From contig NZ_BMOC01000001.1 in assembly GCF_014646875.1 (NCBI RefSeq), positions 349,410-413,409 on the forward strand: a DNA stretch of 64,000 nt, given 5' to 3'. Shown in pieces: positions 1 through 64,000 of the stretch; the stretch's first letter is position 1, and each line of letters opens with the position of its first letter. A program made the translations under genes and the position numbers. The notes beneath the pieces are model-generated. The model had not been told where the DNA came from. It saw only the letters and a list, made by a program, of their open reading frames with translations, and did no database searches. This stretch comes from Halobellus salinus (GTDB taxonomy: Archaea; Halobacteriota; Halobacteria; Halobacteriales; Haloferacaceae).

Positions 1-582
1 AACCGGTGTCAGGGGGCCACCCGCGACCTGGTCGACCGTGGGGGTGTTCTGCACGACGACAATCGGGCTCCCGTAAGCGAGGTACCGCTCGAGGAACCCC
101 ACGACCGCGGTCCCAGCGACGGCAGCGTAGAGGCCACGCGCGGCGGTCGGGAACGACACCCGGCCGTTGCTGAACGGTGGGGCGGTCCCGCCGACCGTGG
201 CCACGACGCCACCGACGACGACGCCTGTCGCGATCGCCGTGGGATACGCCAGGAAATCGATCCGCCACCGACCCAACACGACGAGCGTGGGCACGAACAC
301 CAACCCGATTGCCGCCAGAAGCAGGATCCCTTGGACGTGTTTGTCCTCGTCGAGCGCGAACGCGACCACGAGGACCGCGCCGAACAGCGCCACGAAGACC
401 ACCGTGCCGTTGATCCCCCACCCCATCGTGCGGCCGAACCCGTGGACGAGGTGGTATACCAGGCCGTGGTCGTCCCACGCGGCGACGAGCATCCGCGAGG
501 CAGCGGCTGTGGCCGCGAGGATGGCGACGAGCGCCACGATCAGACGGAGCGCCTCCGCGCGACGCGACCCCGACCGGCTCAT
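1..582 (-). CDS. Polytopic membrane protein, 3' end outside window
   Basis: An open frame reads from an ATG at 582 to the left edge of the window without a stop (194 codons seen). The ATG overlaps the TGA stop of the upstream tubulin-like gene (ATGA), so the two are almost certainly co-transcribed and translationally coupled. The N-terminus is basic (MSRSGSRR). Hydrophobic stretches follow at about residues 13-30, 58-78, 84-100, 107-130 and 147-165, so at least four or five membrane helices are expected. I recognise no family motif. Makarova and Koonin described FtsZ-like families linked to membrane or secreted partners; by that analogy this could be a membrane anchor or partner of the tubulin-like protein. 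The role is inferred from position only. Confidence 0.7.
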   Translation of the reverse strand, partial: MSRSGSRRAEALRLIVALVAILAATAAASRMLVAAWDDHGLVYHLVHGFGRTMGWGINGTVVFVALFGAVLVVAFALDEDKHVQGILLLAAIGLVFVPTLVVLGRWRIDFLAYPTAIATGVVVGGVVATVGGTAPPFSNGRVSFPTAARGLYAAVAGTAVVGFLERYLAYGSPIVVVQNTPTVDQVAGGPLTPV

Positions 583-3500
583 GTGTCAGTGTCGAGGTCG
601 ATCGAACTCGGGAAGGTCGTCCGGCCGATGTAGTCCTGCTGGAGCATCTCTATTACCTCTCCCTCGTCGGAGTTGAGAAGCGCGTAGATGTCCGCGGGCT
701 CTGTGACATCCAGCAACTGGTCCCGGTAGACGTAGCCGCCCTCGTCGGAGCCACCGATCGTGGAATCCCTGCCGTCGGTCCCGTGGACGTGCCGGATCCG
801 AACGGCTTCCCGGAGGTCATCACGCTGGGACTCGTAGGACGTCTTGTAGCCACGAGTCGGCTGGTTGAGCTGGCGGATGTTGTCGAGGAACACCCCGCCG
901 ATGAACGTAACCATCGAGAGGTCCCACGGGGCGCCGTACCCGACTGATTCGTGGCTGTACCCGTTGGCGTCCTCCAGGAAGTAGAGTTCGGACTCGTCGA
1001 ACTGTTTGCGGGCGGTGTTGAATACGGGGTGTCCGGGGTTTTCGTCGTCGTCGAACGCCCGGCTCATAAAGACGTTCCCGATGTAGTGGCCGTCGTAGAT
1101 CGTGCTGTCGGAGTCGGTGTACTCGTCGCTGGCCTTGGTGTCTATCTGGATTTCGCGCTCCCGGAGACAGCCGAGTTCGTCGTTTTTGGCCGCGTTTTCC
1201 GCGAAATCTTTGAAATACGACTGGATCTTTCGCATCTCAGTGGTGTTCTCCTGGCTCCAAACGCCCGACTCCGCGATGTCGTTGTACTGGAGCAGGCCGA
1301 CCTGGTCCTCGGATTGGATCTTGCTGACGTACGGGCTCTCGGAGCTCCCGCCGACGTTCGTCGGGTGGTCGATCTCAGGGGTGTCAGGACCGAACTCCTC
1401 GTCGTCGTCGTCGTAGCCGTGGTCGTAATCGTAGTCCATCACGATCCGGCGGAGGGAGTCGTAGACCTCGGTTCGGGACTCCACGTCCTCGATCCGGGCG
1501 TTTAGGTCGGACCGCTTCGATTCAACAGGGCCGAGGTACGCGTTATGGACGGCGAGGTAGACCAGTCCGGGGTCGTCGAACCCGTTGCCGTCCGCGAGGA
1601 ACTCGTCGAACACCGCCTGCGCGGAGTCGGCATCGAGGTCGTCGAGCCGCTCACGCATCGATGACACCGGGTCGTCGGTGTCGCCCGGCCACTCGAGACT
1701 GAAGTCGGTGCTTTGCCACTGGGCTCGGTAGTCTTCGACGACCTCGGTGGCCTCGAAGTCCGAAACCGCGGATTTGAACTCACGGATAATGCGTTTGCGG
1801 TGCGTGTTGCGGCGCTCCGTGAGTTCCTGTGTGAGGTCTTCGAACAACTCGTCGACGGCGAGCCTGCAATCGAAGTCGTCGGTGAAATCCCCCCGTTCGG
1901 CTTTTGGTGAGATGTCGATGGGGCTGTCGCGCACCTCCTGTAAGTAGCCGATGTACTCCTCTTGTCTGTCCTCTTTACTCCCGAGGATGTTTCCGACCAA
2001 CCCGGTGTTGTTGATGTCGTACCACGCCTCGTATGCACGTTGGGTCTGTTCGACCGCCTCCACCAACTCCCGTCCGTCGATCGGATCGAGACCGACGTCG
2101 CGGAGCTGTGCGTTGAGCCGGTCGAAATTGAACGTCAGTCCCCCCGAAACGTTGTCGGGGCTGTTGGCCTTGGATATCTTCCGTAGCTCGTCTCCGAGCT
2201 CGTTTCGGAGCGCGTCGAGTTGGGTCTCGATCTCGTCGGCGCTGGATTGTATTTCCACCAGCAGTTCGAGGTCGTCCGTGACTGCCTCACGCCACGATTC
2301 GAGGGTGTGATCACGAGCCTCCACGAGGTCCGCGTCGAGATCCGCGAGCAGTTCGAGGTTCGACTCGTGCTGGTTGGCTTCGCCGTTGAGCGCGTTGATC
2401 CGATCCTCGATCCGCTGTGCGCCGATCCAGCCCTGGCGAGTGGGGTAGAGTGCCGCAGCCAACGCCTCGTTTACCTCCTCTTCGTCGACGAGTTTGAGCG
2501 CGCGGAGCAGGTTCGCTCGAAGCTTGAGCGCGCGGATTTCGTCGCGGAACACGGCCGCAAGCGCCTGGTCGTCCGGCTCGCTCGGGTAGATGTCGTCGAC
2601 GGGTTCCAGCGCTTCGACTCGGTCCGGGAGACGAGTCACGAGCTGTTTTTTGAGTTCACCTTCCGAGAGGTCCGCGTAGTTCTCTCTGATCGCTTCGATC
2701 CACCCGCCGAGTTGGTCGCGCCAGTCTTTGAGCGCGTCGTTGTCGACGTGGCCGAACGTCTCTTCATCCTCGATCCACGATTGAAGGGTGTCGAGTCGGT
2801 TCCGGAGCGAACTCGCCTCGTCACCGCTGAGCGCAAACTGGTCGTTTTCGACCGTCAGCCCGTCCTGTGCCGTGTCGAGCGCGTCGGCGATCTCTCCGCC
2901 CCACTCGTGGATAAAGAAGTCGTGGAGTTCGTCATACAGCGTGAGTTCCGCGTCGAGTGCGGTCCGTTTTGCTTCCTGGTACTCGTTGATCGCCCGCTTG
3001 GCCTCCCGGATGTCACCGACGTCGTACCGGAGGATCTGTGGAATCGCGACGGTGAACGGGGCGTACGCTTTGGGAACCCGCTCGGAGTTATCGGAGTCGA
3101 GGAAGGTCGTGAAGTCGTTGGTGGTCGCCTCCCGGGCGACGACGGTCTGGACCATCGCGTCGAGGAAGGTATCGCGGTTCTGGAGGTTGCGGGCGGGACC
3201 GAACGGAAGGAGGACGATGTTGGTGAAGGGGTTGTTCTCCTCCTCGGTGAGCGCGAGATACTCCAGTTCCGAGAGCGCAGCGAAGGTGTTGGCGGTCCGT
3301 CGATCTTTCTCTTGGAGCCCGGGGATACTCGCGATCAGGTGGAGTTCGTCGACCTTCGGCGCGACCAGCTTCGCGAGATCGAGATACATCCCCGAACCGG
3401 TTCCGCCCCCGAGTCCCACAACGATCGTGGCGGTGTCACCCGAGAGCCGCCTAGCGAACCCCTCCATGTCCCCGTTTCCGGCGCGGCTAGCGTGGAACAG

Positions 3501-3998
3501 CGCCTTGCTCAGCCCGCGTCGTCGAAGCACCCCTTGACCGTAGCCGTCGGTCAACATCGAGTCCTCGTTCTCCAGCCACCACGCGCGGAGGCGGTCTTGG
3601 GTTGCGATCTGGTTGACCGTCACTTCGGACGTCAGACCCGCACGGGAGATGAGGTTGTCCGGCGCGTCGTCAAGCGGATTGATGTATTCGAGTTCGGTGT
3701 TGACCGTTGAGGGGGTCCGGCCGGAGCGTTCGGCGATCCGCTTGATGCGCTCGTTGATCGACTTCACACTGCGCTCGTCGGCCGGCTGTTCGTCCCTCGC
3801 AGTGTCGATCATGAACGCTTTGAACTCCTGGTCGTCGTCGTTGAGCGTTTGACGATCCTTGATCGCGACAGCCTCTTCTACAATCCAGTCCTTTGAGAGG
3901 TAATGTTTCACCGTGGTTTTGCCGGCGTTTCCGATACCGATAATATTGTCCGGGAGGCTCAGATCTTCCTCGTCCAACCCGTCCCCATCAGTAGACAT
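579..3998 (-). CDS. FtsZ/tubulin-superfamily GTPase-like protein with long coiled-coil C-terminus
   Basis: This 1139-aa protein has an N-terminal nucleotide-binding core. A glycine-rich strand-loop (IIGIGNAGKTT) lies near residue 20, and the tubulin signature GGGTGSG near residue 195 (VVGLGGGTGSGMYLDL). These match the 'tubulin-like' (Tubulin_2 / FtsZ-like) families rather than canonical FtsZ or CetZ, which are about 350-400 aa. From about residue 400 onward it is highly charged and helical, with Glu/Asp/Arg/Leu-rich segments typical of coiled coils, and then a less repetitive C-terminal domain. I chose the ATG at 3998 (MSTDGDG) over an in-frame start 18 codons upstream, because a TATA-like element lies about 26-33 nt before it. 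It overlaps the next gene, a membrane protein, by 4 nt. A role in membrane-associated filaments or remodelling is inferred from the family. Confidence 0.8.
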   Translation of the reverse strand: MSTDGDGLDEEDLSLPDNIIGIGNAGKTTVKHYLSKDWIVEEAVAIKDRQTLNDDDQEFKAFMIDTARDEQPADERSVKSINERIKRIAERSGRTPSTVNTELEYINPLDDAPDNLISRAGLTSEVTVNQIATQDRLRAWWLENEDSMLTDGYGQGVLRRRGLSKALFHASRAGNGDMEGFARRLSGDTATIVVGLGGGTGSGMYLDLAKLVAPKVDELHLIASIPGLQEKDRRTANTFAALSELEYLALTEEENNPFTNIVLLPFGPARNLQNRDTFLDAMVQTVVAREATTNDFTTFLDSDNSERVPKAYAPFTVAIPQILRYDVGDIREAKRAINEYQEAKRTALDAELTLYDELHDFFIHEWGGEIADALDTAQDGLTVENDQFALSGDEASSLRNRLDTLQSWIEDEETFGHVDNDALKDWRDQLGGWIEAIRENYADLSEGELKKQLVTRLPDRVEALEPVDDIYPSEPDDQALAAVFRDEIRALKLRANLLRALKLVDEEEVNEALAAALYPTRQGWIGAQRIEDRINALNGEANQHESNLELLADLDADLVEARDHTLESWREAVTDDLELLVEIQSSADEIETQLDALRNELGDELRKISKANSPDNVSGGLTFNFDRLNAQLRDVGLDPIDGRELVEAVEQTQRAYEAWYDINNTGLVGNILGSKEDRQEEYIGYLQEVRDSPIDISPKAERGDFTDDFDCRLAVDELFEDLTQELTERRNTHRKRIIREFKSAVSDFEATEVVEDYRAQWQSTDFSLEWPGDTDDPVSSMRERLDDLDADSAQAVFDEFLADGNGFDDPGLVYLAVHNAYLGPVESKRSDLNARIEDVESRTEVYDSLRRIVMDYDYDHGYDDDDEEFGPDTPEIDHPTNVGGSSESPYVSKIQSEDQVGLLQYNDIAESGVWSQENTTEMRKIQSYFKDFAENAAKNDELGCLREREIQIDTKASDEYTDSDSTIYDGHYIGNVFMSRAFDDDENPGHPVFNTARKQFDESELYFLEDANGYSHESVGYGAPWDLSMVTFIGGVFLDNIRQLNQPTRGYKTSYESQRDDLREAVRIRHVHGTDGRDSTIGGSDEGGYVYRDQLLDVTEPADIYALLNSDEGEVIEMLQQDYIGRTTFPSSIDLDTDT

Positions 3999-4022
3999 AG
4001 TTGCTGATTGGTGAACGAACCG

Positions 4023-4031
4023 GCATAAATA
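4023..4031 (-). promoter_or_regulatory. TATA-like promoter for the tubulin-like gene
   Basis: On the minus strand an AT-rich block (ATTTATGCC) lies 25-33 nt before the ATG at 3998, in otherwise GC-rich DNA. This spacing fits a leaderless haloarchaeal transcript. Confidence 0.5.
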
Positions 4032-4184
4032 TTGTCGTGGATACACGACCACGCCGGCCCGAAACCGCTGGACAACTCCCGGAACCCCGCGTCGGAACCG
4101 AACTCAGGCGAGTGTCGATGGAGTACGAAGCAGTATGTCACCGTTCTCGCGGTGTCCAGTCGCATCGCTACCCGCGGCGGGCTC

Positions 4185-5012
4185 CTACCACACTGTGTTG
4201 GGATCCGCTCCGTCGACCGACGCGAGCCGGGCGGCCACGCGGGCCCGAACCCGCGCCGCCCGTCCGCGGTCGCCGAACACTTCGGCCGCGCTCGCGGCCG
4301 CTTCCGGGTCCCGCTCGAACGACAGATCCGGATACGAAACGTCGGTTAGAACCAGCGGTTCGGGCGGTGCTTTCGGGACCCCATCGGGCCCGTCCACTGG
4401 CTCGGATCCGAGCAGCCGACGCACCCACGCCGGCGACCGGGTACCGGTGCCGACGCCCCTGACGACCGAGGCGAGCCGGCGGACGAGGTGGCGGGGAAAC
4501 CCGTCGGCCGCGGCCCGAATCCGGAGAAACGCCCCGTCGCGGTCGAGGTCGATCGAGAGATCCCGGGCCGTGCCCGCGTCGTCGGTCGTGAGGTTGTGAA
4601 AGTCGTGCTCCCCGTCGAGGATTGCCGCGGCGTCGGCGGCGCGGTCGTCGTCGAGGTCGGGTGCGTAGAGGAGGTAGACGTACGCCCGGCGGGTCGCGTC
4701 GTGGGTGGCGTGGAATCCCTCCGGCGCCGGCGCCGACGCCCACGCCCGGATGTCGGCGGGGAGTTCGCCGTTCAGCGCCCGCGGGGTACACCACTCGGGA
4801 CACTCAACGGCGACGGTCTGGGCCGTCGCCGACACGCCGGCGTCGGTGCGCCCGGCGGCCGCGTACCCCGCGGGGCGGTCCCGGTCCGAACGGGCGAACA
4901 CGCCGAGGGTCTCGAGCGCGTCGAACACCGCACCCTCGACGGTCGGAACCGTCGGCTGGCGCTGGTATCCGTGGAACGGCCGACCGTCGTAGGCGATCCG
5001 GAACGCGCGCAC
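4185..5012 (-). CDS. truA: tRNA pseudouridine(38-40) synthase
   Basis: The 275-aa protein makes pseudouridine in the anticodon stem-loop of tRNAs. The catalytic motif GRTDAGVSA is present with Asp at residue 57, after the N-terminal FRIAYDGRPFHGYQRQP block typical of TruA. The start is a GTG at 5012, 8 nt after the hisS stop, and no better in-frame start exists before that stop. It sits directly downstream of hisS on the same strand, a tRNA-function operon. Length and motif order are complete. Confidence 0.95.
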   Translation of the reverse strand: MRAFRIAYDGRPFHGYQRQPTVPTVEGAVFDALETLGVFARSDRDRPAGYAAAGRTDAGVSATAQTVAVECPEWCTPRALNGELPADIRAWASAPAPEGFHATHDATRRAYVYLLYAPDLDDDRAADAAAILDGEHDFHNLTTDDAGTARDLSIDLDRDGAFLRIRAAADGFPRHLVRRLASVVRGVGTGTRSPAWVRRLLGSEPVDGPDGVPKAPPEPLVLTDVSYPDLSFERDPEAAASAAEVFGDRGRAARVRARVAARLASVDGADPNTVW

Positions 5013-5020
5013 GCCGTCAC

Positions 5021-6316
5021 CTACGTTATGTCGTCGTACGTCGGCGACGCCGCGTCGCCCGGGAACGACTCCACCGGGACCGTGGTCTGGTCGCCGGAGT
5101 CCATGTCCTTGACCGTCACCTCGCCGTTCTCGAGGTCGCGCTCGCCGACGATCACGACGGTCTCTGCGTTGATCCCGTCGGCGTACCCCATCTGCGCGCC
5201 GAAGCTCCGGTCGGAGACGTCGACCTCAACGACGTTGCCCGCCGCGCGGAGGTCGCGGGCGATCCGCGACGCGACCCCGCGGGTGTCGCCCACGGTTAAC
5301 ACGTAGTAGTCGGTCGCGAGCGCCTCGTCGGGCCAGACCCCGGCCCGCTGGCAGAGCAGCGACAGCGGCGCGGTCCCGAGCGCGACCCCGACCGCGGGGG
5401 TTGGCTGGCCGCCGAAACTCTCGATGAGGTCGTCGTACCGGCCGCCGCCGAACACCGACCGGGAGACGTCGCCGGTGGAGTCGAAACACTCGAAGACGAC
5501 ACCGGTGTAGTAATCTAGCCCGCGGGCGGTCGAAAGCGACACCGTGCAGTACTCACGGGCGCCGAAATCCGCGGCCGCGTCCAGGACCGCCCGGAGGTTC
5601 GCGACCGCGCTCTCGACTTCCGCGCCGCCGAACGCCGCGATCTCGTCGAGGTCGCCGGTCGTTACCAAGTCGTCGAACGACTCGGCCTGGTCGTACGAGA
5701 GCCCGGCGTCAGAGAGCAGCCCCAGGTACTCCGCGCGCTCGATTTTCGCGCGTTTGTCGACCGCGCGGATGGCGTCGCGGCTATCCACATCAGCGTCGAA
5801 CGACCGGAGCAGCCCCCCGAGGATGTCGCGGTGGGAGACCCGGAACTCGAAGTCCTCGCCGGTGAGTCCGAGGTCGGTGAGCGCGGCGGCGGCGACCGCC
5901 AAGATCTCCGCGTCGGCCGTCGGCTCCGCGGAGCCGAAGCTGTCGATGTTGGTCTGGTAGAACTCCCGGAACCGGCCCTGTTGGACCTGCTCGAACCGCC
6001 AGAACGGGCGGGTGGAAACCCACTTGATCGGTTTCGACAGCGCCTGCTGTTTTGCGACCACCATCCGGGCGACCGTGGGGGTCAACTCCGGCGTCAGCGA
6101 CACCTCGCGGCCGCCCTGGTCCTTGAAGGCGTACAACTCCTCAACGATCCCGTCGCCGCTCTTGTCGGCGTACATTTCGGTCCGCTCCAACGCGGGCGTG
6201 GCGATCTCGCGGAAGCCATAGCGGGCGGCGGCGTCCTCGAGCGTGTCGATGACCACCCGCCGCGCGGTCATCTCCTCGGGGTAGAAGTCGCGAAACCCCT
6301 TGAGTCGGTCGTACAT
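5021..6316 (-). CDS. hisS: Histidyl-tRNA synthetase
   Basis: This class II synthetase (431 aa) charges tRNA-His. It begins with GFRDFYPEEM. Class II motif 2 lies near residues 103-125 (TRPFWRFEQVQQGRFREFYQ), the His-specific motif RGLDYYTG near 266, and motif 3 (GGGRYDDLI with AVGVALG) follows. The C-terminal anticodon-binding domain runs from about residue 335. The length is normal. It is followed after 8 nt by truA, which suggests one transcript. The ATG at 6316 is the natural start. Confidence 0.96.
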   Translation of the reverse strand: MYDRLKGFRDFYPEEMTARRVVIDTLEDAAARYGFREIATPALERTEMYADKSGDGIVEELYAFKDQGGREVSLTPELTPTVARMVVAKQQALSKPIKWVSTRPFWRFEQVQQGRFREFYQTNIDSFGSAEPTADAEILAVAAAALTDLGLTGEDFEFRVSHRDILGGLLRSFDADVDSRDAIRAVDKRAKIERAEYLGLLSDAGLSYDQAESFDDLVTTGDLDEIAAFGGAEVESAVANLRAVLDAAADFGAREYCTVSLSTARGLDYYTGVVFECFDSTGDVSRSVFGGGRYDDLIESFGGQPTPAVGVALGTAPLSLLCQRAGVWPDEALATDYYVLTVGDTRGVASRIARDLRAAGNVVEVDVSDRSFGAQMGYADGINAETVVIVGERDLENGEVTVKDMDSGDQTTVPVESFPGDAASPTYDDIT

Positions 6317-6439
6317 ACCCCGAGGTTCGGCGGTGTCGCGCTTGAAACTGTTGAAGCCGGGGCGGGGGTCGGCGGCCCGATCCGTCGGGCCAGGGTGGAA
6401 GAGACGCCGATCGGAACGCGGGGACGACCGGATCGTCCG

Positions 6440-7642
6440 CTAGGCTTCGATCGGGTACAGCCGCGTCCAAAATCGGGACGCGACGTAGAGCCCGCCGCGG
6501 TGAACCCGCGCGTCGAAGACGCGCCGGAACTCCGTGTCCCACCCGCAGCCGTCGGTGTGGTGGGTCTCCACCAGCCGAACCCGGGCGTCGCGGTCGCCGT
6601 CGACGATCCGGTGGCGGTGCCCGGTCCGGTCGATCGCGAACACCTCCGGCTCGCCGGCCGCGACGGCGTCGACCGGGACGCCGGCGTCGTACTCCCACCG
6701 GGGGGTGCCGGTCTCGGCGTCGATCTCCCCGCCGATATCCGTCGACACCGCCGCCACCCGGCCGTCCGCGCCGCCGACGTAGAGGGTGTCGTCGGCGCGG
6801 GCGGTGCTTGTCGCGTCGCTGACGACCCGTTGGGTCCGGCGGATCGTCGCGTCCGGCACGTCGACGAACGCGACGGTGCCGTCGTCGGCGACGACCACGA
6901 CGAACTCCCGGTCGACGACCGCGAGCGGCTGGGTGACGCGGTCGGGGAGGGAAAACTCCCACACCGACTCCCCGGTTTCGGGGTCGAACCCGTGGAGGGT
7001 GCCCTCCCGCGCCGCGGCGACGACGACGCCCGCAGCCAGCACCGGGCCGGCCCACACCTGCCCCGAGATGGGCGTCGCCCACGCCTCCGACCCGTCGTCG
7101 CGGTCCAGCGCGACCACGCGGTGGGTGAAGTCGGTGGGGTCCGTCGGGTCGGCGTTCGGGTCCGTCGAGCGGGAGACCCCGACGTAGACCCGGCCGTCGG
7201 TCACCAGTGGTTGCCCCCACGCCCCGCCGCCGTGTTCCTCCCGACCGCCGGGGTCGTAGATCCACCGTCGGTCGCCCGTTTCGGCGTCGAGCGCGCGGAC
7301 CGTGTCGCGGCCGGTGCCGACGTAGACGGTGTCACCGGCGCGGGCGGGCACGCCGAACCCGCCGCCCGCCGCGACGACACTCCACTGGACCTGTGCGCTG
7401 AACGGTTCGATCGCCGCGAGCCGGTGGTCGGTGTCGCCGGTCACGCCGTACCCCTCCGGGAGCAGGAGGTCGTTGCCGCTGGGGACCGTCGGGCCGAGTC
7501 GGCGCCGACCGACGTACGTCCACTGGGGCTCCACGAGGGGGCGACACCGGGTGGCGAGGTGCCACCCCCCGGCACCGACCACGCCGGCAGCGCCAACCGC
7601 ACCGGCCGCGGCGAGGAGGCGTCTGCGGGACCACTCGGGCAT
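6440..7642 (-). CDS. Exported PQQ-like beta-propeller protein
   Basis: The 400-aa protein starts with a twin-arginine-type signal (MPEWSRRRLLAAAGAVGAAG) and is probably exported through the Tat pathway. The mature part has repeated PQQ/pyrrolo-quinoline beta-propeller blades, with several copies of motifs such as VYVGTGRDTVRALDAETGDR, VYVGVSRS and TLYVGGADGRVAAVS. These fit the PQQ_2 family seen in haloarchaeal outer-surface WD40-like proteins. No catalytic residues for a quinoprotein dehydrogenase are evident, so a binding or scaffold role is as likely as an enzyme. The start was placed at the ATG of the Tat signal, not further upstream, where the same frame runs on inside the neighbouring transporter gene. 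Confidence 0.85.
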   Translation of the reverse strand: MPEWSRRRLLAAAGAVGAAGVVGAGGWHLATRCRPLVEPQWTYVGRRRLGPTVPSGNDLLLPEGYGVTGDTDHRLAAIEPFSAQVQWSVVAAGGGFGVPARAGDTVYVGTGRDTVRALDAETGDRRWIYDPGGREEHGGGAWGQPLVTDGRVYVGVSRSTDPNADPTDPTDFTHRVVALDRDDGSEAWATPISGQVWAGPVLAAGVVVAAAREGTLHGFDPETGESVWEFSLPDRVTQPLAVVDREFVVVVADDGTVAFVDVPDATIRRTQRVVSDATSTARADDTLYVGGADGRVAAVSTDIGGEIDAETGTPRWEYDAGVPVDAVAAGEPEVFAIDRTGHRHRIVDGDRDARVRLVETHHTDGCGWDTEFRRVFDARVHRGGLYVASRFWTRLYPIEA

Positions 7643-7710
7643 CGTTGGGGGCGAAGTGCGCGATCGACTAAGTTTCCGCGGTGGGGGTCGCGATGCGCTG
7701 CAACTCCCGC

Positions 7711-8592
7711 TCACGCCGCGATCAGCCCGACCCCCACCACCGCCAGCCCCGCGGCCACAAGCCGGATGCCGAACGCCTCCTCGCGGAGCAGAATGCCACC
7801 GAGCACGACCGCGACCACCGCCTGGGTGTTGATGATCGGCGACGCGATCGACGCCGGAACCAGGGAGAACGCCAACGACGTGGCGTGTTCCGCGACCGCG
7901 ACCCCGCCGCCAGCGAGAATAAACCGCGGGAGCGAACCCCGGAGCGGCACCCACTCCCGGATCGCGAGCGGGAGCACGACCACGAGCACCCCGCCGAGCA
8001 GAAACGGCACCCACACCGTCAGCGGGATCTCGTACTCCTGGAGCACCAGCCGTTTCCCCACGTCGCCGAGGGCGAAACACGCCGCGCTCGCCAGCGCGAA
8101 CTGCGCCGACCGCGCGGTCGCCGCCTTCCGGAGCGGCGCGAAGAGCGGGCCGCGCCGGTAGTTCGCGACGTACACCGCGAGCGTGGCGACTACGACCCCG
8201 GTGACCTGGATCGAGGTCAGCCGCTGGTGGAGCACGAGCACCTCGAGCGGGAGCACGAACACCGGGATGATCTTGCTGATTGGCGCGACGTAGGAGACCT
8301 CCCCCAGGTCGAGCGCGCGGAGAAAAAGCAGGAACGCGGCCGCACTGGCGACGACGGTGCCGAGCGTGACAGCGACGCCGACGGCCCCGACCGCCCCGGG
8401 CGACGGGAGCCGGTCGAGCCCCCCACGGGTCGCCGTGATCGGCAGGTACCACGCGACCGCCGCGGCGTTGATCCCGACGGTCAGGACCGTCCCCGGGTAC
8501 GACGAAAAGTAGCGCTTGAGCGCGAAGATGTAGCCGCCCCAGACGAACGCCGCCGCCACGGCATACGCGATGCCCGGTCCTGGAGGGAACAC
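7711..8592 (-). CDS. EamA/DMT-superfamily transporter
   Basis: The 293-aa protein has about ten hydrophobic helices in two repeats of five, the pattern of the drug/metabolite transporter (EamA) family. The second half ends in the typical VVLGGILLREEAFGIRLVAAGLAVVGVGL segment, with a family-typical charged residue after the ninth helix. The substrate cannot be told from the sequence. It lies between the propeller gene and a long palindrome at 8677-8721, and its neighbours do not indicate a pathway. Confidence 0.85.
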   Translation of the reverse strand: MFPPGPGIAYAVAAAFVWGGYIFALKRYFSSYPGTVLTVGINAAAVAWYLPITATRGGLDRLPSPGAVGAVGVAVTLGTVVASAAAFLLFLRALDLGEVSYVAPISKIIPVFVLPLEVLVLHQRLTSIQVTGVVVATLAVYVANYRRGPLFAPLRKAATARSAQFALASAACFALGDVGKRLVLQEYEIPLTVWVPFLLGGVLVVVLPLAIREWVPLRGSLPRFILAGGGVAVAEHATSLAFSLVPASIASPIINTQAVVAVVLGGILLREEAFGIRLVAAGLAVVGVGLIAA

Positions 8593-8676
8593 GCTTCAGG
8601 GTGGGCGCCGGCGAACAAAACCCGTTCGGATTCCCACCGCCGTACTGTTCACGTAGGATCACTTCGACACAAGATG

Positions 8677-8721
8677 CCTCGAAAGCCCCCAGTGACTCGC
8701 TGGAGTCGGGGGCTTTCGAGG
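8677..8721. repeat. Perfect 14-bp stem palindrome, candidate bidirectional terminator or intergenic repeat
   Basis: CCTCGAAAGCCCCC at 8677-8690 is exactly complementary to GGGGGCTTTCGAGG at 8708-8721, with a 17-nt loop. It lies between the end of the PP-loop gene (8756) and the start of the transporter (8592), both on the minus strand. Strong G/C stems with a GAAAGCCCCC core recur in haloarchaeal intergenic DNA. It may end transcription of the upstream gene. Confidence 0.75.
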
Positions 8722-8755
8722 TAACCCCGGGGTCACCTGCCTATTCGAACACTGT

Positions 8756-9358
8756 CTACTGCTCGCCGTCACGCACACCACGGACGTACGACTGGTCGTG
8801 ATCCGGGAACACCGACTCGACGGTCGCCGACCCGTGGTCGTCCGCGAGCAACGCCCGGAGTTCCGCCTCGTAGTCGGCTTTCGGGACCGACGCGGAGGGG
8901 CCGGTCTCGACCCGGAGGGTCTCGGCCACCAACCGGTCGACCGCGTGGCGGCCCAGCCCCGCAAGCGGCGAGAGGTAGTCGACCCCGTGGCGGTCCTCCA
9001 GGCTCTGGGCTTGGGCCCGGGAGACTGTCGGCACCCGGTCGTCGCGGCGCGTACCGTCGGCCACCGCGTCGACGTCAAGCCCCGAAACCCGTTCTAAGGC
9101 GTGCTCGTGGACGTGCTGGATGCCGTTTCGGGGGTAGCCGTCGTCGAGCATTATGTCGGCGGCTGCCTCGGCAACCGAGCGGTCCAGATCGATCGGCTCG
9201 AAGCCGTACTCCAGTCGGTCGGCGGCCGCCTCGGCGTGGGTCCAGTCGTCGGTGATCCCGAACCGACCGGTCACGAGCCGGACGTCGTAGAAGGAGTCCA
9301 GAAACAGCGCCGCGAGCGTGGAGTCCTTCCCGCCACTGTAGAGGAGCGCGAGGTCCAC
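8756..9358 (-). CDS. PP-loop (N-type ATP pyrophosphatase) family protein
   Basis: The 200-aa protein begins LALLYSGGKDST, the PP-loop SGGKDS motif that binds ATP in enzymes that adenylate a substrate (asparagine synthetase, NAD synthetase and tRNA-thiolation families). The rest shows conserved-looking DGTRRDDR and LSPLAGLGRHAVDRL motifs but no recognised substrate domain. The start is the GTG at 9358, directly behind the TAA of the PDCD5-type gene (stop at 9360-9362). A longer frame upstream would overlap that gene and is rejected. This gene, PDCD5 and S19e form one minus-strand cluster, which suggests a translation or RNA-modification role, but the substrate is unknown. Confidence 0.8.
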   Translation of the reverse strand: MDLALLYSGGKDSTLAALFLDSFYDVRLVTGRFGITDDWTHAEAAADRLEYGFEPIDLDRSVAEAAADIMLDDGYPRNGIQHVHEHALERVSGLDVDAVADGTRRDDRVPTVSRAQAQSLEDRHGVDYLSPLAGLGRHAVDRLVAETLRVETGPSASVPKADYEAELRALLADDHGSATVESVFPDHDQSYVRGVRDGEQ

Positions 9359-9359
9359 G

Positions 9360-9722
9360 TTACCGGCGCTGGATGTCGAAGCTCTTCGAGTCGGGCTTGA
9401 GTTCCCGCAGCAGGTCCTGCATCTGCTCGTCGTCAATCCGGTCTTGGATCCGGCCGCTCTGGGCAAGGGCGGTCAGCTGTTTTTTCACCGATTCGGCGAA
9501 CTCGGGTTTCGACATCTCGATGGCGTTCAGCCGCTGGCGGGCGTCGTCGGTGAGATACTGCTTGAGCATCGCCTCCTGTTTGGCCTCGGCCTGTTCGCGG
9601 GCCGCCTCCTGCTGGGCCTGGGCGTCGGCCCCGCCCTGTTGGCCGCCGGCCTGCTCGCGAAGCTGCTGTTTTTTCTGCTCTCGGAGTTCCTCCAGTCGGT
9701 CGTCGTCGGGGGTTCCACTCAT
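9360..9722 (-). CDS. PDCD5-family DNA-binding protein
   Basis: The 120-aa protein has an N-terminal Gln/Glu/Ala-rich helix (residues 8-55), followed by the conserved PDCD5 core [23 protein letters not shown] and the C-terminal [13 protein letters not shown]. The length is usual for archaeal PDCD5 homologues, which are small basic or helical proteins that bind DNA in vitro; the cellular role is unclear. It is downstream of S19e and followed at once by the PP-loop gene. Confidence 0.93.
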
Positions 9723-9811
9723 CGGCTTCGAATTTCGTCGCAGCAGTAAAAACCGTTACGTCGGCGTGGCGTTCGCGGCGGCCGTGCGCCCCCGGTTCGC
9801 CGGGGACGAGT

Positions 9812-10267
9812 TCAGGCGTACCGTTCGAGCTCCGGGCGATCGAGGTCGTCGAGGACGTCGGCGGCGGCGTTGTCGAGAAAGCTGCGGCCGTCGGGCGTAA
9901 TCCGGCGGCCCTGGCCCTTCGCGGTCTGGACGAGCCCTTCGTCTTCGAGCTGCTGGAGCGCGGTCCGGATGATCTTTTTGCTCCCGTTTGCGGAGCTGTT
10001 GCCGGCGACGCGGTACCGGTTGGAGCCACGCTTGCGCCCGCCGTACTCCGTGGCGAGGCGGTCGACACCGATCGGGCCGTTCTTTGCGACCTTCCGGAGG
10101 AGCGACGCCGACCGGACGTACCAGAAGTCGTCCTGTTGGGGGGGGAGTTCGCGGCTGTGGCCGGTCTTGGCGAACTCGATCCACTCCGGTTCCTCGATGC
10201 GATCCGCGAGGCGGCCGGCGACGTCCTCAATGAGGGCGTCGGCCGGAACGTCGTAGACGCTTACCAT
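9812..10267 (-). CDS. rps19e: 30S ribosomal protein S19e
   Basis: The 151-aa protein is S19e of the small ribosomal subunit, which occurs only in archaea and eukaryotes. It starts VSVYDVPADALIEDVA and contains the family blocks EWIEFAKTGHSRELPPQQDDFWYVRSASLLRKVA (about 29-62) and GSKKIIRTALQQLEDEGLV (winged helix) at about 95-113. The start is an ATG at 10267. A PDCD5 gene follows, and clustering of S19e with PDCD5 is common in archaea. Confidence 0.96.
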   Translation of the reverse strand: MVSVYDVPADALIEDVAGRLADRIEEPEWIEFAKTGHSRELPPQQDDFWYVRSASLLRKVAKNGPIGVDRLATEYGGRKRGSNRYRVAGNSSANGSKKIIRTALQQLEDEGLVQTAKGQGRRITPDGRSFLDNAAADVLDDLDRPELERYA

Positions 10268-10376
10268 ACCGTTTGGTTCCCGGCGGCGTCGTTTAAAGCC
10301 ATCGTATCGGTGCTACGGCGGGTGACGCGGTCGTTCAGTCGACCGGAAGATCGGCCTGCCCGCCCGCTGGTCGGAC

Positions 10377-11426
10377 TCACTCCGGTTCGCCGCGGAATCC
10401 GTAGCCGGTGCCGATCCACCCTACCGCCGCGCCGCCGACAAGAACCGGGATCCAGTAGACCGCCCCGCGGAACAACACCACGGCCGCGACCACGGTAGGT
10501 TGTGTCACCTGCGGCAGCGGCGCCGCCAGAAGCAGGAGCACCAGAACGGTCTCGATCCCGCCCGCACCGCCGGGCAGCGGCGTCACGCCCGCGATCGCGC
10601 CGATCGGGACGACCACGAGAACGATCGACACCGGTACGCTCGCTCCGACGGCCTCGAACGCCACGGAGAGCGCGATCGTCTGCGACAGCCACCCGGCGGT
10701 AGAGGCCGCGAGCGCGACCGCCAGCCGCCGCGGGTTGGCGGCGACCCGCTCGATCGCCCGAAAGAAGCCGTCGATGCGGTCTTCGATCCCCTCGGGCGTC
10801 GGAACGGGGACGCGCGGGAGCCGCCGGGCGAGCGCGCGGATCACCGGCGTCAGACCAGCAACGACCCCGGCCTCGAGCCCGTAGCGCCGGCGCCACCCGA
10901 GATACACCAGACTGGGGACAAGGACGGCCAGGACGACCACGCCACCGACGGCAACGAGGAGGTTTCGGTTGGCACCGAGTGCGACCTCCGTCGCGAAGTA
11001 GCCCGCACCCAGGAGCGCGATCGTGATCGACGGCACGAAGTTCAGTGTGTCCACGCTCGCGATCGCGGCGAGTCCCCGTTCGTACTCCGCGTCGGTGACC
11101 CGGGAGATCAAAAGCGCCGTGATGGGTTCGCCGCCGGCCTGGCCGAACGGCGTGACGTTGTTCGCGAACGTCGCCCCCGAGAACAGCAGGACCGACGAGC
11201 GGTATGAGACGTCGACGCCCAACACCCCGAGGACGGTGTACAGCGAGACCGCCCACGCGAGCAGCCACACCACCGTGGCGGCGACAACCAGGAGCAGCGC
11301 GTCGGCGTCGGCCGCTCGGAGCGTCGCAAGGAGTTCGTCAACCCCCGCAACCGCGAACAGGACGGCGAACACCGCGGCCGTTGCGGCGAAACCCACGGCC
11401 GTGGCGCGGAGGTTCGCCCGGACCAT
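10377..11426 (-). CDS. UPF0104/lysylphosphatidylglycerol-synthase-like membrane protein
   Basis: The 349-aa polytopic protein has about eight membrane helices. Family landmarks are LFSGATFANNVTPFGQAGGEPITALL near residue 85 and PLPGGAGGIETVLVLLL near residue 280. These match the transmembrane part of the LPG synthase/flippase family (UPF0104). In Haloferax a related protein, AglD, acts in S-layer glycosylation, but AglD also has a glycosyltransferase domain that is absent here. Lipid or polyprenol handling is a family-level guess. Confidence 0.85.
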   Translation of the reverse strand: MVRANLRATAVGFAATAAVFAVLFAVAGVDELLATLRAADADALLLVVAATVVWLLAWAVSLYTVLGVLGVDVSYRSSVLLFSGATFANNVTPFGQAGGEPITALLISRVTDAEYERGLAAIASVDTLNFVPSITIALLGAGYFATEVALGANRNLLVAVGGVVVLAVLVPSLVYLGWRRRYGLEAGVVAGLTPVIRALARRLPRVPVPTPEGIEDRIDGFFRAIERVAANPRRLAVALAASTAGWLSQTIALSVAFEAVGASVPVSIVLVVVPIGAIAGVTPLPGGAGGIETVLVLLLLAAPLPQVTQPTVVAAVVLFRGAVYWIPVLVGGAAVGWIGTGYGFRGEPE

Positions 11427-11507
11427 ACTACCCGGTCGGCTGTTCCGGGCATCAACCCATCGAAACGGGTGTCTCCGGGTGTCACCTGCGTCGGGCGCGT
11501 ACCCGAA

Positions 11508-11623
11508 TTAGGTACGTTCCCGACCCGGACGCAGGCTTAGGTACGTTCCCGACCCGGACGCAGGCTTAGGTACGTTCCCGACCCGGACGCAGGCTTAGGT
11601 ACGTTCCCGACCCGGACGCAGGC
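11508..11623. repeat. Tandem repeat, 4 x 29 bp
   Basis: Four head-to-tail copies of a 29-bp unit (beginning TTAGGTACGTTCCCGACC and ending GACGCAGGC) at 11508, 11537, 11566 and 11595. They look identical. They fill the gap between the divergent UPF0104 gene and thiL and reach to within 35 nt of the thiL start, so they lie in its promoter region. A GTACC/GGTAC inverted pair occurs at the left border. Confidence 0.95.
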
Positions 11624-11657
11624 GGGGCTTTTTGTCCGCCCGCGTCGGACAGCGGGT

Positions 11658-12530
11658 ATGGACGAACGCTCGGCGCTCCGGCGGCTCGCCGCCGCCGTGC
11701 CGGCCGCCGGCGACGACGCCGCCGTGGTCGACGGACTCGTCGTGACCACCGATATGCTCCACGAGGCAACCGACTTCCCGGCGGGAACGACCCGATACAC
11801 CGCGGGGTGGCGGGCGGTGGGCGCGTCGCTGTCGGACATCGCGGCGATGGGCGCCGACGCGACCGCCGCGGTCGCGGCGTACGCGGCGCCGACGCTCGAG
11901 GAAGCCGACCTCGATGCGTTCGTCGCGGGTGCAGTCGACGTGTGTGAGGGCGTCGGCGCCGAGTATGTCGGCGGCGACCTCGACACCGCCTCGGAGTTCG
12001 CCGCGGCGACGACGGCGGTGGGTGAAACCGACGCGCCGGTTCGGCGGCGCGGCGCAACGCCCGGCGAAACGGTGTGTGTGACCGGTGCGCTCGGTCGGAC
12101 CGCTGCGGGGCTCCGGGCGTTCGACGCCGGCGACGTCGACCGCGGCAACGACCTTTTTCAGTTTCGGCCACGGATCGACGCCGGACTGGCGCTCGCGCCG
12201 CACGCGACCGCCATGATGGACTCCTCCGACGGTCTCGCCCGGTCGCTCCACCAACTCGCCGAGGCGTCAGAAGTCGGCTTTGAGGTCGACCCGGCGGCGG
12301 TTCCGGTCCACGACGCGGTCGACGACTACGCCGACAGCGACTCCGATCGGTGGGAGATGGCGGCGACCGTCGGCGAGGATTTCGAGTTGGTGTGTACGCT
12401 CCCCACGAGGGGCGTCGCCGCGGCCCGCGACTCACTCAACAGTGCCCTCACAGAGATCGGCGAAGCAACCGACGGCGGGATCACGGTCGACGGCGAGCCG
12501 CTCGCCGACGAGGGGTACACTCACGGGTGA
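11658..12530 (+). CDS. thiL: Thiamine-monophosphate kinase
   Basis: The 290-aa protein phosphorylates thiamine monophosphate to the diphosphate cofactor. The AIR-synthase-related fold is recognisable: GDDAAVVDG near residue 17, the metal/phosphate-binding TTDMLHEATDFPAGTTRYTAGWRAVGASLSDIAAMGA block (about 30-66), GGDLDTASEF near 110 and MMDSSDGLARSLHQLA near 185. The length is normal. The start is the ATG at 11658, just behind a T-rich stretch (GCTTTTTGTC) after the 29-bp tandem repeats. Transcription from within the repeat tract is possible. Confidence 0.93.
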   Translation: MDERSALRRLAAAVPAAGDDAAVVDGLVVTTDMLHEATDFPAGTTRYTAGWRAVGASLSDIAAMGADATAAVAAYAAPTLEEADLDAFVAGAVDVCEGVGAEYVGGDLDTASEFAAATTAVGETDAPVRRRGATPGETVCVTGALGRTAAGLRAFDAGDVDRGNDLFQFRPRIDAGLALAPHATAMMDSSDGLARSLHQLAEASEVGFEVDPAAVPVHDAVDDYADSDSDRWEMAATVGEDFELVCTLPTRGVAAARDSLNSALTEIGEATDGGITVDGEPLADEGYTHG

Positions 12531-12548
12531 GGGTGCGCCAGCCGGCGC

Positions 12549-13688
12549 CTACAACGTGGTCACTTCCACCGGGACGAGCATGAAACAGAGCGCACCGAGC
12601 GCGAAGGTGGCGATCCCGACAGCGATCCGCGGGGTGTCGAGCGGGGAGTCATCGATGGGGTTTGCGGGGCCTTTGAACGCGATGAACGCCGACAGCACCC
12701 CCCAGAACCCCCATAGCACGACCGACTCGTTGAGCGCGTAGCCCGGCCCGTAGTAGAGGTATACTGCGATCCCGAGGAGAGCCGCGGGCACCAGCGCCGC
12801 GACCCGCTCTTGGGACTCGCCGAGCATCGCACGCAGGATGTGACCGCCGTCGAGTTGCCCCACCGGAAGCAGGTTCAAGACGGTGAAGAACATCCCCACC
12901 CACCCGCCGATGATGACCGGGTTGATCGCGAGCGCGGGGTCTGCGTACTCGGTCGGCTCGCCGAGCAGCGTCGCGATGGCGTTCAACAGCGGCGGGTTGT
13001 TGAACACGAGCGCCCGGCCGGTCCCGTCAAGCGCCCACGCCGGGACCGCGACCGGGGGCAACGAGAGTCCGACGGCGGTGACAGCAATCGTCGCTGCGAG
13101 CCCCGCAAGCGGCCCCGCGACGCCGATGTCGAACAGGACTTTCCGGTCTGGCATCTGGCCGCGCATCCGGATGATCGCGCCGAGCGTCCCGAACGGGGGG
13201 ACGAAGGGGATCACGTACGGCAGCGACACATCAACGCCGTGATACCGCCCCAGGGCGTAGTGGCCGAGTTCGTGGGTCGCGAGCACGCCGAGCACGGCCG
13301 CGGTGAACGGCCACGCTCGGAGGACGGTGAGCGGGTTCGCGCGGACCTCCGACAGCGGGATGTAGTACCACGTCAGCGCGCCGACCAGAAGCGTTGAGAC
13401 AACGGTCGCGAGGAACAGCCCGATGTTCTTCCACGGGATCCCGTCGATACCATCGGTGACGGGGCGGGCGACCACCACGTCGGTTCCGCCGGCGCCGGCG
13501 GTCGACGCCTGGACCTCGTAGCCCGCCTCGCGGAACGCGGTCCACACCTCACGGATCAGCATCTGCTCGGGGACGAGCGACTCCCCGTAGAACAGCACCC
13601 GGTCGCCGTCGCGTCGGGTCTCTCGTAGGTGGAACACCGACCGAAGGGCGTCGATCGGCGGATCCGACGCCGAGTCGGGCGATTCCAT
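12549..13688 (-). CDS. Site-2 protease family (M50) membrane metalloprotease
   Basis: The 379-aa protein has an N-terminal soluble domain of about 95 residues, then several membrane helices. The zinc motif HELGH is near residue 138 and the second metal motif LLPVGQLDGGH near 278, the two hallmarks of M50 intramembrane proteases. There is no PDZ domain, unlike the second family member in this window at 19825. The substrate is unknown. Such proteases typically release membrane-anchored regulators. Confidence 0.9.
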   Translation of the reverse strand: MESPDSASDPPIDALRSVFHLRETRRDGDRVLFYGESLVPEQMLIREVWTAFREAGYEVQASTAGAGGTDVVVARPVTDGIDGIPWKNIGLFLATVVSTLLVGALTWYYIPLSEVRANPLTVLRAWPFTAAVLGVLATHELGHYALGRYHGVDVSLPYVIPFVPPFGTLGAIIRMRGQMPDRKVLFDIGVAGPLAGLAATIAVTAVGLSLPPVAVPAWALDGTGRALVFNNPPLLNAIATLLGEPTEYADPALAINPVIIGGWVGMFFTVLNLLPVGQLDGGHILRAMLGESQERVAALVPAALLGIAVYLYYGPGYALNESVVLWGFWGVLSAFIAFKGPANPIDDSPLDTPRIAVGIATFALGALCFMLVPVEVTTL

Positions 13689-13834
13689 TGAAACGCAGTA
13701 CGTGGTTCAGTCAGATAAACTCCGCGACCGGACAGGGGCCGCGTGCGAGGTGTGACTCCATCAGTATGGGCCGCGTGTGAGGTGTGGCACGCCGGGGGAC
13801 GGTGGCGCGAGGACAGGGCGGGGGGCGACGCTGC

Positions 13835-14101
13835 TCAGGCTTCCGGTGCGGGTTCGATCCGCCACGTGGTCGCGCTCGTGTACGACCACTTCTCGACGGT
13901 CAGCTCCGAGGCGGAGTCGCGGAGCTTCACCATCAACGCACCGATCTCCTTGGGCGAGAGCCCGACTTCCTCGGCGATGAATTTGGATTTGAAATACATC
14001 TCGCCGTTCTGGGCCTTTTCGGTCAGGTAGGACTTCAGGCGGTCCTCTTTCGACGGCTCGTCGCTCGTGGATTCGGCGGAGGGGTTCGTGGTTGCGCTCA
14101 T
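13835..14101 (-). CDS. Small winged-helix-like haloarchaeal protein (DUF7123 type)
   Basis: The 88-aa protein has a Ser/Thr-rich N-terminus and a compact core, YFKSKFIAEEVGLSPKEIGALMVKL, which reads as a winged helix-turn-helix, ending WSYTSATTWRIEP. I recognise it as the small conserved haloarchaeal DUF7123 family, but no function is known to me. A longer frame begins upstream; the ATG at 14101 is preferred because a clear TATA box (TTTATATA on the minus strand at 14138-14145) lies 37-44 nt before it. It could be a DNA-binding regulator. Confidence 0.8.
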   Translation of the reverse strand: MSATTNPSAESTSDEPSKEDRLKSYLTEKAQNGEMYFKSKFIAEEVGLSPKEIGALMVKLRDSASELTVEKWSYTSATTWRIEPAPEA

Positions 14102-14137
14102 TGGTGTCGGCTCACCCGCCGCTTGTCGCCGGTAGAG

Positions 14138-14145
14138 TATATAAA
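14138..14145 (-). promoter_or_regulatory. TATA box of the DUF7123-type gene
   Basis: TTTATATA on the minus strand, 37-44 nt before the ATG at 14101. About 250 bp upstream of it (14146-14393) are AT-rich, with T/A runs near 14230-14270, and hold no gene I can support. Confidence 0.6.
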
Positions 14146-14393
14146 CGGAGGAACGTTCGGTGTAATTCGCCACGATTTAGCCGTAAATGGAGGGTGTCCT
14201 GATGGTTTAGCGAAATTTCTGACCGCGTTAAATTGTTTATTCTTGGTTTTAATATTTTATTTCGCCCGAAGTCATAGTGAACTATATTTGCAGTCGAGTC
14301 GTCGAACCGGCCGCGGGGTCAGCGGAAAGCGGCGTTGGATCCGGCATCGAGGCTGTCGCGCGGGTGGCGGCGCGACACCCCGAGCGGATCTCC

Positions 14394-14478
14394 GAGGGGT
14401 GAACTACTCCGGGTTGAGGGGTGAACTACTCCGGGTTGAGGGGTGAACTACTCCGGGTTGAGGGGTGAACTACTCCCG
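14394..14478. repeat. Tandem repeat, 3.8 x 22 bp, containing the moaE stop codon
   Basis: The 22-bp unit (GAGGGGTGAACTACTCCGGG plus TT) is repeated at 14394, 14416 and 14438 and partly at 14460. On the minus strand each copy carries GAGTAG, the last codon and stop of the MobB-MoaE gene, so the tract looks like repeated duplication of the gene's 3' end. Confidence 0.95.
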
Positions 14479-15273
14479 GTCGTGGACCCAGAAGTCCTCC
14501 TCGACGGTGGTCTCCCGCTTGAAGATCGGGACCTCATCTTTGAGGCGGTCGATGCCGTCGGAGACCGTCTCGAACGCTTCCTCGCGGTGGCCCGCGAGGA
14601 CGACCACGAAGACGATGTCCTCGCCCGCTCCGAGCGTACCGGTCCGGTGGAACATAACCACCTCCTCGACGCCCTCGCGCTCCATCAGGTCGGACTCGAT
14701 GGTCCGGAACCGATCCTCGGCGACGCCTTCGTACTTTTCGAACGTCAGTTCGAGCGTCCGGGGGTCTTCCTCACCGTCCTTCGCCCGCACCCGGCCGGTG
14801 AAGGTCGCAATCGCGCCGGCCCGGTGGGCACGGGGCGACGCCTTCACCTGCTCGACGAGGGTGTCGAGCGTGACGTGGGGAGCGGCGTCGGCCACCGCAT
14901 CGAGGATGGCTTCGGTGTCGACGTCGGCCGCAGTCTCGGCCGAGAGCGCCACCTGTTCGGGGTCGGCGTCGCCGAGAGCGACCGTGGGGACCGCAGCCGC
15001 GGGGAACCCCACCACCAGTGCGTGGTCGTACGTCGCCGCCAGGTCGTCGAGAACGTCGCCGAGCCCCCGGTCGGAACCGCGTGCGCTCCACGCGCCGTCG
15101 CCGTCACCGCCGACGCGGTAGGCGGCTGCAACGCCCTCGAGAGATCCGTCTCCCGCCTGCGATCCGTCCACCCCGTCGGTCCGTTTGACGACCGCGACGC
15201 GTCCGTCGAGGTGCGGGGCGACGCGGTCACACAGCGTGCGCGCGCCGGGGCCGGCGAAACCGAGTACCTGCAT
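14470..15273 (-). CDS. moaE: MobB-MoaE fusion: molybdopterin synthase large subunit
   Basis: The 267-aa protein has two parts. Residues 1-120 (MQVLGFAGPGARTLCDRVAP...) resemble the MobB-like nucleotide-binding half. Residues 125-267 are MoaE, which puts sulfur into cyclic pyranopterin together with MoaD to make molybdopterin. MoaE marks are TGRVRAKDGEEDPRTLELTFEKYEG, the MFHRTGTLGAGEDIVFVVVLAGHR block and PIFKRETTVEEDFWVHDRE, including the conserved lysine. The start is the ATG at 15273; a TTG three codons earlier is less likely. The stop lies inside a 22-bp tandem repeat. The two-domain form is the usual one in haloarchaea. Confidence 0.9.
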   Translation of the reverse strand: MQVLGFAGPGARTLCDRVAPHLDGRVAVVKRTDGVDGSQAGDGSLEGVAAAYRVGGDGDGAWSARGSDRGLGDVLDDLAATYDHALVVGFPAAAVPTVALGDADPEQVALSAETAADVDTEAILDAVADAAPHVTLDTLVEQVKASPRAHRAGAIATFTGRVRAKDGEEDPRTLELTFEKYEGVAEDRFRTIESDLMEREGVEEVVMFHRTGTLGAGEDIVFVVVLAGHREEAFETVSDGIDRLKDEVPIFKRETTVEEDFWVHDRE

Positions 15274-15424
15274 ACTCCCCAATCGGGGTGCCGATCGGCT
15301 TTATTTTGTCGGACGTGGGGGAGAGGCGCGAGCGGCGGGGCGTACCCGCCACGGCGCCGTCGGTCCGGCGTCGGTCGCCCCGGGTTGACAACGCTTAAAC
15401 CCGGTTCGCGGCAACCACGAGGCA

Positions 15425-16144
15425 ATGAGAGTCGTCGTCTGCATCGGCGGGAGCGTACTCGCGCCGGAGCTCGACCCGCGCCGCGTCGAGGGCCACGCCG
15501 AAGTCATCGAAGGGCTCGCGGCCGAGGGGTGCTCGGTCGGCGCCGTGGTCGGCGGCGGCGGAGTCGCCCGAGACTACATCCACACCGCACGCGATCTCGG
15601 CGCGAACGAGGTCCAGCTCGACCAGATCGGCATCGACGTGACGCGGATCAACGCCCGGTTGCTCGTCGCGGCGCTCGGCGCGGACGCGGATCCGAAGGTC
15701 GCCCACGACTACGAGGACGCCGGCGGCGCGATCCGCCGGGGTGACGTGTCAGTGATGGGGGGTGTGATGCCCGGCCAAACCACCGACGCGGTGGCGGCAG
15801 CGCTCGCCGAATACGTCGGCGCCGACCTGCTCGTCTACGCGACGAGCGTCGACGGGGTGTACAGCGCCGACCCCGGCACCGACGCCGACGCCGAGAAGTA
15901 CGACCGCCTGACCCCCGCAGACCTCGTGGACGTGATCGCACCGATGAGCCGCGGTGCCGGCGCCTCGGCGCCGGTCGACCTGCTCGCAGCGAAGCTCATC
16001 GAGCGGTCGGGGATGCGAACCATCGTCCTCGACGGCACCGATCCCGGGCGGATCGGCGCGGCGGTGCGGCGCGGCGACCACGGCGGCACCGACGTGGTCC
16101 CGGCGGGCGACGACGACGACCCGACCGACTGGGCGGAGGGGTGA
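15425..16144 (+). CDS. pyrH: UMP kinase, archaeal type
   Basis: The 239-aa amino-acid-kinase-fold protein phosphorylates UMP to UDP. It starts VVVCIGGSVLAPE, with GAVVGGGGVARDYI near 40-53, the UMP-site block MPGQTTDAVAAALAEYVGADLLVYATSVDGVYSADP at about 115-150, and SRGAGASAPVDLLAAKLIERSGM near 180-200. An AT-rich element (CGCTTAAACC) lies about 30 nt before the ATG. The stop TGA overlaps a GTG that could start lysS (GTGA), so the pair is one operon. Confidence 0.95.
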   Translation: MRVVVCIGGSVLAPELDPRRVEGHAEVIEGLAAEGCSVGAVVGGGGVARDYIHTARDLGANEVQLDQIGIDVTRINARLLVAALGADADPKVAHDYEDAGGAIRRGDVSVMGGVMPGQTTDAVAAALAEYVGADLLVYATSVDGVYSADPGTDADAEKYDRLTPADLVDVIAPMSRGAGASAPVDLLAAKLIERSGMRTIVLDGTDPGRIGAAVRRGDHGGTDVVPAGDDDDPTDWAEG

Positions 16145-16146
16145 GG

Positions 16147-17805
16147 ATGGGCGACAACAACGACTCCCCGGCAGGATCCGGCGCGGGGTACGAGACGGCC
16201 GAGGGGTCGCGACACGACTTCTGGGCGGCGGCGGTCGCAGACGAAATCGAGGCCCGCGACCCGGCGGAGCCGATCGTGATCAAAGGCGGCGTCTCGCCCT
16301 CCGGGGTCGCCCACCTGGGGAACTTCAACGAGGTCATGCGTGGCTATTTCGTGGCGGAGGTGCTCCGGACCCGCGGCTTCGAGGTGCGACAGGTGTTCAC
16401 GAGCGACGACCGCGACCCCTTGCGGAAGCTCCCCCGGAAGTTGGCGGACCCCGAGGGCGACATCGTCGGTCTCGGCGACGTCGACGCCGGGGCGCTCGGC
16501 CGGAACCTCGGGACGCCTTACACCGACATCCCGGACCCGTTCGGGGAGTCGGCGTCGTACGCCGCCCACTTCGCGTCGCTGTTGAAGGCCGACGCCGACC
16601 GGCTCGGCGTACCGGTCGAGATGCTCTCCAACACCGAGCTGTACGAGGACGGCACCTTCGAGCCGGTGGTCGAACACGTGTTAGCGAACGTCGACGAGGC
16701 CCAGGCGGTCCTGTCGGCGTACCAGTCGAAAGTCGACGGGGAGTACGTCCCGTTCAATCCGATCTGCGGGAACTGCGGGACGGTCACCGAGACCGTCACC
16801 GACATCGACCTCGACGCCGGCACCGTCGACTACGTCTGCACGGACATAACCGCCGGCGGGGACACCATCGAGGGGTGCGGCCACGAGGGCACCGCCACGT
16901 TCCGCGAGGGGAAGTTGCCGTGGCGCTTCGAGTGGCCCGCCCAGTGGCAGGTGCTGGGCGTCGACTTCGAGCCGTTCGGGAAGGACCACGCCGAGGGGTC
17001 GTGGCCCTCGGGGGAGGACATCGCCCGGAACCTCCTCGAGGTCGAGCCACCGGTGCCGATGACCTACGAGTGGTTCACGCTGAACGGCGAGGCGCTGTCG
17101 TCGTCCGCCGGCAACGTCGTCACTGTCCCGGAGATCCTGGAACTTCTGGAGCCGGAGGTGCTCCGGTACTTCTTCGTGCTGAACCCTCGGAAGGCCCGTG
17201 ACCTGGACCTCTCACGGCTCGACCAGTTGGTCGACGACTTCGACCGCTTCGAGCGGGCGTACTTCGGCGATGTCGACGACGAGTCGGTGACGGCGTTCGC
17301 GGAGCGCGCGTACCCTTACGTGGTCGACGAGGTGCGCGAAGACCGGATCCGGCTGCCCTACACCTTCGCCGCGGTGCTCGGCATGACCGACGACCGCGAC
17401 CTCCGGCTCGAGATGGCGCGAAACGAGGGGTACATCGACGACGACACCCCGGAGTGGGCGGTCGAGGCGGCGCTTGAGCGCGTCGACCGCGCACGCGCGT
17501 GGGCCGAACGGATGGACAACGCGTACAACTACCGCATCCAGGAGGCCCTGCCGGACGCCGAGTTCGACAGGGACACCGTGGCCGCGCTTGACGACCTGGC
17601 GGCGTTCGTCGCGGCGGGGCACGACGGCGGGGCGATCCAAAGCGAAATGTACGAGACCGCCCGCCGCCACGGCGTCGAGGTCTCCGAGTTCTTCGAGGCT
17701 GGTTATCTGCTCTTTTTCGACCAGCCCCAGGGGCCGCGGCTGGGGGAGTTCCTCGGCGAACTCGATTCCGAGTTCGTGGTCCGACGGCTGCGGCGGGAGG
17801 GGTAG
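16147..17805 (+). CDS. lysS: Class I lysyl-tRNA synthetase
   Basis: The 552-aa class I enzyme charges tRNA-Lys; this archaeal form is unrelated to the class II bacterial enzyme. The HIGH-like motif HLGN is at residues 56-59 (GGVSPSGVAHLGNF) and the KMSKS-like loop LSSSAGNVV near residue 317. A zinc-binding region CGNCG...C...C lies near 205-245. The C-terminal part is the helical anticodon-binding domain. The ATG at 16147 is two codons behind a GTG that overlaps the pyrH stop; either start is possible. Confidence 0.95.
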   Translation: MGDNNDSPAGSGAGYETAEGSRHDFWAAAVADEIEARDPAEPIVIKGGVSPSGVAHLGNFNEVMRGYFVAEVLRTRGFEVRQVFTSDDRDPLRKLPRKLADPEGDIVGLGDVDAGALGRNLGTPYTDIPDPFGESASYAAHFASLLKADADRLGVPVEMLSNTELYEDGTFEPVVEHVLANVDEAQAVLSAYQSKVDGEYVPFNPICGNCGTVTETVTDIDLDAGTVDYVCTDITAGGDTIEGCGHEGTATFREGKLPWRFEWPAQWQVLGVDFEPFGKDHAEGSWPSGEDIARNLLEVEPPVPMTYEWFTLNGEALSSSAGNVVTVPEILELLEPEVLRYFFVLNPRKARDLDLSRLDQLVDDFDRFERAYFGDVDDESVTAFAERAYPYVVDEVREDRIRLPYTFAAVLGMTDDRDLRLEMARNEGYIDDDTPEWAVEAALERVDRARAWAERMDNAYNYRIQEALPDAEFDRDTVAALDDLAAFVAAGHDGGAIQSEMYETARRHGVEVSEFFEAGYLLFFDQPQGPRLGEFLGELDSEFVVRRLRREG

Positions 17806-17812
17806 CACCCGG

Positions 17813-18253
17813 TTACTCGCCCTGTCCGTCCGGGCCATCGACGACGAGGACCGGCACGGTCTCCGCGTCGAGGACCGCTTCGGTGACGCTGCCGAGCAGG
17901 ACGGTTTTGAACGCCGACGCCCCCTTTGACCCCATAACCACGAGGTCGATGTCGTGGTCGTCGACGTACGCGAGGAGTTCCTCGTGCGGAACGCCGTCCC
18001 GGACGGCGGTGGCGACCGCGAGCTCCGGGCTCGCTCGGTTCGCGACGGTGGTGAGCGCGGTTTCGCCCTCCGTGCGGAAGTTCTCGCGGACGGTCTCGGG
18101 ATCAACGATCGCGTTGTCGTACGCCGTTCGGGTCTCGATGACGTACACCGCGTGGAGGTCCGCACCCGACTGCCGGGCCAGCGCGACCGCGTGACTCGCC
18201 GCCCGGTCGGCTGTGGGACTGCCGTCGGTTGCGAGCAGGATCCGGTCGTACAT
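17813..18253 (-). CDS. Universal stress protein, single UspA domain
   Basis: The 146-aa UspA-fold protein begins MYDRILLATDGSPTADRA and ends with the ATP-binding pattern VVMGSKGASAFKTVLLGSVTEAVLDAETVPVLVV (GxGx9GS type). It is probably a soluble ATP-binding dimer. It lies just behind a tandem-UspA gene on the same strand (43-nt gap). Its role in haloarchaea is generally unknown. Confidence 0.92.
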   Translation of the reverse strand: MYDRILLATDGSPTADRAASHAVALARQSGADLHAVYVIETRTAYDNAIVDPETVRENFRTEGETALTTVANRASPELAVATAVRDGVPHEELLAYVDDHDIDLVVMGSKGASAFKTVLLGSVTEAVLDAETVPVLVVDGPDGQGE

Positions 18254-18295
18254 ACGCCGTGGTAGGCGGACCAGCGCAAAGACTTTCGGGGGTCG

Positions 18296-19183
18296 TCACG
18301 AGGCCGGCGGAACCACCAGTACCGGAACGTCGACCGTCCGGAGCACCGTCGACGCGACGCTCCCCAGGAGCTGTCGGTTACGGTTCGAGCGGCCGGACGC
18401 ACCCATCACCACGAGGTCAACCCCGGCCGTATCGACGTAGTCGCGAACGCGGGCAGCGACGCTCCCGCGTGGCGTCGCGCGCTCGACAGCGGTGTGGACC
18501 TCGACGTCCGGGGCGGTCTCGCCGAGTTCGTCTGCGACCGCCCCCACCGCGTCGTGCCCCCGCCGTTCCAGCCGGTCGACGAACTCGGGGTCGAGACCGC
18601 CGGCGTTGAACACACCACCCGCAGCCTGGAGGTCGACGACGTTCAACACGTGGACGGCCGCCCCGGACACCCGCGCGAGCGCCGCGCTGTGGTGGGTGGC
18701 TGGGGGCGCGGCGTCGCTGCCGTCGGTCGGGAACAGGATCCGCGAGTAGTCGGCGTCGGCCGCGGCGTCGGCGCCCGGAACGACGAGCACTGGGGTTGCG
18801 CTCCGACCGAGAAGCCGTTCGGTAACGCCGCCGAGGAACCGTTTCCCGAGGCCGGTGGCGCCCTGCCTGCCGACGACGATCAGGTCAGCGTCCCGGTCAA
18901 CCGCGTGCGCGGCGATGCGGTCGGCGGGCGTGCCCTCGGCGACGTCTGTCGTGACAGACTGGGCATCCGCGGCGAGTCCCGAAACCTCGTCCACGATCGC
19001 CTCCCCTCGCGACCGCAACCGGGTTCGCTCGTCGTTTGTCGCCGTGATCCGGAGCGCTCGCCGCTCAACGACGTGGAGAACCGAGACGGTCGCGTCAAAC
19101 GTGGCAGCGAGCGCGAGGCCGTGTCCAGCCGCTGCTGTGGCTTCGTCGCTGCCGTCCACGGGGAGCACGATGTGGTCGTACAT
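18296..19183 (-). CDS. Universal stress protein, two UspA domains
   Basis: The 295-aa protein has two UspA modules. Module 1 (about 1-145) starts MYDHIVLPVDGSDEA and has the ATP motif VVGRQGATGLGKRFLGGVTERLL. Module 2 (about 152-295) starts YSRILFPTDGSDAA and ends VVMGASGRSNRNRQLLGSVASTVLRTVDVPVLVV. The start at the ATG at 19183 matches the normal UspA N-terminus; upstream in-frame codons would add an untypical basic extension. Confidence 0.92.
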   Translation of the reverse strand: MYDHIVLPVDGSDEATAAAGHGLALAATFDATVSVLHVVERRALRITATNDERTRLRSRGEAIVDEVSGLAADAQSVTTDVAEGTPADRIAAHAVDRDADLIVVGRQGATGLGKRFLGGVTERLLGRSATPVLVVPGADAAADADYSRILFPTDGSDAAPPATHHSAALARVSGAAVHVLNVVDLQAAGGVFNAGGLDPEFVDRLERRGHDAVGAVADELGETAPDVEVHTAVERATPRGSVAARVRDYVDTAGVDLVVMGASGRSNRNRQLLGSVASTVLRTVDVPVLVVPPAS

Positions 19184-19280
19184 TGCCTTGCGGCGGCGTT
19201 CGAAACCCAGGAGTTTCATATGTTTCGGTACCGGGATCGCCGGAGGCGGTTTTATGTCGATCCGAGACGTACGTCAGGGT

Positions 19281-19730
19281 ATGAACAGGACCGAGTCGAT
19301 CGGGATGGACGCCGGTGAGCGCGATTCGTTCCTCGGGATCGGCGGCACCGGCGTGATCTCCGTGCCGCGTTCGGACGACAGCCCCCCGCACTCCGTGCCC
19401 GTGTCCTACGGCTATGACCGCTCGGAGACGACGTTCTACTTCCGGCTCGCCGTCGGTTCCGACAGCGCCAAGCAGGACGCGGGTGGCAGTTCGGTCACGT
19501 TCGTGGTGTACGGGCAGGAAGGCGGTGCCTGGCAAAGCGTGGTGGTGACCGGGCGGCTGGAGGAGACCAGCGAGGCGTCGGTGGCGACAGGGTCGCTCGA
19601 AGGGCTCCAGCGGGTCCACATCCCGCTTGTCGACATCTTCGGTCGGCCCACGAAGGACGTGCCGTTCGGGTTCTACCGGCTTGTCCCCGACGAGATAACT
19701 GCCCGGAAGGAGTCGTCGGACCCCCAGTAG
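19281..19730 (+). CDS. Pyridoxamine 5'-phosphate oxidase-like FMN-binding protein
   Basis: The 149-aa protein has the split-barrel flavin-binding pattern: FLGIGGTGVISVPRSDDSPPHSVPVSYGYD, then YFRLAVGSDSAKQD and VVVTGRLEETSE. This fits the large PPOx-like family, which includes F420/FMN/heme binders; true PdxH function is not implied. A TATA-like TTTTATG at about 19250 precedes the ATG at 19281 by about 25 nt. Confidence 0.85.
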   Translation: MNRTESIGMDAGERDSFLGIGGTGVISVPRSDDSPPHSVPVSYGYDRSETTFYFRLAVGSDSAKQDAGGSSVTFVVYGQEGGAWQSVVVTGRLEETSEASVATGSLEGLQRVHIPLVDIFGRPTKDVPFGFYRLVPDEITARKESSDPQ

Positions 19731-19824
19731 CGGGTGGAGTGATCGCTCCCGCCGGGACCGCGGGCGGAGGCGGAGCTTCCACAACCCGACACGTCTTTTG
19801 GCGCGCAACCCGTCTCTCCACACG

Positions 19825-21639
19825 ATGAACACGCTTCTGTGGGTGCTCGTTGGACTCGCCGCGTACTCGGCGGTCGCGCTCTTGCTCTCGCGGCGCGGGC
19901 TGCTCCCGAGTTCGGTGCGGCTCCAAGGCCCCTTCGCCACCGTCCACACGAAGCGGGGGCGGGCGTTCATCGACCGGATCGCCGCCCCGAAGCGGTTCTG
20001 GCGCGCGTGGACCAACCTGGGTGTTGGCGCCGCGCTGGTGATCATGGCCGGAATGTTCCTTTTTTTGTTCCTCCAGGGAATCGCGATCCTCCAACAGCCC
20101 CCGCCGGCGTCGTCGGTAAACCAACCCCAGAACTTCCTCGTTGTCCCCGGAGTCAACGACTTCCTGCCGCTTTCGGTCGCCCCGGAGATCGTCTTCGGGT
20201 TGCTCGTGGGGCTCGTGGTCCACGAAGGCGGCCACGGCATTCTCTGCCGGGTTGAGGGCATCGAGATCGAGTCGATGGGGGTGTTCCTGCTCGCGATTAT
20301 CCCGCTGGGCGCGTTCGTTGAACCCGACGAAGAGAGCCAGCGCGAGGCGTCACGGGGTGGCAAAAGCAGGATGTTCGCCGCTGGCGTGACCAACAACTTC
20401 GCCGTGACCATCATCGCGTTCGCGTTGCTTTTCGGGCCGATCATCGCGAGCGTCGGCGTTGCCCCCGGAATGGCGGTCGCGGACTCCTACGACGGGTCGC
20501 CCGCCGCCGCAGCAGGCATCGGCCCCAGCGACCGGATCACCGCGGTCGGTGGCGTCCCCGTCGACAACGAGACCACGCTCAACGCCGCCCTGCTCGGAGC
20601 AGACGGGCGGACGGTGACGGTCGAACTCGACGGCGGGGCGAGCGCGGCCGGCCGAGCGGCTCGAACCGCGGAGGTCGAACGATCGCTCGTGGTGGTGGAT
20701 TCGGCCTCCGGCAACCCCGCGAACCTCTCTGTCGACGGGTCGGCGGTGAACGTGACCGCGGTGAACGGGTCGGTGGTGACCACCCGAGCGGGGTTCGCTG
20801 ACGCCGTCGGCGAAAACAGGGTCGTCGAGGTTGAAACCGGGCGCGGGACCGTCGCGATCCCCGCCGGCGCGTACCTCACGCGCGTTGCCGAGGACGGCCC
20901 GCTCGCCGAGGCTGGCGCGCCGACCGACGCCGGCGTGATCGTGACCGCGATCGACGGGCAGCGCGTGGTCTCGGCCACCGAACTCACCCGTGTGCTCGAC
21001 GGCACCGAACCCGGCCAGACCGTGTCGGTCGAACTCTACTATGGCGGGTCCGCCGAAACCCACAATGTCGAACTCGGGACCAACCCGCAGGACGACACCG
21101 GCTTCCTCGGCGTCAACATCTTCCCGGGGACCAGCGGGCTGCTCGTGACCGACTTCGGCGCGCAGGCGTACCCAGCGGGAACCTACCTCGAACTCCTCGG
21201 CGGCGACGGCGGCCCCGACGCAACGAGTCTCTCGGGGTCGATCGCGGAGTCACCGCTCGGAACCGTCTACATCTCGCTCGTGCTTCCGCTTGCCTCCTTG
21301 GTGTTCGGCATTCCCAACTTCCCCGGGTTCACCGGGAACGTGCTGAACTTCTACGCGGTGGGCGGACCGCTGGGCGGCCTCGGTGGTGGGGTGTTTGTCC
21401 TCGCGAACGTCACCTTCTGGATGGCGTGGATCAATCTTCAACTCGCGCTGTTCAACTGTATCCCCGGCTACCCGCTCGATGGTGGCCGGATCCTCCGGGC
21501 GTGCGCGGAGGCGGTTGTCTCCCGGCTCCCTATCCCCGACCGAAACCGGGTCGTGAGCACGATCACGACTGCCGTCGGCGTGACGATGCTGGCGTCGCTT
21601 TTGATTCTGGTGTTCGGGCCGACCCTGCTCGGCGGGTGA
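19825..21639 (+). CDS. Site-2 protease with PDZ domains
   Basis: The 604-aa membrane metalloprotease has the zinc site HEGGHGI near residue 132 and the second motif PLDGGRIL near residue 550, both within membrane helices. Between them are two PDZ-like modules, at about 225-270 (AAAAGIGPSDRITAVGGVPVDNETTL) and about 355-400 (LAEAGAPTDAGVIVTAIDGQRVVSATEL). This is the RseP/S2P-with-PDZ layout common in haloarchaea. The substrate is unknown. The ATG at 19825 begins a hydrophobic first helix (MNTLLWVLVGLAAYSAVALLL). It is distinct from the PDZ-less family member at 12549-13688. Confidence 0.92.
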   Translation: MNTLLWVLVGLAAYSAVALLLSRRGLLPSSVRLQGPFATVHTKRGRAFIDRIAAPKRFWRAWTNLGVGAALVIMAGMFLFLFLQGIAILQQPPPASSVNQPQNFLVVPGVNDFLPLSVAPEIVFGLLVGLVVHEGGHGILCRVEGIEIESMGVFLLAIIPLGAFVEPDEESQREASRGGKSRMFAAGVTNNFAVTIIAFALLFGPIIASVGVAPGMAVADSYDGSPAAAAGIGPSDRITAVGGVPVDNETTLNAALLGADGRTVTVELDGGASAAGRAARTAEVERSLVVVDSASGNPANLSVDGSAVNVTAVNGSVVTTRAGFADAVGENRVVEVETGRGTVAIPAGAYLTRVAEDGPLAEAGAPTDAGVIVTAIDGQRVVSATELTRVLDGTEPGQTVSVELYYGGSAETHNVELGTNPQDDTGFLGVNIFPGTSGLLVTDFGAQAYPAGTYLELLGGDGGPDATSLSGSIAESPLGTVYISLVLPLASLVFGIPNFPGFTGNVLNFYAVGGPLGGLGGGVFVLANVTFWMAWINLQLALFNCIPGYPLDGGRILRACAEAVVSRLPIPDRNRVVSTITTAVGVTMLASLLILVFGPTLLGG

Positions 21640-21679
21640 TCAAGCGGGTGTCGGGAGGCGAAAGTCGAGGGCCGTCTCC

Positions 21680-21751
21680 GTCGCGTCGCTGTCGGGGGTC
21701 GCCGTCGCGTCGCTGTCGGGGGTCGCCGTCGCGTCGCTGTCGGGGGTCGCC
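21680..21751. repeat. Tandem repeat, 3 x 24 bp
   Basis: Three consecutive copies of a 24-bp unit (GTCGCGTCGCTGTCGGGGGT plus CGCC) at 21680, 21704 and 21728, in the gap between the PDZ protease stop and the HemQ-like gene. The unit is a multiple of three and on the minus strand reads as repeated ATATPDSD in an 78-codon frame, but that frame has no other sign of being a gene. Confidence 0.95.
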
Positions 21752-21860
21752 GTTGCCCCCCACGGCTGGGGTCGGGGGTGTCGGCGCCGCGCGGCTGTGA
21801 GCGAGTGACCCCCGGCACCGACTCGCAACGCCCATACCGATGGCGTACCAACCCCGCGGT

Positions 21861-23330
21861 ATGACAGCGGCTCCACCGACCGACGAAGGCTGGTTCGTCC
21901 TCCACGACTTCCGAACCGTCGACTGGGACGCGTGGCGCGAGGCCCCCGACCACGAGCGTGAGCGCGCGGTCGACGAGGGGACGCAGTATCTCACGCGACA
22001 CGAAGCCGTCGACGACGCCGGTGAGGGCGACTCGGGCGTGTTCTCGGTGCTCGGTCACAAGGCGGATCTGCTGGTGCTTCATTTCCGGCCCACCCTCGAT
22101 CAGCTTTCGCGGGCCGAACGCCGGTTCGAGGGGACGGCGCTGTCGGCGTTCACCGACCGGGCGACGTCCTACGTGTCGGTCACGGAGATCTCCGGGTACA
22201 GTACACCGGAGTATTTCGAGGACCCCGAATCGGTCGACGAGGGGACGCGGCGGTACATGGAAGGGAAACTCACCCCAGAGGTCCCCGACGACGGGTACGT
22301 CTCGTTTTATCCGATGACAAAGCGCCGCGGCGAGACGCACAACTGGTACGACCTCGACCTCGAGGAACGTTCCGACCTGATGGCCAGCCACGCCGAAACC
22401 GGGAAGGGGTACGCCGGCCGGATCAACCAGGTGATCGCCTCGTCGGTCGGACTCGACGACCACGAGTGGGGCGTCACCCTCTTTTCGGACGACCCGACCG
22501 ACATCAAAGACATCGTCTACGACATGCGCTTCGACGACGTCTCCTCGAAGTACAGCGACTTCGGGGAGTTCTACGTCGGCCGCCGGTTCCCGCCCGCGGA
22601 CCTCGGTGCGTACCTGGCGGGCGAGGCGGTGCCGACGGGCGACAGCGAGGGCGGCGAGTCACACGCTCACGGAGGGGAAACGGACGCCCGCGGTGACACC
22701 GGCGACGAACACGGCCGCGGCGATGACAGTACGGGTGACGGTGACGACGACAGTATCCGCTCGGAACTCGCGGACCTCGACATCTACGCGGGCCAACCGC
22801 ACGGCGAGGACGTCTACGCCACCGTGCTCTACTCGGAGGCAGACACCGACGACCTGTTCTCGGAGGTCGACGGCCTCCGCGGGAACTTCGACCACTACGA
22901 CACCCACGAAAAGACCGCGGTTTACGAGGCCCGGGGCCGGGACCGCAACGCGGTCGTGAGCATCTGGGACACCGCCTCCGCGGCCGAGACCGCCGCAGGG
23001 TTCCTCTCGGAGCTCCCTGACGTTGTCTCCCGCGCGGGCGAGGAGTCGGGTTTCGGGACGATGGGGATGTTCTACACGGTCGACCCCGACTACCGCGAGG
23101 AGTTCCACGACACGTTCGACACCGTCGGTGAGGTCCTCGAGGGGATGGAGGGCCACCAGGACACCGACCTGCTCGTGAACGTCGAAGACGAAAACGATAT
23201 GTTCATCTCCAGCCAGTGGGACGCCCGCGAGAACGCGATGGCGTTCTTCCGGTCCGAGGAGTTCGGAGAGACCGTCGAGTGGGGCCGGGACGTGCTGGCC
23301 GACCGGCCGCGACACGTGTTCCTGGCGTAG
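21861..23330 (+). CDS. Chlorite-dismutase/HemQ-like heme protein fused to a second ferredoxin-like domain (PitA type)
   Basis: The 489-aa protein has two halves. Residues 1-245 are a Cld-family domain with the HemQ-like block YPMTKRRGETHNWYDLDLEERSDLMASHAETGKGYAGRINQVIASSVGLDDHEWGVTLF; the His in MASHAETG (about residue 177) is the expected proximal heme ligand. After a low-complexity Gly/Asp/Glu/His linker (about 255-300), residues 305-489 form a second antibiotic-monooxygenase/Cld-like domain. This is the haloarchaeal PitA architecture. Coproheme decarboxylation is the likely chemistry by homology, but it is not shown here. The ATG at 21861 is preferred; an ATG seven codons earlier is also in frame. 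Confidence 0.88.
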   Translation: MTAAPPTDEGWFVLHDFRTVDWDAWREAPDHERERAVDEGTQYLTRHEAVDDAGEGDSGVFSVLGHKADLLVLHFRPTLDQLSRAERRFEGTALSAFTDRATSYVSVTEISGYSTPEYFEDPESVDEGTRRYMEGKLTPEVPDDGYVSFYPMTKRRGETHNWYDLDLEERSDLMASHAETGKGYAGRINQVIASSVGLDDHEWGVTLFSDDPTDIKDIVYDMRFDDVSSKYSDFGEFYVGRRFPPADLGAYLAGEAVPTGDSEGGESHAHGGETDARGDTGDEHGRGDDSTGDGDDDSIRSELADLDIYAGQPHGEDVYATVLYSEADTDDLFSEVDGLRGNFDHYDTHEKTAVYEARGRDRNAVVSIWDTASAAETAAGFLSELPDVVSRAGEESGFGTMGMFYTVDPDYREEFHDTFDTVGEVLEGMEGHQDTDLLVNVEDENDMFISSQWDARENAMAFFRSEEFGETVEWGRDVLADRPRHVFLA

Positions 23331-23358
23331 AATTCCGGATCGCCGCCCGCGATCGTCC

Positions 23359-23523
23359 TCACCGGGTACGGCGGTAGCCCGCGACGCCGACGATCCCAGC
23401 CAGAAGCGTCACCGTGTCCCACGGCGAGGCGTCGATCCCGCGGGCGTCGGCGTCGCGACGTACCCACGCCGCGAGCAGGAGGTGGACGAGCGCCGTCACC
23501 GCGAGAAATCGGGTCCGGTTCAC
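23359..23523 (-). CDS. Small two-helix membrane protein (54 aa)
   Basis: A GTG at 23523, 3 nt behind the stop of the aldo/keto reductase gene, opens a 54-codon frame ending at TGA 23359-23361. The product has a basic start (MNRTRF), a hydrophobic helix (LAVTALVHLLLAAWV), a short charged loop (RRDADARGID), a second helix (TVTLLAGIVGVAGY) and a basic tail (RRTR). The hairpin layout, G/C third positions and tight spacing support a real co-transcribed gene. I know of no function. Confidence 0.6.
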   Translation of the reverse strand: MNRTRFLAVTALVHLLLAAWVRRDADARGIDASPWDTVTLLAGIVGVAGYRRTR

Positions 23524-23526
23524 GCG

Positions 23527-24609
23527 TCAGTCCGACGACGCGGAGTTCCGTGGCCCCGCAGTGGCGCGCTTGTCGATCCCCGCCGCGCGGATGTCGTCGC
23601 CGCCGACGGAGGATCGGAGTTCGTCCATTCCGTCGTCACGGTCGATCCCGAAGTTGTCGGCGTAGCGGTCGGCGACCCGCGTGAGTTCGTCGTCGGAGAG
23701 CTTCGGGACCTCGGAGGCCGCCGCCCACCGGGTGATGTCCTCCTTCGTGTGGAACGTCGGGGTGACGGTGGCGACCTCGTCGTGGCTGAGGAGGTACGCA
23801 ATCGCGGCTTGGGCCATCGTGCGCTCTCCCCCTCGTTCGAGGAACCGCAGCGTCTCCAACTTCTCCCACCCGGTCTCGTACCACGCGTCGGGCCGGAACC
23901 CGCGGTGGTCGTCGAGATCGTGGCCGGTCTCGGGCGTCACCTGCTCGTTCAGGAGCCCCGAGGAGTGCGGCACCCGGGGGATCAGGCTGGTCGACGAGTC
24001 CGTCTCCCTGATGGTGTTGAGGAAGTGGTTGCCGACCTCCTGCTCGAAGAGGTTCCAGACCAGTTGCACCGAGTCGAACTCCTCACGGATGGCCATGTCA
24101 CCCTCCGCGAGCCACCCGATCGACGGCCCGAGCGCCCACCCGATCGAGCGGACGAGCCCCTCCTCGCGGAGTTCGTCGAGCGCTTCGAGCACGTCGGCGT
24201 CGACCTCCTCGACGTTGGCGTTGTGAAGTTGGAGCACGTCGACGTGGTCCATCCCGAGGCGGTCGAGGCTCCGCTCGGTCGCCGTCCGGACCCACTCGCC
24301 GGTGATCTCTTTGGGGAGTTCGCCGTGGCCGGCCTGGGGGTTGTTGTAGAAGTCGTAGCCGATCTTCGTCGCGACCGTCACGTCCTCGCGTCGGTCGGCG
24401 AGCGCCTCGCCGAGCAGTTCCTCGCTGTCGCCGTGGCCGTAGACGTCGCCCGTGTCGAAGTAAGTGATCCCCTCATCGACCGCGTGGTGAAGCAGGTCGA
24501 TCGCGTCCTCGCGGGTGCGGTCGCCCCACCAGTCGGTGCCGACCACCCACGCGCCGAACCCGACCTCGCTGACTTCGACGTCGGAATCGCCGAGTGTCCG
24601 GAAGTTCAT
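23527..24609 (-). CDS. Aldo/keto reductase
   Basis: The 360-aa TIM-barrel NAD(P)H-dependent oxidoreductase begins MNFRTLGDSDVEVSEVGFGAWVVG. The catalytic tetrad context is visible: Asp and Tyr in FDTGDVYGHGDSEELLGEAL (about 50-70), Lys in VATKIGYDF (near 82) and His in VLQLHN (near 125). The C-terminal AIAYLLSHDEVATVTPTFHTKEDI block resembles the cofactor-binding end. The physiological substrate cannot be read from the sequence. A 54-aa membrane protein follows after 3 nt. Confidence 0.92.
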   Translation of the reverse strand: MNFRTLGDSDVEVSEVGFGAWVVGTDWWGDRTREDAIDLLHHAVDEGITYFDTGDVYGHGDSEELLGEALADRREDVTVATKIGYDFYNNPQAGHGELPKEITGEWVRTATERSLDRLGMDHVDVLQLHNANVEEVDADVLEALDELREEGLVRSIGWALGPSIGWLAEGDMAIREEFDSVQLVWNLFEQEVGNHFLNTIRETDSSTSLIPRVPHSSGLLNEQVTPETGHDLDDHRGFRPDAWYETGWEKLETLRFLERGGERTMAQAAIAYLLSHDEVATVTPTFHTKEDITRWAAASEVPKLSDDELTRVADRYADNFGIDRDDGMDELRSSVGGDDIRAAGIDKRATAGPRNSASSD

Positions 24610-24841
24610 ACCTGAAGGTTAGTGGGCGCGCTATTCAGACTGTCGACTGTTCGGGGTGTGTCGCCGAGGGTCGGTCGGCGCCCCCGCCGAACGAGAGTTT
24701 ATGTTCGAGGCCGGGACCACCCGGCCCGTGTAGTGAACTACCCCGCGCCGGGTAGCAGTTGTTCGGCACGTCGGCGCGGGCGAGGGCAGTGCCGACTGTT
24801 CGCCACCGATCCAGGACCGCGGTCGATCCCGAACCGACGAG

Positions 24842-26233
24842 TCACTCCCGCTCGTACGCGAACACCCCGTCGGGGTCGTACCGCTCGCGAACCGTCCGCA
24901 GCCGGTCGGCGCGCTCGGCGTACACGTCGTCGGCGTCCGGGGCCGCGCCGCCGGCGAAGTTCGGGAGCGTGCCCGGTAGCGACGCTCCCTTCCTGAGCGC
25001 CCGGCGGGTCTCCCGCGCCCACGCGACGTTCTCGGCCGTCGCCGTCGGGTCGTCCCACGCCGCCTCGACGTTGACGACGACCGACGCGTCGCGGCCGACG
25101 ATCGGCCCCGCGTCGTCGCCGGCGCGTCCGACCGCCCCGTGCATCGGCCAGCACACGATCGTCGAGAGGTCGGAGGGGGCGCGCTCCGCCGCCGCCCGAA
25201 CCTCGCGGATGGTGTCGTCGGTGAGGTCGGCGAGCGGGACGGCCGTCCAGTAGTACCGCCGTCCGTCGGGGAAATCGTCGTCCAGCATCGACTGGAGGTC
25301 GACGTACGACATCGTGTCGATCGTGGTCGCGAAGGCGTCGTCCCGGCGGACGACCGCCCCGAGTTCGTCGCGACCAGCCGCGGGTTCGCCGGTGTAGACC
25401 CCGGCGACGACGACCGCGAGGTCACCGTGACGGTCGTCGGGAAATTCTGGCGTCGGCGGAACCCGGGCGAAGTACGGGGAGACACACGCCTCGTCGGGCG
25501 CGGTCGCCTGGTACGTTCGGTACGCCCGGAGCACGTCGCCCGCACGGTCGGATGGCACCCACGACTCGGCGTAAACCACGTCGTGGTCGAGCGGGTGGAG
25601 GTCGAACTCGAACGCGGTCACGACCCCGGCGGTGCCGCCGCCGCGGGCCGCCCACAACAGGTCGTCGTTGCGCTCGGGGGTCGCCGTCACGCGCTCGCCG
25701 CGACCGGTGACGACGTCGACCGCCCGGAGGTTGTCGGCTGCGAAGCCGTGTTTCGGCGAGAGGTAGCCCGTCCCGCCGCCGAGCGTGAGCCCCGCCACGC
25801 CGGTGTCGGAGACCACACCGCCGGGCGTCGCCAGCCCGAACGACTGGGTGGCGCGGTCGACCAGTCCCCAGTCGGCGCCCGCGCCGACGCGGGCCGTCCG
25901 GGTGTCGGGGTCGACGCGCACCCACGCCAACCGGGAGCAGTCGACGACGAGGCTGCCGGAGACGACCGACGCCCCGGAGACGCTGTGGCCGCCGCTCCGG
26001 ACTGCGACAGCGAGGTCGTGGTCCCGGGCGAACGACACCGCCGCAGCCACATCCTCGACAGTCCCGCAGTACGCGATCGCAACGGGATACTCGTTGACCA
26101 TCCCGTTCCAGACACGGCGCGCGTCGGCGTACGCGTCGTCGTCGGGAGCCACGAGGTCGCCGGTGAGCCGGTCCGAGAGGGAGTCCAGCGGGAGCGACGC
26201 CGCGGTCGCCAGGGCCTCACGGTTCGGGTCCAT
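24842..26233 (-). CDS. FAD-linked oxidase (berberine-bridge-enzyme-like)
   Basis: The 463-aa protein has an N-terminal FAD-binding type 4 (PCMH) domain. AVAVRSGGHSVSG near residues 68-80 contains the His that usually forms the covalent flavin link, followed by GVAGLTLGGGTGYLSPKHG near 150 and a cap domain. The C-terminal BBE motif (YGERADRLRTVRERYDPDGVF-like) is present. It probably oxidises a sugar or alcohol with O2 as acceptor. The specific substrate is unknown. The ATG at 26233 is a good start. Confidence 0.9.
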   Translation of the reverse strand: MDPNREALATAASLPLDSLSDRLTGDLVAPDDDAYADARRVWNGMVNEYPVAIAYCGTVEDVAAAVSFARDHDLAVAVRSGGHSVSGASVVSGSLVVDCSRLAWVRVDPDTRTARVGAGADWGLVDRATQSFGLATPGGVVSDTGVAGLTLGGGTGYLSPKHGFAADNLRAVDVVTGRGERVTATPERNDDLLWAARGGGTAGVVTAFEFDLHPLDHDVVYAESWVPSDRAGDVLRAYRTYQATAPDEACVSPYFARVPPTPEFPDDRHGDLAVVVAGVYTGEPAAGRDELGAVVRRDDAFATTIDTMSYVDLQSMLDDDFPDGRRYYWTAVPLADLTDDTIREVRAAAERAPSDLSTIVCWPMHGAVGRAGDDAGPIVGRDASVVVNVEAAWDDPTATAENVAWARETRRALRKGASLPGTLPNFAGGAAPDADDVYAERADRLRTVRERYDPDGVFAYERE

Positions 26234-26320
26234 ACCAGTGGGTAACAGACACCTGGGATTACAGTTTGCGGCCGCCGGAGGAGGCCACAGCCGTCTCGAT
26301 GGCGGGCGAGCGAACGACGC

Positions 26321-26749
26321 TCACCGGATGATGGTGACCGGCACGGTCGCCTTGTCGACGACGCTTTTGGCCACGCTGCCGACGACCTGTTCGCGTTCCG
26401 CCGAAAGCCCTCGGTGACCGAGGTAGATTGCGTCGGCGCCCGCTCGGTCGGCGTAGTCAGCGATCGCGTCCGATGGCCGCCCGGTCAGGAGTGTGGTGTC
26501 GGTCTCGAGGTCGTCGCGGTCGCCAACCGCGTCGGAGGCTCGCTGTCTGGCCCGGTTGAGCACCTGCTCGCCGATGTCGGTCGCCCGGTCGGCCCCCGGG
26601 AGGACGATCTCGCCGTCGATCAGTTCGGTCTCGGGCTCTACGACGTGGACGACCTCCAAGTCGGCCCCGAGTCCGGCCGCGTGTGTGGCGGCGTACGCGA
26701 CGGCCTGGTCCGCTTCCGTGGAGCCGTCGACCGCAACGACATACTGCAT
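26321..26749 (-). CDS. Universal stress protein, single UspA domain
   Basis: The 142-aa UspA protein starts MQYVVAVDGSTEADQAVAYA and ends YLGHRGLSAEREQVVGSVAKSVVDKATVPVTIIR. The ATP-loop glycines are less regular (GHRGLSAEREQVVGS), so it may be a weak or non-binder. The start is the ATG at 26749, with a strong TATA box 22-30 nt upstream, which makes it leaderless. It is separate from the two usp genes at 17813-19183. Confidence 0.9.
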   Translation of the reverse strand: MQYVVAVDGSTEADQAVAYAATHAAGLGADLEVVHVVEPETELIDGEIVLPGADRATDIGEQVLNRARQRASDAVGDRDDLETDTTLLTGRPSDAIADYADRAGADAIYLGHRGLSAEREQVVGSVAKSVVDKATVPVTIIR

Positions 26750-26770
26750 ACGCGTGTATTCGCACACCGG

Positions 26771-26779
26771 AGTATAAAC
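26771..26779 (-). promoter_or_regulatory. TATA box of the usp gene at 26321-26749
   Basis: The minus strand reads GTTTATACT 22-30 nt before the ATG at 26749. It is the only AT-rich block in that intergenic DNA and supports the chosen start. Confidence 0.6.
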
Positions 26780-26873
26780 CCGTCCGGCGGTTCCCGCCCG
26801 GCGGGAGTGGACCGGGGGAACTCCCGCCACAACAGACCTGGGGTCGGCGGAGAGATCCGACGCTGCCGACCGC

Positions 26874-28664
26874 CTACACCAGGTCCGCCATCCGCCCGAG
26901 GTAGTCGTCGTACACCCCGAGTGCGGACTCGATCGGCTCCGGCGACGTCATGTCGACACCGGCAGCGCGCAAGACGTCCATCGGATACTCCGACCCCCCC
27001 AGCGCGAGCGCGTCGCGGTACGCCGCCGCGGCGTCTGCGCCCTCGTCGAGGATCCGTTCGACGATCGCGACCGCCGCGGAGATGCCCGTGGCGTACTGGT
27101 AGACGTAGTAGTTGTAGTAGAAGTGCGGAATCCGCATCCACTCGCGGGCGATCCGGTCGTCGAGAACGGCCGGCTCGTAGAACTCGGTTTTCAGCTCCCG
27201 ATACGCGTCGTCGAACCGGTCCGGCGTGAGCGCGCCGTCGTCCTCGGCGATCTCGTGGACCCGAAGCTCGAAGTCCGCGAACATCGTCTGGCGGTAGAGC
27301 GTCGACCGGAAGCGTTCGAGGTACTCGTCGAGGACGTGACGCCGGAGGGTGTCGTCCTCGACTGTCTCCAACAGGTGATGCGTGAGGAGCGTCTCGTTGA
27401 CGGTCGACGCCACTTCCGCGACGAAGATGGTGTAGTCGGCGTACTGCCACGGCTGGGCGTCCTTCGCCAGCTCCGAGTGCAGCGAGTGGCCGAGTTCGTG
27501 CGCCAGCGTGAACATCGAGGAAATGTCGTCCTGGTAGTTCAGCAGGATAAACGGCTGGGTGTCGTAGGTCCCCGCCGAGAACGCGCCGGAGCGCTTCCCA
27601 CGGTTCTCGTACACGTCGACCCAACGTGCATCCAGCCCGTTCCGAACCCGGTCTTGGTAGGCGTCGCCCAGGGGGGCGACCGCATCGACGACGTGTTCGG
27701 CAGCCTGCTCGTACGGGATGTCTGGGCTTTCGTCCCCAGTAATCGGAGTGTAGAGGTCCCACATCCGGAGGTCGTCGACGCCGAGCGCCTCACGCTTCAG
27801 GTCGGCGTGACGGTGGAGGGCGTCCAGGTTGTCGTGGACGGCGTCGAGGAGCGTGTCGTAGACCTCGGTCGGAACGTTGGGGCCGTCGAGGGCGGCTTCG
27901 CGGGCGGTGTCGTAGTTCCGCGCGCGGGCGTACTTCACGTCCTTCTTCACGCTGTTCTTCAGCGACGTCCCGACCGCGTTCCGAATGTCGGCCCACTCGT
28001 CGTAGTACGCCTCGTAGACCGTCCGGCGGAACTCCCGGTCGGGGTGTTTCTGGAGCTTCGTGAAGTTGCCCTGGGTGATCTCCACGGACTCGCCGTCCGG
28101 CCGTTCGACCGTGGGGAAGGTCAGGTCGGCGTTCGAGAGCATCCCGTAGATGTCGGACGCCGCGCCCGCAACCTCCCCGAGGTCGGCGAGTAACTCTTCG
28201 ACCTCCGCCGACCGAGTGTGGGGTTTCGTCCGCAACACGTCGTCGAAGTAATGTGCGTAGTCGGCGAGCGCGGGTTCAGCGCCGACGAGGTGGTCGATGT
28301 CGTCGCGCGCGAGCGCTTGGAGTTCGGGATCAAGGAAGCTGGTGGCCGACCTCGCTGCCGACGACAGCGACTCCGTTTTGGCCTGCATCGCCTGATACTC
28401 CTGGTTTCGGGTGTCTTCGGCGCTCCGGAGGCTGGCGTAGCTCGACACCTTCGAAACCTCCCGGAAGATCGACTCGCGGAGGTCGAGAAACTCCAACAAC
28501 GTATCAGGGCTCTCGGTCACGCGGCCCTCGTACTCGCGGAGGTCGTCGATGCGGTCGCTGACCGACTCATAGGCGACAGCCCACGCGTCGTCGTCCGCGT
28601 AGATACTGGTGAGGTCCCACGTGTCTTCAGCGGGGAGCTCGCTCCGTTCGGGCACCTGGCTCAT
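26874..28664 (-). CDS. pepF: Oligoendopeptidase F (M3 family)
   Basis: The 596-aa zinc metallopeptidase cleaves short peptides in the cytoplasm. The zinc motif HELGHSLHSE (HExxH) is near residue 385, and the downstream glutamate region AEVASTVNETLL follows. The N-terminal ELPAEDTWDLTSIYADDDAW start and the SFRRTVYEAYYDEWADIRN-like middle are typical of PepF. The start is placed at MSQVPERSE (28664), not further upstream, where the frame runs through non-conserved sequence. The length is normal (about 600 aa). Confidence 0.94.
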   Translation of the reverse strand: MSQVPERSELPAEDTWDLTSIYADDDAWAVAYESVSDRIDDLREYEGRVTESPDTLLEFLDLRESIFREVSKVSSYASLRSAEDTRNQEYQAMQAKTESLSSAARSATSFLDPELQALARDDIDHLVGAEPALADYAHYFDDVLRTKPHTRSAEVEELLADLGEVAGAASDIYGMLSNADLTFPTVERPDGESVEITQGNFTKLQKHPDREFRRTVYEAYYDEWADIRNAVGTSLKNSVKKDVKYARARNYDTAREAALDGPNVPTEVYDTLLDAVHDNLDALHRHADLKREALGVDDLRMWDLYTPITGDESPDIPYEQAAEHVVDAVAPLGDAYQDRVRNGLDARWVDVYENRGKRSGAFSAGTYDTQPFILLNYQDDISSMFTLAHELGHSLHSELAKDAQPWQYADYTIFVAEVASTVNETLLTHHLLETVEDDTLRRHVLDEYLERFRSTLYRQTMFADFELRVHEIAEDDGALTPDRFDDAYRELKTEFYEPAVLDDRIAREWMRIPHFYYNYYVYQYATGISAAVAIVERILDEGADAAAAYRDALALGGSEYPMDVLRAAGVDMTSPEPIESALGVYDDYLGRMADLV

Positions 28665-28722
28665 ACGTTGTGAATCCAGGCAGCGGAAGTAAGGCTTGCG
28701 TGGCGCGGAGACGCCGCGGGCG

Positions 28723-29151
28723 TCAATCTCGGAGCGACGCGGCGATGTCGTGGAGCGACTCGTCGGGGCGGGCGGGGACGTCGTAGACCACCCGGTCGCC
28801 GGGGTCGCGGAGGCCGTAACAGGAGCCGGGGTCGAGCTCGTCGAGTTCGACGGCGTCACCCGGACCGCGGTCGTGGGTGTCGCACCACTCGACGAACCGG
28901 TTGTCGCCCTCGCGGGGCGATCGAACCAGGCGTTGGTTGTCGTACGCGCCGCGGACTAAGGGGCCACTCGCGTCGGTGTCGACGCGGGCGTGGGTCGTGG
29001 TACCGTCGAGCAAGAGTCGGACGATGTCGCCCGCCTCGACAGCGGCGGCGTCGGGCAGTCGGAGACACGGCCGTCGAGTGCCCCCGCTGCGGGCGAGGTG
29101 CGCGCGGAGCGTCGTCACCGACGAGTGATCGCTCGGGACGCGCTCGGGCAC
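28723..29151 (-). CDS. Conserved haloarchaeal protein (DUF7112 type)
   Basis: The 142-aa protein begins MPERVPSDHSSVTTLRAHLARSGGT and contains AGDIVRLLLDGTTTHARV and GAYDNQRLVRSPREGDNRF blocks. These match my memory of a conserved haloarchaeal family of unknown function (DUF7112). The predicted fold is mostly beta, without membrane segments or cysteine clusters. It follows the S6e gene by 3 nt, so it is probably co-expressed with the ribosomal protein. No function can be assigned. Confidence 0.8.
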   Translation of the reverse strand: MPERVPSDHSSVTTLRAHLARSGGTRRPCLRLPDAAAVEAGDIVRLLLDGTTTHARVDTDASGPLVRGAYDNQRLVRSPREGDNRFVEWCDTHDRGPGDAVELDELDPGSCYGLRDPGDRVVYDVPARPDESLHDIAASLRD

Positions 29152-29154
29152 GGA

Positions 29155-29628
29155 TTACGCCTCGTCGCCTTCGTCAGCGTCAGCGGCGTCCGTCTCCTCA
29201 CCGTCAGCGGCGTCCGTCTCCTCACCGTCGGCGGCGTCCGTCTCCTCACCGTCGGCGGCCTCGGCATCCTCGTCGTCGCCGAAGGTCCCGTCGATCATCT
29301 GTGCGTTGATCTGTGCGGTGGCCTCGGAGATCTGGCGGCCGCGGACCGTGACCCGCTTTCGCTCGCCGTCGCTGGAGGGGTGATATCCAACCCCACCCTC
29401 GAGGAGGAGTTCCTTCAGTTCCGGTCCCGCGACGTCGGCCCGCATCGGGCGGCCGGCCTCGTCGGAGCCGCCGGTGAGTTCGAGCGTGACGCCGTCGTGT
29501 CCGACCGCACCGCCGTCGACCTCGCTGCCGAGGTCACGGTTGAGAAAGCGGTTCGCGTCCTGTCCGTCGACCTCGAACTGCTCGGTGTGTCCGGTCTCGT
29601 CGGAGACGACGACCTGGAATTCAGCCAT
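29155..29628 (-). CDS. rps6e: 30S ribosomal protein S6e with acidic repeat tail
   Basis: The 157-aa protein is the archaeal/eukaryotic small-subunit protein S6e. The core (1-125) has [52 protein letters not shown] and [22 protein letters not shown]. The tail (about 126-157) is three in-frame copies of an eight-residue acidic unit (DAADGEET), coded by a 24-bp direct repeat at 29183-29254, so its length can change by slippage without a frameshift. A TATA-like CTTTTTATTC at about 29649-29658 lies just upstream of the ATG. Confidence 0.95.
29183..29254. repeat. In-frame 3 x 24-bp repeat in the S6e tail
   Basis: Three copies of a 24-bp unit (starting GCGGCGTCCGTCTCCTCACC) at 29183, 29207 and 29231, differing at one position. 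Each encodes eight acidic residues. Confidence 0.95.
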
Positions 29629-29782
29629 ACGCCAATCGAGACGGCCGCGAATAAAAAGCACGTCGAAACCGTCCCCGGGCGAAGCGCGGGCGTGAGCGCA
29701 CCTTCGGGGCGAGTCGAGCGCGATCACCCTGGAGTCCGGCACGGACGCGTCGGGGGTCCCGGTGGCGCGACCGGTCGTATGG

Positions 29783-30889
29783 TCACGCCGATCCGTCCGC
29801 GTCGAACCCTTCTTCCCACCGGAACCGGCCGTTCCGCTGGATCACGTCGCCGTCGATTTCGAGGCGTGAGTCGTCGCTCACGTCGGTGATGAGGTCGACG
29901 TGGACGGCGGAGTCGTTCCCGGATTCGCCCTCCGGGAGGCAGGCGTCGTACGCCCGCCCGACCGCGAGGTGGACGGTGTCACCCATCTTCTCGTCGAAGA
30001 GGATGTTGTCCGTGGCTCGATCGATCCCGCGGTTCATCCCGATTCCGAGTTCGCCGAGCCGGCGGGCGCCCTCGTCGGTGTCGAGGATGTCGGTGAGGGT
30101 TTCCTCGCCGACGTCGGCGGCGTGATCGACCACGCGTCCGTCCTCGAACCGGAGGATGACGTCGCGGACGCGGGAGCCGGAGATCGTCATCGGCACGTCG
30201 AAGTGGACCGTCCCTTCCGTGGCGTACGGCGCGGTGAAGACCTCCCCCGAGGGGAGGTTATGCGAGTCGTACGCCACCGACGCCGCGGAGTTGACCGCGG
30301 TCCGGCCCTCGATGGACATCGTGAGGTCGGTACGCTCGGTGACGAGTCTGAGTTCGCTGCCCGCATCGAGGGTCTCCTTCAACTGCTGCATCTCCCCGGC
30401 GAGCGCCCCCCAATCGCGGAGGACGGCGTCGTAGACGAAGTCCTGGTAGGCCTCGTAGGACATCCCCGCCTGCTGGGCGAGTGATCGAGTCGGGTGGACC
30501 GTCGACACCCAGTCGGTCGCGAGCCGGGCCTCGCGAACGGGATCGACCGCCCGCGCCGACGCCTGTCGGGTGTCGCCGTCGACGTCGGCGGTCGCGAAGG
30601 TGTTGCGCCCGCCGCCCAGCGAGAGGACGGCGTCAGCGTGTTCGTACAGAGCGAGTTCGTGTTCCGGCGTCTCGAAGTCGCCGTCGTGGCCCCGGAGGTA
30701 CGCCCGGGAGACCTCGTCGGCGGCGTAGGCGGTGGCGATCGTCGCCCCCCGCTCGCCGAGTTGCTCGGCGACCGCGACCGCGAGGTCGTGGGCCCCTTCG
30801 GCGACGCGGACCACGACGTGGTCGCCCTGTTCGATCCGTGCGCTCCAGCCGACGAGCACCTCGGCGTGCTCGCGTACGCGTTCACCCAT
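29783..30889 (-). CDS. M29-family aminopeptidase
   Basis: The 368-aa metallo-aminopeptidase is of the thermophilic (M29) type. It has [21 protein letters not shown] near residue 215 (metal-ligand Glu region), [37 protein letters not shown] near 275-315 and a C-terminal [18 protein letters not shown]. These contain the Glu/His/Tyr/Asp metal ligands of the family. The start is the ATG at 30889 ([17 protein letters not shown]); the frame extends further up but loses family character. It is probably cytoplasmic, removing N-terminal residues from peptides. Confidence 0.9.
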
Positions 30890-31294
30890 AACACGCAGGT
30901 TGAGTGGGTGGGGGAAGCGTGTTTCGACAGTGCGATTTGGGTGACAAAAGAGTCGTGAAACGTAGTACGGAGATGATCTCGGAAGCCCCCGCGCTCTCGA
31001 CGTCGCCGGCGCGAAGCGCCGGCTACCAGAGAGACCTCCAGTCTCTCTCTGGCTGCGACTCGCTGCGCTCCTCGGCCTTCGGCCTGTGGTGCTTACTCGT
31101 CTCGCTGGTCGAGAGCGCGGCCCCTTCCAGTCCCGCCCGTGACGGTTCTTCGGCAGCAATCGCGTAACCAAATACGACCGTCTCGATGGGAAAACGTCGA
31201 CCGGCCGTTGCTGGCGGCCAACCCACTACCAGCGAGCGACGCCGCCCACACCGAAACCACAATCACTACCTCCGCGCGCGTTGCAGTCGGCGGT
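30890..31294. other. Gene-free gap with nested hairpins
   Basis: No gene is supported in this 405-bp gap. It holds an outer inverted repeat (CGCGCTCTCGAC at 30990-31001 with GTCGAGAGCGCG at 31108-31119) and inside it a perfect 8-bp GCCGGCGC/GCGCCGGC hairpin at 31005-31023, followed by CCAGAGAGACCTCCAG. The inner hairpin and the bases after it recur at 40150-40184. Confidence 0.7.
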
Positions 31295-32200
31295 ATGCAA
31301 CTGGGCGTCGTCGGACTCGGCCGGATGGGACAGATCGTCGTCGACCGCGTGCTCGCGGCGGGCCACGACGTGGTGGCGTTCGACCTCGACGTGGCGGCGG
31401 TCGCGACCGCGGCCGACGCGGGGGCGACGCCCGCCGAAGACCTCGACGATCTCGCAGGTCGGCTCGGCGACGACAAGCGGATCTGGCTGATGGTGCCCGC
31501 GGGCGAAGCCGTCGACGCGACGCTCGAGGAGCTCGACCCGCGCCTGGACGGTGACGACATCGTCGTCGACGGCGGCAACTCCCACTTCGAGGATTCGGTC
31601 CGGCGGGCGGAGTCGACCGACGCCGCCTACCTCGACTGCGGCACCTCCGGCGGCCCGGCGGGCGCGGAACTCGGCTTCTCGCTGATGGTGGGCGGCCCCG
31701 GGTGGGCGTACGACGCGATGACGCCGGTGTTCGACGGGGTGGCGACGGGGCCGGCCGGCCACGACCGGATGGGGCCGAGCGGGTCGGGCCACTACGTGAA
31801 GATGGTCCACAACGGCGTCGAATACGCGCTGATGCAGGCGTACGGCGAGGGGTTCGAGCTGTTGGCCGATGGCCGCTACGACCTCGATTTGGAGGCCGTC
31901 GCCCGGACCTGGAACAACGGCGCTGTCATCCGGTCGTGGCTGCTGGAACTCTGCGAGGAGGCGTTCCGCGAGGAGGGAAGCGAGTTGGGAGACGTCGCCG
32001 ACCACGTCGCCGGCGGCTCCACCGGGACGTGGACGGTCCAGGAGGCGCTCGAACAGGAGGTTCCGGTGCCGCTGCTCTACCAGGCGCTGGCCGAGCGGTT
32101 CGGGTCGCGGGCGACCGACGGTGGGCCGGGGCGGTTCAGTCGGCGGCTGGCCAACCGGCTCCGGTACGGGTTCGGCCGCCACGAGGTTGCACGCCGGTGA
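31295..32200 (+). CDS. gndA: 6-phosphogluconate dehydrogenase, decarboxylating, short type
   Basis: The 301-aa enzyme oxidises 6-phosphogluconate to ribulose 5-phosphate, the oxidative pentose phosphate route used by haloarchaea. The Rossmann motif GLGRMG is at residues 7-12, the substrate motifs VDGGNSHFEDS near 90-100 and GTSGGPAGAELGFSLMVGG near 115-133, and the catalytic-Lys block YVKMVHNGVEYALMQAYGEGFELL near 167-190. About 300 aa is normal for the NAD-linked short form. The ATG at 31295 starts directly at the Rossmann strand (MQLGVVGLGRMG). Confidence 0.93.
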   Translation: MQLGVVGLGRMGQIVVDRVLAAGHDVVAFDLDVAAVATAADAGATPAEDLDDLAGRLGDDKRIWLMVPAGEAVDATLEELDPRLDGDDIVVDGGNSHFEDSVRRAESTDAAYLDCGTSGGPAGAELGFSLMVGGPGWAYDAMTPVFDGVATGPAGHDRMGPSGSGHYVKMVHNGVEYALMQAYGEGFELLADGRYDLDLEAVARTWNNGAVIRSWLLELCEEAFREEGSELGDVADHVAGGSTGTWTVQEALEQEVPVPLLYQALAERFGSRATDGGPGRFSRRLANRLRYGFGRHEVARR

Positions 32201-32267
32201 CACACGGCCGCGTCCCGGTGTCGCGCCAATCACAACCTCCTTAACCTCCGACTCCATACCCGCGAAT

Positions 32268-32855
32268 ATGGTGGAAATCAACCTCGTTGGGCTGAGCCTC
32301 GGGGTGACGCTGACGCTTCTGGCCGTGGGGCTACACTACGCCCGCGGCACCGGGTGGACTCCCACCGCAGATATCTCCCAAGAGGTGCTCGAACGGCGAG
32401 CGAGCGCCGTCCCCGAGACCGACTTCCCGGAGCCGATGAACCGGTCTATCGGCGGCGGTGCGGCCCCGGCGGCGGTCCCGGCCGGCGAGGGTGAAGAGGT
32501 CGAACTCGGCGACAGTGACGGGGACGAAGAAACAAGCCCCGCCGAGATCCCCGAAGACGAGGTGGAGTACTTCGAGGTCGAGTTCGAAAAGCAGGGCGAG
32601 ACCATCGAGGTCGCCAACAACAAGCCGCTGCTCGACTCCGGCGAGGACGAGGGATTCGACCTCCCCTACGCCTGCCGGCAGGGCCAGTGTGTGTCGTGTG
32701 CCGGCCAGATCACCTCCGGCGGTAACTCCGAGGACTACGTGGTCCACGACGACCAACAGATGCTTGACGACGGCGAACTCGACAGTGGGTACACGCTGAC
32801 GTGCGTTGCGTACCCGCGGTCGGACTTCACGATCGAAACGGGCGAGACGCCGTAG
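32268..32855 (+). CDS. Membrane-anchored 2Fe-2S ferredoxin
   Basis: The 195-aa protein has an N-terminal membrane helix (residues 3-25, NLVGLSLGVTLTLLAVGLHY), a long acidic linker (about 65-100) and a C-terminal plant-type ferredoxin domain. The cluster ligands are in ACRQGQCVSCAGQ (Cx4Cx2C) and LTCVAYP (distal Cys). It is an electron carrier fixed at the membrane, as opposed to the soluble haloarchaeal ferredoxins. It is followed by tRNA-Arg. Confidence 0.9.
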   Translation: MVEINLVGLSLGVTLTLLAVGLHYARGTGWTPTADISQEVLERRASAVPETDFPEPMNRSIGGGAAPAAVPAGEGEEVELGDSDGDEETSPAEIPEDEVEYFEVEFEKQGETIEVANNKPLLDSGEDEGFDLPYACRQGQCVSCAGQITSGGNSEDYVVHDDQQMLDDGELDSGYTLTCVAYPRSDFTIETGETP

Positions 32856-32921
32856 ACCGGCTGTCCATCCGTCGGATCGGTTCATAACCGTTAAACGGGC
32901 GGCAGATGTATCACACGCCGA

Positions 32922-32994
32922 GGGCCCGTAGCTCAGTGGACAGAGTCCCTGGTTCCGGACCAGGATGTCGCGGGTTCAAATCCCGTCGGGTCCG
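32922..32994 (+). tRNA. tRNA-Arg (anticodon CCG)
   Basis: The 73-nt gene folds fully. The acceptor GGGCCCG pairs with CGGGTCC, with discriminator G. The D arm is GCTC/GAGT, the anticodon stem CCTGG/CCAGG with loop TTCCGGA (CCG at 34-36, reading CGG), the variable loop is 5 nt, and the T arm is GCGGG-TTCAAAT-CCCGT. No intron; CCA is not encoded. The last 23 nt recur at 33076-33098. Confidence 0.97.
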
Positions 32995-33075
32995 CTATTC
33001 TATCGCGAACGAAGTGAGCGTAGAACAGCGACAGCCGCGGGATTTGAAGCAGGGAGCGAGCGGAGCGAGCGACCG

Positions 33076-33098
33076 GGGTTCAAATCCCGTCGGGTCCG
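33076..33098 (+). repeat. 23-bp copy of the tRNA-Arg 3' end (attachment-site-like)
   Basis: GGGTTCAAATCCCGTCGGGT plus CCG matches the last 23 nt of tRNA-Arg (32972-32994) exactly, 104 bp downstream. Between the two copies an inverted T-arm piece (GCGGGATTTGAA, about 33037-33048) and the GC-rich GAGCGAGCGGAGCGAGCGAC occur. It is probably an att-type scar of integration at the tRNA. Confidence 0.8.
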
Positions 33099-33314
33099 TT
33101 CTCTTACGGTGCGGCGGAGAACCGCCGCACGGCTTGGGTGTACTTATAAATGAACCCGATCTGCTGGTCATAGAGTTCAATATGTACACGGTTGCGGGTC
33201 TACTCCGTATTGCGATTCTTGGATGCCAGAGTATTAAATCTGTAGCTAAGATTTCTTAGCTATTCTATCAAACAGTTGCCAGGAGCTTTATTTCCAACCC
33301 GTATAGATCTGCGT
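33099..33314. other. AT-rich gap at the left end of the island
   Basis: 216 bp with a marked drop in GC after 33130. No gene, and I see no integrase remnant. A TATA-like stretch near 33232-33260 could serve the small gene at 33315. Confidence 0.5.
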
Positions 33315-33575
33315 GTGAGCGAGCCAGATGCTGAAGATGACCAGAACCCAAGTGATGATGACGGGTCAGGTCAGGACGAAACGACGCACCGACACAGAAA
33401 AGCGAACAAACTGAAGCTATCGACTGGACATCTCACGGTCGAAGCCGAGTCGGTTAACGATTCAGTTTCGGACTTGGCTGATGTTTGTAGCAAGGAGATG
33501 GAATCTCTGATGCGCTATTATATTCGGGGTGAGATGGAGATGCTGGAGGAGGATGACCTTCACTCGATTATTTAG
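33315..33575 (+). CDS. Small acidic hypothetical protein
   Basis: The GTG at 33315 gives 86 aa; a TTG 13 codons earlier is possible. The first 35 residues are acidic and low-complexity (SEPDAEDDQNPSDDDGSGQDE). The rest, HRKANKLKLSTGHLTVEAESVNDSVSDLADVCSKEMESLMRYYIRGEMEMLEEDD, looks like two beta strands followed by a long helix. I do not recognise a family. It is the first gene of the AT-rich island next to tRNA-Arg and may be a small regulator or an element-borne protein of unknown role. Confidence 0.5.
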   Translation: MSEPDAEDDQNPSDDDGSGQDETTHRHRKANKLKLSTGHLTVEAESVNDSVSDLADVCSKEMESLMRYYIRGEMEMLEEDDLHSII

Positions 33576-33589
33576 TAAAATGTTAGAAA

Positions 33590-34044
33590 AAAACTAAGCA
33601 GATTGGTGTCGAATCGCTAATTGAGAAAGTCTCCGACAGATTTGATTATGTTGCTGAGGTTTACATCGCTCATCTGCCGCAGCCTCAGAGGTAGGACGAC
33701 TACACATCACAGTCCACACAGGCGAAGCCGATTCGTTCGAGGAGTATCTTGACCTCCCAACTGCTGACGAGGTGATGATTGACACGGGCGAAGCGCAACC
33801 GCTCTCGCTTCCATTCGATGTGATGGCTACCGTTGACGGACCTGGACATCTGCAAGGTAGCGACGGGACAACCGTGTATATGGCTGACAACGTGAAGGGC
33901 GCTGAGTCTCGTGAACTGGATGCTGGGCTGTCGATACTACGGCAGAAACTCGCTGGGGTATGCCCATCCTGTGGTGACGAGATCGAATCAGTCGATGACC
34001 ACTACAGGGAGAGTCGCACGTGTCGAGAAGCAGAGCGAGTGTGA
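33590..34044 (+). pseudogene. Degenerate zinc-ribbon-type hypothetical gene
   Basis: Two reading frames look like parts of one protein. The first (33590 to about 33694) encodes IGVESLIEKVSDRFDYVAEVYIAHLPQPQR and then stops. The second, in another frame, runs open from about 33660 to 34044 (GRLHITVHTGEADSFEEYLDLPTADEVMIDTGEAQ...) but has no start codon before a GTG at 33772. The C-terminus has CPSCGDEIESVDDHYRESRTC, a likely zinc-binding C2HC unit. A frameshifted, decaying gene fits best; a short intact 90-aa protein from 33772 is the alternative. Confidence 0.4.
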
Positions 34045-34495
34045 AGAGACTGAGTTCGAGTACTACCAATCGTCAGCTCTGAGTTGAGAGTGCAGTTGTT
34101 GGACTGCGTTGAACCGTATAACTCCCGTCGCATCATCGTAGTTCGGTCGTTCGCTTCAGCACGTCGGGAGGCGTCTTCCAGCAGTTCTGCGACCTCCTCG
34201 TCAAGAGCCTCATCAAGTGATAACCCACTCCCCCGCCGACTACGGCTTTAACCAACAGCACCAATACACAGTGACAGTATGTTGGTTAAGACATGTCTGC
34301 TGATACGATACCGTTAGGAGCGAAGCGGTATGGGCACGCTTGGAGTTGAACCAAGGGCTTTCTGCCCTGTTGAATAGCGGTGCTTGGAGAGGAAGGCAGA
34401 AATTGAGTTGGTGTGTGAGCGGTTGAGGGTCGCAGCCTCAAAATCCGTACCACTCCGCCATCCCTCAAAGGATGTTATTCAACATAGCACTAATC
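34045..34495. other. Structured intergenic region with tRNA-like and gene-remnant pieces
   Basis: No intact gene. On the minus strand at about 34110-34240 a stretch without a start codon reads LSLDEALDEEVAELLEDASRRAEANDRTTMMRRELYG, which looks like the remnant of a small helical protein. At 34339-34355 (minus) there is a perfect T-arm-like hairpin (CTTGG-TTCAACT-CCAAG), at 34423-34441 a 6-bp stem with a 7-nt loop, and at about 34448-34466 a D-loop-like AGTGGTA. These could be a decayed tRNA, but the acceptor does not pair. Confidence 0.35.
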
Positions 34496-35482
34496 TCACA
34501 GAGTTAGGTCAGAAACCACCCAGTCGCTGGGCAGGTCGTCGTCAATTCCGTGTTCTGCGACGAGCTGTCGAATCCGTTGTTCTACGTCGTCATCCAGTAT
34601 AAATTCGTAATCCAACTCCTCCTGCCACTCCCAGTAGCGTGGAATCGTTGGGTCAAAATCGCTGACTGCTCCCGCAGGAGCATCCAGCAGGTATCGGGTG
34701 TCTGAGACCTCTCGATGTGGACGAGAAATGGTTTCTTGAATCGAGTCGTTATGTACAATTCGTTCCAGTAAGTCGATAGCTAAGTGCTGGTCAGCGTAGA
34801 ACGTATGTTCAAGCATCGGGTTCGTAACGAAAATGTCCGTTAAGACGTGGTCAAGGATGTCGTCCGCAACTGAATGGTCAGGATGTCCGATACCCCAGCC
34901 GTATGGATGGAGTCCCTCATTGATGAAGTCGTATCCGTCTCCCCCGACTCGGTCAAGGATCGAACTGTAGAACTCTAATATCGGAACGGGGACAGCTTCA
35001 ATGCCGTCTGATACTCGGGTACGGATGAGATAGCGGCTGGAGACATTCTGGAGGATTGAGGTCACGTGCGGGAAGTCGTCGGCTGTCTCTGGATGGTATG
35101 CGTCAAGGAACTCCCCAAGGAACGCAAACCCCTCCGTCTGTGTTGCGTCGTCAAGTGCCGTAATGAGTTCCACTCGATACGCTCTGGAGATGCTCCGATA
35201 GCGGTCGGAGTTCCCTAATTCGTGTGCTGACGCCAACTGCGTCTCGTACGTCGCCACTGCCTGATGAAGGGCAGTTGAGTCTCCATTGTGTATGGTCACC
35301 AATAGATCGTCCAGCTCTCCGACTTGTTCCTCATCAGAACGTTCTGTAGTGTGTTGCTGCTTTCTCTCGTTGGACTGGGTTAAACTACTGCCCTCCAAAC
35401 TCCCGTCTGCGGAACAGTCATGAAGACGGAGTCGAGAAAGTGTCTCAAACTCTTCTCCACAGTCGTCGCACTTGTGACTCAT
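34496..35482 (-). CDS. Hypothetical protein with N-terminal C2H2 zinc finger
   Basis: The 328-aa protein begins MSHKCDDCGEEFETLSRLRLHDC, a C2H2/C2HC-type zinc finger (Cys5, Cys8, His21, Cys23 or thereabouts). A polar linker follows (about 30-60) and then a mostly helical region of about 260 residues without recognised motifs (LDDLLVTIHNGDSTALHQAVATYETQL...). Such fingers in haloarchaea often bind DNA or other proteins. It is on the minus strand inside the AT-rich island, divergent from the small gene at 35539. I cannot assign a family or function. Confidence 0.65.
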   Translation of the reverse strand: MSHKCDDCGEEFETLSRLRLHDCSADGSLEGSSLTQSNERKQQHTTERSDEEQVGELDDLLVTIHNGDSTALHQAVATYETQLASAHELGNSDRYRSISRAYRVELITALDDATQTEGFAFLGEFLDAYHPETADDFPHVTSILQNVSSRYLIRTRVSDGIEAVPVPILEFYSSILDRVGGDGYDFINEGLHPYGWGIGHPDHSVADDILDHVLTDIFVTNPMLEHTFYADQHLAIDLLERIVHNDSIQETISRPHREVSDTRYLLDAPAGAVSDFDPTIPRYWEWQEELDYEFILDDDVEQRIRQLVAEHGIDDDLPSDWVVSDLTL

Positions 35483-35538
35483 TACCCGTCTTTACCACAA
35501 CCGTGGGCGTAATATTTGTGAAACGACGACGATAGCCT

Positions 35539-35898
35539 ATGAGCGATACGTATGCTCTCAGCATCCGGATCGAGTCGTACGAATTCAGCGGTGAATTCTA
35601 TCTTCTCGGCGACGGACACGGCACGGGTGAGGAGGTACTCAAGCACATCGCAACCGACCACATCTTGGCGATGAAGCAACGTCCACACGTCGCTGAGTAC
35701 CTTCTTGAAACACTTCAAGAGGGGAAAACGGTGAGCAAATCCGAGTACGAGCAGGCAGACCCCACCGTTTCCTGTGGACTCCACTTCGATGTTGATTATC
35801 AACAGTTTCGGTTCTGGGCTGGGGATGAGACCGTGGAGATTGGACGCCAACCGACTAAGAGTGAACTTCGCTCAATGGCTAACGACCTCTCAACGTAG
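35539..35898 (+). CDS. Hypothetical protein (119 aa)
   Basis: MSDTYALSIRIESYEFSGEFYLLGDGHGTGEEVLKHIATDH begins a mixed alpha/beta protein ending RFWAGDETVEIGRQPTKSELRSMANDL. There are no membrane segments or cysteine clusters. It lies 64 nt before the XPB-type helicase gene on the same strand and may belong to its transcript. I do not recognise it. Confidence 0.55.
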   Translation: MSDTYALSIRIESYEFSGEFYLLGDGHGTGEEVLKHIATDHILAMKQRPHVAEYLLETLQEGKTVSKSEYEQADPTVSCGLHFDVDYQQFRFWAGDETVEIGRQPTKSELRSMANDLST

Positions 35899-37042
35899 TT
35901 GTTCCTTGTTGATCTGCCTGCCCCAGCAAGGACAAGTACCCTACTCGCACAGACAGGATTGAATGCGTCTCGCCTTCGATGACGGTACGCTTCTCCTTGA
36001 AAACGCTCCTGACACTGTGCCGTATGCCGAATGGGACGACCGTGTTGACGAGTATCGGGCACAGGCACAGTACTATCGTGATATTCGAGAGTGGGCAACT
36101 GAGCCCGATGGACAACCTACCCTCGAAGAATCAACAGCTACTGTGGCTGAGTTCAAGAACGACGCTCGCTCTTATTCCAAGTTTCACCTCACGCCGTCCG
36201 TTGCTATCGAGCCACGAGATTACCAGCAAGACGCTCTCTCGGCGTGGCAGGATAGCGACCGTCAGGGAAGCGTTGTCCTCCCGACAGGGAGTGGAAAGAC
36301 CTTCCTCGCCGTTCAAGCGATTGCTGATGCGGGTGTAAGCACACTCGTTGTCGTGCCGACTATCGACCTGATGAACCAGTGGCACGCTACGCTCACGAAC
36401 GCATTCGGCGATCAACTCCCTGATGGGGTTGGTGTTCTCGGCGGTGGAAGCCACAGCGTGGCGAACATCACGGTCACAACCTATGATTCCGCCTACCGCT
36501 ACATCAACGAGTACGGCGACAAGTTCGGACTCCTTGTTGTCGACGAGGTACACCATCTGCCAGCTCCGACCTACCAGCAGATTCCTGAAATGACGATTGC
36601 CCCGTATCGACTCGGACTCACAGCCACCTACGAGCGTGCTGACGGCAAACACGAGGAGTTGGAAGACCTACTCGGAACGGTCGTCTATCGAGAAGAGGTT
36701 GATGAGCTTGCTGGCGAGTACCTCAGCGAGTACGAAACCATCCACCTCGGGGTGAGCTAACAGAAGACGAGCGGGAACAGTACGATGAAGAGTACGGGAT
36801 TTACCGTGACTACGTGGACAGTCAGGAGTTCGACCTCTGGAAGGAACGTGGGTATCAGGAATTTCTCAAACGAACCTCATACGACCCACAGGGGCGGCGG
36901 GCGCTCATCGCCAAACAACGAGCGGAGACCATCGCTCGTACTGCCGACAAGAAGCTCGACACGCTCGACAACCTGCTGAAACGACACCACGACGACCGTA
37001 CCATCATCTTCACCGCCAACAACGAGTTTGCATACGACATCT

Positions 37043-37050
37043 CTCAGGAA
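37043..37050 (+). repeat. Left copy of the 8-bp target-site duplication
   Basis: CTCAGGAA here is repeated exactly at 38340-38347 on the other side of the inserted cassette. One copy belongs to the original helicase reading frame. Confidence 0.85.
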
Positions 37051-38339
37051 GGCTCTTACCGAAGATAGCGAAACAGTCCTCTCTGGATTCTGTTAAGACA
37101 TGCTGTGCAAGATACACGGCGCTTATTCAGCACGGCTCGCCCCAGTTTGGCTGTTTCGCATCTTCGCCCTCGAATCCTGCCAACTTATCGAAATCGCCCG
37201 GCATGGAACTAATCTGCTCAACACACCACCCGCTGATATCCTGATTAAACGACCCAGCCATAAGGAACATCATCAACATATCTGTGACGCTGCTGGTGTC
37301 CCACTCCCCGATATCCTGATTAAACGACCCAGCCTCAGCGAACATCCCAAACATGTTTGTGACGCTGCTGGTGTCCCACTCCCCGATATCCTGATTAAAC
37401 GACTCAGCCATAAGGAACATCCTCTTCATATTTGTGACGCTGCTGGTGTCCCACCCGCCGATATCCTGATTAAACAACCCAGCCTCAGCGAACATCTTAT
37501 TCATACTTGTGACGCTGCTGGTGTCCCACCCGCCGATATCCTGATTAAACGACCCAGCATCCCTGAACATCGCCAACATAGTTGTGACGCTGCTGGTGTC
37601 CCACCCGCCGATATCCTGATTAAACGACTCAGCCCCGGCGAACATATACAACATACTTGTGACGCTGCTGGTGTCCCACCCACCGATATCCTGATTAAAC
37701 GATCCAGCATCCCTGAACATCGTCCGCATAGTTGTGACGCTGCTGGTGTCCCACCCGCCGATGTCCTGATTAAACGACTCAGCACGGAAGAACATCCCCC
37801 GCATAGTTGTGACGCTGCTGGTGTCCCACCCGCCGATGTCCTGATTAAACGACCCAGCCCCGGCGAACATCCCCAACATATCTGTGACGCTGCTGGTGTC
37901 CGCATTTGTTAGGTCAAATTCGCTCACGGCTGTCCCAACTTGGTCCTCGGTGAATGAACTCTCGCCAAAATTATGTTCTGAAAGTTCGCCATCCCCGAAT
38001 AACTCGCTGCTATCCGGGGGAAGCACCACACTCACTTCCTCTTCAGCAGTCTCTGTTCCTTCAGCAGTATCCGTCTCTTCAGCAGTATCCGTCTCTTCAG
38101 CAGTATCCGTCTCTTCAGCAGTATCCGTCTCTTCAGATGCACCGCACCCGGCAGTTCCAACTGCGCTTAACGCAGCGATTCCTGTAATGAACTGACGCCT
38201 ATCTGGCATAATGGGAAATTCATCTAAAGAGCAAAAGAATTAATGATAAGTCATACTGGTGTACACTTCTATATCTTGCATGCCAGCTAGTAGCAATATC
38301 AGCAGCCTGTCTGTTGTTTCACCAGATTAGGCAAGAGCC
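37051..38339. mobile_element. 1289-bp transposase-less cassette with terminal inverted repeats carrying a BspA-like gene
   Basis: The left end begins GGCTCTTACCGAAGATAGCG. The right end, read inward on the minus strand, begins GGCTCTTGCCTAATCTGGTG. About 19 of the first 26 positions match, including GGCTCTT and a GAAACA block. It is flanked by an 8-bp direct repeat, CTCAGGAA. The only gene inside is the lipoprotein gene at 37127-38209; I see no transposase. An 8-bp duplication with such ends is reminiscent of IS1595-type elements, but the family is a guess. It therefore looks like a mobile insertion cassette moved in trans. Confidence 0.8.
37127..38209 (-). CDS. BspA-like (DUF285) repeat lipoprotein, passenger of the cassette
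   Basis: The 360-aa protein has a Tat-type signal ([18 protein letters not shown]) and a lipobox ending TAGC near residue 22, so it is probably exported folded and lipid-anchored outside the cell. A low-complexity linker of four DTAEET units (18-bp DNA repeats) follows. The body is eight full copies of a 25-residue BspA/DUF285 repeat ([19 protein letters not shown]) with partial copies at both ends, and ends [15 protein letters not shown]. Such repeats form elongated surface proteins that bind other surfaces or proteins; the function here is unknown. It is transcribed against the interrupted helicase and is the only gene of the cassette. Confidence 0.85.
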
Positions 38340-38654
38340 CTCAGGAATTCATCGTCCCGTGTATCACACACCAGACCGAGACTGACGAACGAACGGAAAT
38401 TCTGGAGCGGTTTCGGACGGGAGAGTACTCGATGCTCGCCACCTCACAGGTGCTTGATGAGGGAATTGACGTGCCTGCGGCGAATGTCGGGATTATCCTC
38501 TCAGGGAGTGCGTCGAAACGGCAGTACGCACAACGGTTGGGGCGGATTCTCCGTCCGACAGATGACAAACAGCCAGCCCGACTGTACGAGATTATCGCCG
38601 AGGACACGATGGAGACCTACGTTTCCGAACAGCGTCGGCAGGGAGTGACTTCAG

Positions 38655-40007
38655 ATGCTAACAGCTGACCTCGCACGCTCACGCACGCACGAAGACAGCA
38701 TTACCCCGTTGCTCATTGAAACTGACGAGCAACAGTATCGAGAGACGGCTGCGGAACTCATCCAGATTTTCGAGGAGCATCTTGGCGAACCGAAAGGAGA
38801 ATTGGAAGATACGATTGATCAGCTTACTGTTGCGGATACCGACTACAAAATCGTCCAAGGGCTGGCGAAACTACTGAAAGACGAGTGTGAGTTCGAGACG
38901 GTTGCTCCAGTTGACCCACGGGAGATTCGACAGGAGCTTTTCGAGGTTGCAAACAGGAATCACCCGATTGTCCGCCAACCGACGCTCGGTGAGGATACTC
39001 AGTCCGTGTGGGTATACAGTACCGTTGCTGACCGACTGGGGATCTCGCTCGGAGAGTGCTATCGGGGAATGTATGCGGACTTAGAGGAAAACAAGCAACT
39101 CGTCCGCTTCGGACACCGTGTTTCCGATGGATATGAGAAGGTAGATGAGTCATCCACTACGACACGGTTAACCGGGGATAGTGAGGAGTCCTATGCCGAG
39201 GATGCCATCACAGTCGATTGGCTTCTCACTCGATACAATCTGGCTCTGGCACAGGCGGTACTCTATAATGCAACTGAGATGCGAATACGGGTCTGGGACT
39301 CATTTGCGACCGTCTTCAGTTATGTCAAGCTATTCGGCTTGATGCACCGCATCTATCCGATTGACAACGACGGCAATCGTGTCTCCAGTACGGACGTTGC
39401 TGACGGATATGAGGCGATTCTGGACGGAGCAGCATCTCTCTTCTCGAAATCACGGAAGTATGGGATCCGAATGGCGAACTTTCTGCCAGCCCTCCCGTTG
39501 TGCGACCGCTGGGAGATGGAAGCAGATATTCTTGATGATGAAGGTGGTTCACCCAATCGGACGCTCTCGTTTGAGCTTGACTACACGGAGGGATTGTCCT
39601 CGCACTACTCAGCACAGGGTGAGTTTGACTCGGACGTGGAACAGACGCTTGCCCAGAAGTGGGAACGAGCGAATACCGATTGGCAACTCCTCCGAGAGGA
39701 CGACGTGCTGGACTTGGGTGCAGAGGTAATGCTCCCCGATTTCGCTATCGAACACCCAGAGGGGCAACGGGTACTATTCGAGATTGTCGGCTTCTGGACG
39801 CCTGAGTATCTTGATGAGAAGCTGACCAAGATACGAGAGGCGAATCGTGACAACCTCATCGTTGCCGTCTCCGAACGACTGGACTGCTCGTCAGAAGACT
39901 TCAGCGGGATCGACGACCGTGTGCTATGGTTCAAATCTGGGATTCACGTCTACGATGTCGTTGAGTTGGCTGAGGAATACGCTATCGAGGTTTCGCCGAC
40001 TCAGTAG
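38655..40007 (+). CDS. Bax1-type nuclease (DUF790), XPB partner
   Basis: The 450-aa protein is of the DUF790 family. In Sulfolobus and other archaea this is Bax1, which binds XPB and cuts DNA near bubbles and junctions. The C-terminal nuclease domain is visible as WQLLREDDVLDLGAEVMLPDFAIEHPEGQRVLFEIVGFWTPEYLDEKL (about 345-400), a PD-(D/E)xK-like arrangement. The start (ATG 38655) overlaps the end of the helicase frame by 14 nt, the layout of a coupled operon. With the upstream helicase broken, this intact gene may be expressed weakly or act alone. Confidence 0.85.
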   Translation: MLTADLARSRTHEDSITPLLIETDEQQYRETAAELIQIFEEHLGEPKGELEDTIDQLTVADTDYKIVQGLAKLLKDECEFETVAPVDPREIRQELFEVANRNHPIVRQPTLGEDTQSVWVYSTVADRLGISLGECYRGMYADLEENKQLVRFGHRVSDGYEKVDESSTTTRLTGDSEESYAEDAITVDWLLTRYNLALAQAVLYNATEMRIRVWDSFATVFSYVKLFGLMHRIYPIDNDGNRVSSTDVADGYEAILDGAASLFSKSRKYGIRMANFLPALPLCDRWEMEADILDDEGGSPNRTLSFELDYTEGLSSHYSAQGEFDSDVEQTLAQKWERANTDWQLLREDDVLDLGAEVMLPDFAIEHPEGQRVLFEIVGFWTPEYLDEKLTKIREANRDNLIVAVSERLDCSSEDFSGIDDRVLWFKSGIHVYDVVELAEEYAIEVSPTQ

Positions 40008-40448
40008 TTTCATTCCCGAGTATCACTTTCACCGTGCTTCCCTGAGAGGTTTAAGCACGGAGTGCGAATGGCTACGTGGAGCTTGGAAGACTGTCACACG
40101 TTCCAAGTTCCTCCCCCTATGTCAGACACGGCGTCGTGCTCGGTGTATCGCCGGCGCTCCGCGCCGGCTTCCAGCAGGACCTCCGGTCCCGCCCGACTCG
40201 CGTGACTCCCGTCGGGTCCGTCTTCTCACGCCCTGAACCGCAGTCGCGGTACAGCGTAGGATTCCTGTTAAACAGTGCTTCTGGAGCCTCACAGAGTCCA
40301 TTCCATGACGGAGTTGGGAGTGCAGCACGTCGCCGCCATCTGGTGATTGCACGATTGGGAAGTGCCGGCAATGTTTCGACCTCAGGATCTGAGGTACTCG
40401 CCTTCGGAGAATTCATTTTGCGAGCGTTCGATTGTTCAGGGGGGTGTA
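40008..40448. other. Gap at the right end of the island: hairpin and tRNA-end-like repeat
   Basis: No gene is supported over 441 bp. A perfect 8-bp hairpin GCCGGCGC-TCC-GCGCCGGC is at 40150-40168; with the sequence to 40184 it resembles 31005-31041. The tRNA-Arg-like 15-mer is at 40207-40221. The rest up to the orc1 stop shows nothing I recognise. Confidence 0.6.
40207..40221 (+). repeat. 15-bp tRNA-Arg 3'-end match, candidate right attachment site
   Basis: TCCCGTCGGGTCCGT matches 33085-33099 (end of the duplicated tRNA piece plus one base). The following bases (CTTCTCACG versus TCTCTTACG) are also similar. It marks a plausible right border of the AT-rich segment. Confidence 0.55.
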
Positions 40449-41702
40449 TCATACCCGTTCTCGGAGAACCGTTGCTACATCTCCAAGGCGCTCGGATTTC
40501 TTCGGGAGGTTTTCGAGTACCGTATCGAGTTCGACTGCGAGCGAGTACTGGTTCTCGTCGCCTCGACCCCTACCCTGCCGCTTGTTGAGCACGTTCGTAT
40601 CAGCGAGGTCGTTGAGACGGTCACGGAACCGACGATTCGAGAGGACGTTTACATCCACATACTCACAGAAAGTCTTGTACTGAGTGTAGATCGGTGTCGT
40701 CGTAGCTGGGGTATCGTCGTGTACCTGGTGATACGTGACCGCCATCAGCGCGAGCATCCGCTGGTTTGGGAGGGTTTGAATCCCCGATTCGATAGCCTTC
40801 GTTTCGAGGAAGTCCCGGGCTTCGCGTACGTGCGCTTCAGCGACCGTTGTTTCTCCCCGATCGTCGGCGAACCGGGTCGCACGGAACAGCAGCCGGATGG
40901 CTTCGCGGGCATCCCCTGTGTCCTGTGCGCCCAACGCAGCGGCAAGCGGGATCGTGTCGTCACTCAGGATCTCGCTTCGGAGATGCTGGTAGTCTTCGAC
41001 GTCGTCTTCAAAATACGTGTCCCGGAGGGCACCGACGGCACGCCGTGCGAGGATGTCGCGGAGTTGATTGGCATCGTACGGCTCAAAGCGGACCTCATCC
41101 TCGCCGAGACTTGACCGGACATCGGCATCAAGATTCTCCCGGAATTGGAGGTCGTTCGTGATCCCGATCAACGAGAGACGGACACCGTCCGGATTCGACC
41201 GCGGGAGTTCATAGAGGATATAGTCGTCGTTGCCGATAGCATCAATCTCGTCAAGGACGACAATAACCGTCCCACCGACCTTCTCTAAGTTTTCGATCAC
41301 CATATTGAGCAGAGTCTTCCGTTGGTGACCGCTCGGGAGTTCCTCACCGGGGCCAAGCCGCGTCTCACGGAGTCGCTTGACGAGATGCGTCAGGACGTGA
41401 TAGGAGCCATCCATACCCTTACAGCGGATGTGAACGACTGTGAGGTCCATATCGGAGTCGTCGGCGTACTCCTGCAGTTGGTTTGTCTTGAGACGAATCC
41501 CGACGGTCTTCCCCTGACCGGATTGGCCATACACGATTAGGTTGAGTGGTGTCGATCCCATCGTCGCCGGACGGAGAGCAGAGTGGATCTGGTCAAGTTC
41601 GACCTCGCGTTCCGGCAGCGACTCGGGCTGGTACGTTTGCTCGTTAGGATTGAGGATGTCCATATCCTCAAAGATCGTGTCTTCGTCGCCGAACGCCTTC
41701 AT
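40449..41702 (-). CDS. orc1/cdc6: Orc1/Cdc6-family replication initiator
   Basis: The 417-aa AAA+ protein binds origins and helps load the MCM helicase. Walker A is GQSGQGKT at residues 59-66, Walker B VLDEIDAIGNDDYILYEL near 150, and sensor 1 LIGITNDL near 180. The C-terminal winged helix includes TPIYTQYKTFCEYVDVNVLSNRRFRDRLNDLADTNVL. A TATA box (GGTTTTATAC on the minus strand at 41727-41735) lies about 26 nt before the ATG. G-rich direct repeats upstream resemble origin recognition boxes. It is probably one of several orc paralogues in the genome, specific for the adjacent origin. Confidence 0.94.
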   Translation of the reverse strand: MKAFGDEDTIFEDMDILNPNEQTYQPESLPEREVELDQIHSALRPATMGSTPLNLIVYGQSGQGKTVGIRLKTNQLQEYADDSDMDLTVVHIRCKGMDGSYHVLTHLVKRLRETRLGPGEELPSGHQRKTLLNMVIENLEKVGGTVIVVLDEIDAIGNDDYILYELPRSNPDGVRLSLIGITNDLQFRENLDADVRSSLGEDEVRFEPYDANQLRDILARRAVGALRDTYFEDDVEDYQHLRSEILSDDTIPLAAALGAQDTGDAREAIRLLFRATRFADDRGETTVAEAHVREARDFLETKAIESGIQTLPNQRMLALMAVTYHQVHDDTPATTTPIYTQYKTFCEYVDVNVLSNRRFRDRLNDLADTNVLNKRQGRGRGDENQYSLAVELDTVLENLPKKSERLGDVATVLRERV

Positions 41703-42076
41703 ACGCTCTCGGTTTTACATGTTTGTGTATAAAACCCCCGTGTCCTACATATCTTCTTGTCTGACAGGCGGGATAGCGTCCAGAATTTCGTCGTTAGCAA
41801 TTTTGAGCCAATACCATACATTAGCTGTAGGACAGGGACGGAGGGGGGTGCGTCCAGCAACTCACTGGGGAACCAGACGTAAACTGAAGTACGTAACAAC
41901 GAGGTACAGAGGGCACGAGGTCGGATCGTCGCGACCGATGGAACAACGATCGTATTCGTTGTCTGTAGGTCAATCCTCCTGGGGAGGGGGGTACGTCCGG
42001 CAACGGCCCTCAACGATCATACTCAGGGAACCCACAGTCCACGACGTTTTATCCAGACTCCCTCGAAAGCGTGTCT
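41703..42076. other. Candidate replication origin next to orc1
   Basis: This 374-bp gene-free region holds two direct copies of a G-rich motif, GGAGGGGGGTRCGTCCRGCA, at about 41840-41860 and 41984-42003. They are about 145 bp apart, with AT-richer DNA between the first copy and the orc1 promoter. A third copy in the opposite direction is at 43095-43113. Orc1 gene plus G-rich repeats in its upstream gap is the standard haloarchaeal origin layout (origin recognition boxes). Origin activity is inferred. Confidence 0.6.
41727..41736 (-). promoter_or_regulatory. TATA box of orc1/cdc6
   Basis: The minus strand reads GGGTTTTATAC 25-35 nt before the ATG at 41702, the usual spacing for a leaderless haloarchaeal gene. 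Confidence 0.6.
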
Positions 42077-43030
42077 ATGGACTGGAACGTTTCGCGAATC
42101 CGGGAGCATAACCTCCGTTCGGTGTGGGAAAACGAGGAGCGGGACTTCACGAGGTGGTTGACAGAGAACATCGGCCTGTTAGCGTCGGAGTTGGGAATAG
42201 AGATTGAGGATACACGGGCAGAGGAAGCCGTTGGCGACTTCTCGGCTGATATCGTTGCACGGGAAATGAACACGGGTGAGACCGTCGTTATCGAGAATCA
42301 ATACGGCAAGACTGACCACGATCACCTGGGAAAACTCCTGACGTACTCGTCCGGAAAGAATGCCGGATTCACGATGTGGCTTGCCGAGGAGTTCCGACCG
42401 GAGCATCGGAGCGTGCTCGAATGGCTGAACGAAACTGGGCCAAAAGGAGTGAAGTTCTTCGCGATCAAACCTCGCGTCGTGAGCATCGAGGGATCCGAAG
42501 AGCGTGGTTTCGAGTTCGAAGTCGTCGTTGAGCCCAACGAATGGGAACGAGGGGTTAGTGACGGATCCTTTACCGACACCGAGCAAAGCTACCGGCAGTT
42601 CTTTGTCGAGATGGTCGACGCATACTCACAGAGGCGTCCTAACTGGTACAAACTCAAGCCAGGGCCTCGAAATTATCTGACGTTCAGTGCTGGAATTTCA
42701 GGGGTTAGATTCGGGTGGGTATTTCATCAGGGGCCGGAATTTTCTGTCGAACTCTATATTTCAACGTCGAATAAGGAACGTAACGAGGAGGTATTTGAGG
42801 CATTAAAACGAGAACAGACGCGGATTGAGGAGAATTTAGGCGTTGAGTTGGAGTGGGAGCGTTTGCCTCAGAAACAAGCCTGCCGAATCAAGCGGCCGGA
42901 AGAGATCAACGGGACAATCACCGAACTAACAGCCGACCAGCGAGAGTACCTAGTCGAGTGGGGAGTGAACGCTATGGATGAATTCCAGGAAGACTTCGAG
43001 CCGCGTCTTTCTGCGCTTGGCTCCAACTGA
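42077..43030 (+). CDS. DUF4268-type protein with nuclease-like N-terminus
   Basis: The 317-aa protein has an N-terminal region (about 30-115) with DFSADIVAREMNTGETVVIENQYGKTDHDHLGKLLTYSSG. The D...ExQ pattern resembles a PD-(D/E)xK nuclease fold. The C-terminal half (FFVEMVDAYSQRRPNWYKLKPGPRNYLTFSAGISGVRFGWVF) matches my memory of DUF4268. Proteins of this kind are often encoded near restriction or defence genes. Two G-rich repeats lie before it and one after it, so it sits between the candidate origin boxes. The ATG at 42077 was chosen over a GTG two codons earlier. Confidence 0.7.
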   Translation: MDWNVSRIREHNLRSVWENEERDFTRWLTENIGLLASELGIEIEDTRAEEAVGDFSADIVAREMNTGETVVIENQYGKTDHDHLGKLLTYSSGKNAGFTMWLAEEFRPEHRSVLEWLNETGPKGVKFFAIKPRVVSIEGSEERGFEFEVVVEPNEWERGVSDGSFTDTEQSYRQFFVEMVDAYSQRRPNWYKLKPGPRNYLTFSAGISGVRFGWVFHQGPEFSVELYISTSNKERNEEVFEALKREQTRIEENLGVELEWERLPQKQACRIKRPEEINGTITELTADQREYLVEWGVNAMDEFQEDFEPRLSALGSN

Positions 43031-43094
43031 CTGCTGAACGATTACATCGGCGCATCGAATTCACTACGTGGGTGACTTACATCCTATCCGTCTT

Positions 43095-43113
43095 GTCGGA
43101 CGCACCCCCCTCC
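43095..43113 (-). promoter_or_regulatory. Inverted origin-box-like G-rich repeat
   Basis: The minus strand reads GGAGGGGGGTGCGTCCGAC, matching the core of the two repeats upstream of orc1 but pointing the other way. Opposed boxes around a gene-sized interval are seen at some haloarchaeal origins. Confidence 0.5.
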
Positions 43114-43239
43114 CCCTCCACGCCCACTTTGGACTATAGCCTCTGTTGAGGTTCCAGCGTTGGGGGGAGGTTTCGGCAGGTGTGCTGAGAGCGAGGTGTG
43201 GATCCCGTGCAGTTAGCTAATCGCTTGCTATTGCCTGAG

Positions 43240-44301
43240 GGTGTAATAGAACTCTTCTCACACCGTGATGATCGTGCTTCCCGGATTGTCTCCGCATTCG
43301 TAGTTGGTGATTGCGACGACGAGGCGAAGGCACAGCGCGAGGGACACTTGTGCTCGCGCGTGGACGCGGCCTCGGGCGTGCGTTCGCCCGAGGCCGCAGT
43401 GCTTCACTGATTCGTTGGTTCGTTCGACTCCAGTACGGCGGTTGTACGTCCCATCCAACGTGGACTACTTCAGCTGTACGTCCTCGCTGTGTTGTTCGGT
43501 GCGGTTTTCGACCCTGTACTCGATGTCTTTCGGGTCGTCGGTGTTTCGCGCGTTGTACGGGGCGACTGGCACGACCCCTGCGGCCAGCAGGTGGTCGTGC
43601 CAGTCAAGCGTGTCGTAGGCGCTGTCACCGACCATCCAGATCGGCTTGGCGACAGCGAACGCGTCACGCGTGACGCGCATCGCCGTCTCCTCTGGCGCTT
43701 GTTTGCTCTCGGTGAACTCAGCTGCAATCGGGATCTTTTGCCCGGTCGAGACGATTGTACAGCCGTAGCCGTGGTAGTACTCGTCGTCGGTTGGATCATA
43801 GCACTTCAATGCGTCTTGATCGGCAGGCATCGCCCTCACATCTGTTGAATCGATGCAGTATGTCGAGTCGAGCAGGCCGCCCGGCCCGGCCCGCTCGACG
43901 AGCCGGTTGAGGACTTCGTCAACAACGTGTTCAAGATCAGTGAGAAAGCGATCGAGCGCGTCTCTCGACGGCGGTCGATCGAACCCACAACTCAGCCAGA
44001 CAACTGTGTTCCGAAGCTTCCGTTCAACGGGACGAATCCCGTAGATGTCCTTGTAGTAGCAGTGGAGAAAGCCACGCATCAGCGCTGGTGGCTCGTGGTC
44101 TCGTGTTCGCCCCGTCTCCGCCGGGGCGAACACGTCGAACTCTTCAGAAACTCGAAGGAGAGATGCTCAAACAGCACTAGCGTCTCTGTCTCTACGACAT
44201 TGAAGAACGAGTCTACCGAAGGGTCATCTTGCAGGGTCGCTGAGTCCATACCACCTCAGCCTTCGCCCTGCTCTTTGGTGTGCTACTCGTTCTATGACAC
44301 C
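43240..44301. mobile_element. Decayed insertion sequence (DDE transposase), about 1062 bp
   Basis: The ends are imperfect 25-bp inverted repeats: GGTGTAATAGAAC...CACACC at 43240-43264 and, on the minus strand, GGTGTCATAGAAC...CACACC at 44301-44277 (19 of 25 identical). No target duplication is visible. The single gene inside is broken. A haloarchaeal ISH element of the IS4/IS5-type DDE group is likely; the exact family is uncertain. Confidence 0.75.
43258..44249 (-). pseudogene. Transposase pseudogene with frameshift and internal amber stop
   Basis: Read from the ATG at 44249, the first 40 codons (MDSATLQDDPSVDSFF...HLSFEFLK) lose frame at about 44142, where one G appears to be missing. The protein then continues in another frame from 44133 (VFAPAETGRTRDHEPP...) with the DDE-type blocks YCIDSTDVRAMP and WMVGDSAYDTLDWHD. 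It stops at TAG 43465-43467 after EDVQLK. The same frame continues two codons later with LDGTYNRRTGVERTNESVKHCGLGRTHARGR to 43258, the usual C-terminus with the catalytic Glu region. An inactive transposase is the clear reading. Confidence 0.85.
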
Positions 44302-44341
44302 GTTTAAAACTATGTACTAGCATACCGAACCAACACGGCAC

Positions 44342-46561
44342 ATGGGACTCGCGGAGTTTGGCTCGATGGCCATAGCTGGACTCGTCACGAGTCACGTCGG
44401 TGCTGCGGTGCTGAGTCTCGGCCTGTGTGTCTACGTCGGCCGCAACTACTGGCACCAGTCACTGGGGCGAGCTTTTGTCGGTATGGTCGGGATGACAACG
44501 ATTTGGATGGTCGCATCGATTGCCCGCGTGTTCACTACGAGTCTCGACGCCTTCCTCGCGGTCTCGGTCGTGAAATACGTGGGTATCTCGATGCTTGCCC
44601 CGTCCCTACTCGTCTTCGCACTGCTGTACGACGGGAGAGATTACTTGCTGACGCGACGAAGACTCGCGGCGCTACTCGTCATTCCAGTGGCGTCCTTACC
44701 CGTGGTCGCCACGACACAGCTTCATGAACTGTTCTATACGGCCTATGAGACTCGCTCGCTCGCGTCGATGTCCGTCATCTCCATCGTCGAGGTGGGACCA
44801 CTGTACTGGCTGTTCGTCGTCTATAGCTGGACAATCTTCGCCGTCGCGTCAGCCTTACTCGTCTATGCGGGATTCAGGCGATCGCGGTTCTATCGTAGTC
44901 AACTGGTGTTCGTACTGCTTGGTGTCCTCGCTGCCTGGGTCGCAAACTTCGCGTACGTCTTTTTCAACTGGCCCCACGTCGCCGTCGATCCGACACCCTT
45001 CGGACTCGCACTATCGAACGTCCTACTGGCGCTGGGTGTCTTCTCGAGTGACCTTGTCGACATTTCACCCGCGGCCCGGTACGCGGTTCTGGACACCATC
45101 GAGGACGGCGTCGTCGTCCTGGACCACGACGACCGCGTCGTGGACGTCAACCACGCTGCCAGACCCCTGATGGAGAGCAACGGCACAATTGGTGAGCCGG
45201 TAACCGAGGTGTTCCCGCAGAAAATAACCGGGTCGGAGACAGGCGGCGCGAGCACAGTCGAACTCACAGTCGATTCACGACGGCGTTTTTATCGCCGCAG
45301 ACGGCTGCCGATTGGCTCCAAGGGATCCAGAGGGAGTGTTATTGTCCTCACAGACGTTACCGCCGAAACGGAGTCCCAGCAACAAGCCGAACAAGCCCGC
45401 GGGAGACTCCGGCAAGCCATCGATCTCATCCCGGATCCGATCTTTGCGAAAGATCTGGATGACGAAGTCCTGCTCTCGAACGAGGCAAATGCCACGCTAC
45501 ACGGCATGAAGCCGGCGGAAATCGAGGGGAAACGGGAACGGGACATCGAACCTGAGGTCGGGAATATCGATGACTTCGATAAGTATCGACAGCGCGAACT
45601 CGCGGCCGTAAATACGGGTGGTCCGTTGACATCCGAAGAAGAACTGATGGGGCCTGACGGTGAAACAAAGATTTTCAAGACAACGAGAATCCCGTTCGAG
45701 ACTGCTGGCGATGACGAGAGCGCGGTTCTTGGCTACGCTCGTGACGTGACCGACCTCAAAGAATACGAACAGGAACTCGAAGCGACGAAAGAGCGACTCG
45801 AACGGACAAACGAGGAACTGGAGACGTTGAATCGAGTCCTCCGCCACGACATCGGGAACGACGCCATCGTCATCGGACGACTTGCGCAAAAACTTGAACA
45901 ACACGTCGATGAAGACGGACAGGAACATCTCGACGCCCTGCTGGATCGGGGTGAGCATATTGGGGAGATGACGAACAATCTGCGGAATCTAATGCAGGCG
46001 ACGCTGGACGAGCAGAGTGAACTCGAGCCAGTGCGACTCGACACGATTCTCGAAGCCGAAATCGAGAGCATGTCTGCTTCCCACGAGAACGCCAGCGTCA
46101 CCGTCGACGGTGACATACCACGGGTGAGCGTACGGGCCGACCGGATGCTCTCGTCGGTGTTCCAGAATCTCCTGCGAAACGCAATCCAGCACAACGACAA
46201 GGCTGTGCCAGAAGTTACCGTCGCAGCCCACGCCCACAAGGAGGTCGTCATCGTCGAAGTCGCCGATAACGGTCCCGGCGTCCCCGACGACAGCAAAGAC
46301 GACATCTTCGGGAAAGGCGAGCGGGGCCTCCAGAGCAAGGGGACTGGCATCGGCCTGTATCTAGTCACCAAACTGCTCAATCGGTACGGCGGAACCGTCC
46401 ACGTTCGGGACAGGGTGTTATATAATGCCACAGACAACTGTGGGATAGACGATGATGGGAGACTCTGCCTCGCAGCCGGGGCGTCAGCGACCGAGCAGGG
46501 AGAACCCGACGGGTCGGTGTTCGTCGTCGAACTCCCGAAAATCGAGTGGCCGCCAGTCTAA
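44342..46561 (+). CDS. Membrane histidine kinase with 7TM, two PAS, HisKA and ATPase domains
   Basis: The 739-aa protein starts 40 bp after the IS. Residues 15-240 form seven membrane helices of the histidine-kinase N-terminal 7TM type. A PAS domain follows at about 245-340 (YAVLDTIEDGVVVLDHDDRVVDVN) and a second at about 360-475 (AIDLIPDPIFAKDLDDEVLLSN). The phospho-acceptor motif LRHDIGND has its His near 502. The ATPase domain has the N box NLLRNAIQHND near 615, DNGPGVPDD and KGTGIGLYL. The catalytic motifs are intact. A separate Bat-like regulator with a receiver domain follows after 119 bp and is the natural partner. Confidence 0.92.
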   Translation: MGLAEFGSMAIAGLVTSHVGAAVLSLGLCVYVGRNYWHQSLGRAFVGMVGMTTIWMVASIARVFTTSLDAFLAVSVVKYVGISMLAPSLLVFALLYDGRDYLLTRRRLAALLVIPVASLPVVATTQLHELFYTAYETRSLASMSVISIVEVGPLYWLFVVYSWTIFAVASALLVYAGFRRSRFYRSQLVFVLLGVLAAWVANFAYVFFNWPHVAVDPTPFGLALSNVLLALGVFSSDLVDISPAARYAVLDTIEDGVVVLDHDDRVVDVNHAARPLMESNGTIGEPVTEVFPQKITGSETGGASTVELTVDSRRRFYRRRRLPIGSKGSRGSVIVLTDVTAETESQQQAEQARGRLRQAIDLIPDPIFAKDLDDEVLLSNEANATLHGMKPAEIEGKRERDIEPEVGNIDDFDKYRQRELAAVNTGGPLTSEEELMGPDGETKIFKTTRIPFETAGDDESAVLGYARDVTDLKEYEQELEATKERLERTNEELETLNRVLRHDIGNDAIVIGRLAQKLEQHVDEDGQEHLDALLDRGEHIGEMTNNLRNLMQATLDEQSELEPVRLDTILEAEIESMSASHENASVTVDGDIPRVSVRADRMLSSVFQNLLRNAIQHNDKAVPEVTVAAHAHKEVVIVEVADNGPGVPDDSKDDIFGKGERGLQSKGTGIGLYLVTKLLNRYGGTVHVRDRVLYNATDNCGIDDDGRLCLAAGASATEQGEPDGSVFVVELPKIEWPPV

Positions 46562-46680
46562 TCGCATCTGTCTGTATATGCACGTATGGATCACGGGGAG
46601 CCGGGCGGGGGGACACCGATGGTGAAACATCTGTCAGGAGAGGCGGGTCAATCCGACGACGGCGTCAGGAGTGACTCGGC

Positions 46681-48645
46681 GTGACCGGAGACCGACCGCG
46701 AGTGTCGACCGGGGCGGACATTCAGGTTCTGTTCGTCGACGACGACGAGCAGTGGGCCACGTTGACTGCAGGGGACATCGAATCCGAGGCGGCGGACGTC
46801 CATGTTACCGTCGTGGGGAGCGCCCACGAGGCACTCGACGCGCTCTCGGCCGAGGTCGATTGTATTGTGGCGGACTACCGGATGCCGGGGAAAAACGGGA
46901 TTGAGTTGCTCGAACGCGTTCGCGAGGAGCACCCGCGGCTCCCGTACCTGCTCGTGACCAGCCAGGGCAGCGAGACAGTCGCCTCGCGAGCGCTGGACGC
47001 CGGGGTTACCGACTACCTCATCAAGGACTACGGAACTGACCAGACCCGAGATTTCGTCAACAAGATCCACACGTCGGTCGAACACAACCGACTCCAGCGT
47101 GCGATTGAGGAGAGCGAGGAGCGCTACCGGACAGTGACCGAGCAGAGCCACGACGGAATCGTTATTTTGCAGTCCGGCAAACTTCGGTTCTGCAACGAGC
47201 GGCTGATAGAACTGACGTGTCGGGAACGGGAGAGCTTACAGGACGGTGACATCGTCGCGGATATCGTCCACCGGGACGACCGCGACCGGGTCAGAGCCGT
47301 CATCGATAGCTGGTTCGAGGGTGACGAACAGTCACTGCTACACGAGGCACGCATTGTCCGGCCCGATGGGACGATCCGTCACTGCGAGTACACGGGCGGA
47401 CAGATCGACTACAGGGACGAGCCAGCGGTGATGGTCTCGATTCGGGACGTCACCGAACGGATTCGACGCGAGCGCGAACTCCGGTGGGAACGCAATCTCA
47501 ACCGAACAATTCAGGAAGCACTGGTCGAGTCGCGCAGTCGCGGCAGTCTTGAACAAAAAGTGACAGACCAGTTACAGCATCACGGGTACGCACTGGCGTG
47601 GATCGGCGAGCAAGCCGGGGGTGGAGTAGTTCCGCGGCATGTCGGTGGAGACAGCCGATACCTCGAGACCATCGACCGCTCACTCGATGCCGAGGACTCG
47701 GACGGGGAGCCGAGTGTTCTGGCAACGGCGACTGGTGGGGCACAGTTCTGCGAGAACGTTGCGAACCTGTCCTCGGCGGCGTGGGCCGCCCGTGCTGTCC
47801 AGCACGACTACCGGAGTTGTGCCGCCGTTCCGCTCGTCCACAACGACATCGCCTACGGAGTGCTGGCAGTGTACCAAGAACAGCCCGACCGCTTCGACGA
47901 GACGGAGAAGCGACTGCTGCGGGAACTGGCAGATACCGTCGCGTTTGGCATTCACAGCCTGGAAACCCGTGACGCGCTCGTGGCCGACCAGTCAGTCGAG
48001 GTGACCGTCGAGCTGTCCGACGGCCACTACCTCCTCTACCCTGCGCGTACGGGCGCCTTCGGGCACTCTGAGACCGTCGATATCGTTGGTACAGTCCCGG
48101 TCGACGACGAAACGGCGTTACAGTACATCGAGGTTCCCGGCGAGTCGGCGACAACCATCCGCGACGCTGTCGATGACTGTCCAGCCGTGCGGGAGACTGC
48201 CGTCGTGACCGACGACGACCCGACGCGGTTGCGGGTGACCGTGACAGATCCCGTCCCCGAAGTTCATCTCGCCACCCGGGGGATAGTCGTCGGATCGACG
48301 ACCGTCGCCGCCGAGACCGCGACGCTCTCGTTCGAACTCGAATCGAGGGCGGATCTGCGTCCCACTGTCGACTCCCTGGAGGACGCGTTCGGGTCGATCT
48401 CGGTTCGCACTATCGCAGACGGCACTCCCGAGTCGGCGAACGATGGCGACAGTCCCGATACGAACGCCACCCTCACCGACAAGCAACTGCGGGCACTCAA
48501 GACAGCCCACTACAACGGCTACTTCGAGCAACCGCGGGAGAGTTCCGCGACCGAGATCGCCGACCTGCTCGGGGTTTCTCACCCCACTTTCCTCCATCAT
48601 CTTCGGGCGGCCCAGCGCAAACAGTTACGGCCGCAGTTCGAGTGA
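46681..48645 (+). CDS. Bat-like regulator: receiver, PAS, GAF, BAT and HTH-10 domains
   Basis: The GTG at 46681 starts a 654-aa protein. A response-regulator receiver covers residues 14-130, with the phospho-Asp at about 65 (IVADYRMPGKNG) and the conserved Lys in LIKDYG. Then come PAS (about 135-255, YRTVTEQSHDGIVILQSG), GAF (about 280-435), a bacterio-opsin-activator type domain (about 440-580) and a C-terminal HTH-10 (LTDKQLRALKTAHYNGYFEQPRESSATEIADLLGVSHPTFLHHLRAAQRK). This is a haloarchaeal DNA-binding regulator. Being directly behind a histidine kinase it probably takes its phosphate, and the giant surface protein downstream is a candidate target. Confidence 0.92.
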   Translation: MTGDRPRVSTGADIQVLFVDDDEQWATLTAGDIESEAADVHVTVVGSAHEALDALSAEVDCIVADYRMPGKNGIELLERVREEHPRLPYLLVTSQGSETVASRALDAGVTDYLIKDYGTDQTRDFVNKIHTSVEHNRLQRAIEESEERYRTVTEQSHDGIVILQSGKLRFCNERLIELTCRERESLQDGDIVADIVHRDDRDRVRAVIDSWFEGDEQSLLHEARIVRPDGTIRHCEYTGGQIDYRDEPAVMVSIRDVTERIRRERELRWERNLNRTIQEALVESRSRGSLEQKVTDQLQHHGYALAWIGEQAGGGVVPRHVGGDSRYLETIDRSLDAEDSDGEPSVLATATGGAQFCENVANLSSAAWAARAVQHDYRSCAAVPLVHNDIAYGVLAVYQEQPDRFDETEKRLLRELADTVAFGIHSLETRDALVADQSVEVTVELSDGHYLLYPARTGAFGHSETVDIVGTVPVDDETALQYIEVPGESATTIRDAVDDCPAVRETAVVTDDDPTRLRVTVTDPVPEVHLATRGIVVGSTTVAAETATLSFELESRADLRPTVDSLEDAFGSISVRTIADGTPESANDGDSPDTNATLTDKQLRALKTAHYNGYFEQPRESSATEIADLLGVSHPTFLHHLRAAQRKQLRPQFE

Positions 48646-48714
48646 GGTCGGCGCTATGCGGCACTAATCTATAATAATCACTATGACGCGGTCAGTACGG
48701 AGCTGATACTGTCT

Positions 48715-49107
48715 AGTGTGTCATAGAAGGGTTCACACACCGTGTTCTGGTCTTCGATAAACTGCCAATATAGAGGCTATATCCATCGACGTGTGACTTC
48801 GTGTGCGACAGTTGTCGGAATGAAGATCCAGAGGAGAACGAATCCGATCGTCTCAGGAGATGGCGCGGAGTCCACGAAGCCACTGTAGAAAAACAACGCT
48901 CCTGTGGCGATAACTGCGACAACGGTTGAGATGTATTGCGGATCAAGCCACGAGTTCGGAACGTCAGTCTCTGACATTAGCGGCCCTTCGTCATAAATTC
49001 GTTAAATGATTGCTATATCTAACGACGACTGCGCACAATCACCGAGCCACTGTTGCAAATCGAATGTCGATGAGATCAAACGCCCGTGAACGATTCTATG
49101 ACACGCT
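48715..49107. mobile_element. 393-bp element with inverted repeats like the nearby IS, enclosing a small gene
   Basis: The left end AGTGTGTCATAGAAGGGTTC and the right end, read inward on the minus strand, AGCGTGTCATAGAATCGTTC match in about 19 of 22 positions. Both share GTGTCATAGAA with the ends of the IS at 43240-44301. Inside is only the small minus-strand gene at 48777-48977. No target duplication was found. This looks like a MITE or a small passenger cassette mobilised by that IS family. Confidence 0.65.
48777..48977 (-). CDS. Small two-helix membrane protein (66 aa)
   Basis: The product MSETDVPNSWLDPQYISTVVAVIATGALFFYSGFVDSAPSPETIGFVLLWIFIPTTVAHEVTRRWI has two clear hydrophobic helices (residues about 17-33 and 43-58) joined by a short polar loop, and a basic tail. 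I do not know the family. It is the sole content of the inverted-repeat element at 48715-49107, which is unusual for a MITE and suggests a passenger gene. Confidence 0.5.
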   Translation of the reverse strand: MSETDVPNSWLDPQYISTVVAVIATGALFFYSGFVDSAPSPETIGFVLLWIFIPTTVAHEVTRRWI

Positions 49108-49687
49108 GTTGATGGCTATACTCACATGAGCAGTTCCGCCGCACCGTACTGGCGGAATCGCTCATGAAGTGATAGCCGACAGGAGTCCGACTGGCTGCAA
49201 CGGCGATTACGGGTGGGCGAGTATGTCAATACTGCTATCAATATTGGTGCTTTTGTTCAACAGTGCCACCATCGTGCCCGTCTGCAGCTTGGTTCCCCTA
49301 TCGATGAGCCGGTATCGCCCCATACACTATAATTATATTTGATGATAAATCCGAAACACGGGCGAAATTTACACATGTAGATATCGATTTTAAATGGGAT
49401 TTTCGCATCTATCCACATATGAGCGCCTACCCCCGAACTGAACTTGTGGATGATAGTTTGCTATCGAGGGTTACGCTGTCGGGCGTTGCCCATCGACCCG
49501 AGGTAGTGACACAGCAAAAGCGGGCGTGTTCAGTCAGGACACCTCTGTCCGGTACAACTGTGAGGCGTCGGCCCGTTCCCGGGAGACGACTCTCGGGTGG
49601 TGGTTCGATGAGTGGACAGCGTTTTGAGACCGCTTCGGGCTACAACTGTCCGGGTTTGGGCATAGGTATCCATACGGGGGGGTCTCG
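49108..49687. other. Gap before the giant surface protein
   Basis: An imperfect 14-bp inverted repeat (TGAGCAGTTCCGCC at about 49126 with GGCGGAATCGCTCA at about 49150) forms a hairpin. From 49325 to 49400 the DNA is strongly AT-rich (TATAATTATATTTGATG) and is the likely promoter region. A 90-codon frame at 49419-49691 overlaps the next start but has no protein-like features; I do not call it. Confidence 0.5.
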
Positions 49688-52600
49688 GTGACGGGCTCAG
49701 GAGGTGATCACCGGCACAAGAAGCTACAGTCACTATTTATGGCTGTACTGATAGTCTGTTCTTCAGTGTTCATAACGGTCAGTCTCGCTGGAACTGTTGG
49801 AGCAGCCAACACCAGTGCGCCAGTGTTCAACTCCGGCAACGCGCCCTCGTTTGCGGAGGGGAGTACTGGAACGGTTATCGACGTTGAGGCGACTGACGGC
49901 GACGGCGGCAGCAACGACAGCGGTATCACCTACTCACTGGTTGGCGGAACCGACCAGTCAGCGTTCAGTATCAACTCGACGAACGGCGAACTGACCTTCG
50001 ACAGTGCGCCGGACTACGAGAACCCGAGCGACTCGGATACTAACAACGATTACGTGGTCGACGTGCAGGCCGACAACGGCTCCGCGACGACCACGCAGAC
50101 GATAACTGTCACCGTCACCGACGTGGATGAGGCACCGACAGCTCCGGACGACAGTTCACAGAGTACCGACGAGGACACCGCGCTCTCGATCAGCGACGGC
50201 AACAGCAATGACCTGAAGGAACTCGCTTCCGACCCCGACGCTGGCGACACACTCTCGTTCGTCACAATCGACGGCCAGACCTTCTCGGATGGAAGTACGG
50301 TAACGCTCAGTTCCGGTGCGACCGTCACGGTCAACAGCGACGGGAGCTGGACTTATGACCCCAATAGCCAGTACGAATACCTTACCAGCGGCCAGAGTGT
50401 GACCGATAGCTTCACCTACACGATAGAGGACGGCGACGGCGACTCGGACTCGGGGACGATCACGGTCACCGTCACCGGCGTCGACGACACGACGCAGTTT
50501 GACTTCTCGGGCATCTACAACGCCGATGTCGTTCGCGGGACGGGAAGTTCGGCAGGCGACTTCGACGGCGGGGGCGGCATACTCGTCTCCTCGTCGGTAG
50601 CACAAAACAACGGGAACTCAGGGACTGACGGTGTTCCCGACGACGGTGTCTTTGCCGCGACGAGCACGCACCCGCGCATTGATCTCGCCGACTTCGACAC
50701 TGTCGACAGCAACGCGTGGCAGGCACCGGGAACTGGAAGTGTCACATCCTCCGTCGATAACGGTGAATACAGCAATGTCCACGTTATCGCCTCGGCTGGC
50801 GGGGCCGGAGTGGGGAGTCCGGCACGGTTCGAGGTTACCTTCCAGTACCAAGACGGGACGAGCGAAACATCACAGGAGTTCACCGTTCCTGACTGGTTCG
50901 GCACGCCGCCGAGCGACCCCGGGTACGCCCTCCGCGACGGGATGGATCGATGGTTTGATGGAGCATACGAGGACGCTAACGACCCGGGAATCTTCGGCTA
51001 TGCGATCCCGGCGGATTCGACGAAGACATTGACTGATGTCACGATCGATGTCACCGAAAACCAGGCCGGGTCGTTCAATTTCTTCGGTGGGGCAGCGACC
51101 CAGGCGACCAGCGATGTCGTCAGCAAGTCGCCGACGTTCACGCAGGAGTCGTCCGGCACGATCAGCGTCTCCACGAGTGAAGACCAGACGCTCGATCTGA
51201 CGAGCGCGCTGGAAGTCGAAGACAGGTCCAGCAGCGACACGTTGACCTTTACTGTCGACAGCACGCCGACGGACGGCACCCTCTCCGGGGTCGACGGTGA
51301 AACGATCAGTGTCTCTGGCGAGACAGTCCACGCCCTGAGTTCCTCGCCGCAGTACGACCCCGATACCGGATTCACCGACAGCGACTCCTTCGATGTCACG
51401 GTCGAAGACGGCGACGGGAACACCGCGACGGCGACAGTTAGCGTCTCGGTTGACGGTGCGCCCGTGTTCAACTCTGTCGCGACAGCCTCTGTCGATGAGG
51501 GCACAACAGGCACGGTGTTAGACGTGCAGGCCGACGATGGGTATGGTGGGAGCAACGACACCAACGTCGACTATTCGCTCGTTGGCGGAACTGACCAGTC
51601 AGCGTTCAGCATCAACTCGACGAACGGCGAACTGACCTTCGACAGTGCGCCGGACTACGAGAACCCGAGCGACTCGGATACTAACAACGATTACGTGGTC
51701 GACGTGCAGGCCGACGACGGATCCGCGACGACCACGCAGATGATAACTGTCACCGTCGACGACACAGACGACGTCGATCTCAATCTCACGGTGACGGACA
51801 CACCGTCGTCGACGTTACAAGCGGGCGAGAGTGTTTCCTATACCTACACCGTGGCGAACGATGGCTCAGTCCGGGGCAGCGATGTCACGGTCACGAGCAC
51901 GGTTCCCACCGGAGCGTCCGGCATCGATGGCTACTCTTACAGCGTCAGTTCGACCGGCGGCGACAGCGCGAGCGGATCAAGTACGTCTGTCGACCTAGAT
52001 CTCAGCGCGGGCGAGACGGCGACCGTCACGGTGTCTGGCACGGTCGGCTCAGGCGCCGAGGGAACCCTCGACCACAGTCTTTCGTCGGCCCCAGGCACGG
52101 GGAACACTGACCCGACGCCGAGCGATTCGGGCAGTGTCGTCACTATCGATGTCGGGCTCAACACGACGCGGCTGGACGTGGTTTTCCTGTTCGACGATTC
52201 TGGCAGTATGGGCGGGATCAGGGACACTCTCAAGCAGAACATCCGACAGACAGCGGAGAATCTGCAACAGAGGGGCTTTGACTCGCAGTACGGACTGATC
52301 GGCTACCTCGGTGGCCCGGACAACTCCGAAGACACGAGTCTGGACCAGGACATGACGTCGAACGTCGGCGCACTCAACCAGTCACTGGAGCAGGACCTGA
52401 CGTTCTCTGGCGGGACCGAGAACATCACCAATGCAATCCACGAGTCGTACACCGACGCGGAGTTCAAGCGGCCGTCGTACCAAGACAACTCCCGAACCGT
52501 CCTCGTCGTCGCGACGGACGAACCGGACAACGGTGATGGCTCACTCGAAGACGCACGTGTCAGAGCGCTCCGCACCCTCAATCAGGAACAGGGCTGTTTC

Positions 52601-55600
52601 GTCGCCGTGTCGAGCAGTTCGACCGGTGATAACCAGCCACGGACCTGGGCGACGGGCGGCAGCGTGTCGTCGCCCAACGAGGGATCGGTCACCCTCAACA
52701 ATTACGGGGGCTGGATCGACTCTGGATCCCTGGATAGCTCACTCGACGAGGACCTTACCTCGAATATCCTGTCGTGTGCGGCCGACGGCACCGACTCGGA
52801 CGGCGATTCGCTGACGGACAACACCGAAAACGCGCTCGGGACTGACCCGAACAGCGCCGACACTGACGGCGACGGGATCGACGACGCGGCCGAAACGAAC
52901 GGCGGAACCGTCGTCGACACTGACGACGACGGTACCATCGACGCACAGGACAGTGACAGCGACGGCGACGGCATCTTGGACAGTACGGAAACCGAGGCCG
53001 ACGACGACGGTGACGGCATCCCGAACTACGTCGACACCGACTCGGACAACGACGGTATTCCAGACAGTCAGGAAGGGACGAGCGACAACGACGGGGACGG
53101 TACGCCGAACTATCTCGACATCGACGCCGACGGCGACGGCGCGAGTGACCTCTCGGAGGGGACCGGTGACAACGACGGTGACGGTGACCCGAACTACCTC
53201 GACAGCGATGACACTATAACGGTTGACACTGACGGGGACGGGACGAACAACCTGAACGACGACGACGACGACGGCGACGGTATCCTCGATAGCACTGAAG
53301 GAATCGAAGACATCGACGCAGACGGGAAGCCGAATCAAATTGATACCGATAGCGATGGTGACGGGATCCCTGATAGAGAGGAAGAAGACGCCGACAACGA
53401 CGGCACTGACGACACCCCGACGGACGGAGCGACGACCGACACTGACGGCGACGCGGTTCCCAACTACCTCGACGAAAACAGCGACAACGACGCCTACACC
53501 GACGCCCAAGAGGGAACCACTGACAGCGACAACAGTGGCGTCTACGATGCCTACGAGAGTGGAGTCAGTGGCGCTGACCCGCCTGTATTCAACTCCGGGA
53601 CGACCTCGTCGTTCGTGGAGGAGAGCACGGGGACAGTCATCGACGTGCAGGCGACCGACGGTGACGGGGGAAGCAACGACGCCAACGTCGACTACTCACT
53701 CGGCGGGACTGACCAGTCTGCGTTCAGTATCGACAGCAGTACCGGGGTCATAACCTTCGACAGCCAGCCGGACTACGAGAACCCCACCGATAGCGACACC
53801 AGCAACGACTACGAACTGACCGTCACTGCGAGCGACGATGTCGGCCTCACCAATACTCAGAGCATCACCGTCTCGGTCACCGTCGAATCTACTGGTGGCG
53901 GTGGTGGCGGCGGTGGTGGCGGCGGTTCCACTGCTGATACCACCGACCCAACGGCTGATGCCGGGAGCGACCGACTCACCACCGAAGGAGCGGAGATTTC
54001 CTTCGACGGGTCGGCATCCTCGGACAACGAGGGCATCGACAGCTACGAGTGGGACTTCGGCGACGGCACAACATCCTCCGGGGCACAGACCACGCACACC
54101 TACACGGACAACGGCACCTATACCGTCGAGCTAACCGTGACCGACGACGCAGGCAACGACGGAACGGATTCAGTGACCGTAACCGTCCAATCAGCTACCC
54201 AGACCAGTTCTGAAAACCAAACCGACACTGGCGGTAACGAAACCACGGACAGCGACTACAGCGCCACCGCCGGTGCATCGGGGTACGTCACCGAGGTCGG
54301 GTCGAGTGTGAGCCTCGACGCGAGCGCGTCGACACTCCCCGAGGACGGTTCCCCGACCTACGAGTGGGACATCGGCGACGATAGCACCGTCGACTACACC
54401 GGCCAGACCGTGGGCCACCAGTTCACCCAGACGGGACAGCGCAACATTTCGCTGGCTGTCCACGCCGACGGGCAACTCTGGACAGACAGCCTCACTATCG
54501 AGGTTGGAGACACCGTCCCACCGTCCGCCGTCATCGACGCGCCAGCAAGTGTGACCAACGGCTCAGCCGTCACCGTCGACGCGTCTGCCTCTTCTGATGC
54601 GGGCGGTATCGCCAGCTACGAGTGGGACTTCGGCGACGGCACGACGGCCACTGGCCCGGCGAGCACGACAGCAACGCACACCTACACCAGTCCGGGTGCG
54701 TACACAGTAACGCTGCAGGTGACCGACAAGGCTGGCAATATCGGCACGACCACGGCCGAAGTTCGTGTGAACGGCCCAACGGCACAGCTCGACACCGACG
54801 CGATATCCTTCGGGACCACGCCGGTGAACAACACCAACACGACGACGGTCGAACTGGCCAACGACGGAAACACGCCACTGACTGTGTTTGACCTCAGCGT
54901 GGCCGGTCAGAACCCCGACTCGTTCACTATCAGTGAGAATACCGCAGACGGAGTACTCCGAGTTCAGTCCGGCCAGACGATCGACCTTGCAGTGTCGTTC
55001 TCACCACCAGCGACGGGTACCCAGACCGCGACGCTAACGGCCGAGACAAACCACACCGACCACGACGTCGAGCTTTCGGGAACCGGAACGAGTAGCTCGC
55101 TCGATGTGGCGTCCTCGCTCGCGCTTGGCAACGTCTCTACTGGAGAGACCCAGACAGAAACAGTCGAGTTTACCAACACCGGCGACACTGCCCTCAGCGT
55201 TGGAACTGCCAGCATCGTCGGCAGTGCGAGCGATTCGTTCACCGTCACGTCGGCACCATCGACGATAGAGCCGGGCGAATCTGCGTCGGTGACGGTGCAG
55301 TTCACCCCGACCCAACCCGGCGAACAGACCGCGACGCTACGACTTCAAACCGAGACCGGAACCACGGTCGGGGCGGTTCCAATTTCGGGTGTGGGCCGTG
55401 GTCCAGCGGTACAGTTTGCCGGGCGGAATCTCGACTTTATAGGTGTCGGGACGAGCGAGAGTGCGACCGGCACGATAACGCTCGAGAACACAGGCAACGA
55501 GCCACTCGACGTGGCCAATGTCAGTATGTCGGGCACAGATGCGCTCGCGTTCGAGGTCGGCACCGTCCCGGACAGTATCGCGCCAGGGGCCAGCGAACAG

Positions 55601-56785
55601 GTCAACGTGACCTTCGAACCGGCGGCCGATGGCGCGTTCGACACCACGCTCGTGGTCAACTCGAACGCCTCGTCCCCGCCGGACAACACATCCGTCACTG
55701 GGACTGCAATCGGTGCGTCGGTCAGTGTGACTCCCCGGACCGGTAACTTCGAGAGCATTGGGGTCGGTGAGACTGGCTATCTGGAGTTCTCCGTGACGAA
55801 CCTCGCCAGTTCACAGACGAATCTGTCCGTCGAGTCGACGCTTTTGACCGGTGCGGACCCCGAACCGTTCGATATCGTCGATGGCACTGCGCCGTTCGAC
55901 ATGGCACCGGGCGAGAATCGGACGGTCAACGTCTCGTACTCGCCGACTGATGCCGGCGAGAGCGACGCGCAGTTGCAGATTCTCAGCGACGCGAGCAACC
56001 AACCACAGATTACCATCTGGCTGTCGAGTTCGGACACGTACATCATTGTCCAAGAGATTGACAGTGTTGACGCCGACGACAACACCTCCGATAACACGAC
56101 TGACAACGCCGCCGACGAGCCAATGTCGACAGTCTCGGTGCAGGGTCGAAACGTTGAGAACGGTGAGGAGTTGTCTGTGAACATATCCCAACCGGGGACT
56201 CGCACGCAGAGTGCGGAGTTCACCGTTCTCAATATGACCGTTCGCAACGAAGCGAACTTCGACATCAACGTGACCCACTCGAACAGTCCGGTTAGCAACG
56301 AGAGTGCGACCTACGAGCCAGCCAACCGGACGGTCACCCAGTACGTCGAACTGGAACACTCAGTCAACTCGAGTACGACCTACGACGACACCGGCGTGAC
56401 CTTCAGACTGCAACGGTCCGCGCTCCCCGATGGCGCCCCACCGGAGACAGTGACGCTGACGCGGTATTCCGATGGCGAATGGAACGAAATGTCGGTGGAA
56501 CTGGTCGGCAAGTCGAACACGCACTACTGGTACAGCGGGGAGACACCGGGCTTTTCGCAGTTCGCCGTCTCCGTGCCGAATGCGTCAGCGGTTGGAAACG
56601 AGAGTTCGCTCGATAGCCAGCCCAACGACACTGAGGCCACCGAGACGGACACGAGTATCGCGACCACAAGTAGCGATGGTGACGGTGGCGGCCTGCCGAT
56701 ACTCGGAGTCGGACTGGCCCTTGTGCTCGTTATGCTACTCGTTGTGGTGGTCTGGTTGAACCGGGACGAGGAGGCAGAGAACTGA
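49688..56785 (+). CDS. Giant multidomain cell-surface protein (2365 aa)
   Basis: A secretion signal (about 14-40, [24 protein letters not shown]) is followed, in order, by: a cadherin-like repeat (about 45-145); VCBS/Ig-like repeats (to about 590); a second cadherin-like repeat (about 595-695); a DUF11-like domain (about 695-815); a von Willebrand A domain with the MIDAS start DDSGSMG (about 828-1030); many Asp-rich calcium-binding DSDGDG repeats (about 1035-1290); a third cadherin-like repeat; an 11-Gly linker (about 1402-1413); three PKD-like domains (to about 1695); four ASH/HYDIN-like domains (about 1697-2110); a PGF-pre-PGF-like region (about 2145-2300); and a C-terminal membrane helix (about 2336-2357) with an acidic tail. 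It is an adhesin or S-layer-associated protein. No PGF-CTERM motif is clear. Confidence 0.9.
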
Positions 56786-56832
56786 TATCACTCAACGGTA
56801 ATCCCTGGAGATTTGGTAACTCGGCTTTGAAC

Positions 56833-57085
56833 CTCAGCTTTGCACGTTGTCGTATTGACATTTATACTACGGGAACGGTTGATAGGAGCGGTCTGCTGGT
56901 CGATATTGGAAATCACTCGCACAGTAACTCCGGTCTGCTGGAGTAGTGAAGGCGACGTTCACGCTACTAGCTCCACTCACGGAGTGTACGCAGTACTCGG
57001 CTTGACCCGGTATATTCGTCAGAGCACGGCCTCAGCCGTCATATTCGCCCGATTAAATGTTAGATTCCCAACGTGCAAAGCCGAG
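56833..57085. mobile_element. 253-bp MITE-like element
   Basis: CTCAGCTTTGCACGTTG at 56833-56849 is inverted as CTCGGCTTTGCACGTTG (minus strand) at 57085-57069, with one mismatch. No coding potential inside. A truncated copy of the end (CTCGGCTTTG) lies just outside on the left. Confidence 0.45.
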
Positions 57086-57180
57086 ATACGAGTAGGTAGA
57101 GATAATTAAAACTACATATTAAAGCGGGGAAGTCAGCCTTGCTACCAAACGTGGTCTGCGAAAGGTAGTGTCGGCTTCCT

Positions 57181-57201
57181 CCCCGAGGTCAAGCCTCGGG
57201 G
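57181..57201. terminator. Perfect 8-bp hairpin beyond the CRISPR trailer
   Basis: CCCCGAGG-TCAAG-CCTCGGGG. It lies 33 bp past the last (degenerate) repeat in the direction of array transcription (minus strand), so it may end the pre-crRNA. A leftover of a transposon end hairpin is the alternative. Confidence 0.4.
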
Positions 57202-57233
57202 TATCCGCCTTGTCCGCTGATGAAATACCAGAC

Positions 57234-60200
57234 GTTGTTTGGAGGACGGGGTCCATCTGAAACACGGCTGGGAGAACAGCAAAGACCCAGGCGTGGAGCT
57301 TCGACCCCACAAGGGCCCATCTGAAACGTGGCCCGAAGCCGGTGGTCCAAGTCGTATCAACTTCGACCCCACAAGGGTCCATCTGAAACGACGACAGGCA
57401 GCCGAAGATCGTCGTCGATGATCCCACTTCGACCCCACAAGGGTCCATCTGAAACGGTGTCCTCGGGGTTCCATAGACGGGTTGTGTACTTCGACCCCAC
57501 AAGGGTCCATCTGAAACCACGCCGCGTCCGAAGCAACTGCCACGCACGGCCACTTCGACCCCACAAGGGTCCATCTGAAACCTCAAACCGGATCTGGCGG
57601 GTCCCCGGCGGCAGCTCACTTCGACCCCACAAGGGTCCATCTGAAACCTGTGTGATTTCCTCCTCGGAACGTAGCACTTCAACTTCGACCCCACAAGGGT
57701 CCATCTGAAACAGGGGTGGGAGTTGGCGCCCTCATGTGCCGCTCCGGCTTCGACCCCACAAGGGTCCATCTGAAACGCATTGTGTGGCACCCACTCACCA
57801 CGGGTGGGTACGCTTCGACCCCACAAGGGTCCATCTGAAACCCGTCAGCGTCACTCGCTCGGACTGCGTCGGCGTGCTTCGACCCCACAAGGGTCCATCT
57901 GAAACTCGCGGTGGAGGCGGCCGTGTTGCGTCCAGGTCCGCTTCGACCCCACAAGGGTCCATCTGAAACCGGGCCCGATCACCTCCTCCTGGGCAGTCTC
58001 TCGGCTTCGACCCCACAAGGGTCCATCTGAAACTCGAGCAAGACTGCCGCCGCGTTGAAGTAAATCAGCTTCGACCCCACAAGGGTCCATCTGAAACTGG
58101 CTAATACGACCGTTCCAGGTGACGAATGGGTTGCTTCGACCCCACAAGGGTCCATCTGAAACCTTAGTAGGGGCCACACGCTAAGTCGGAGCCAGTAGCT
58201 TCGACCCCACAAGGGTCCATCTGAAACAACTGTCTATCGTAGCGGGAGCCGCGACCGGGACGCTGCTTCGACCCCACAAGGGTCCATCTGAAACACATCG
58301 ACGAACGCCTGGGTCGCGCGGCCCTCCCAGCTTCGACCCCACAAGGGTCCATCTGAAACTCGGCGCCGAAGCGGCCCGTTTCGTCCTGCAGTTGGCTTCG
58401 ACCCCACAAGGGTCCATCTGAAACCGGCCGTGGACACCCGATCCAATTACAGATAGCAGCTTCGACCCCACAAGGGTCCATCTGAAACCCTCGCCGCTGT
58501 CGTCGTCGGTGACAGCCGGCGGGAGCTTCGACCCCACAAGGGTCCATCTGAAACCCGCGACGGCGCTCGACGCGCTGCTGAACCTCTACGCTTCGACCCC
58601 ACAAGGGTCCATCTGAAACCGACCTCTTAGAGGAGGTGGAGCAATGGCGGCGGGAGCTTCGACCCCACAAGGGTCCATCTGAAACCTGGAGACTGGTTTC
58701 GACGGCGCGAACCCTGGGGTTGCTTCGACCCCACAAGGGTCCATCTGAAACCGTTATTTTACCGTCGGTGTCGTGATTCATAGACTGCTTCGACCCCACA
58801 AGGGTCCATCTGAAACACCAATACCAGCCAAACCACAACTATGCAAACCAATCGCTTCGACCCCACAAGGGTCCATCTGAAACGCGTGCGGTGTTACCAC
58901 AAGTGCAAGTGACGCCCGCGCTTCGACCCCACAAGGGTCCATCTGAAACCGGCGGTATGGAGGCCCTCTCGGGCATCGTCCAGAAGCTTCGACCCCACAA
59001 GGGTCCATCTGAAACCCCTCCCAGCCGCCGAGGCCGTCGGAGTTGTACCCGGCTTCGACCCCACAAGGGTCCATCTGAAACCGGATAATGGCCGGGAACG
59101 TCTAAGACGTTCGTGGTAGCTTCGACCCCACAAGGGTCCATCTGAAACCCGCCGACATCGTCGCCAAACTCCCGGCTCGGGTCGCTTCGACCCCACAAGG
59201 GTCCATCTGAAACGAGGGCGACGGCGTGATCCCGCGGCTTCGGCGGATCGCTTCGACCCCACAAGGGTCCATCTGAAACCCGCTGCCGGTCGAGGTCGAC
59301 AACGTCCCGCTCGCTTCGACCCCACAAGGGTCCATCTGAAACCTCATTTACACGAACGGGATTGACATTCGAGACTTGCTTCGACCCCACAAGGGTCCAT
59401 CTGAAACCGGCAGAGTACGGGGATGATGTACTCACCACGCAGGCTTCGACCCCACAAGGGTCCATCTGAAACTCGAACGCTTCATAGATCTGATCCACAT
59501 TCTGTTTGGCTTCGACCCCACAAGGGTCCATCTGAAACCCGGATCGACCTGGACCAGTCGACCGGCCTCCGCTTCGACCCCACAAGGGTCCATCTGAAAC
59601 ACGGCGCCGGCGATGACCCACACCCACACCGCGAGCAGCTTCGACCCCACAAGGGTCCATCTGAAACACCACAATGAACGACGACCAACGCGAACACATA
59701 GCCGCTTCGACCCCACAAGGGTCCATCTGAAACCTTCCCGGCTTCAGGGGTGGGGGTTCCGTCTCCGGCTTCGACCCCACAAGGGTCCATCTGAAACCAC
59801 GACCGGGTGAACGAAGCGGCTGAACAACTAGCGGCTTCGACCCCACAAGGGTCCATCTGAAACGAACTTGAGTGGGGGCTCCGAGACGCTAATAACACGC
59901 TTCGACCCCACAAGGGTCCATCTGAAACCCTCGCGGCATACTGTACTGAGGTTCGCCAGCGGGGCTTCGACCCCACAAGGGTCCATCTGAAACTTGGGCT
60001 CGTTTCGGTACTCGTGTTCGTACTCGACGCTTCGACCCCACAAGGGTCCATCTGAAACACTGTGGGGAGCCGTACGAAAGCTACATGGAGCACCTGCTTC
60101 GACCCCACAAGGGTCCATCTGAAACTCCGTTCCGTCTTCCCAGCCCCAGCCGCGCAATTCGGCTTCGACCCCACAAGGGTCCATCTGAAACGGGAAGCGA

Positions 60201-61178
60201 CCGGATTAGAGTATGTCTTTGGGACGCTTCGACCCCACAAGGGTCCATCTGAAACCCGACCTCGTCGGCCAGGCTCTCGCCGTCGCGGTCGCTTCGACCC
60301 CACAAGGGTCCATCTGAAACCGGGTCCCGCGTCGGTGTGTCGGTTGTCGTGGGGTCGCTTCGACCCCACAAGGGTCCATCTGAAACACGCTTGAGCCCGG
60401 CACCTACGACCTCCGGCTCCAGCTTCGACCCCACAAGGGTCCATCTGAAACCCGCGCTCGAGCTTGACGTGCCACCCGTGTTCGTCCGCTTCGACCCCAC
60501 AAGGGTCCATCTGAAACAGTGTCGATTATTATTGACAGCACTGTCAACCCAGCTTCGACCCCACAAGGGTCCATCTGAAACACGAGTTGTTCGGGTTCGT
60601 CGGGCGGGCTGATTTGGCTTCGACCCCACAAGGGTCCATCTGAAACCAGAGACGGCGGGTAAGCGATATCTAAACCTTCGGCTTCGACCCCACAAGGGTC
60701 CATCTGAAACCGGGCCTTTTTCTCGGCGAGGTTGGCGCCGAGCCCGCTTCGACCCCACAAGGGTCCATCTGAAACGAGATCGACGACGGCGTCGTCGGCG
60801 TACTCGCCCATATCATCGAGCGAGCTTCGACCCCACAAGGGTCCATCTGAAACTCGACGCGGGCGAGCGTGCCGGCCGCCCCGCGCTCGCTTCGACCCCA
60901 CAAGGGTCCATCTGAAACGCGCGCAGACACAGACACAGACCGAAACCGAGCAGCTTCGACCCCACAAGGGTCCATCTGAAACGACCCGTTCGACTGTTTT
61001 GGGCTTCGGACCGTCGCCGCTTCGACCCCACAAGGGTCCATCTGAAACGCGGCACACTCGGCGGAACGCCGCTTGATGTCGTCGCTTCGACCCCACAAGG
61101 GTCCATCTGAAACACGGGCAAGACGACGCTCGCCGTGTGGCTGGCGCTGCTTCGACCCCACAAGGGTCCATCTGAAAC
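57234..61178 (-). CRISPR. CRISPR array, 61 repeats of 30 bp and 60 spacers
   Basis: I counted 61 repeats by hand. On the plus strand each begins GCTTCGACCCCAC and ends GGTCCATCTGAAAC; crRNA sense is the minus strand, starting GTTTCAGATGG and ending GGGTCGAAGC. Spacers are 32-37 bp, except one of 48 bp (60776-60823). The repeat nearest 57234 is degenerate in its outer half and the second (57298) has one substitution. Six repeats from 57360 to 57711 share an A for G at the outer base. The well-conserved end at 61178 faces the leader and cas2. A 30-bp repeat of this kind with these cas genes indicates haloarchaeal type I-B. Confidence 0.98.
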
Positions 61179-61289
61179 TATGGCCGATTTGGCCACATAT
61201 GCTCCTCTATCGGCTGTTCACACTTCATCGTTTCCGTCGACCCGCAATAGTCAACGAACCCCTAGAGGGTCGATGGAAAGCTGGACCGC
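61179..61289 (-). promoter_or_regulatory. CRISPR leader
   Basis: 111 bp between the cas2 stop and the first repeat. It holds a palindrome touching the repeat (TATGGCCGATTTGGCCACAT, 61179-61198) and a 13-bp inverted pair, TTTCCGTCGACCC (61231-61243) and GGGTCGATGGAAA (61267-61279), with ACCCCTAGAGGGT at the inner edge. Array promoter and integration signals are expected here. Confidence 0.7.
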
Positions 61290-61553
61290 TCAGAGAAATT
61301 GATCGTCGGCGGTGGGGTCCTCCCCGAATACGGATCTCTCGACCATTTTTTCGGAGGAAACGCAGTAAATAATCGTCGATTCTCCGGGATTGAGTAGATC
61401 ATCGACGCCGGATCGGATCTTTTCGAGGTCACCCTCGGTCACGTCCCCTTCGAGCACGGAGTTCTGTGCGTGTGTGAGGTATCGGCGGAGGAATTTCAGC
61501 ATCTTGTGCGTTCGATCTGCCTCCATATCATAGACCACGATAACATAGACCAT
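61290..61553 (-). CDS. cas2: CRISPR-associated endonuclease Cas2
   Basis: The 87-aa ferredoxin-fold protein bridges two Cas1 dimers during spacer integration. MVYVIVVYDMEADRTHKMLKFLRRYLTHAQNSVLEGD carries the metal-site Asp in the first strand (YDM), and STIIYCVSSEKM and the DDQFL end follow. The ATG at 61553 lies 2 nt behind the cas1 stop, so the genes are co-transcribed. It is the last gene before the leader. Confidence 0.95.
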   Translation of the reverse strand: MVYVIVVYDMEADRTHKMLKFLRRYLTHAQNSVLEGDVTEGDLEKIRSGVDDLLNPGESTIIYCVSSEKMVERSVFGEDPTADDQFL

Positions 61554-61555
61554 AC

Positions 61556-62548
61556 TTACCACCACCGTCGGAACGGAACATACTCCTCGCCAGTTAGGAG
61601 GTGCTTTTTTAATTTGTACGCTTCGACACGGAGGAGATACTGGTAGCTCACCTTCTTACCCAAATCCGGGTGGTCAATCGTCTCGTCAAGCGTCTCCTCG
61701 TATGCTTTCGAGTACGTCTTTCGGCCGCTCTCGTCCAAGAGGCAGGAGTTCATCTCGTCTTCAAACTCGTCGGTAGTTAATTGGCCGCGGTTAACGAGTC
61801 TGAACATAACCCGATCGGCGAGCAGCGGTTTGAATAGATCCGCAATGTCCAGCGCCAGCGAGTACCGTCGTTCGCCGGGTTCGTGGAGGTAACTGATCGT
61901 TGGGTCCAGTGCCGTCGCTCGGATTGCCGAGACGACGTTCGCATATACCAACGAGTTGCCGAACGAAATCAGACTGTTGACCTCGTTGTTCGGTGGGTTG
62001 TACTGGCGGCCACCGAAGACAAATTCCTCAGGCAAGATCTCGTCGAACGTCGAATAGTACGCTTTCCGAGCACGGGCTTCGACGCCCATCGTCTCGTCAA
62101 TCGTCTTCATTCTGTCAAGCGACGCCCGCGCATCCTCCAGTTCCGCCAGTATCTGCTCGAAGTCGTAGCCACGCCCGTCGTAGTACACGACATTCGAGCG
62201 CATATTGTGGATACTGCCGTCGACGAATGCCTTCGCCAGTTTCAGCCGGTGCTCGGGATCGTCGTAAGCGCGAACCTGATCAACGACTGTCTGACCGGAG
62301 GTCTGGCCCCGTTTGGGCATAATCGACCCGGCGTAGTGGTCGTGCCAGCCGAAGACGTGGACGGCGACGCCTTCCTGATTGAGGAACGAGACGAACCGAG
62401 TGTTGTACTCGATCTGCCCGTGGAGGAAGATCGCCTCGGCGTTCTCGACCGGGAGGTACTTTTTTTCGTTATCCACGGTAACGACACGTACTGTGTCGTC
62501 CTGGCGTTCGATCCGTCCGTCGGAAAACACGTGGTAGTTGTCGTTCAT
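61556..62548 (-). CDS. cas1: CRISPR-associated integrase Cas1
   Basis: The 330-aa metal-dependent integrase inserts spacers together with Cas2. The catalytic residues fit Glu157 (MGVEARARKAYY), His222 (SYLHEPGERRYSLALDIADLFKP) and Asp234/237 in the same block. The N-terminal beta domain starts MNDNYHVFSDGRIERQDDTVRVV. The ATG at 62548 is 2 nt behind the cas4 stop; a longer frame upstream would overlap cas4. It is a subtype I-B Cas1 by context. Confidence 0.96.
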   Translation of the reverse strand: MNDNYHVFSDGRIERQDDTVRVVTVDNEKKYLPVENAEAIFLHGQIEYNTRFVSFLNQEGVAVHVFGWHDHYAGSIMPKRGQTSGQTVVDQVRAYDDPEHRLKLAKAFVDGSIHNMRSNVVYYDGRGYDFEQILAELEDARASLDRMKTIDETMGVEARARKAYYSTFDEILPEEFVFGGRQYNPPNNEVNSLISFGNSLVYANVVSAIRATALDPTISYLHEPGERRYSLALDIADLFKPLLADRVMFRLVNRGQLTTDEFEDEMNSCLLDESGRKTYSKAYEETLDETIDHPDLGKKVSYQYLLRVEAYKLKKHLLTGEEYVPFRRWW

Positions 62549-62550
62549 AA

Positions 62551-63111
62551 TCAACAGCTCCAGCAGAAGTCGTGATAGGCACACGCATCACACACCGGCT
62601 TCTCCTCAGCCAGTGGCGGCGATTCTGCGGTGACGACCTCACGGATCCCATAGATCGCCGATTCGACTTCGGCACTGGACTCTGGGGTCAATTCGACCGT
62701 TTCGCGGCGTCTCTCCGTCGGGTGTGCCAGGATGCCCGTCTTCTCGACACCGGTGACTCGATCAAGATACCAAAGATAGAACAGCAACTGTAACCGTGCC
62801 GGTTCAGTCATCGACGACGAGGGCTTAATTTCGATGATCTCACCGCTATCTAGTACGTCGATTGCGATGATCCCGTCGACGCGTACGTCTCGGCGCTTGT
62901 CCGAGTAGGCTGAGTCATCAACGCCGCTTCCACGGACGATCGCCGGTGTATCGCGGTCGATCTCCACATCGCGGCTGAGGAACCAGAGCTCCCGCTCGCA
63001 GACGACGTAATACTGGAACATCACACCAGTGAGGCGAAACGGCAGTTCCTCGGTCTCGTCCCTGGCCGCGGTGAGAAATTGATCGACTGGGTCGGACGAT
63101 GGGTCAGTCAT
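62551..63111 (-). CDS. cas4: CRISPR-associated exonuclease Cas4
   Basis: The 186-aa RecB-like nuclease with an iron-sulfur cluster trims prespacers and sets PAM and orientation. Four cysteines fit the cluster: one in the VVCERELW segment (about residue 38) and three or four in CDACAYHDFCWSC at the C-terminus. The nuclease core is VDGIIAIDVLDSGEIIEIKPSSSMTEPARLQLLFYLWYL (D...ExK, then a QxxxY-like helix). Its ATG overlaps the cas3 stop (ATGA). Confidence 0.95.
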   Translation of the reverse strand: MTDPSSDPVDQFLTAARDETEELPFRLTGVMFQYYVVCERELWFLSRDVEIDRDTPAIVRGSGVDDSAYSDKRRDVRVDGIIAIDVLDSGEIIEIKPSSSMTEPARLQLLFYLWYLDRVTGVEKTGILAHPTERRRETVELTPESSAEVESAIYGIREVVTAESPPLAEEKPVCDACAYHDFCWSC

Positions 63112-64000
63112 AGGAATCGATCGTCGACACCGGGATCGTTCACAGCAAGTCCCTTCGTCTCGTCGAAGTGTGAAGTGGTCTGTGGATGCCGGAGGACGCG
63201 GAGATCAGTATCACCGAGTGGTTCGATATTCCGCACCGTCTCGGCCTCACGCGAGTCCTGTCCGTACACCGGGACTGAGACGGTCATATCCTTGGCCTCG
63301 TTACGGAGATCGTCGAACCGCTCGTACTCGAACTCGTTCATCGCTACCTCCATCTTGTCGACGAGAGTCACCTCAGCGTCAGTCCGGCAGACGATCACAT
63401 CGACGCTGTCCCGCTTACCGATTAGAGAGAGATCGCCGAGTTTTGCTGCCTTCGCCTCATTGACCCAGTCGACGAACTGCGGATCACCCGGGTTGCGGTC
63501 GGAGACGAGGCCGTAGTAGTGCTCGACGGCATCGCGCGTCATCTTCCGCTCGGCAACAGTATCATCGTCGGCCCCGATAGCGTCGAGCGTCTTCGATGTC
63601 AGTGAAATAGTACTCACACCACGGGAGTCATAAACGGCCTGTGATGGGGTTTTAGTCGTCTCGTCGGGTGGGGCGAGCCACCAGAGCGTCACAGTCCCGC
63701 GGTCACGCTCGAACGATCGGTTACACCGGCCCGCTGCCTGAACGACGCTGTCGATCGGTGCGATGTCGCGGTATACTCGGTCGAAGCTGATGTCGACGCC
63801 GGCCTCGATGAGTTGCGTCGACACCGCTACCATCGGGACCGATCGCTCGGAGAGACGCTTCGTCGCTTCGATCAGCGCGAGCCGGTCCCGGGGACGGAGC
63901 CGGGTAGAGAGGTGGACCAGCGCACGTTCGCCAGTATCGAGGTGACTCTCGATCCGGTTGACGAGCACGTCCACATCGATCCCGTCGTCAGCGACCCCAC
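63108..64000 (-). CDS. cas3: CRISPR-associated helicase Cas3, C-terminal part
   Basis: The frame is open to the right edge and ends at TGA 63108-63110, overlapping cas4. The visible 297 codons contain superfamily 2 helicase motifs V and VI (STQLIEAGVDISFDRVYRDIAPIDSVVQAAGRCNR) and a C-terminal accessory domain ending LRHPQTTSHFDETKGLAVNDPGVDDRFL. Motifs I-IV and any HD nuclease domain would lie outside the window. It is the target-degrading helicase of type I systems, recruited by Cascade. Confidence 0.93.
   Translation of the reverse strand, partial: GVADDGIDVDVLVNRIESHLDTGERALVHLSTRLRPRDRLALIEATKRLSERSVPMVAVSTQLIEAGVDISFDRVYRDIAPIDSVVQAAGRCNRSFERDRGTVTLWWLAPPDETTKTPSQAVYDSRGVSTISLTSKTLDAIGADDDTVAERKMTRDAVEHYYGLVSDRNPGDPQFVDWVNEAKAAKLGDLSLIGKRDSVDVIVCRTDAEVTLVDKMEVAMNEFEYERFDDLRNEAKDMTVSVPVYGQDSREAETVRNIEPLGDTDLRVLRHPQTTSHFDETKGLAVNDPGVDDRFL

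Follow-up and report, generated by a model that had tools for sequence, protein, structure and literature searches.

The window analyzed in this study is a stretch of 64,000 nucleotides of Halobellus salinus DNA. It contains an XPB-type helicase gene interrupted by an element of 1289 bp (37051-38339), followed by an intact DUF790 gene. The element carries a single open reading frame, which encodes 360 amino acids on the minus strand, and no transposase. Direct reading of the sequence gave 25-bp terminal inverted repeats, the right one a reverse complement, and an exact 8-bp target duplication outside them. The features are as follows.

35963..38669, plus strand: interrupted XPB-type helicase gene (N-terminal part matches Pfam ResIII and XPB_DRD)
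37043..37050, no strand: left target-duplication copy, CTCAGGAA (reading; empty site in 11 orthologues)
37051..37075, plus strand: left terminal inverted repeat, GGCTCTTACCGAAGATAGCGAAACA
37105..37132, plus strand: P half-site, GTGCAAGATACACGGCGCTTATTCAGCA (21.3 bits; cassette-end alignment; overlaps the cargo stop codon)
37127..38209, minus strand: cargo gene with 75-bp tandem repeats; its 360-aa product is a DUF285/PARCEL-repeat protein whose N-terminus is Tat/lipobox-like
38254..38281, minus strand: Q half-site, ATGCAAGATATAGAAGTGT..., degenerate (12 bits; cassette-end alignment and matrix)
38315..38339, minus strand: right terminal inverted repeat, GGCTCTTGCCTAATCTGGTGAAACA
38340..38347, no strand: right target-duplication copy, CTCAGGAA (direct reading)
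38655..40007, plus strand: DUF790 (Bax1-type) neighbour gene, intact (domain match and orthologues)

Both ends of the element scored 39-40 bits on the end matrix, and no position of the reversed control reached 16 bits in 2.8 Mb. The P half-site was the sole box in the window at 14 bits or more. The original prediction had named matching inverted ends, an exact 8-bp duplication and a single passenger gene for a Tat/lipobox DUF285 protein, and all three were borne out. The P and Q half-sites inside the ends, and the arrays of such sites described below, were absent from it.

We compared the interrupted helicase gene with its orthologues, which were intact at 469 aa. The joined flanks aligned without a gap across the insertion point in 11/11 orthologous helicase loci, so that the empty site sought by the original prediction exists elsewhere. 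Its claim that removal of the cassette exactly restores the helicase frame held locally at the insertion point but not for the full frame, in which 1 bp is missing between 36753 and 36754. This deletion is independent of the cassette. The helicase is thus doubly broken, and removing the cassette restores the frame only locally. DUF790 gave several matches in the host genome and was found in all 167 genomes searched. Since there are several DUF790 matches per genome, loss of the interrupted helicase copy may be tolerated. The idea that the lipoprotein gene has long been a fixed neighbour of the helicase, with coincidental end repeats, carries practically no weight: it is already refuted by the 11 orthologous loci, all without the gene, and identical ends bound other genes elsewhere.

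The cargo protein matched DUF285 (E=3e-105) and the PARCEL repeat model TIGR02167 (E=1e-55). Its N-terminus is Tat-like with a lipobox-like LSAVGTAGC, as judged by eye, and nine copies of a 75-bp repeat lie in register in the gene. PARCEL proteins were surveyed in 2010, and no archaeal example was found (PMC2996958). Of about 10 DUF285 loci in haloarchaea, at least 5 were found in this study to keep a recognizable cassette end (G000, G099 twice, one of these a remnant, G106 and G116); at the G385 locus the end was more weakly recognizable. G099 is another species of the host's genus. It has a 136-aa DUF285 relative beside an intact cassette end, at a locus other than the helicase gene, and over 250 bp inwards from this end the sequence is 78% identical to the window. 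The P dyad just past the stop codon was conserved in five DUF285 loci, and the sequence farther out differed. Separately, the DUF285 protein at L176 2436-2846 (G099) contains many fewer repeats of 25 residues than its counterpart in the window, which suggests that the repeats have contracted or expanded between the two. The proposal that adhesive lipoproteins spread among haloarchaea as cassettes is supported by the retained ends, but it is too narrow: DUF285 is rare (7/167 genomes of the family and 6/392 of the order), and the passengers of the cassette family are very diverse.

We next describe this family. The genomes were searched with a 19-base pattern taken from both window ends, with two mismatches allowed. 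The pattern matched 34/170 genomes of the family and 65/392 of the order, and the reversed pattern gave nearly zero matches. The outcome that would have told against the original prediction, ends bounding DNA in no other genome, was therefore not seen. An inward-facing pair of ends with an 8-bp duplication containing at most one mismatch was counted as a complete element. There were 33 distinct complete elements, with 24 exact duplications and 9 with one mismatch; the duplication was itself a selection criterion, which random 8-mers pass about 4 times in 10,000. A transposase was encoded by four of the 33, each about 1046 bp long. The one tested, the L060 transposase, matched the IS1595 model NF033547 (E=6e-26, 91.6 bits, cut-off 75). 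Thus, both the full-length transposase element and the other passengers that the original prediction had called for were found between the same ends.

The passengers of the remaining elements were mostly unrelated to one another. They include Tat lipoproteins, a type IV pilin, 7TM histidine kinases, a CPBP protease, acetyltransferases, a phosphate transporter, a chemoreceptor with a DICT protein, an FG-GAP lipoprotein and a GmrSD-type endonuclease. Halorubrum ezzemoulense, Halonotius and Halovenus are among the carriers identified by name. The same cargo family (proteins 64% identical) was found in L194 and L236 at two unrelated sites without flank similarity. Two single cassettes are also recorded here: one at L295 662-3379 (G385) carries the gene for the GmrSD-type restriction endonuclease, which might serve in defence, and one at L055 3138-6080 holds two lipoprotein genes in tandem, with 84% identity between their proteins. 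The B-type end had no match among phage records.

An IS1595-type transposase likely moves cassettes of the window type in trans. A close IS1595 transposase was not found in the host genome, where the IS1595 copies were only about 30% identical and had no window-type ends; current mobility of the window cassette is for this reason only putative. The autonomous IS1595 elements have in common with the cassettes only the first 25 bp and lack the P/Q half-sites. The case for trans-mobilization thus rests on similarity of ends and duplications. Two named IS1595 elements, ISHsi1 and ISHla12, were considered as partners and rejected, as their loci have different ends. The same ends in many genomes, the target duplications, the empty sites and the autonomous IS1595 elements together support the transposase-free mobile cassette of the original prediction. 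What we regard as secure is the nature of the window element: an inserted gene cassette that lacks a transposase and belongs to a haloarchaeal family that is widespread and end-related to IS1595-type elements.

Alignment of the cassette ends showed that they are alike for about 90 bp, comprising the end repeat, a spacer and then an imperfect dyad. The cargo sits between P, with a GCGC-type loop at one end, and Q, with a GAGG-type loop at the other; by a simple rule, P and Q were at opposite ends in 23/28 cassettes. P/Q dyads were also found without IS1595-type ends, either beside IS6-like ends GGCTCTGTTGAAA or between genes, in pairs arranged head to head. P/Q cassettes may therefore be carried by more than one type of transposon. 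The half-sites beside IS6-like ends are at L086 14108, L091 1571, L174 2673, L196 327 and L360 26441. We considered whether the P/Q sites contain a conserved hairpin and do not claim one: comparison of own with swapped arm pairing reached weak significance at carrier ends (p=0.003) and was not significant at double sites (p=0.42 and 0.69), and single-strand folding was mixed (z from -4.2 to +0.2).

Exchange of cargo was examined at single insertion sites. Plasmids of Haloarcula halophila and Haloarcula sp. GH36 carry cassettes (L227 and L228) with the same flanks and the same duplication, CGTCCAGT. The insertion site is identical and the ends are 95-96% identical over 75 bp, against a median identity of 63% for random cassette ends, whereas the cargo is unrelated, a 7TM kinase in L227 and a phosphate transporter in L228. 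Similarity between L227 and L228 breaks off within the dyads. The same insertion site is empty in plasmids of Halorientalis marina and Salinigranum marinum. Four Halorubrum ezzemoulense cassettes that differ in cargo have a common duplication, ATCTACAA, common ends and about 45 bp of outer flank, and three of the four adjoin the 3' end of a tyrosine recombinase gene. The simplest reading of these sequences would be one insertion followed by cargo replacement.

Such replacement could also occur in a plain mobile insertion cassette, in which the conserved ends of about 90 bp would be required by the transposase, P and Q would be subterminal transposase-binding repeats without a dedicated recombinase, and the cargo would now and then be replaced by homologous recombination between the ends. 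Mobile insertion cassettes are a known class, without transposase and movable by a related IS (PMC3129680). At each end, about 75-90 bp are retained in all carriers, and about 75 bp of homology could support recombination. This reading is nevertheless rather unlikely, because P/Q double sites occur between genes without these ends in 135 genomes, P/Q dyads lie beside IS6-like ends, and the autonomous IS1595 elements have no P/Q.

The P and Q halves form double sites of about 95 bp. A census with a 27-base pattern found them in 135/392 genomes and 54/95 genera, and the reversed pattern gave zero. Natronococcus sp. CG52 has eight double sites with a spacing of 37-38 bases over 20 kb, with zero in the reversed control. 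Among 93 distinct sites in the fetched loci, 40/41 neighbouring pairs had the same orientation, at a median spacing of 1.8 kb; the array loci were partly picked for holding several sites, which by itself gives no orientation bias, and tandem duplication could contribute. Arrays of double sites in one orientation lie on plasmids at L359 (NZ_CP099393.1 275000-320000) and L360 (NZ_CP100408.1 120000-168000).

A single event in such DNA was seen between two strains of Haloarcula marina. YSSS71 and DT1 are 98-99% identical around an MBL-fold gene, and YSSS71 has 637 bp, consisting of a double site and a small gene, that are absent from DT1 (L360 25775-26411 versus L365 4602-4631). Both junctions lie inside the 8-bp Q core, CTCTATAT, and the gained unit has no flanking duplication. 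The difference is a gain or loss of a gene together with a site, which is evidence against a repeat that simply moves from one intergenic region to another. It would be the outcome expected of site-specific cassette recombination, and junctions within an 8-bp core are a further point against a plain insertion cassette. Deletion via short homology (microhomology) is a possible explanation of this single event.

The double sites resemble dispersed REPIN/PATE-like repeats in having two imperfect dyads and a fixed spacer, and transposase-free repeats are abundant in Haloquadratum (PMC3119063). If they were such repeats, the arrays would be the result of repeated insertions. We consider this improbable given the shared orientation of neighbouring sites and the Haloarcula marina unit, in which site and gene are joined at the core without a flanking duplication. 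At the DUF285 loci, moreover, the P dyad stays with the gene and the outside changes.

We also examined whether recombinase genes lie near the sites. Short tyrosine recombinases (up to 260 aa) were within 10 kb of 12/78 sites, where 3.2 were expected (p=0.0002, position rotation); for longer ones the excess was not significant (6 against 2.3 expected, p=0.07). Short PF00589 proteins lie near some double-site arrays. This proximity is a statistical association only; such genes sit in islands generally. In four genomes, short tyrosine recombinase genes were also noted outside six cassette ends, at distances of 48-88 bp (L074, L079, L082, L092, L344 and L346).

Directional arrays of mostly short cassettes, sites of about 95 bp and nearby recombinase genes are also what a true integron system, with an IntI integrase and attC sites, would show had it entered haloarchaea. 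Such an entry is very improbable. No conserved GTTRRRY crossover motif or complement was found, by eye, in the consensus of the 93 double sites, and the recombinases near sites match only the general Phage_integrase family (PF00589). Halobacteria are also unmentioned in the main text of the 2022 archaeal integron survey (PMC9668308).

Taken together, we think it quite probable that the element in the helicase gene is a non-autonomous transposable cassette that depends on a transposase in trans and whose cargo, lying between P and Q, is loaded, swapped or lost at the P/Q cores. An IS1595-type transposase supplied in trans would have moved the cassette into the helicase gene. Recombination at the P/Q cores would load, swap or lose cargo, with the short tyrosine recombinases near some sites perhaps acting there, and the transposon ends would then move the loaded cassette. 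It is suggested that the cargo sits between the recombination-site halves of a broader, integron-like system. We give slightly better than an even chance to a haloarchaeal system of this kind, with single genes between P and Q in directional arrays on both plasmids and chromosomes of about a third of the examined genomes, gain, loss and swapping at the cores and capture of cassettes by IS1595-type ends, in which the window element would be a loaded carrier. Within this integron-like reading, IS6-type ends apparently capture cassettes as well.

Haloarchaea exchange genes extensively. Fixed ends with interchangeable single-gene cargo, and arrays in 54/95 genera, would, if true, be a testable route for the spread of genes such as those for surface proteins, sensors, transporters and restriction enzymes. 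The cassette is also a vehicle for PARCEL proteins in archaea. Neither this cassette system nor a general haloarchaeal cassette platform was found in the literature searched, in which subscription papers were mostly not included.

Among known systems, the window element has the features of a mobile insertion cassette: ends of an IS group, no transposase, one passenger, a duplication and an empty site. MIC231 of the Bacillus cereus group, described as modular in a paper citing De Palmenaer 2004 (PMC3129680), is alike in having IS-type ends, no transposase, a passenger gene and a cognate IS elsewhere. Compared via that citing paper, the window family differs in its IS1595-type rather than IS231 ends, its haloarchaeal hosts, its many unrelated passengers and its P/Q half-sites, which are common to gene arrays. 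ISH4 of Halobacterium belongs to the IS1595 family. It is 1012 bp long with 8-bp duplications (PMC10264941), and the likeness drawn here is in length and duplication size. The partner elements resemble the IS1595 family in their length of about 1046 bp, their IS1595-family transposase and their 8-bp duplications, whereas the window element has no transposase and some named IS1595 elements have other ends. The MITEs of Haloquadratum are short and too small to encode a transposase (PMC3119063); they are similarly transposase-free, moved in trans and flanked by target duplications. The window element itself is not classed as a MITE, since it is 1289 bp long with an intact 360-aa gene. The cargo resembles PARCEL repeat proteins in its DUF285/TIGR02167 repeats, its lipoprotein-like character and its link to mobile DNA (PMC2996958), but that survey reported none in archaea and here the protein lies in a haloarchaeal transposable cassette. 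Integron gene cassettes are similar in their two-part sites, their one-orientation arrays and gain or loss at the site core. The P/Q sites differ from theirs in sequence, and loaded cassettes here also sit between transposon ends.

Follow-up and report, generated by a model that had tools for sequence, protein, structure and literature searches.

The 395-bp element at positions 48714-49108 of the window, by which we mean the whole 64-kb stretch of DNA analysed here, is most probably (roughly 0.87) a mobile insertion cassette (MIC), in which a gene for a two-helix membrane protein was captured between two ISH11-type ends and moved in trans by an ISH11-type transposase. It combines two IS-type inverted ends and a real passenger gene with the absence of a transposase, and its mobility as a unit is indicated by a copy at a non-homologous site, the only such copy found.

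Extent and ends of the element

The first-pass annotation had described a MITE-sized element with IS-related ends enclosing a small membrane-protein gene. This description held, as the element has 22-nt repeats, lacks a transposase and recurs as a unit in a second genome of the genus (G099). Its proposed extent, 48715-49107, was confirmed as well, except that the alignment with the G099 copy adds one base at each end. The features of the element and its source are as follows.

48714-49108, no strand: whole element, 395 bp, probable ISH11-ended mobile insertion cassette without transposase (bounds from the alignment with the G099 copy)
48715-48736, plus strand: left terminal inverted repeat (inverted-repeat comparison and motif excess)
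49086-49107, minus strand: right terminal inverted repeat (inverted-repeat comparison)
48703-48713, no strand: left outer flank CTGATACTGTC, equal to the left flank of a 3.7-kb sister element on contig C9, including the duplicated GATACTGTC
43237-44304, minus strand: decayed ISH11-type IS of the IS5 family (222-aa transposase ORF, DDE_Tnp_1, end motifs)

The terminal inverted repeats are 86% complementary and share the core GTGTCATAGAA. When one mismatch was allowed, this core matched the window four times, once at each end of the element and once at each end of the decayed IS, with the single mismatch at the left end of the latter. Shuffling of the window gave 0.45 matches on average and four matches in none of 100 shuffles, so that the ends are indeed common to the element and the decayed IS, as had been proposed. 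A chance origin of the element ends is ruled out by the motif controls, which comprised window shuffles, the own genome and the whole order. The element has a G+C content of 0.49, compared with 0.63 for the window, and the ORF list contains no transposase ORF inside it, the longest internal ORF being 77 codons. No target-site duplication of at least 6 bp was found at the window copy, also when the ends were allowed to slide by 4 bases. The 6-9 bp duplication of ISH11-type insertions is thus absent here, and our claim is one of ISH11-type ends and not of a fresh ISH11-type insertion.

Two observations concern the left flank. The string CTGATACTGTCTAG is common to the left flanks of the window element (48703-48716) and of the 3.7-kb sister element (L056 2752-2765, G000:C9), and this common flank may reflect a repeated target or recombination. 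Just outside the left end, at 48679-48690, the sequence CACTATGACGCG looks like the decayed right end of a further element of this kind.

The passenger gene

48777-48977, minus strand: passenger gene, 66 codons, two-helix membrane protein (ORF, homologues, alignment, AlphaFold hairpin)
49001-49006, minus strand: TTTAAC, candidate archaeal TATA box of a leaderless transcript, -29 to -24 from the ATG

The 66-codon ORF for a two-helix membrane protein is present as annotated, and its homologues and the AlphaFold model agree with that assignment. The model shows a helical hairpin (mean pLDDT 81.3, pTM 0.54) with helices at residues 8-11, 13-35 and 41-65, and an alignment of 20 sequences shows invariant V22, P54, R63 and R64; the product would be a helical-hairpin membrane protein. 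Pfam gave no match up to an E-value of 1, and the sole match in NCBIfam was far below the cut-off. A viral origin of the passenger was considered and rejected, as it had no phage match and no PHROG match and none was confirmed in viral contigs; one homologue, L005, matched phrog_3457 weakly (E 0.022), a family whose function is not known. The TTTAAC lies 24-29 bases upstream of the ATG, which we take to be the TATA-box spacing of a leaderless haloarchaeal gene, and the passenger may be transcribed from its own promoter within the element. The dN/dS between the window passenger and the G099 copy is 0.34, a value that supports selection on the passenger only weakly because the G099 side is frameshifted.

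A second copy at an unrelated locus

The element DNA was sought in 99 genomes, the own genome included, with up to six candidate places scored per genome. This search for further copies with the same ends and gene, which the first-pass annotation had suggested, returned one whole copy, in G099, with 81% identity over 48714-49108 and no match beyond. Comparison of 4.6 kb around this copy with the entire window showed the element to be the only common part. No further whole copy was found among the 98 other genomes besides that in G099, and none in plasmids; in G202 the match was limited to 34 bases at one end of the element. As the G099 copy has the same bounds and unrelated flanks, the unit has moved with these ends. 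No target duplication of at least 6 bp was found at the G099 copy either, and its passenger gene carries a 4-nt deletion that breaks the frame.

We also considered that a resident gene might lie between remnants of two separate ISH11 insertions, which would then never have formed a single mobile unit. The missing target duplication at the window copy and the lack of ISH11-type ends at most loci of passenger homologues are in line with such an arrangement. It does not account for the G099 copy, where both ends and their spacing are preserved at an unrelated locus, and the flanks of the window element had no orthologous or empty site in 16 other genomes of the genus, only short matches. We therefore give this arrangement almost no weight and retain the mobile insertion cassette.

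Relatives of the passenger in other genomes

The passenger family was present in 25 of the 170 family genomes searched, the own genome included, and further matches were obtained in Salinibaculum litoreum and in nine plasmid records. The end motif (at most one mismatch) was found within 300 bp at four of 27 homologue loci outside G099, a number reached in none of 200 trials with shuffled end motifs (mean 0.17). Three of these loci, L012, L013 and L022, have one decayed ISH11-type end each in the right orientation, with resemblance to ISH11-type ends extending further inwards, and L012 has weak end motifs on both sides of the homologue; in the fourth, L030, the orientation of the motif is wrong. 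L012, L013 and L022 may thus be decayed cassettes in three more genomes, and they slightly raise our confidence in the MIC reading.

According to the first-pass annotation, occurrence of the small gene in conserved positions without the inverted repeats would refute a mobile passenger element. Such positions do exist, since six homologue loci (five in a single other genus and the sixth in this one) share one conserved neighbour gene; set against them are the decayed ends at the three loci above. Taken together, the loci without ends and the loci with decayed ends show that the passenger family is partly resident and partly mobile, resident in some genomes and having travelled in others. On the Haloarcula plasmids pNYT1 and pNG100 (L177, L178) an integrase gene directly adjoins the passenger homologue. 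An integrase as common neighbour was rejected, as searching 30 loci with these two Haloarcula integrases gave no match.

These data bear also on whether the element is an ordinary MITE whose ORF is incidental and without function. Its size and ends are MITE-like and the ORF is frameshifted in G099; yet homologues of the ORF occur in 24 other genomes of the 170, the 20 aligned sequences have invariant residues, the G099 copy agrees in ends and content, and sister elements carry recognisable genes. A strict MITE has a non-coding interior, and this element holds a gene of a conserved family. We consider an ordinary MITE very unlikely, and the mobile insertion cassette remains the preferred reading. 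For this cassette we envisage that two ISH11 ends captured a gene of the haloarchaeal pool, that weak selection would keep the passenger for a time, and that it would decay in some copies, as suggested by the frameshift in G099.

An ISH11-type IS as source of the ends

The transposase ORF of the decayed IS is 91.9% identical to an ISH11-family (IS5-like) transposase of H. salinarum pNRC100, and its identity to any plasmid record is at most 92.3%. The same motif lies at both ends of the ISH11 of pNRC100. An ISH11-type transposase of the IS5 family would recognise the ends in trans and shift the unit as a block. The assembled genome yielded two ISH11 transposase matches, neither of them intact, namely the decayed copy of the window and one on contig C17 with an internal TAG; an intact copy could be missing from the 54-contig assembly. 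For Haloquadratum, passages of one report describe moved MITEs without a functional copy of the matching transposase (PMC3119063). The missing duplication at both copies, the restriction to two whole copies and the lack of an intact ISH11 transposase count against the MIC reading.

A locus of G099 (L120; G099:C1:2091160-2092251) contains an ISH11-type copy that kept the N-terminal part of its transposase, with a lipoprotein-like ORF beside it and an assembly gap between the two. This is possibly a snapshot of cargo capture, or else an assembly artefact.

Sister elements in the same genome

The end motif had 20 matches in the own genome and one in the control. Fourteen of the 20 form seven paired elements with differing contents:

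397 bp, two copies: ribbon-helix-helix (RHH) gene
462 bp: small multi-helix protein
629 bp: small multi-helix protein
395 bp: window element, two-helix membrane protein
1175 bp: FAD oxidoreductase-like gene
3.7 kb, contig C9, with the 9-bp duplication GATACTGTC: HTH regulator, DUF7521 protein and two ORFs without Pfam family

None of the four ORFs tested in the 3.7-kb element is a transposase. Two unpaired matches near contig ends read like the RHH element, and the right end of the decayed IS is among the remaining four.

The first-pass annotation had counted two passenger-carrying, transposase-free elements within 12 kb, the other being a cassette at 37051:

37051-38339: element with ends GGCTCTTACC / GGCAAGAGCC and a minus-strand gene for a 360-aa repeat protein

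This cassette does carry a passenger. It is of another type, with the ends given above and an 8-bp duplication, CTCAGGAA, and so is not a sibling of the window element. As read by eye, it sits in a helicase-like gene.

A class with exchangeable small cargo across the order

Together with elements from several families of the order, the window element forms a class whose small cargo is exchangeable. Paired ends at a spacing of 368-398 bp were detected in 16 of the 392 order genomes searched (31 elements), at 401-461 bp in six of 392 (seven elements) and at 462-522 bp in four of 195 (four elements), and the control, in which the end pattern was read backwards, gave none in any of the three ranges. 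We read 16 of the 31 elements in the shortest range (one per genome), all seven at 401-461 bp and three new ones at 462-522 bp. The 16 elements comprised 13 with an RHH gene (one partial) and three with a small multi-helix protein. Of 37 elements of the class, 21 have a target duplication of 6-11 bp, compared with one of 1332 exchanged flank pairs; the other 16 have no duplication of 6 bp. This count omits L112, L120-L125, C9 and L143-L145, the last three being repeats of L111, L113 and L126. Two 141-bp elements in another genome (L117 and L118; G098:C3:959586-959726 and 1469928-1470068) are copies of a gene-free MITE that shares the ends of the class, with duplications of 7 and 6 bp, respectively.

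The cargo of the class across the order is mostly a CopG-type RHH protein or one of various unrelated small proteins, which mostly have at least two predicted membrane helices. The RHH protein scores above the PF01402 cut-off, and its median dN/dS is 0.09 (90 of 91 pairs used, from 14 sequences, with L126 and L140 left out). By eye, GTGCAC-type palindromes were seen near both sides of the RHH gene in L126, L127, L133 and L135-L146, and these are possible operators for the RHH protein.

An ORF with at least two predicted helices, counted by a hydropathy window and not by a trained predictor, was present in 13 of the 18 non-RHH elements of 359-629 bp (12 of 15 plus one of three), the five without it being L115, L147, L153, L169 and L172. 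The count omits L112 (1962 bp), L114 (1158 bp), L116 (an RHH remnant), L117 and L118 (no gene), L120 (a chimera with an assembly gap) and the large elements of C13 and C9; L119 was counted via its 141-codon ORF, and its 91-codon ORF may be the real gene. Shuffles of 19 elements yielded a multi-helix ORF in 13 of 1900 cases, shuffling being a weak control for genes. Measured against annotated small genes of two plasmid stretches, of which three of 11 were multi-helix, the excess is modest (one-sided Fisher p 0.023, small sample).

Among the 13 multi-helix cargo proteins a clear relationship exists only between those of L131 and L149 (56% identity, with hosts of different families), and a weak one between those of L134 and L150. 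A homology of the passenger to the L134 cargo, suspected by eye, was rejected at an hhalign probability of 0.2%. A Haladaptatus plasmid also has the L131 cargo, and one end matches there at an equal spacing; no left end was found there within two mismatches. The L128 and L150 cargo had no homologue in the plasmid collection, which leaves their capture from elsewhere a supposition, a point against the MIC reading. Other cargo includes a protein with weak zinc-ribbon matches below the cut-off (L114) and a cysteine-rich protein (L153).

Alternatively, the cargo may work to the benefit of the element, for instance in controlling the transposase or keeping out rivals, and not be a random pick-up of host genes, a notion that is compatible with the MIC reading. 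The purifying selection on the RHH cargo and the single physical type of most non-RHH cargo speak for it; the cargo proteins are, however, mostly unrelated to each other, and elements of the own genome also hold an oxidoreductase or several genes. We regard such a role as rather unlikely.

Relation to known elements

MIC231 and its relatives of Bacillus cereus (IS231, IS4 family) have IS-type ends and a passenger, lack a transposase and are moved in trans. The window element resembles MIC231 in its IS-type ends, its passenger gene and the lack of a transposase, and its movement in trans would be a further likeness. It differs in its ISH11 (IS5 family) ends and its archaeal host, and its end type holds many differing small passengers. 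Transposase-free elements with a coding passenger are accordingly a known kind, MIC231 being cited in sections of PMC6542083 and PMC2266710, and MICs are so named in a section of PMC3129680.

In haloarchaea a close comparison, made by description, is ISH2, which is about 520 bp long, transposase-free and has a protein-coding ORF; parts of PMC3119063 report this ORF as expressed, and parts of PMC10264941 describe ISH2 as mobilised in trans by ISH8, with ISH8 ends and 10-bp duplications. The window element differs from it by its ISH11-type ends. ISH11 itself shares the terminal motif with the window element and the duplication lengths with the class, duplications of 6, 8 and 9 bp being tabulated for its insertions in PMC10264941, and differs in that it encodes its own transposase while the window element encodes none. 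The same source gives MITEHsal2 of Halobacterium salinarum a length of 413 bp where the duplication is 8 bp and of 411 bp where it is 6 bp. The listed ISH11 lengths suggest that one duplication is counted in, which would make MITEHsal2 405 bp long, exactly as long as the RHH sister element on plasmid pHSAL2 of H. salinarum 91-R6. To judge by length and host, this RHH cassette is probably already listed as MITEHsal2; it differs from the window element in that an RHH gene replaces the two-helix membrane-protein gene.

In titles and abstract openings, with few subscription papers among them and ISfinder outside the scope of the search, we found no description of ISH11-ended cassettes with exchangeable cargo. 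What is new is the ISH11-ended family with exchangeable small-protein cargo; transposase-free passenger elements were already known.

A broader and tentative proposal, which we hold to be possible and not yet probable, is that ISH11-type ends are a general haloarchaeal vehicle, in which a single end type, mobilised by a single type of transposase, would time and again have picked up and distributed unrelated genes of less than about 110 codons. These would mostly code for helical-hairpin membrane proteins and RHH regulators and would benefit the element or the host in a common way.

If the cassette reading is right, a part of the haloarchaeal orphan genes for small membrane proteins and regulators has spread via IS-derived cassettes, which annotation takes for non-coding MITEs or overlooks. 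There would then be a testable route to the patchy distribution of such genes, and the elements whose ends and cargo are intact could be taken directly into transposition assays.
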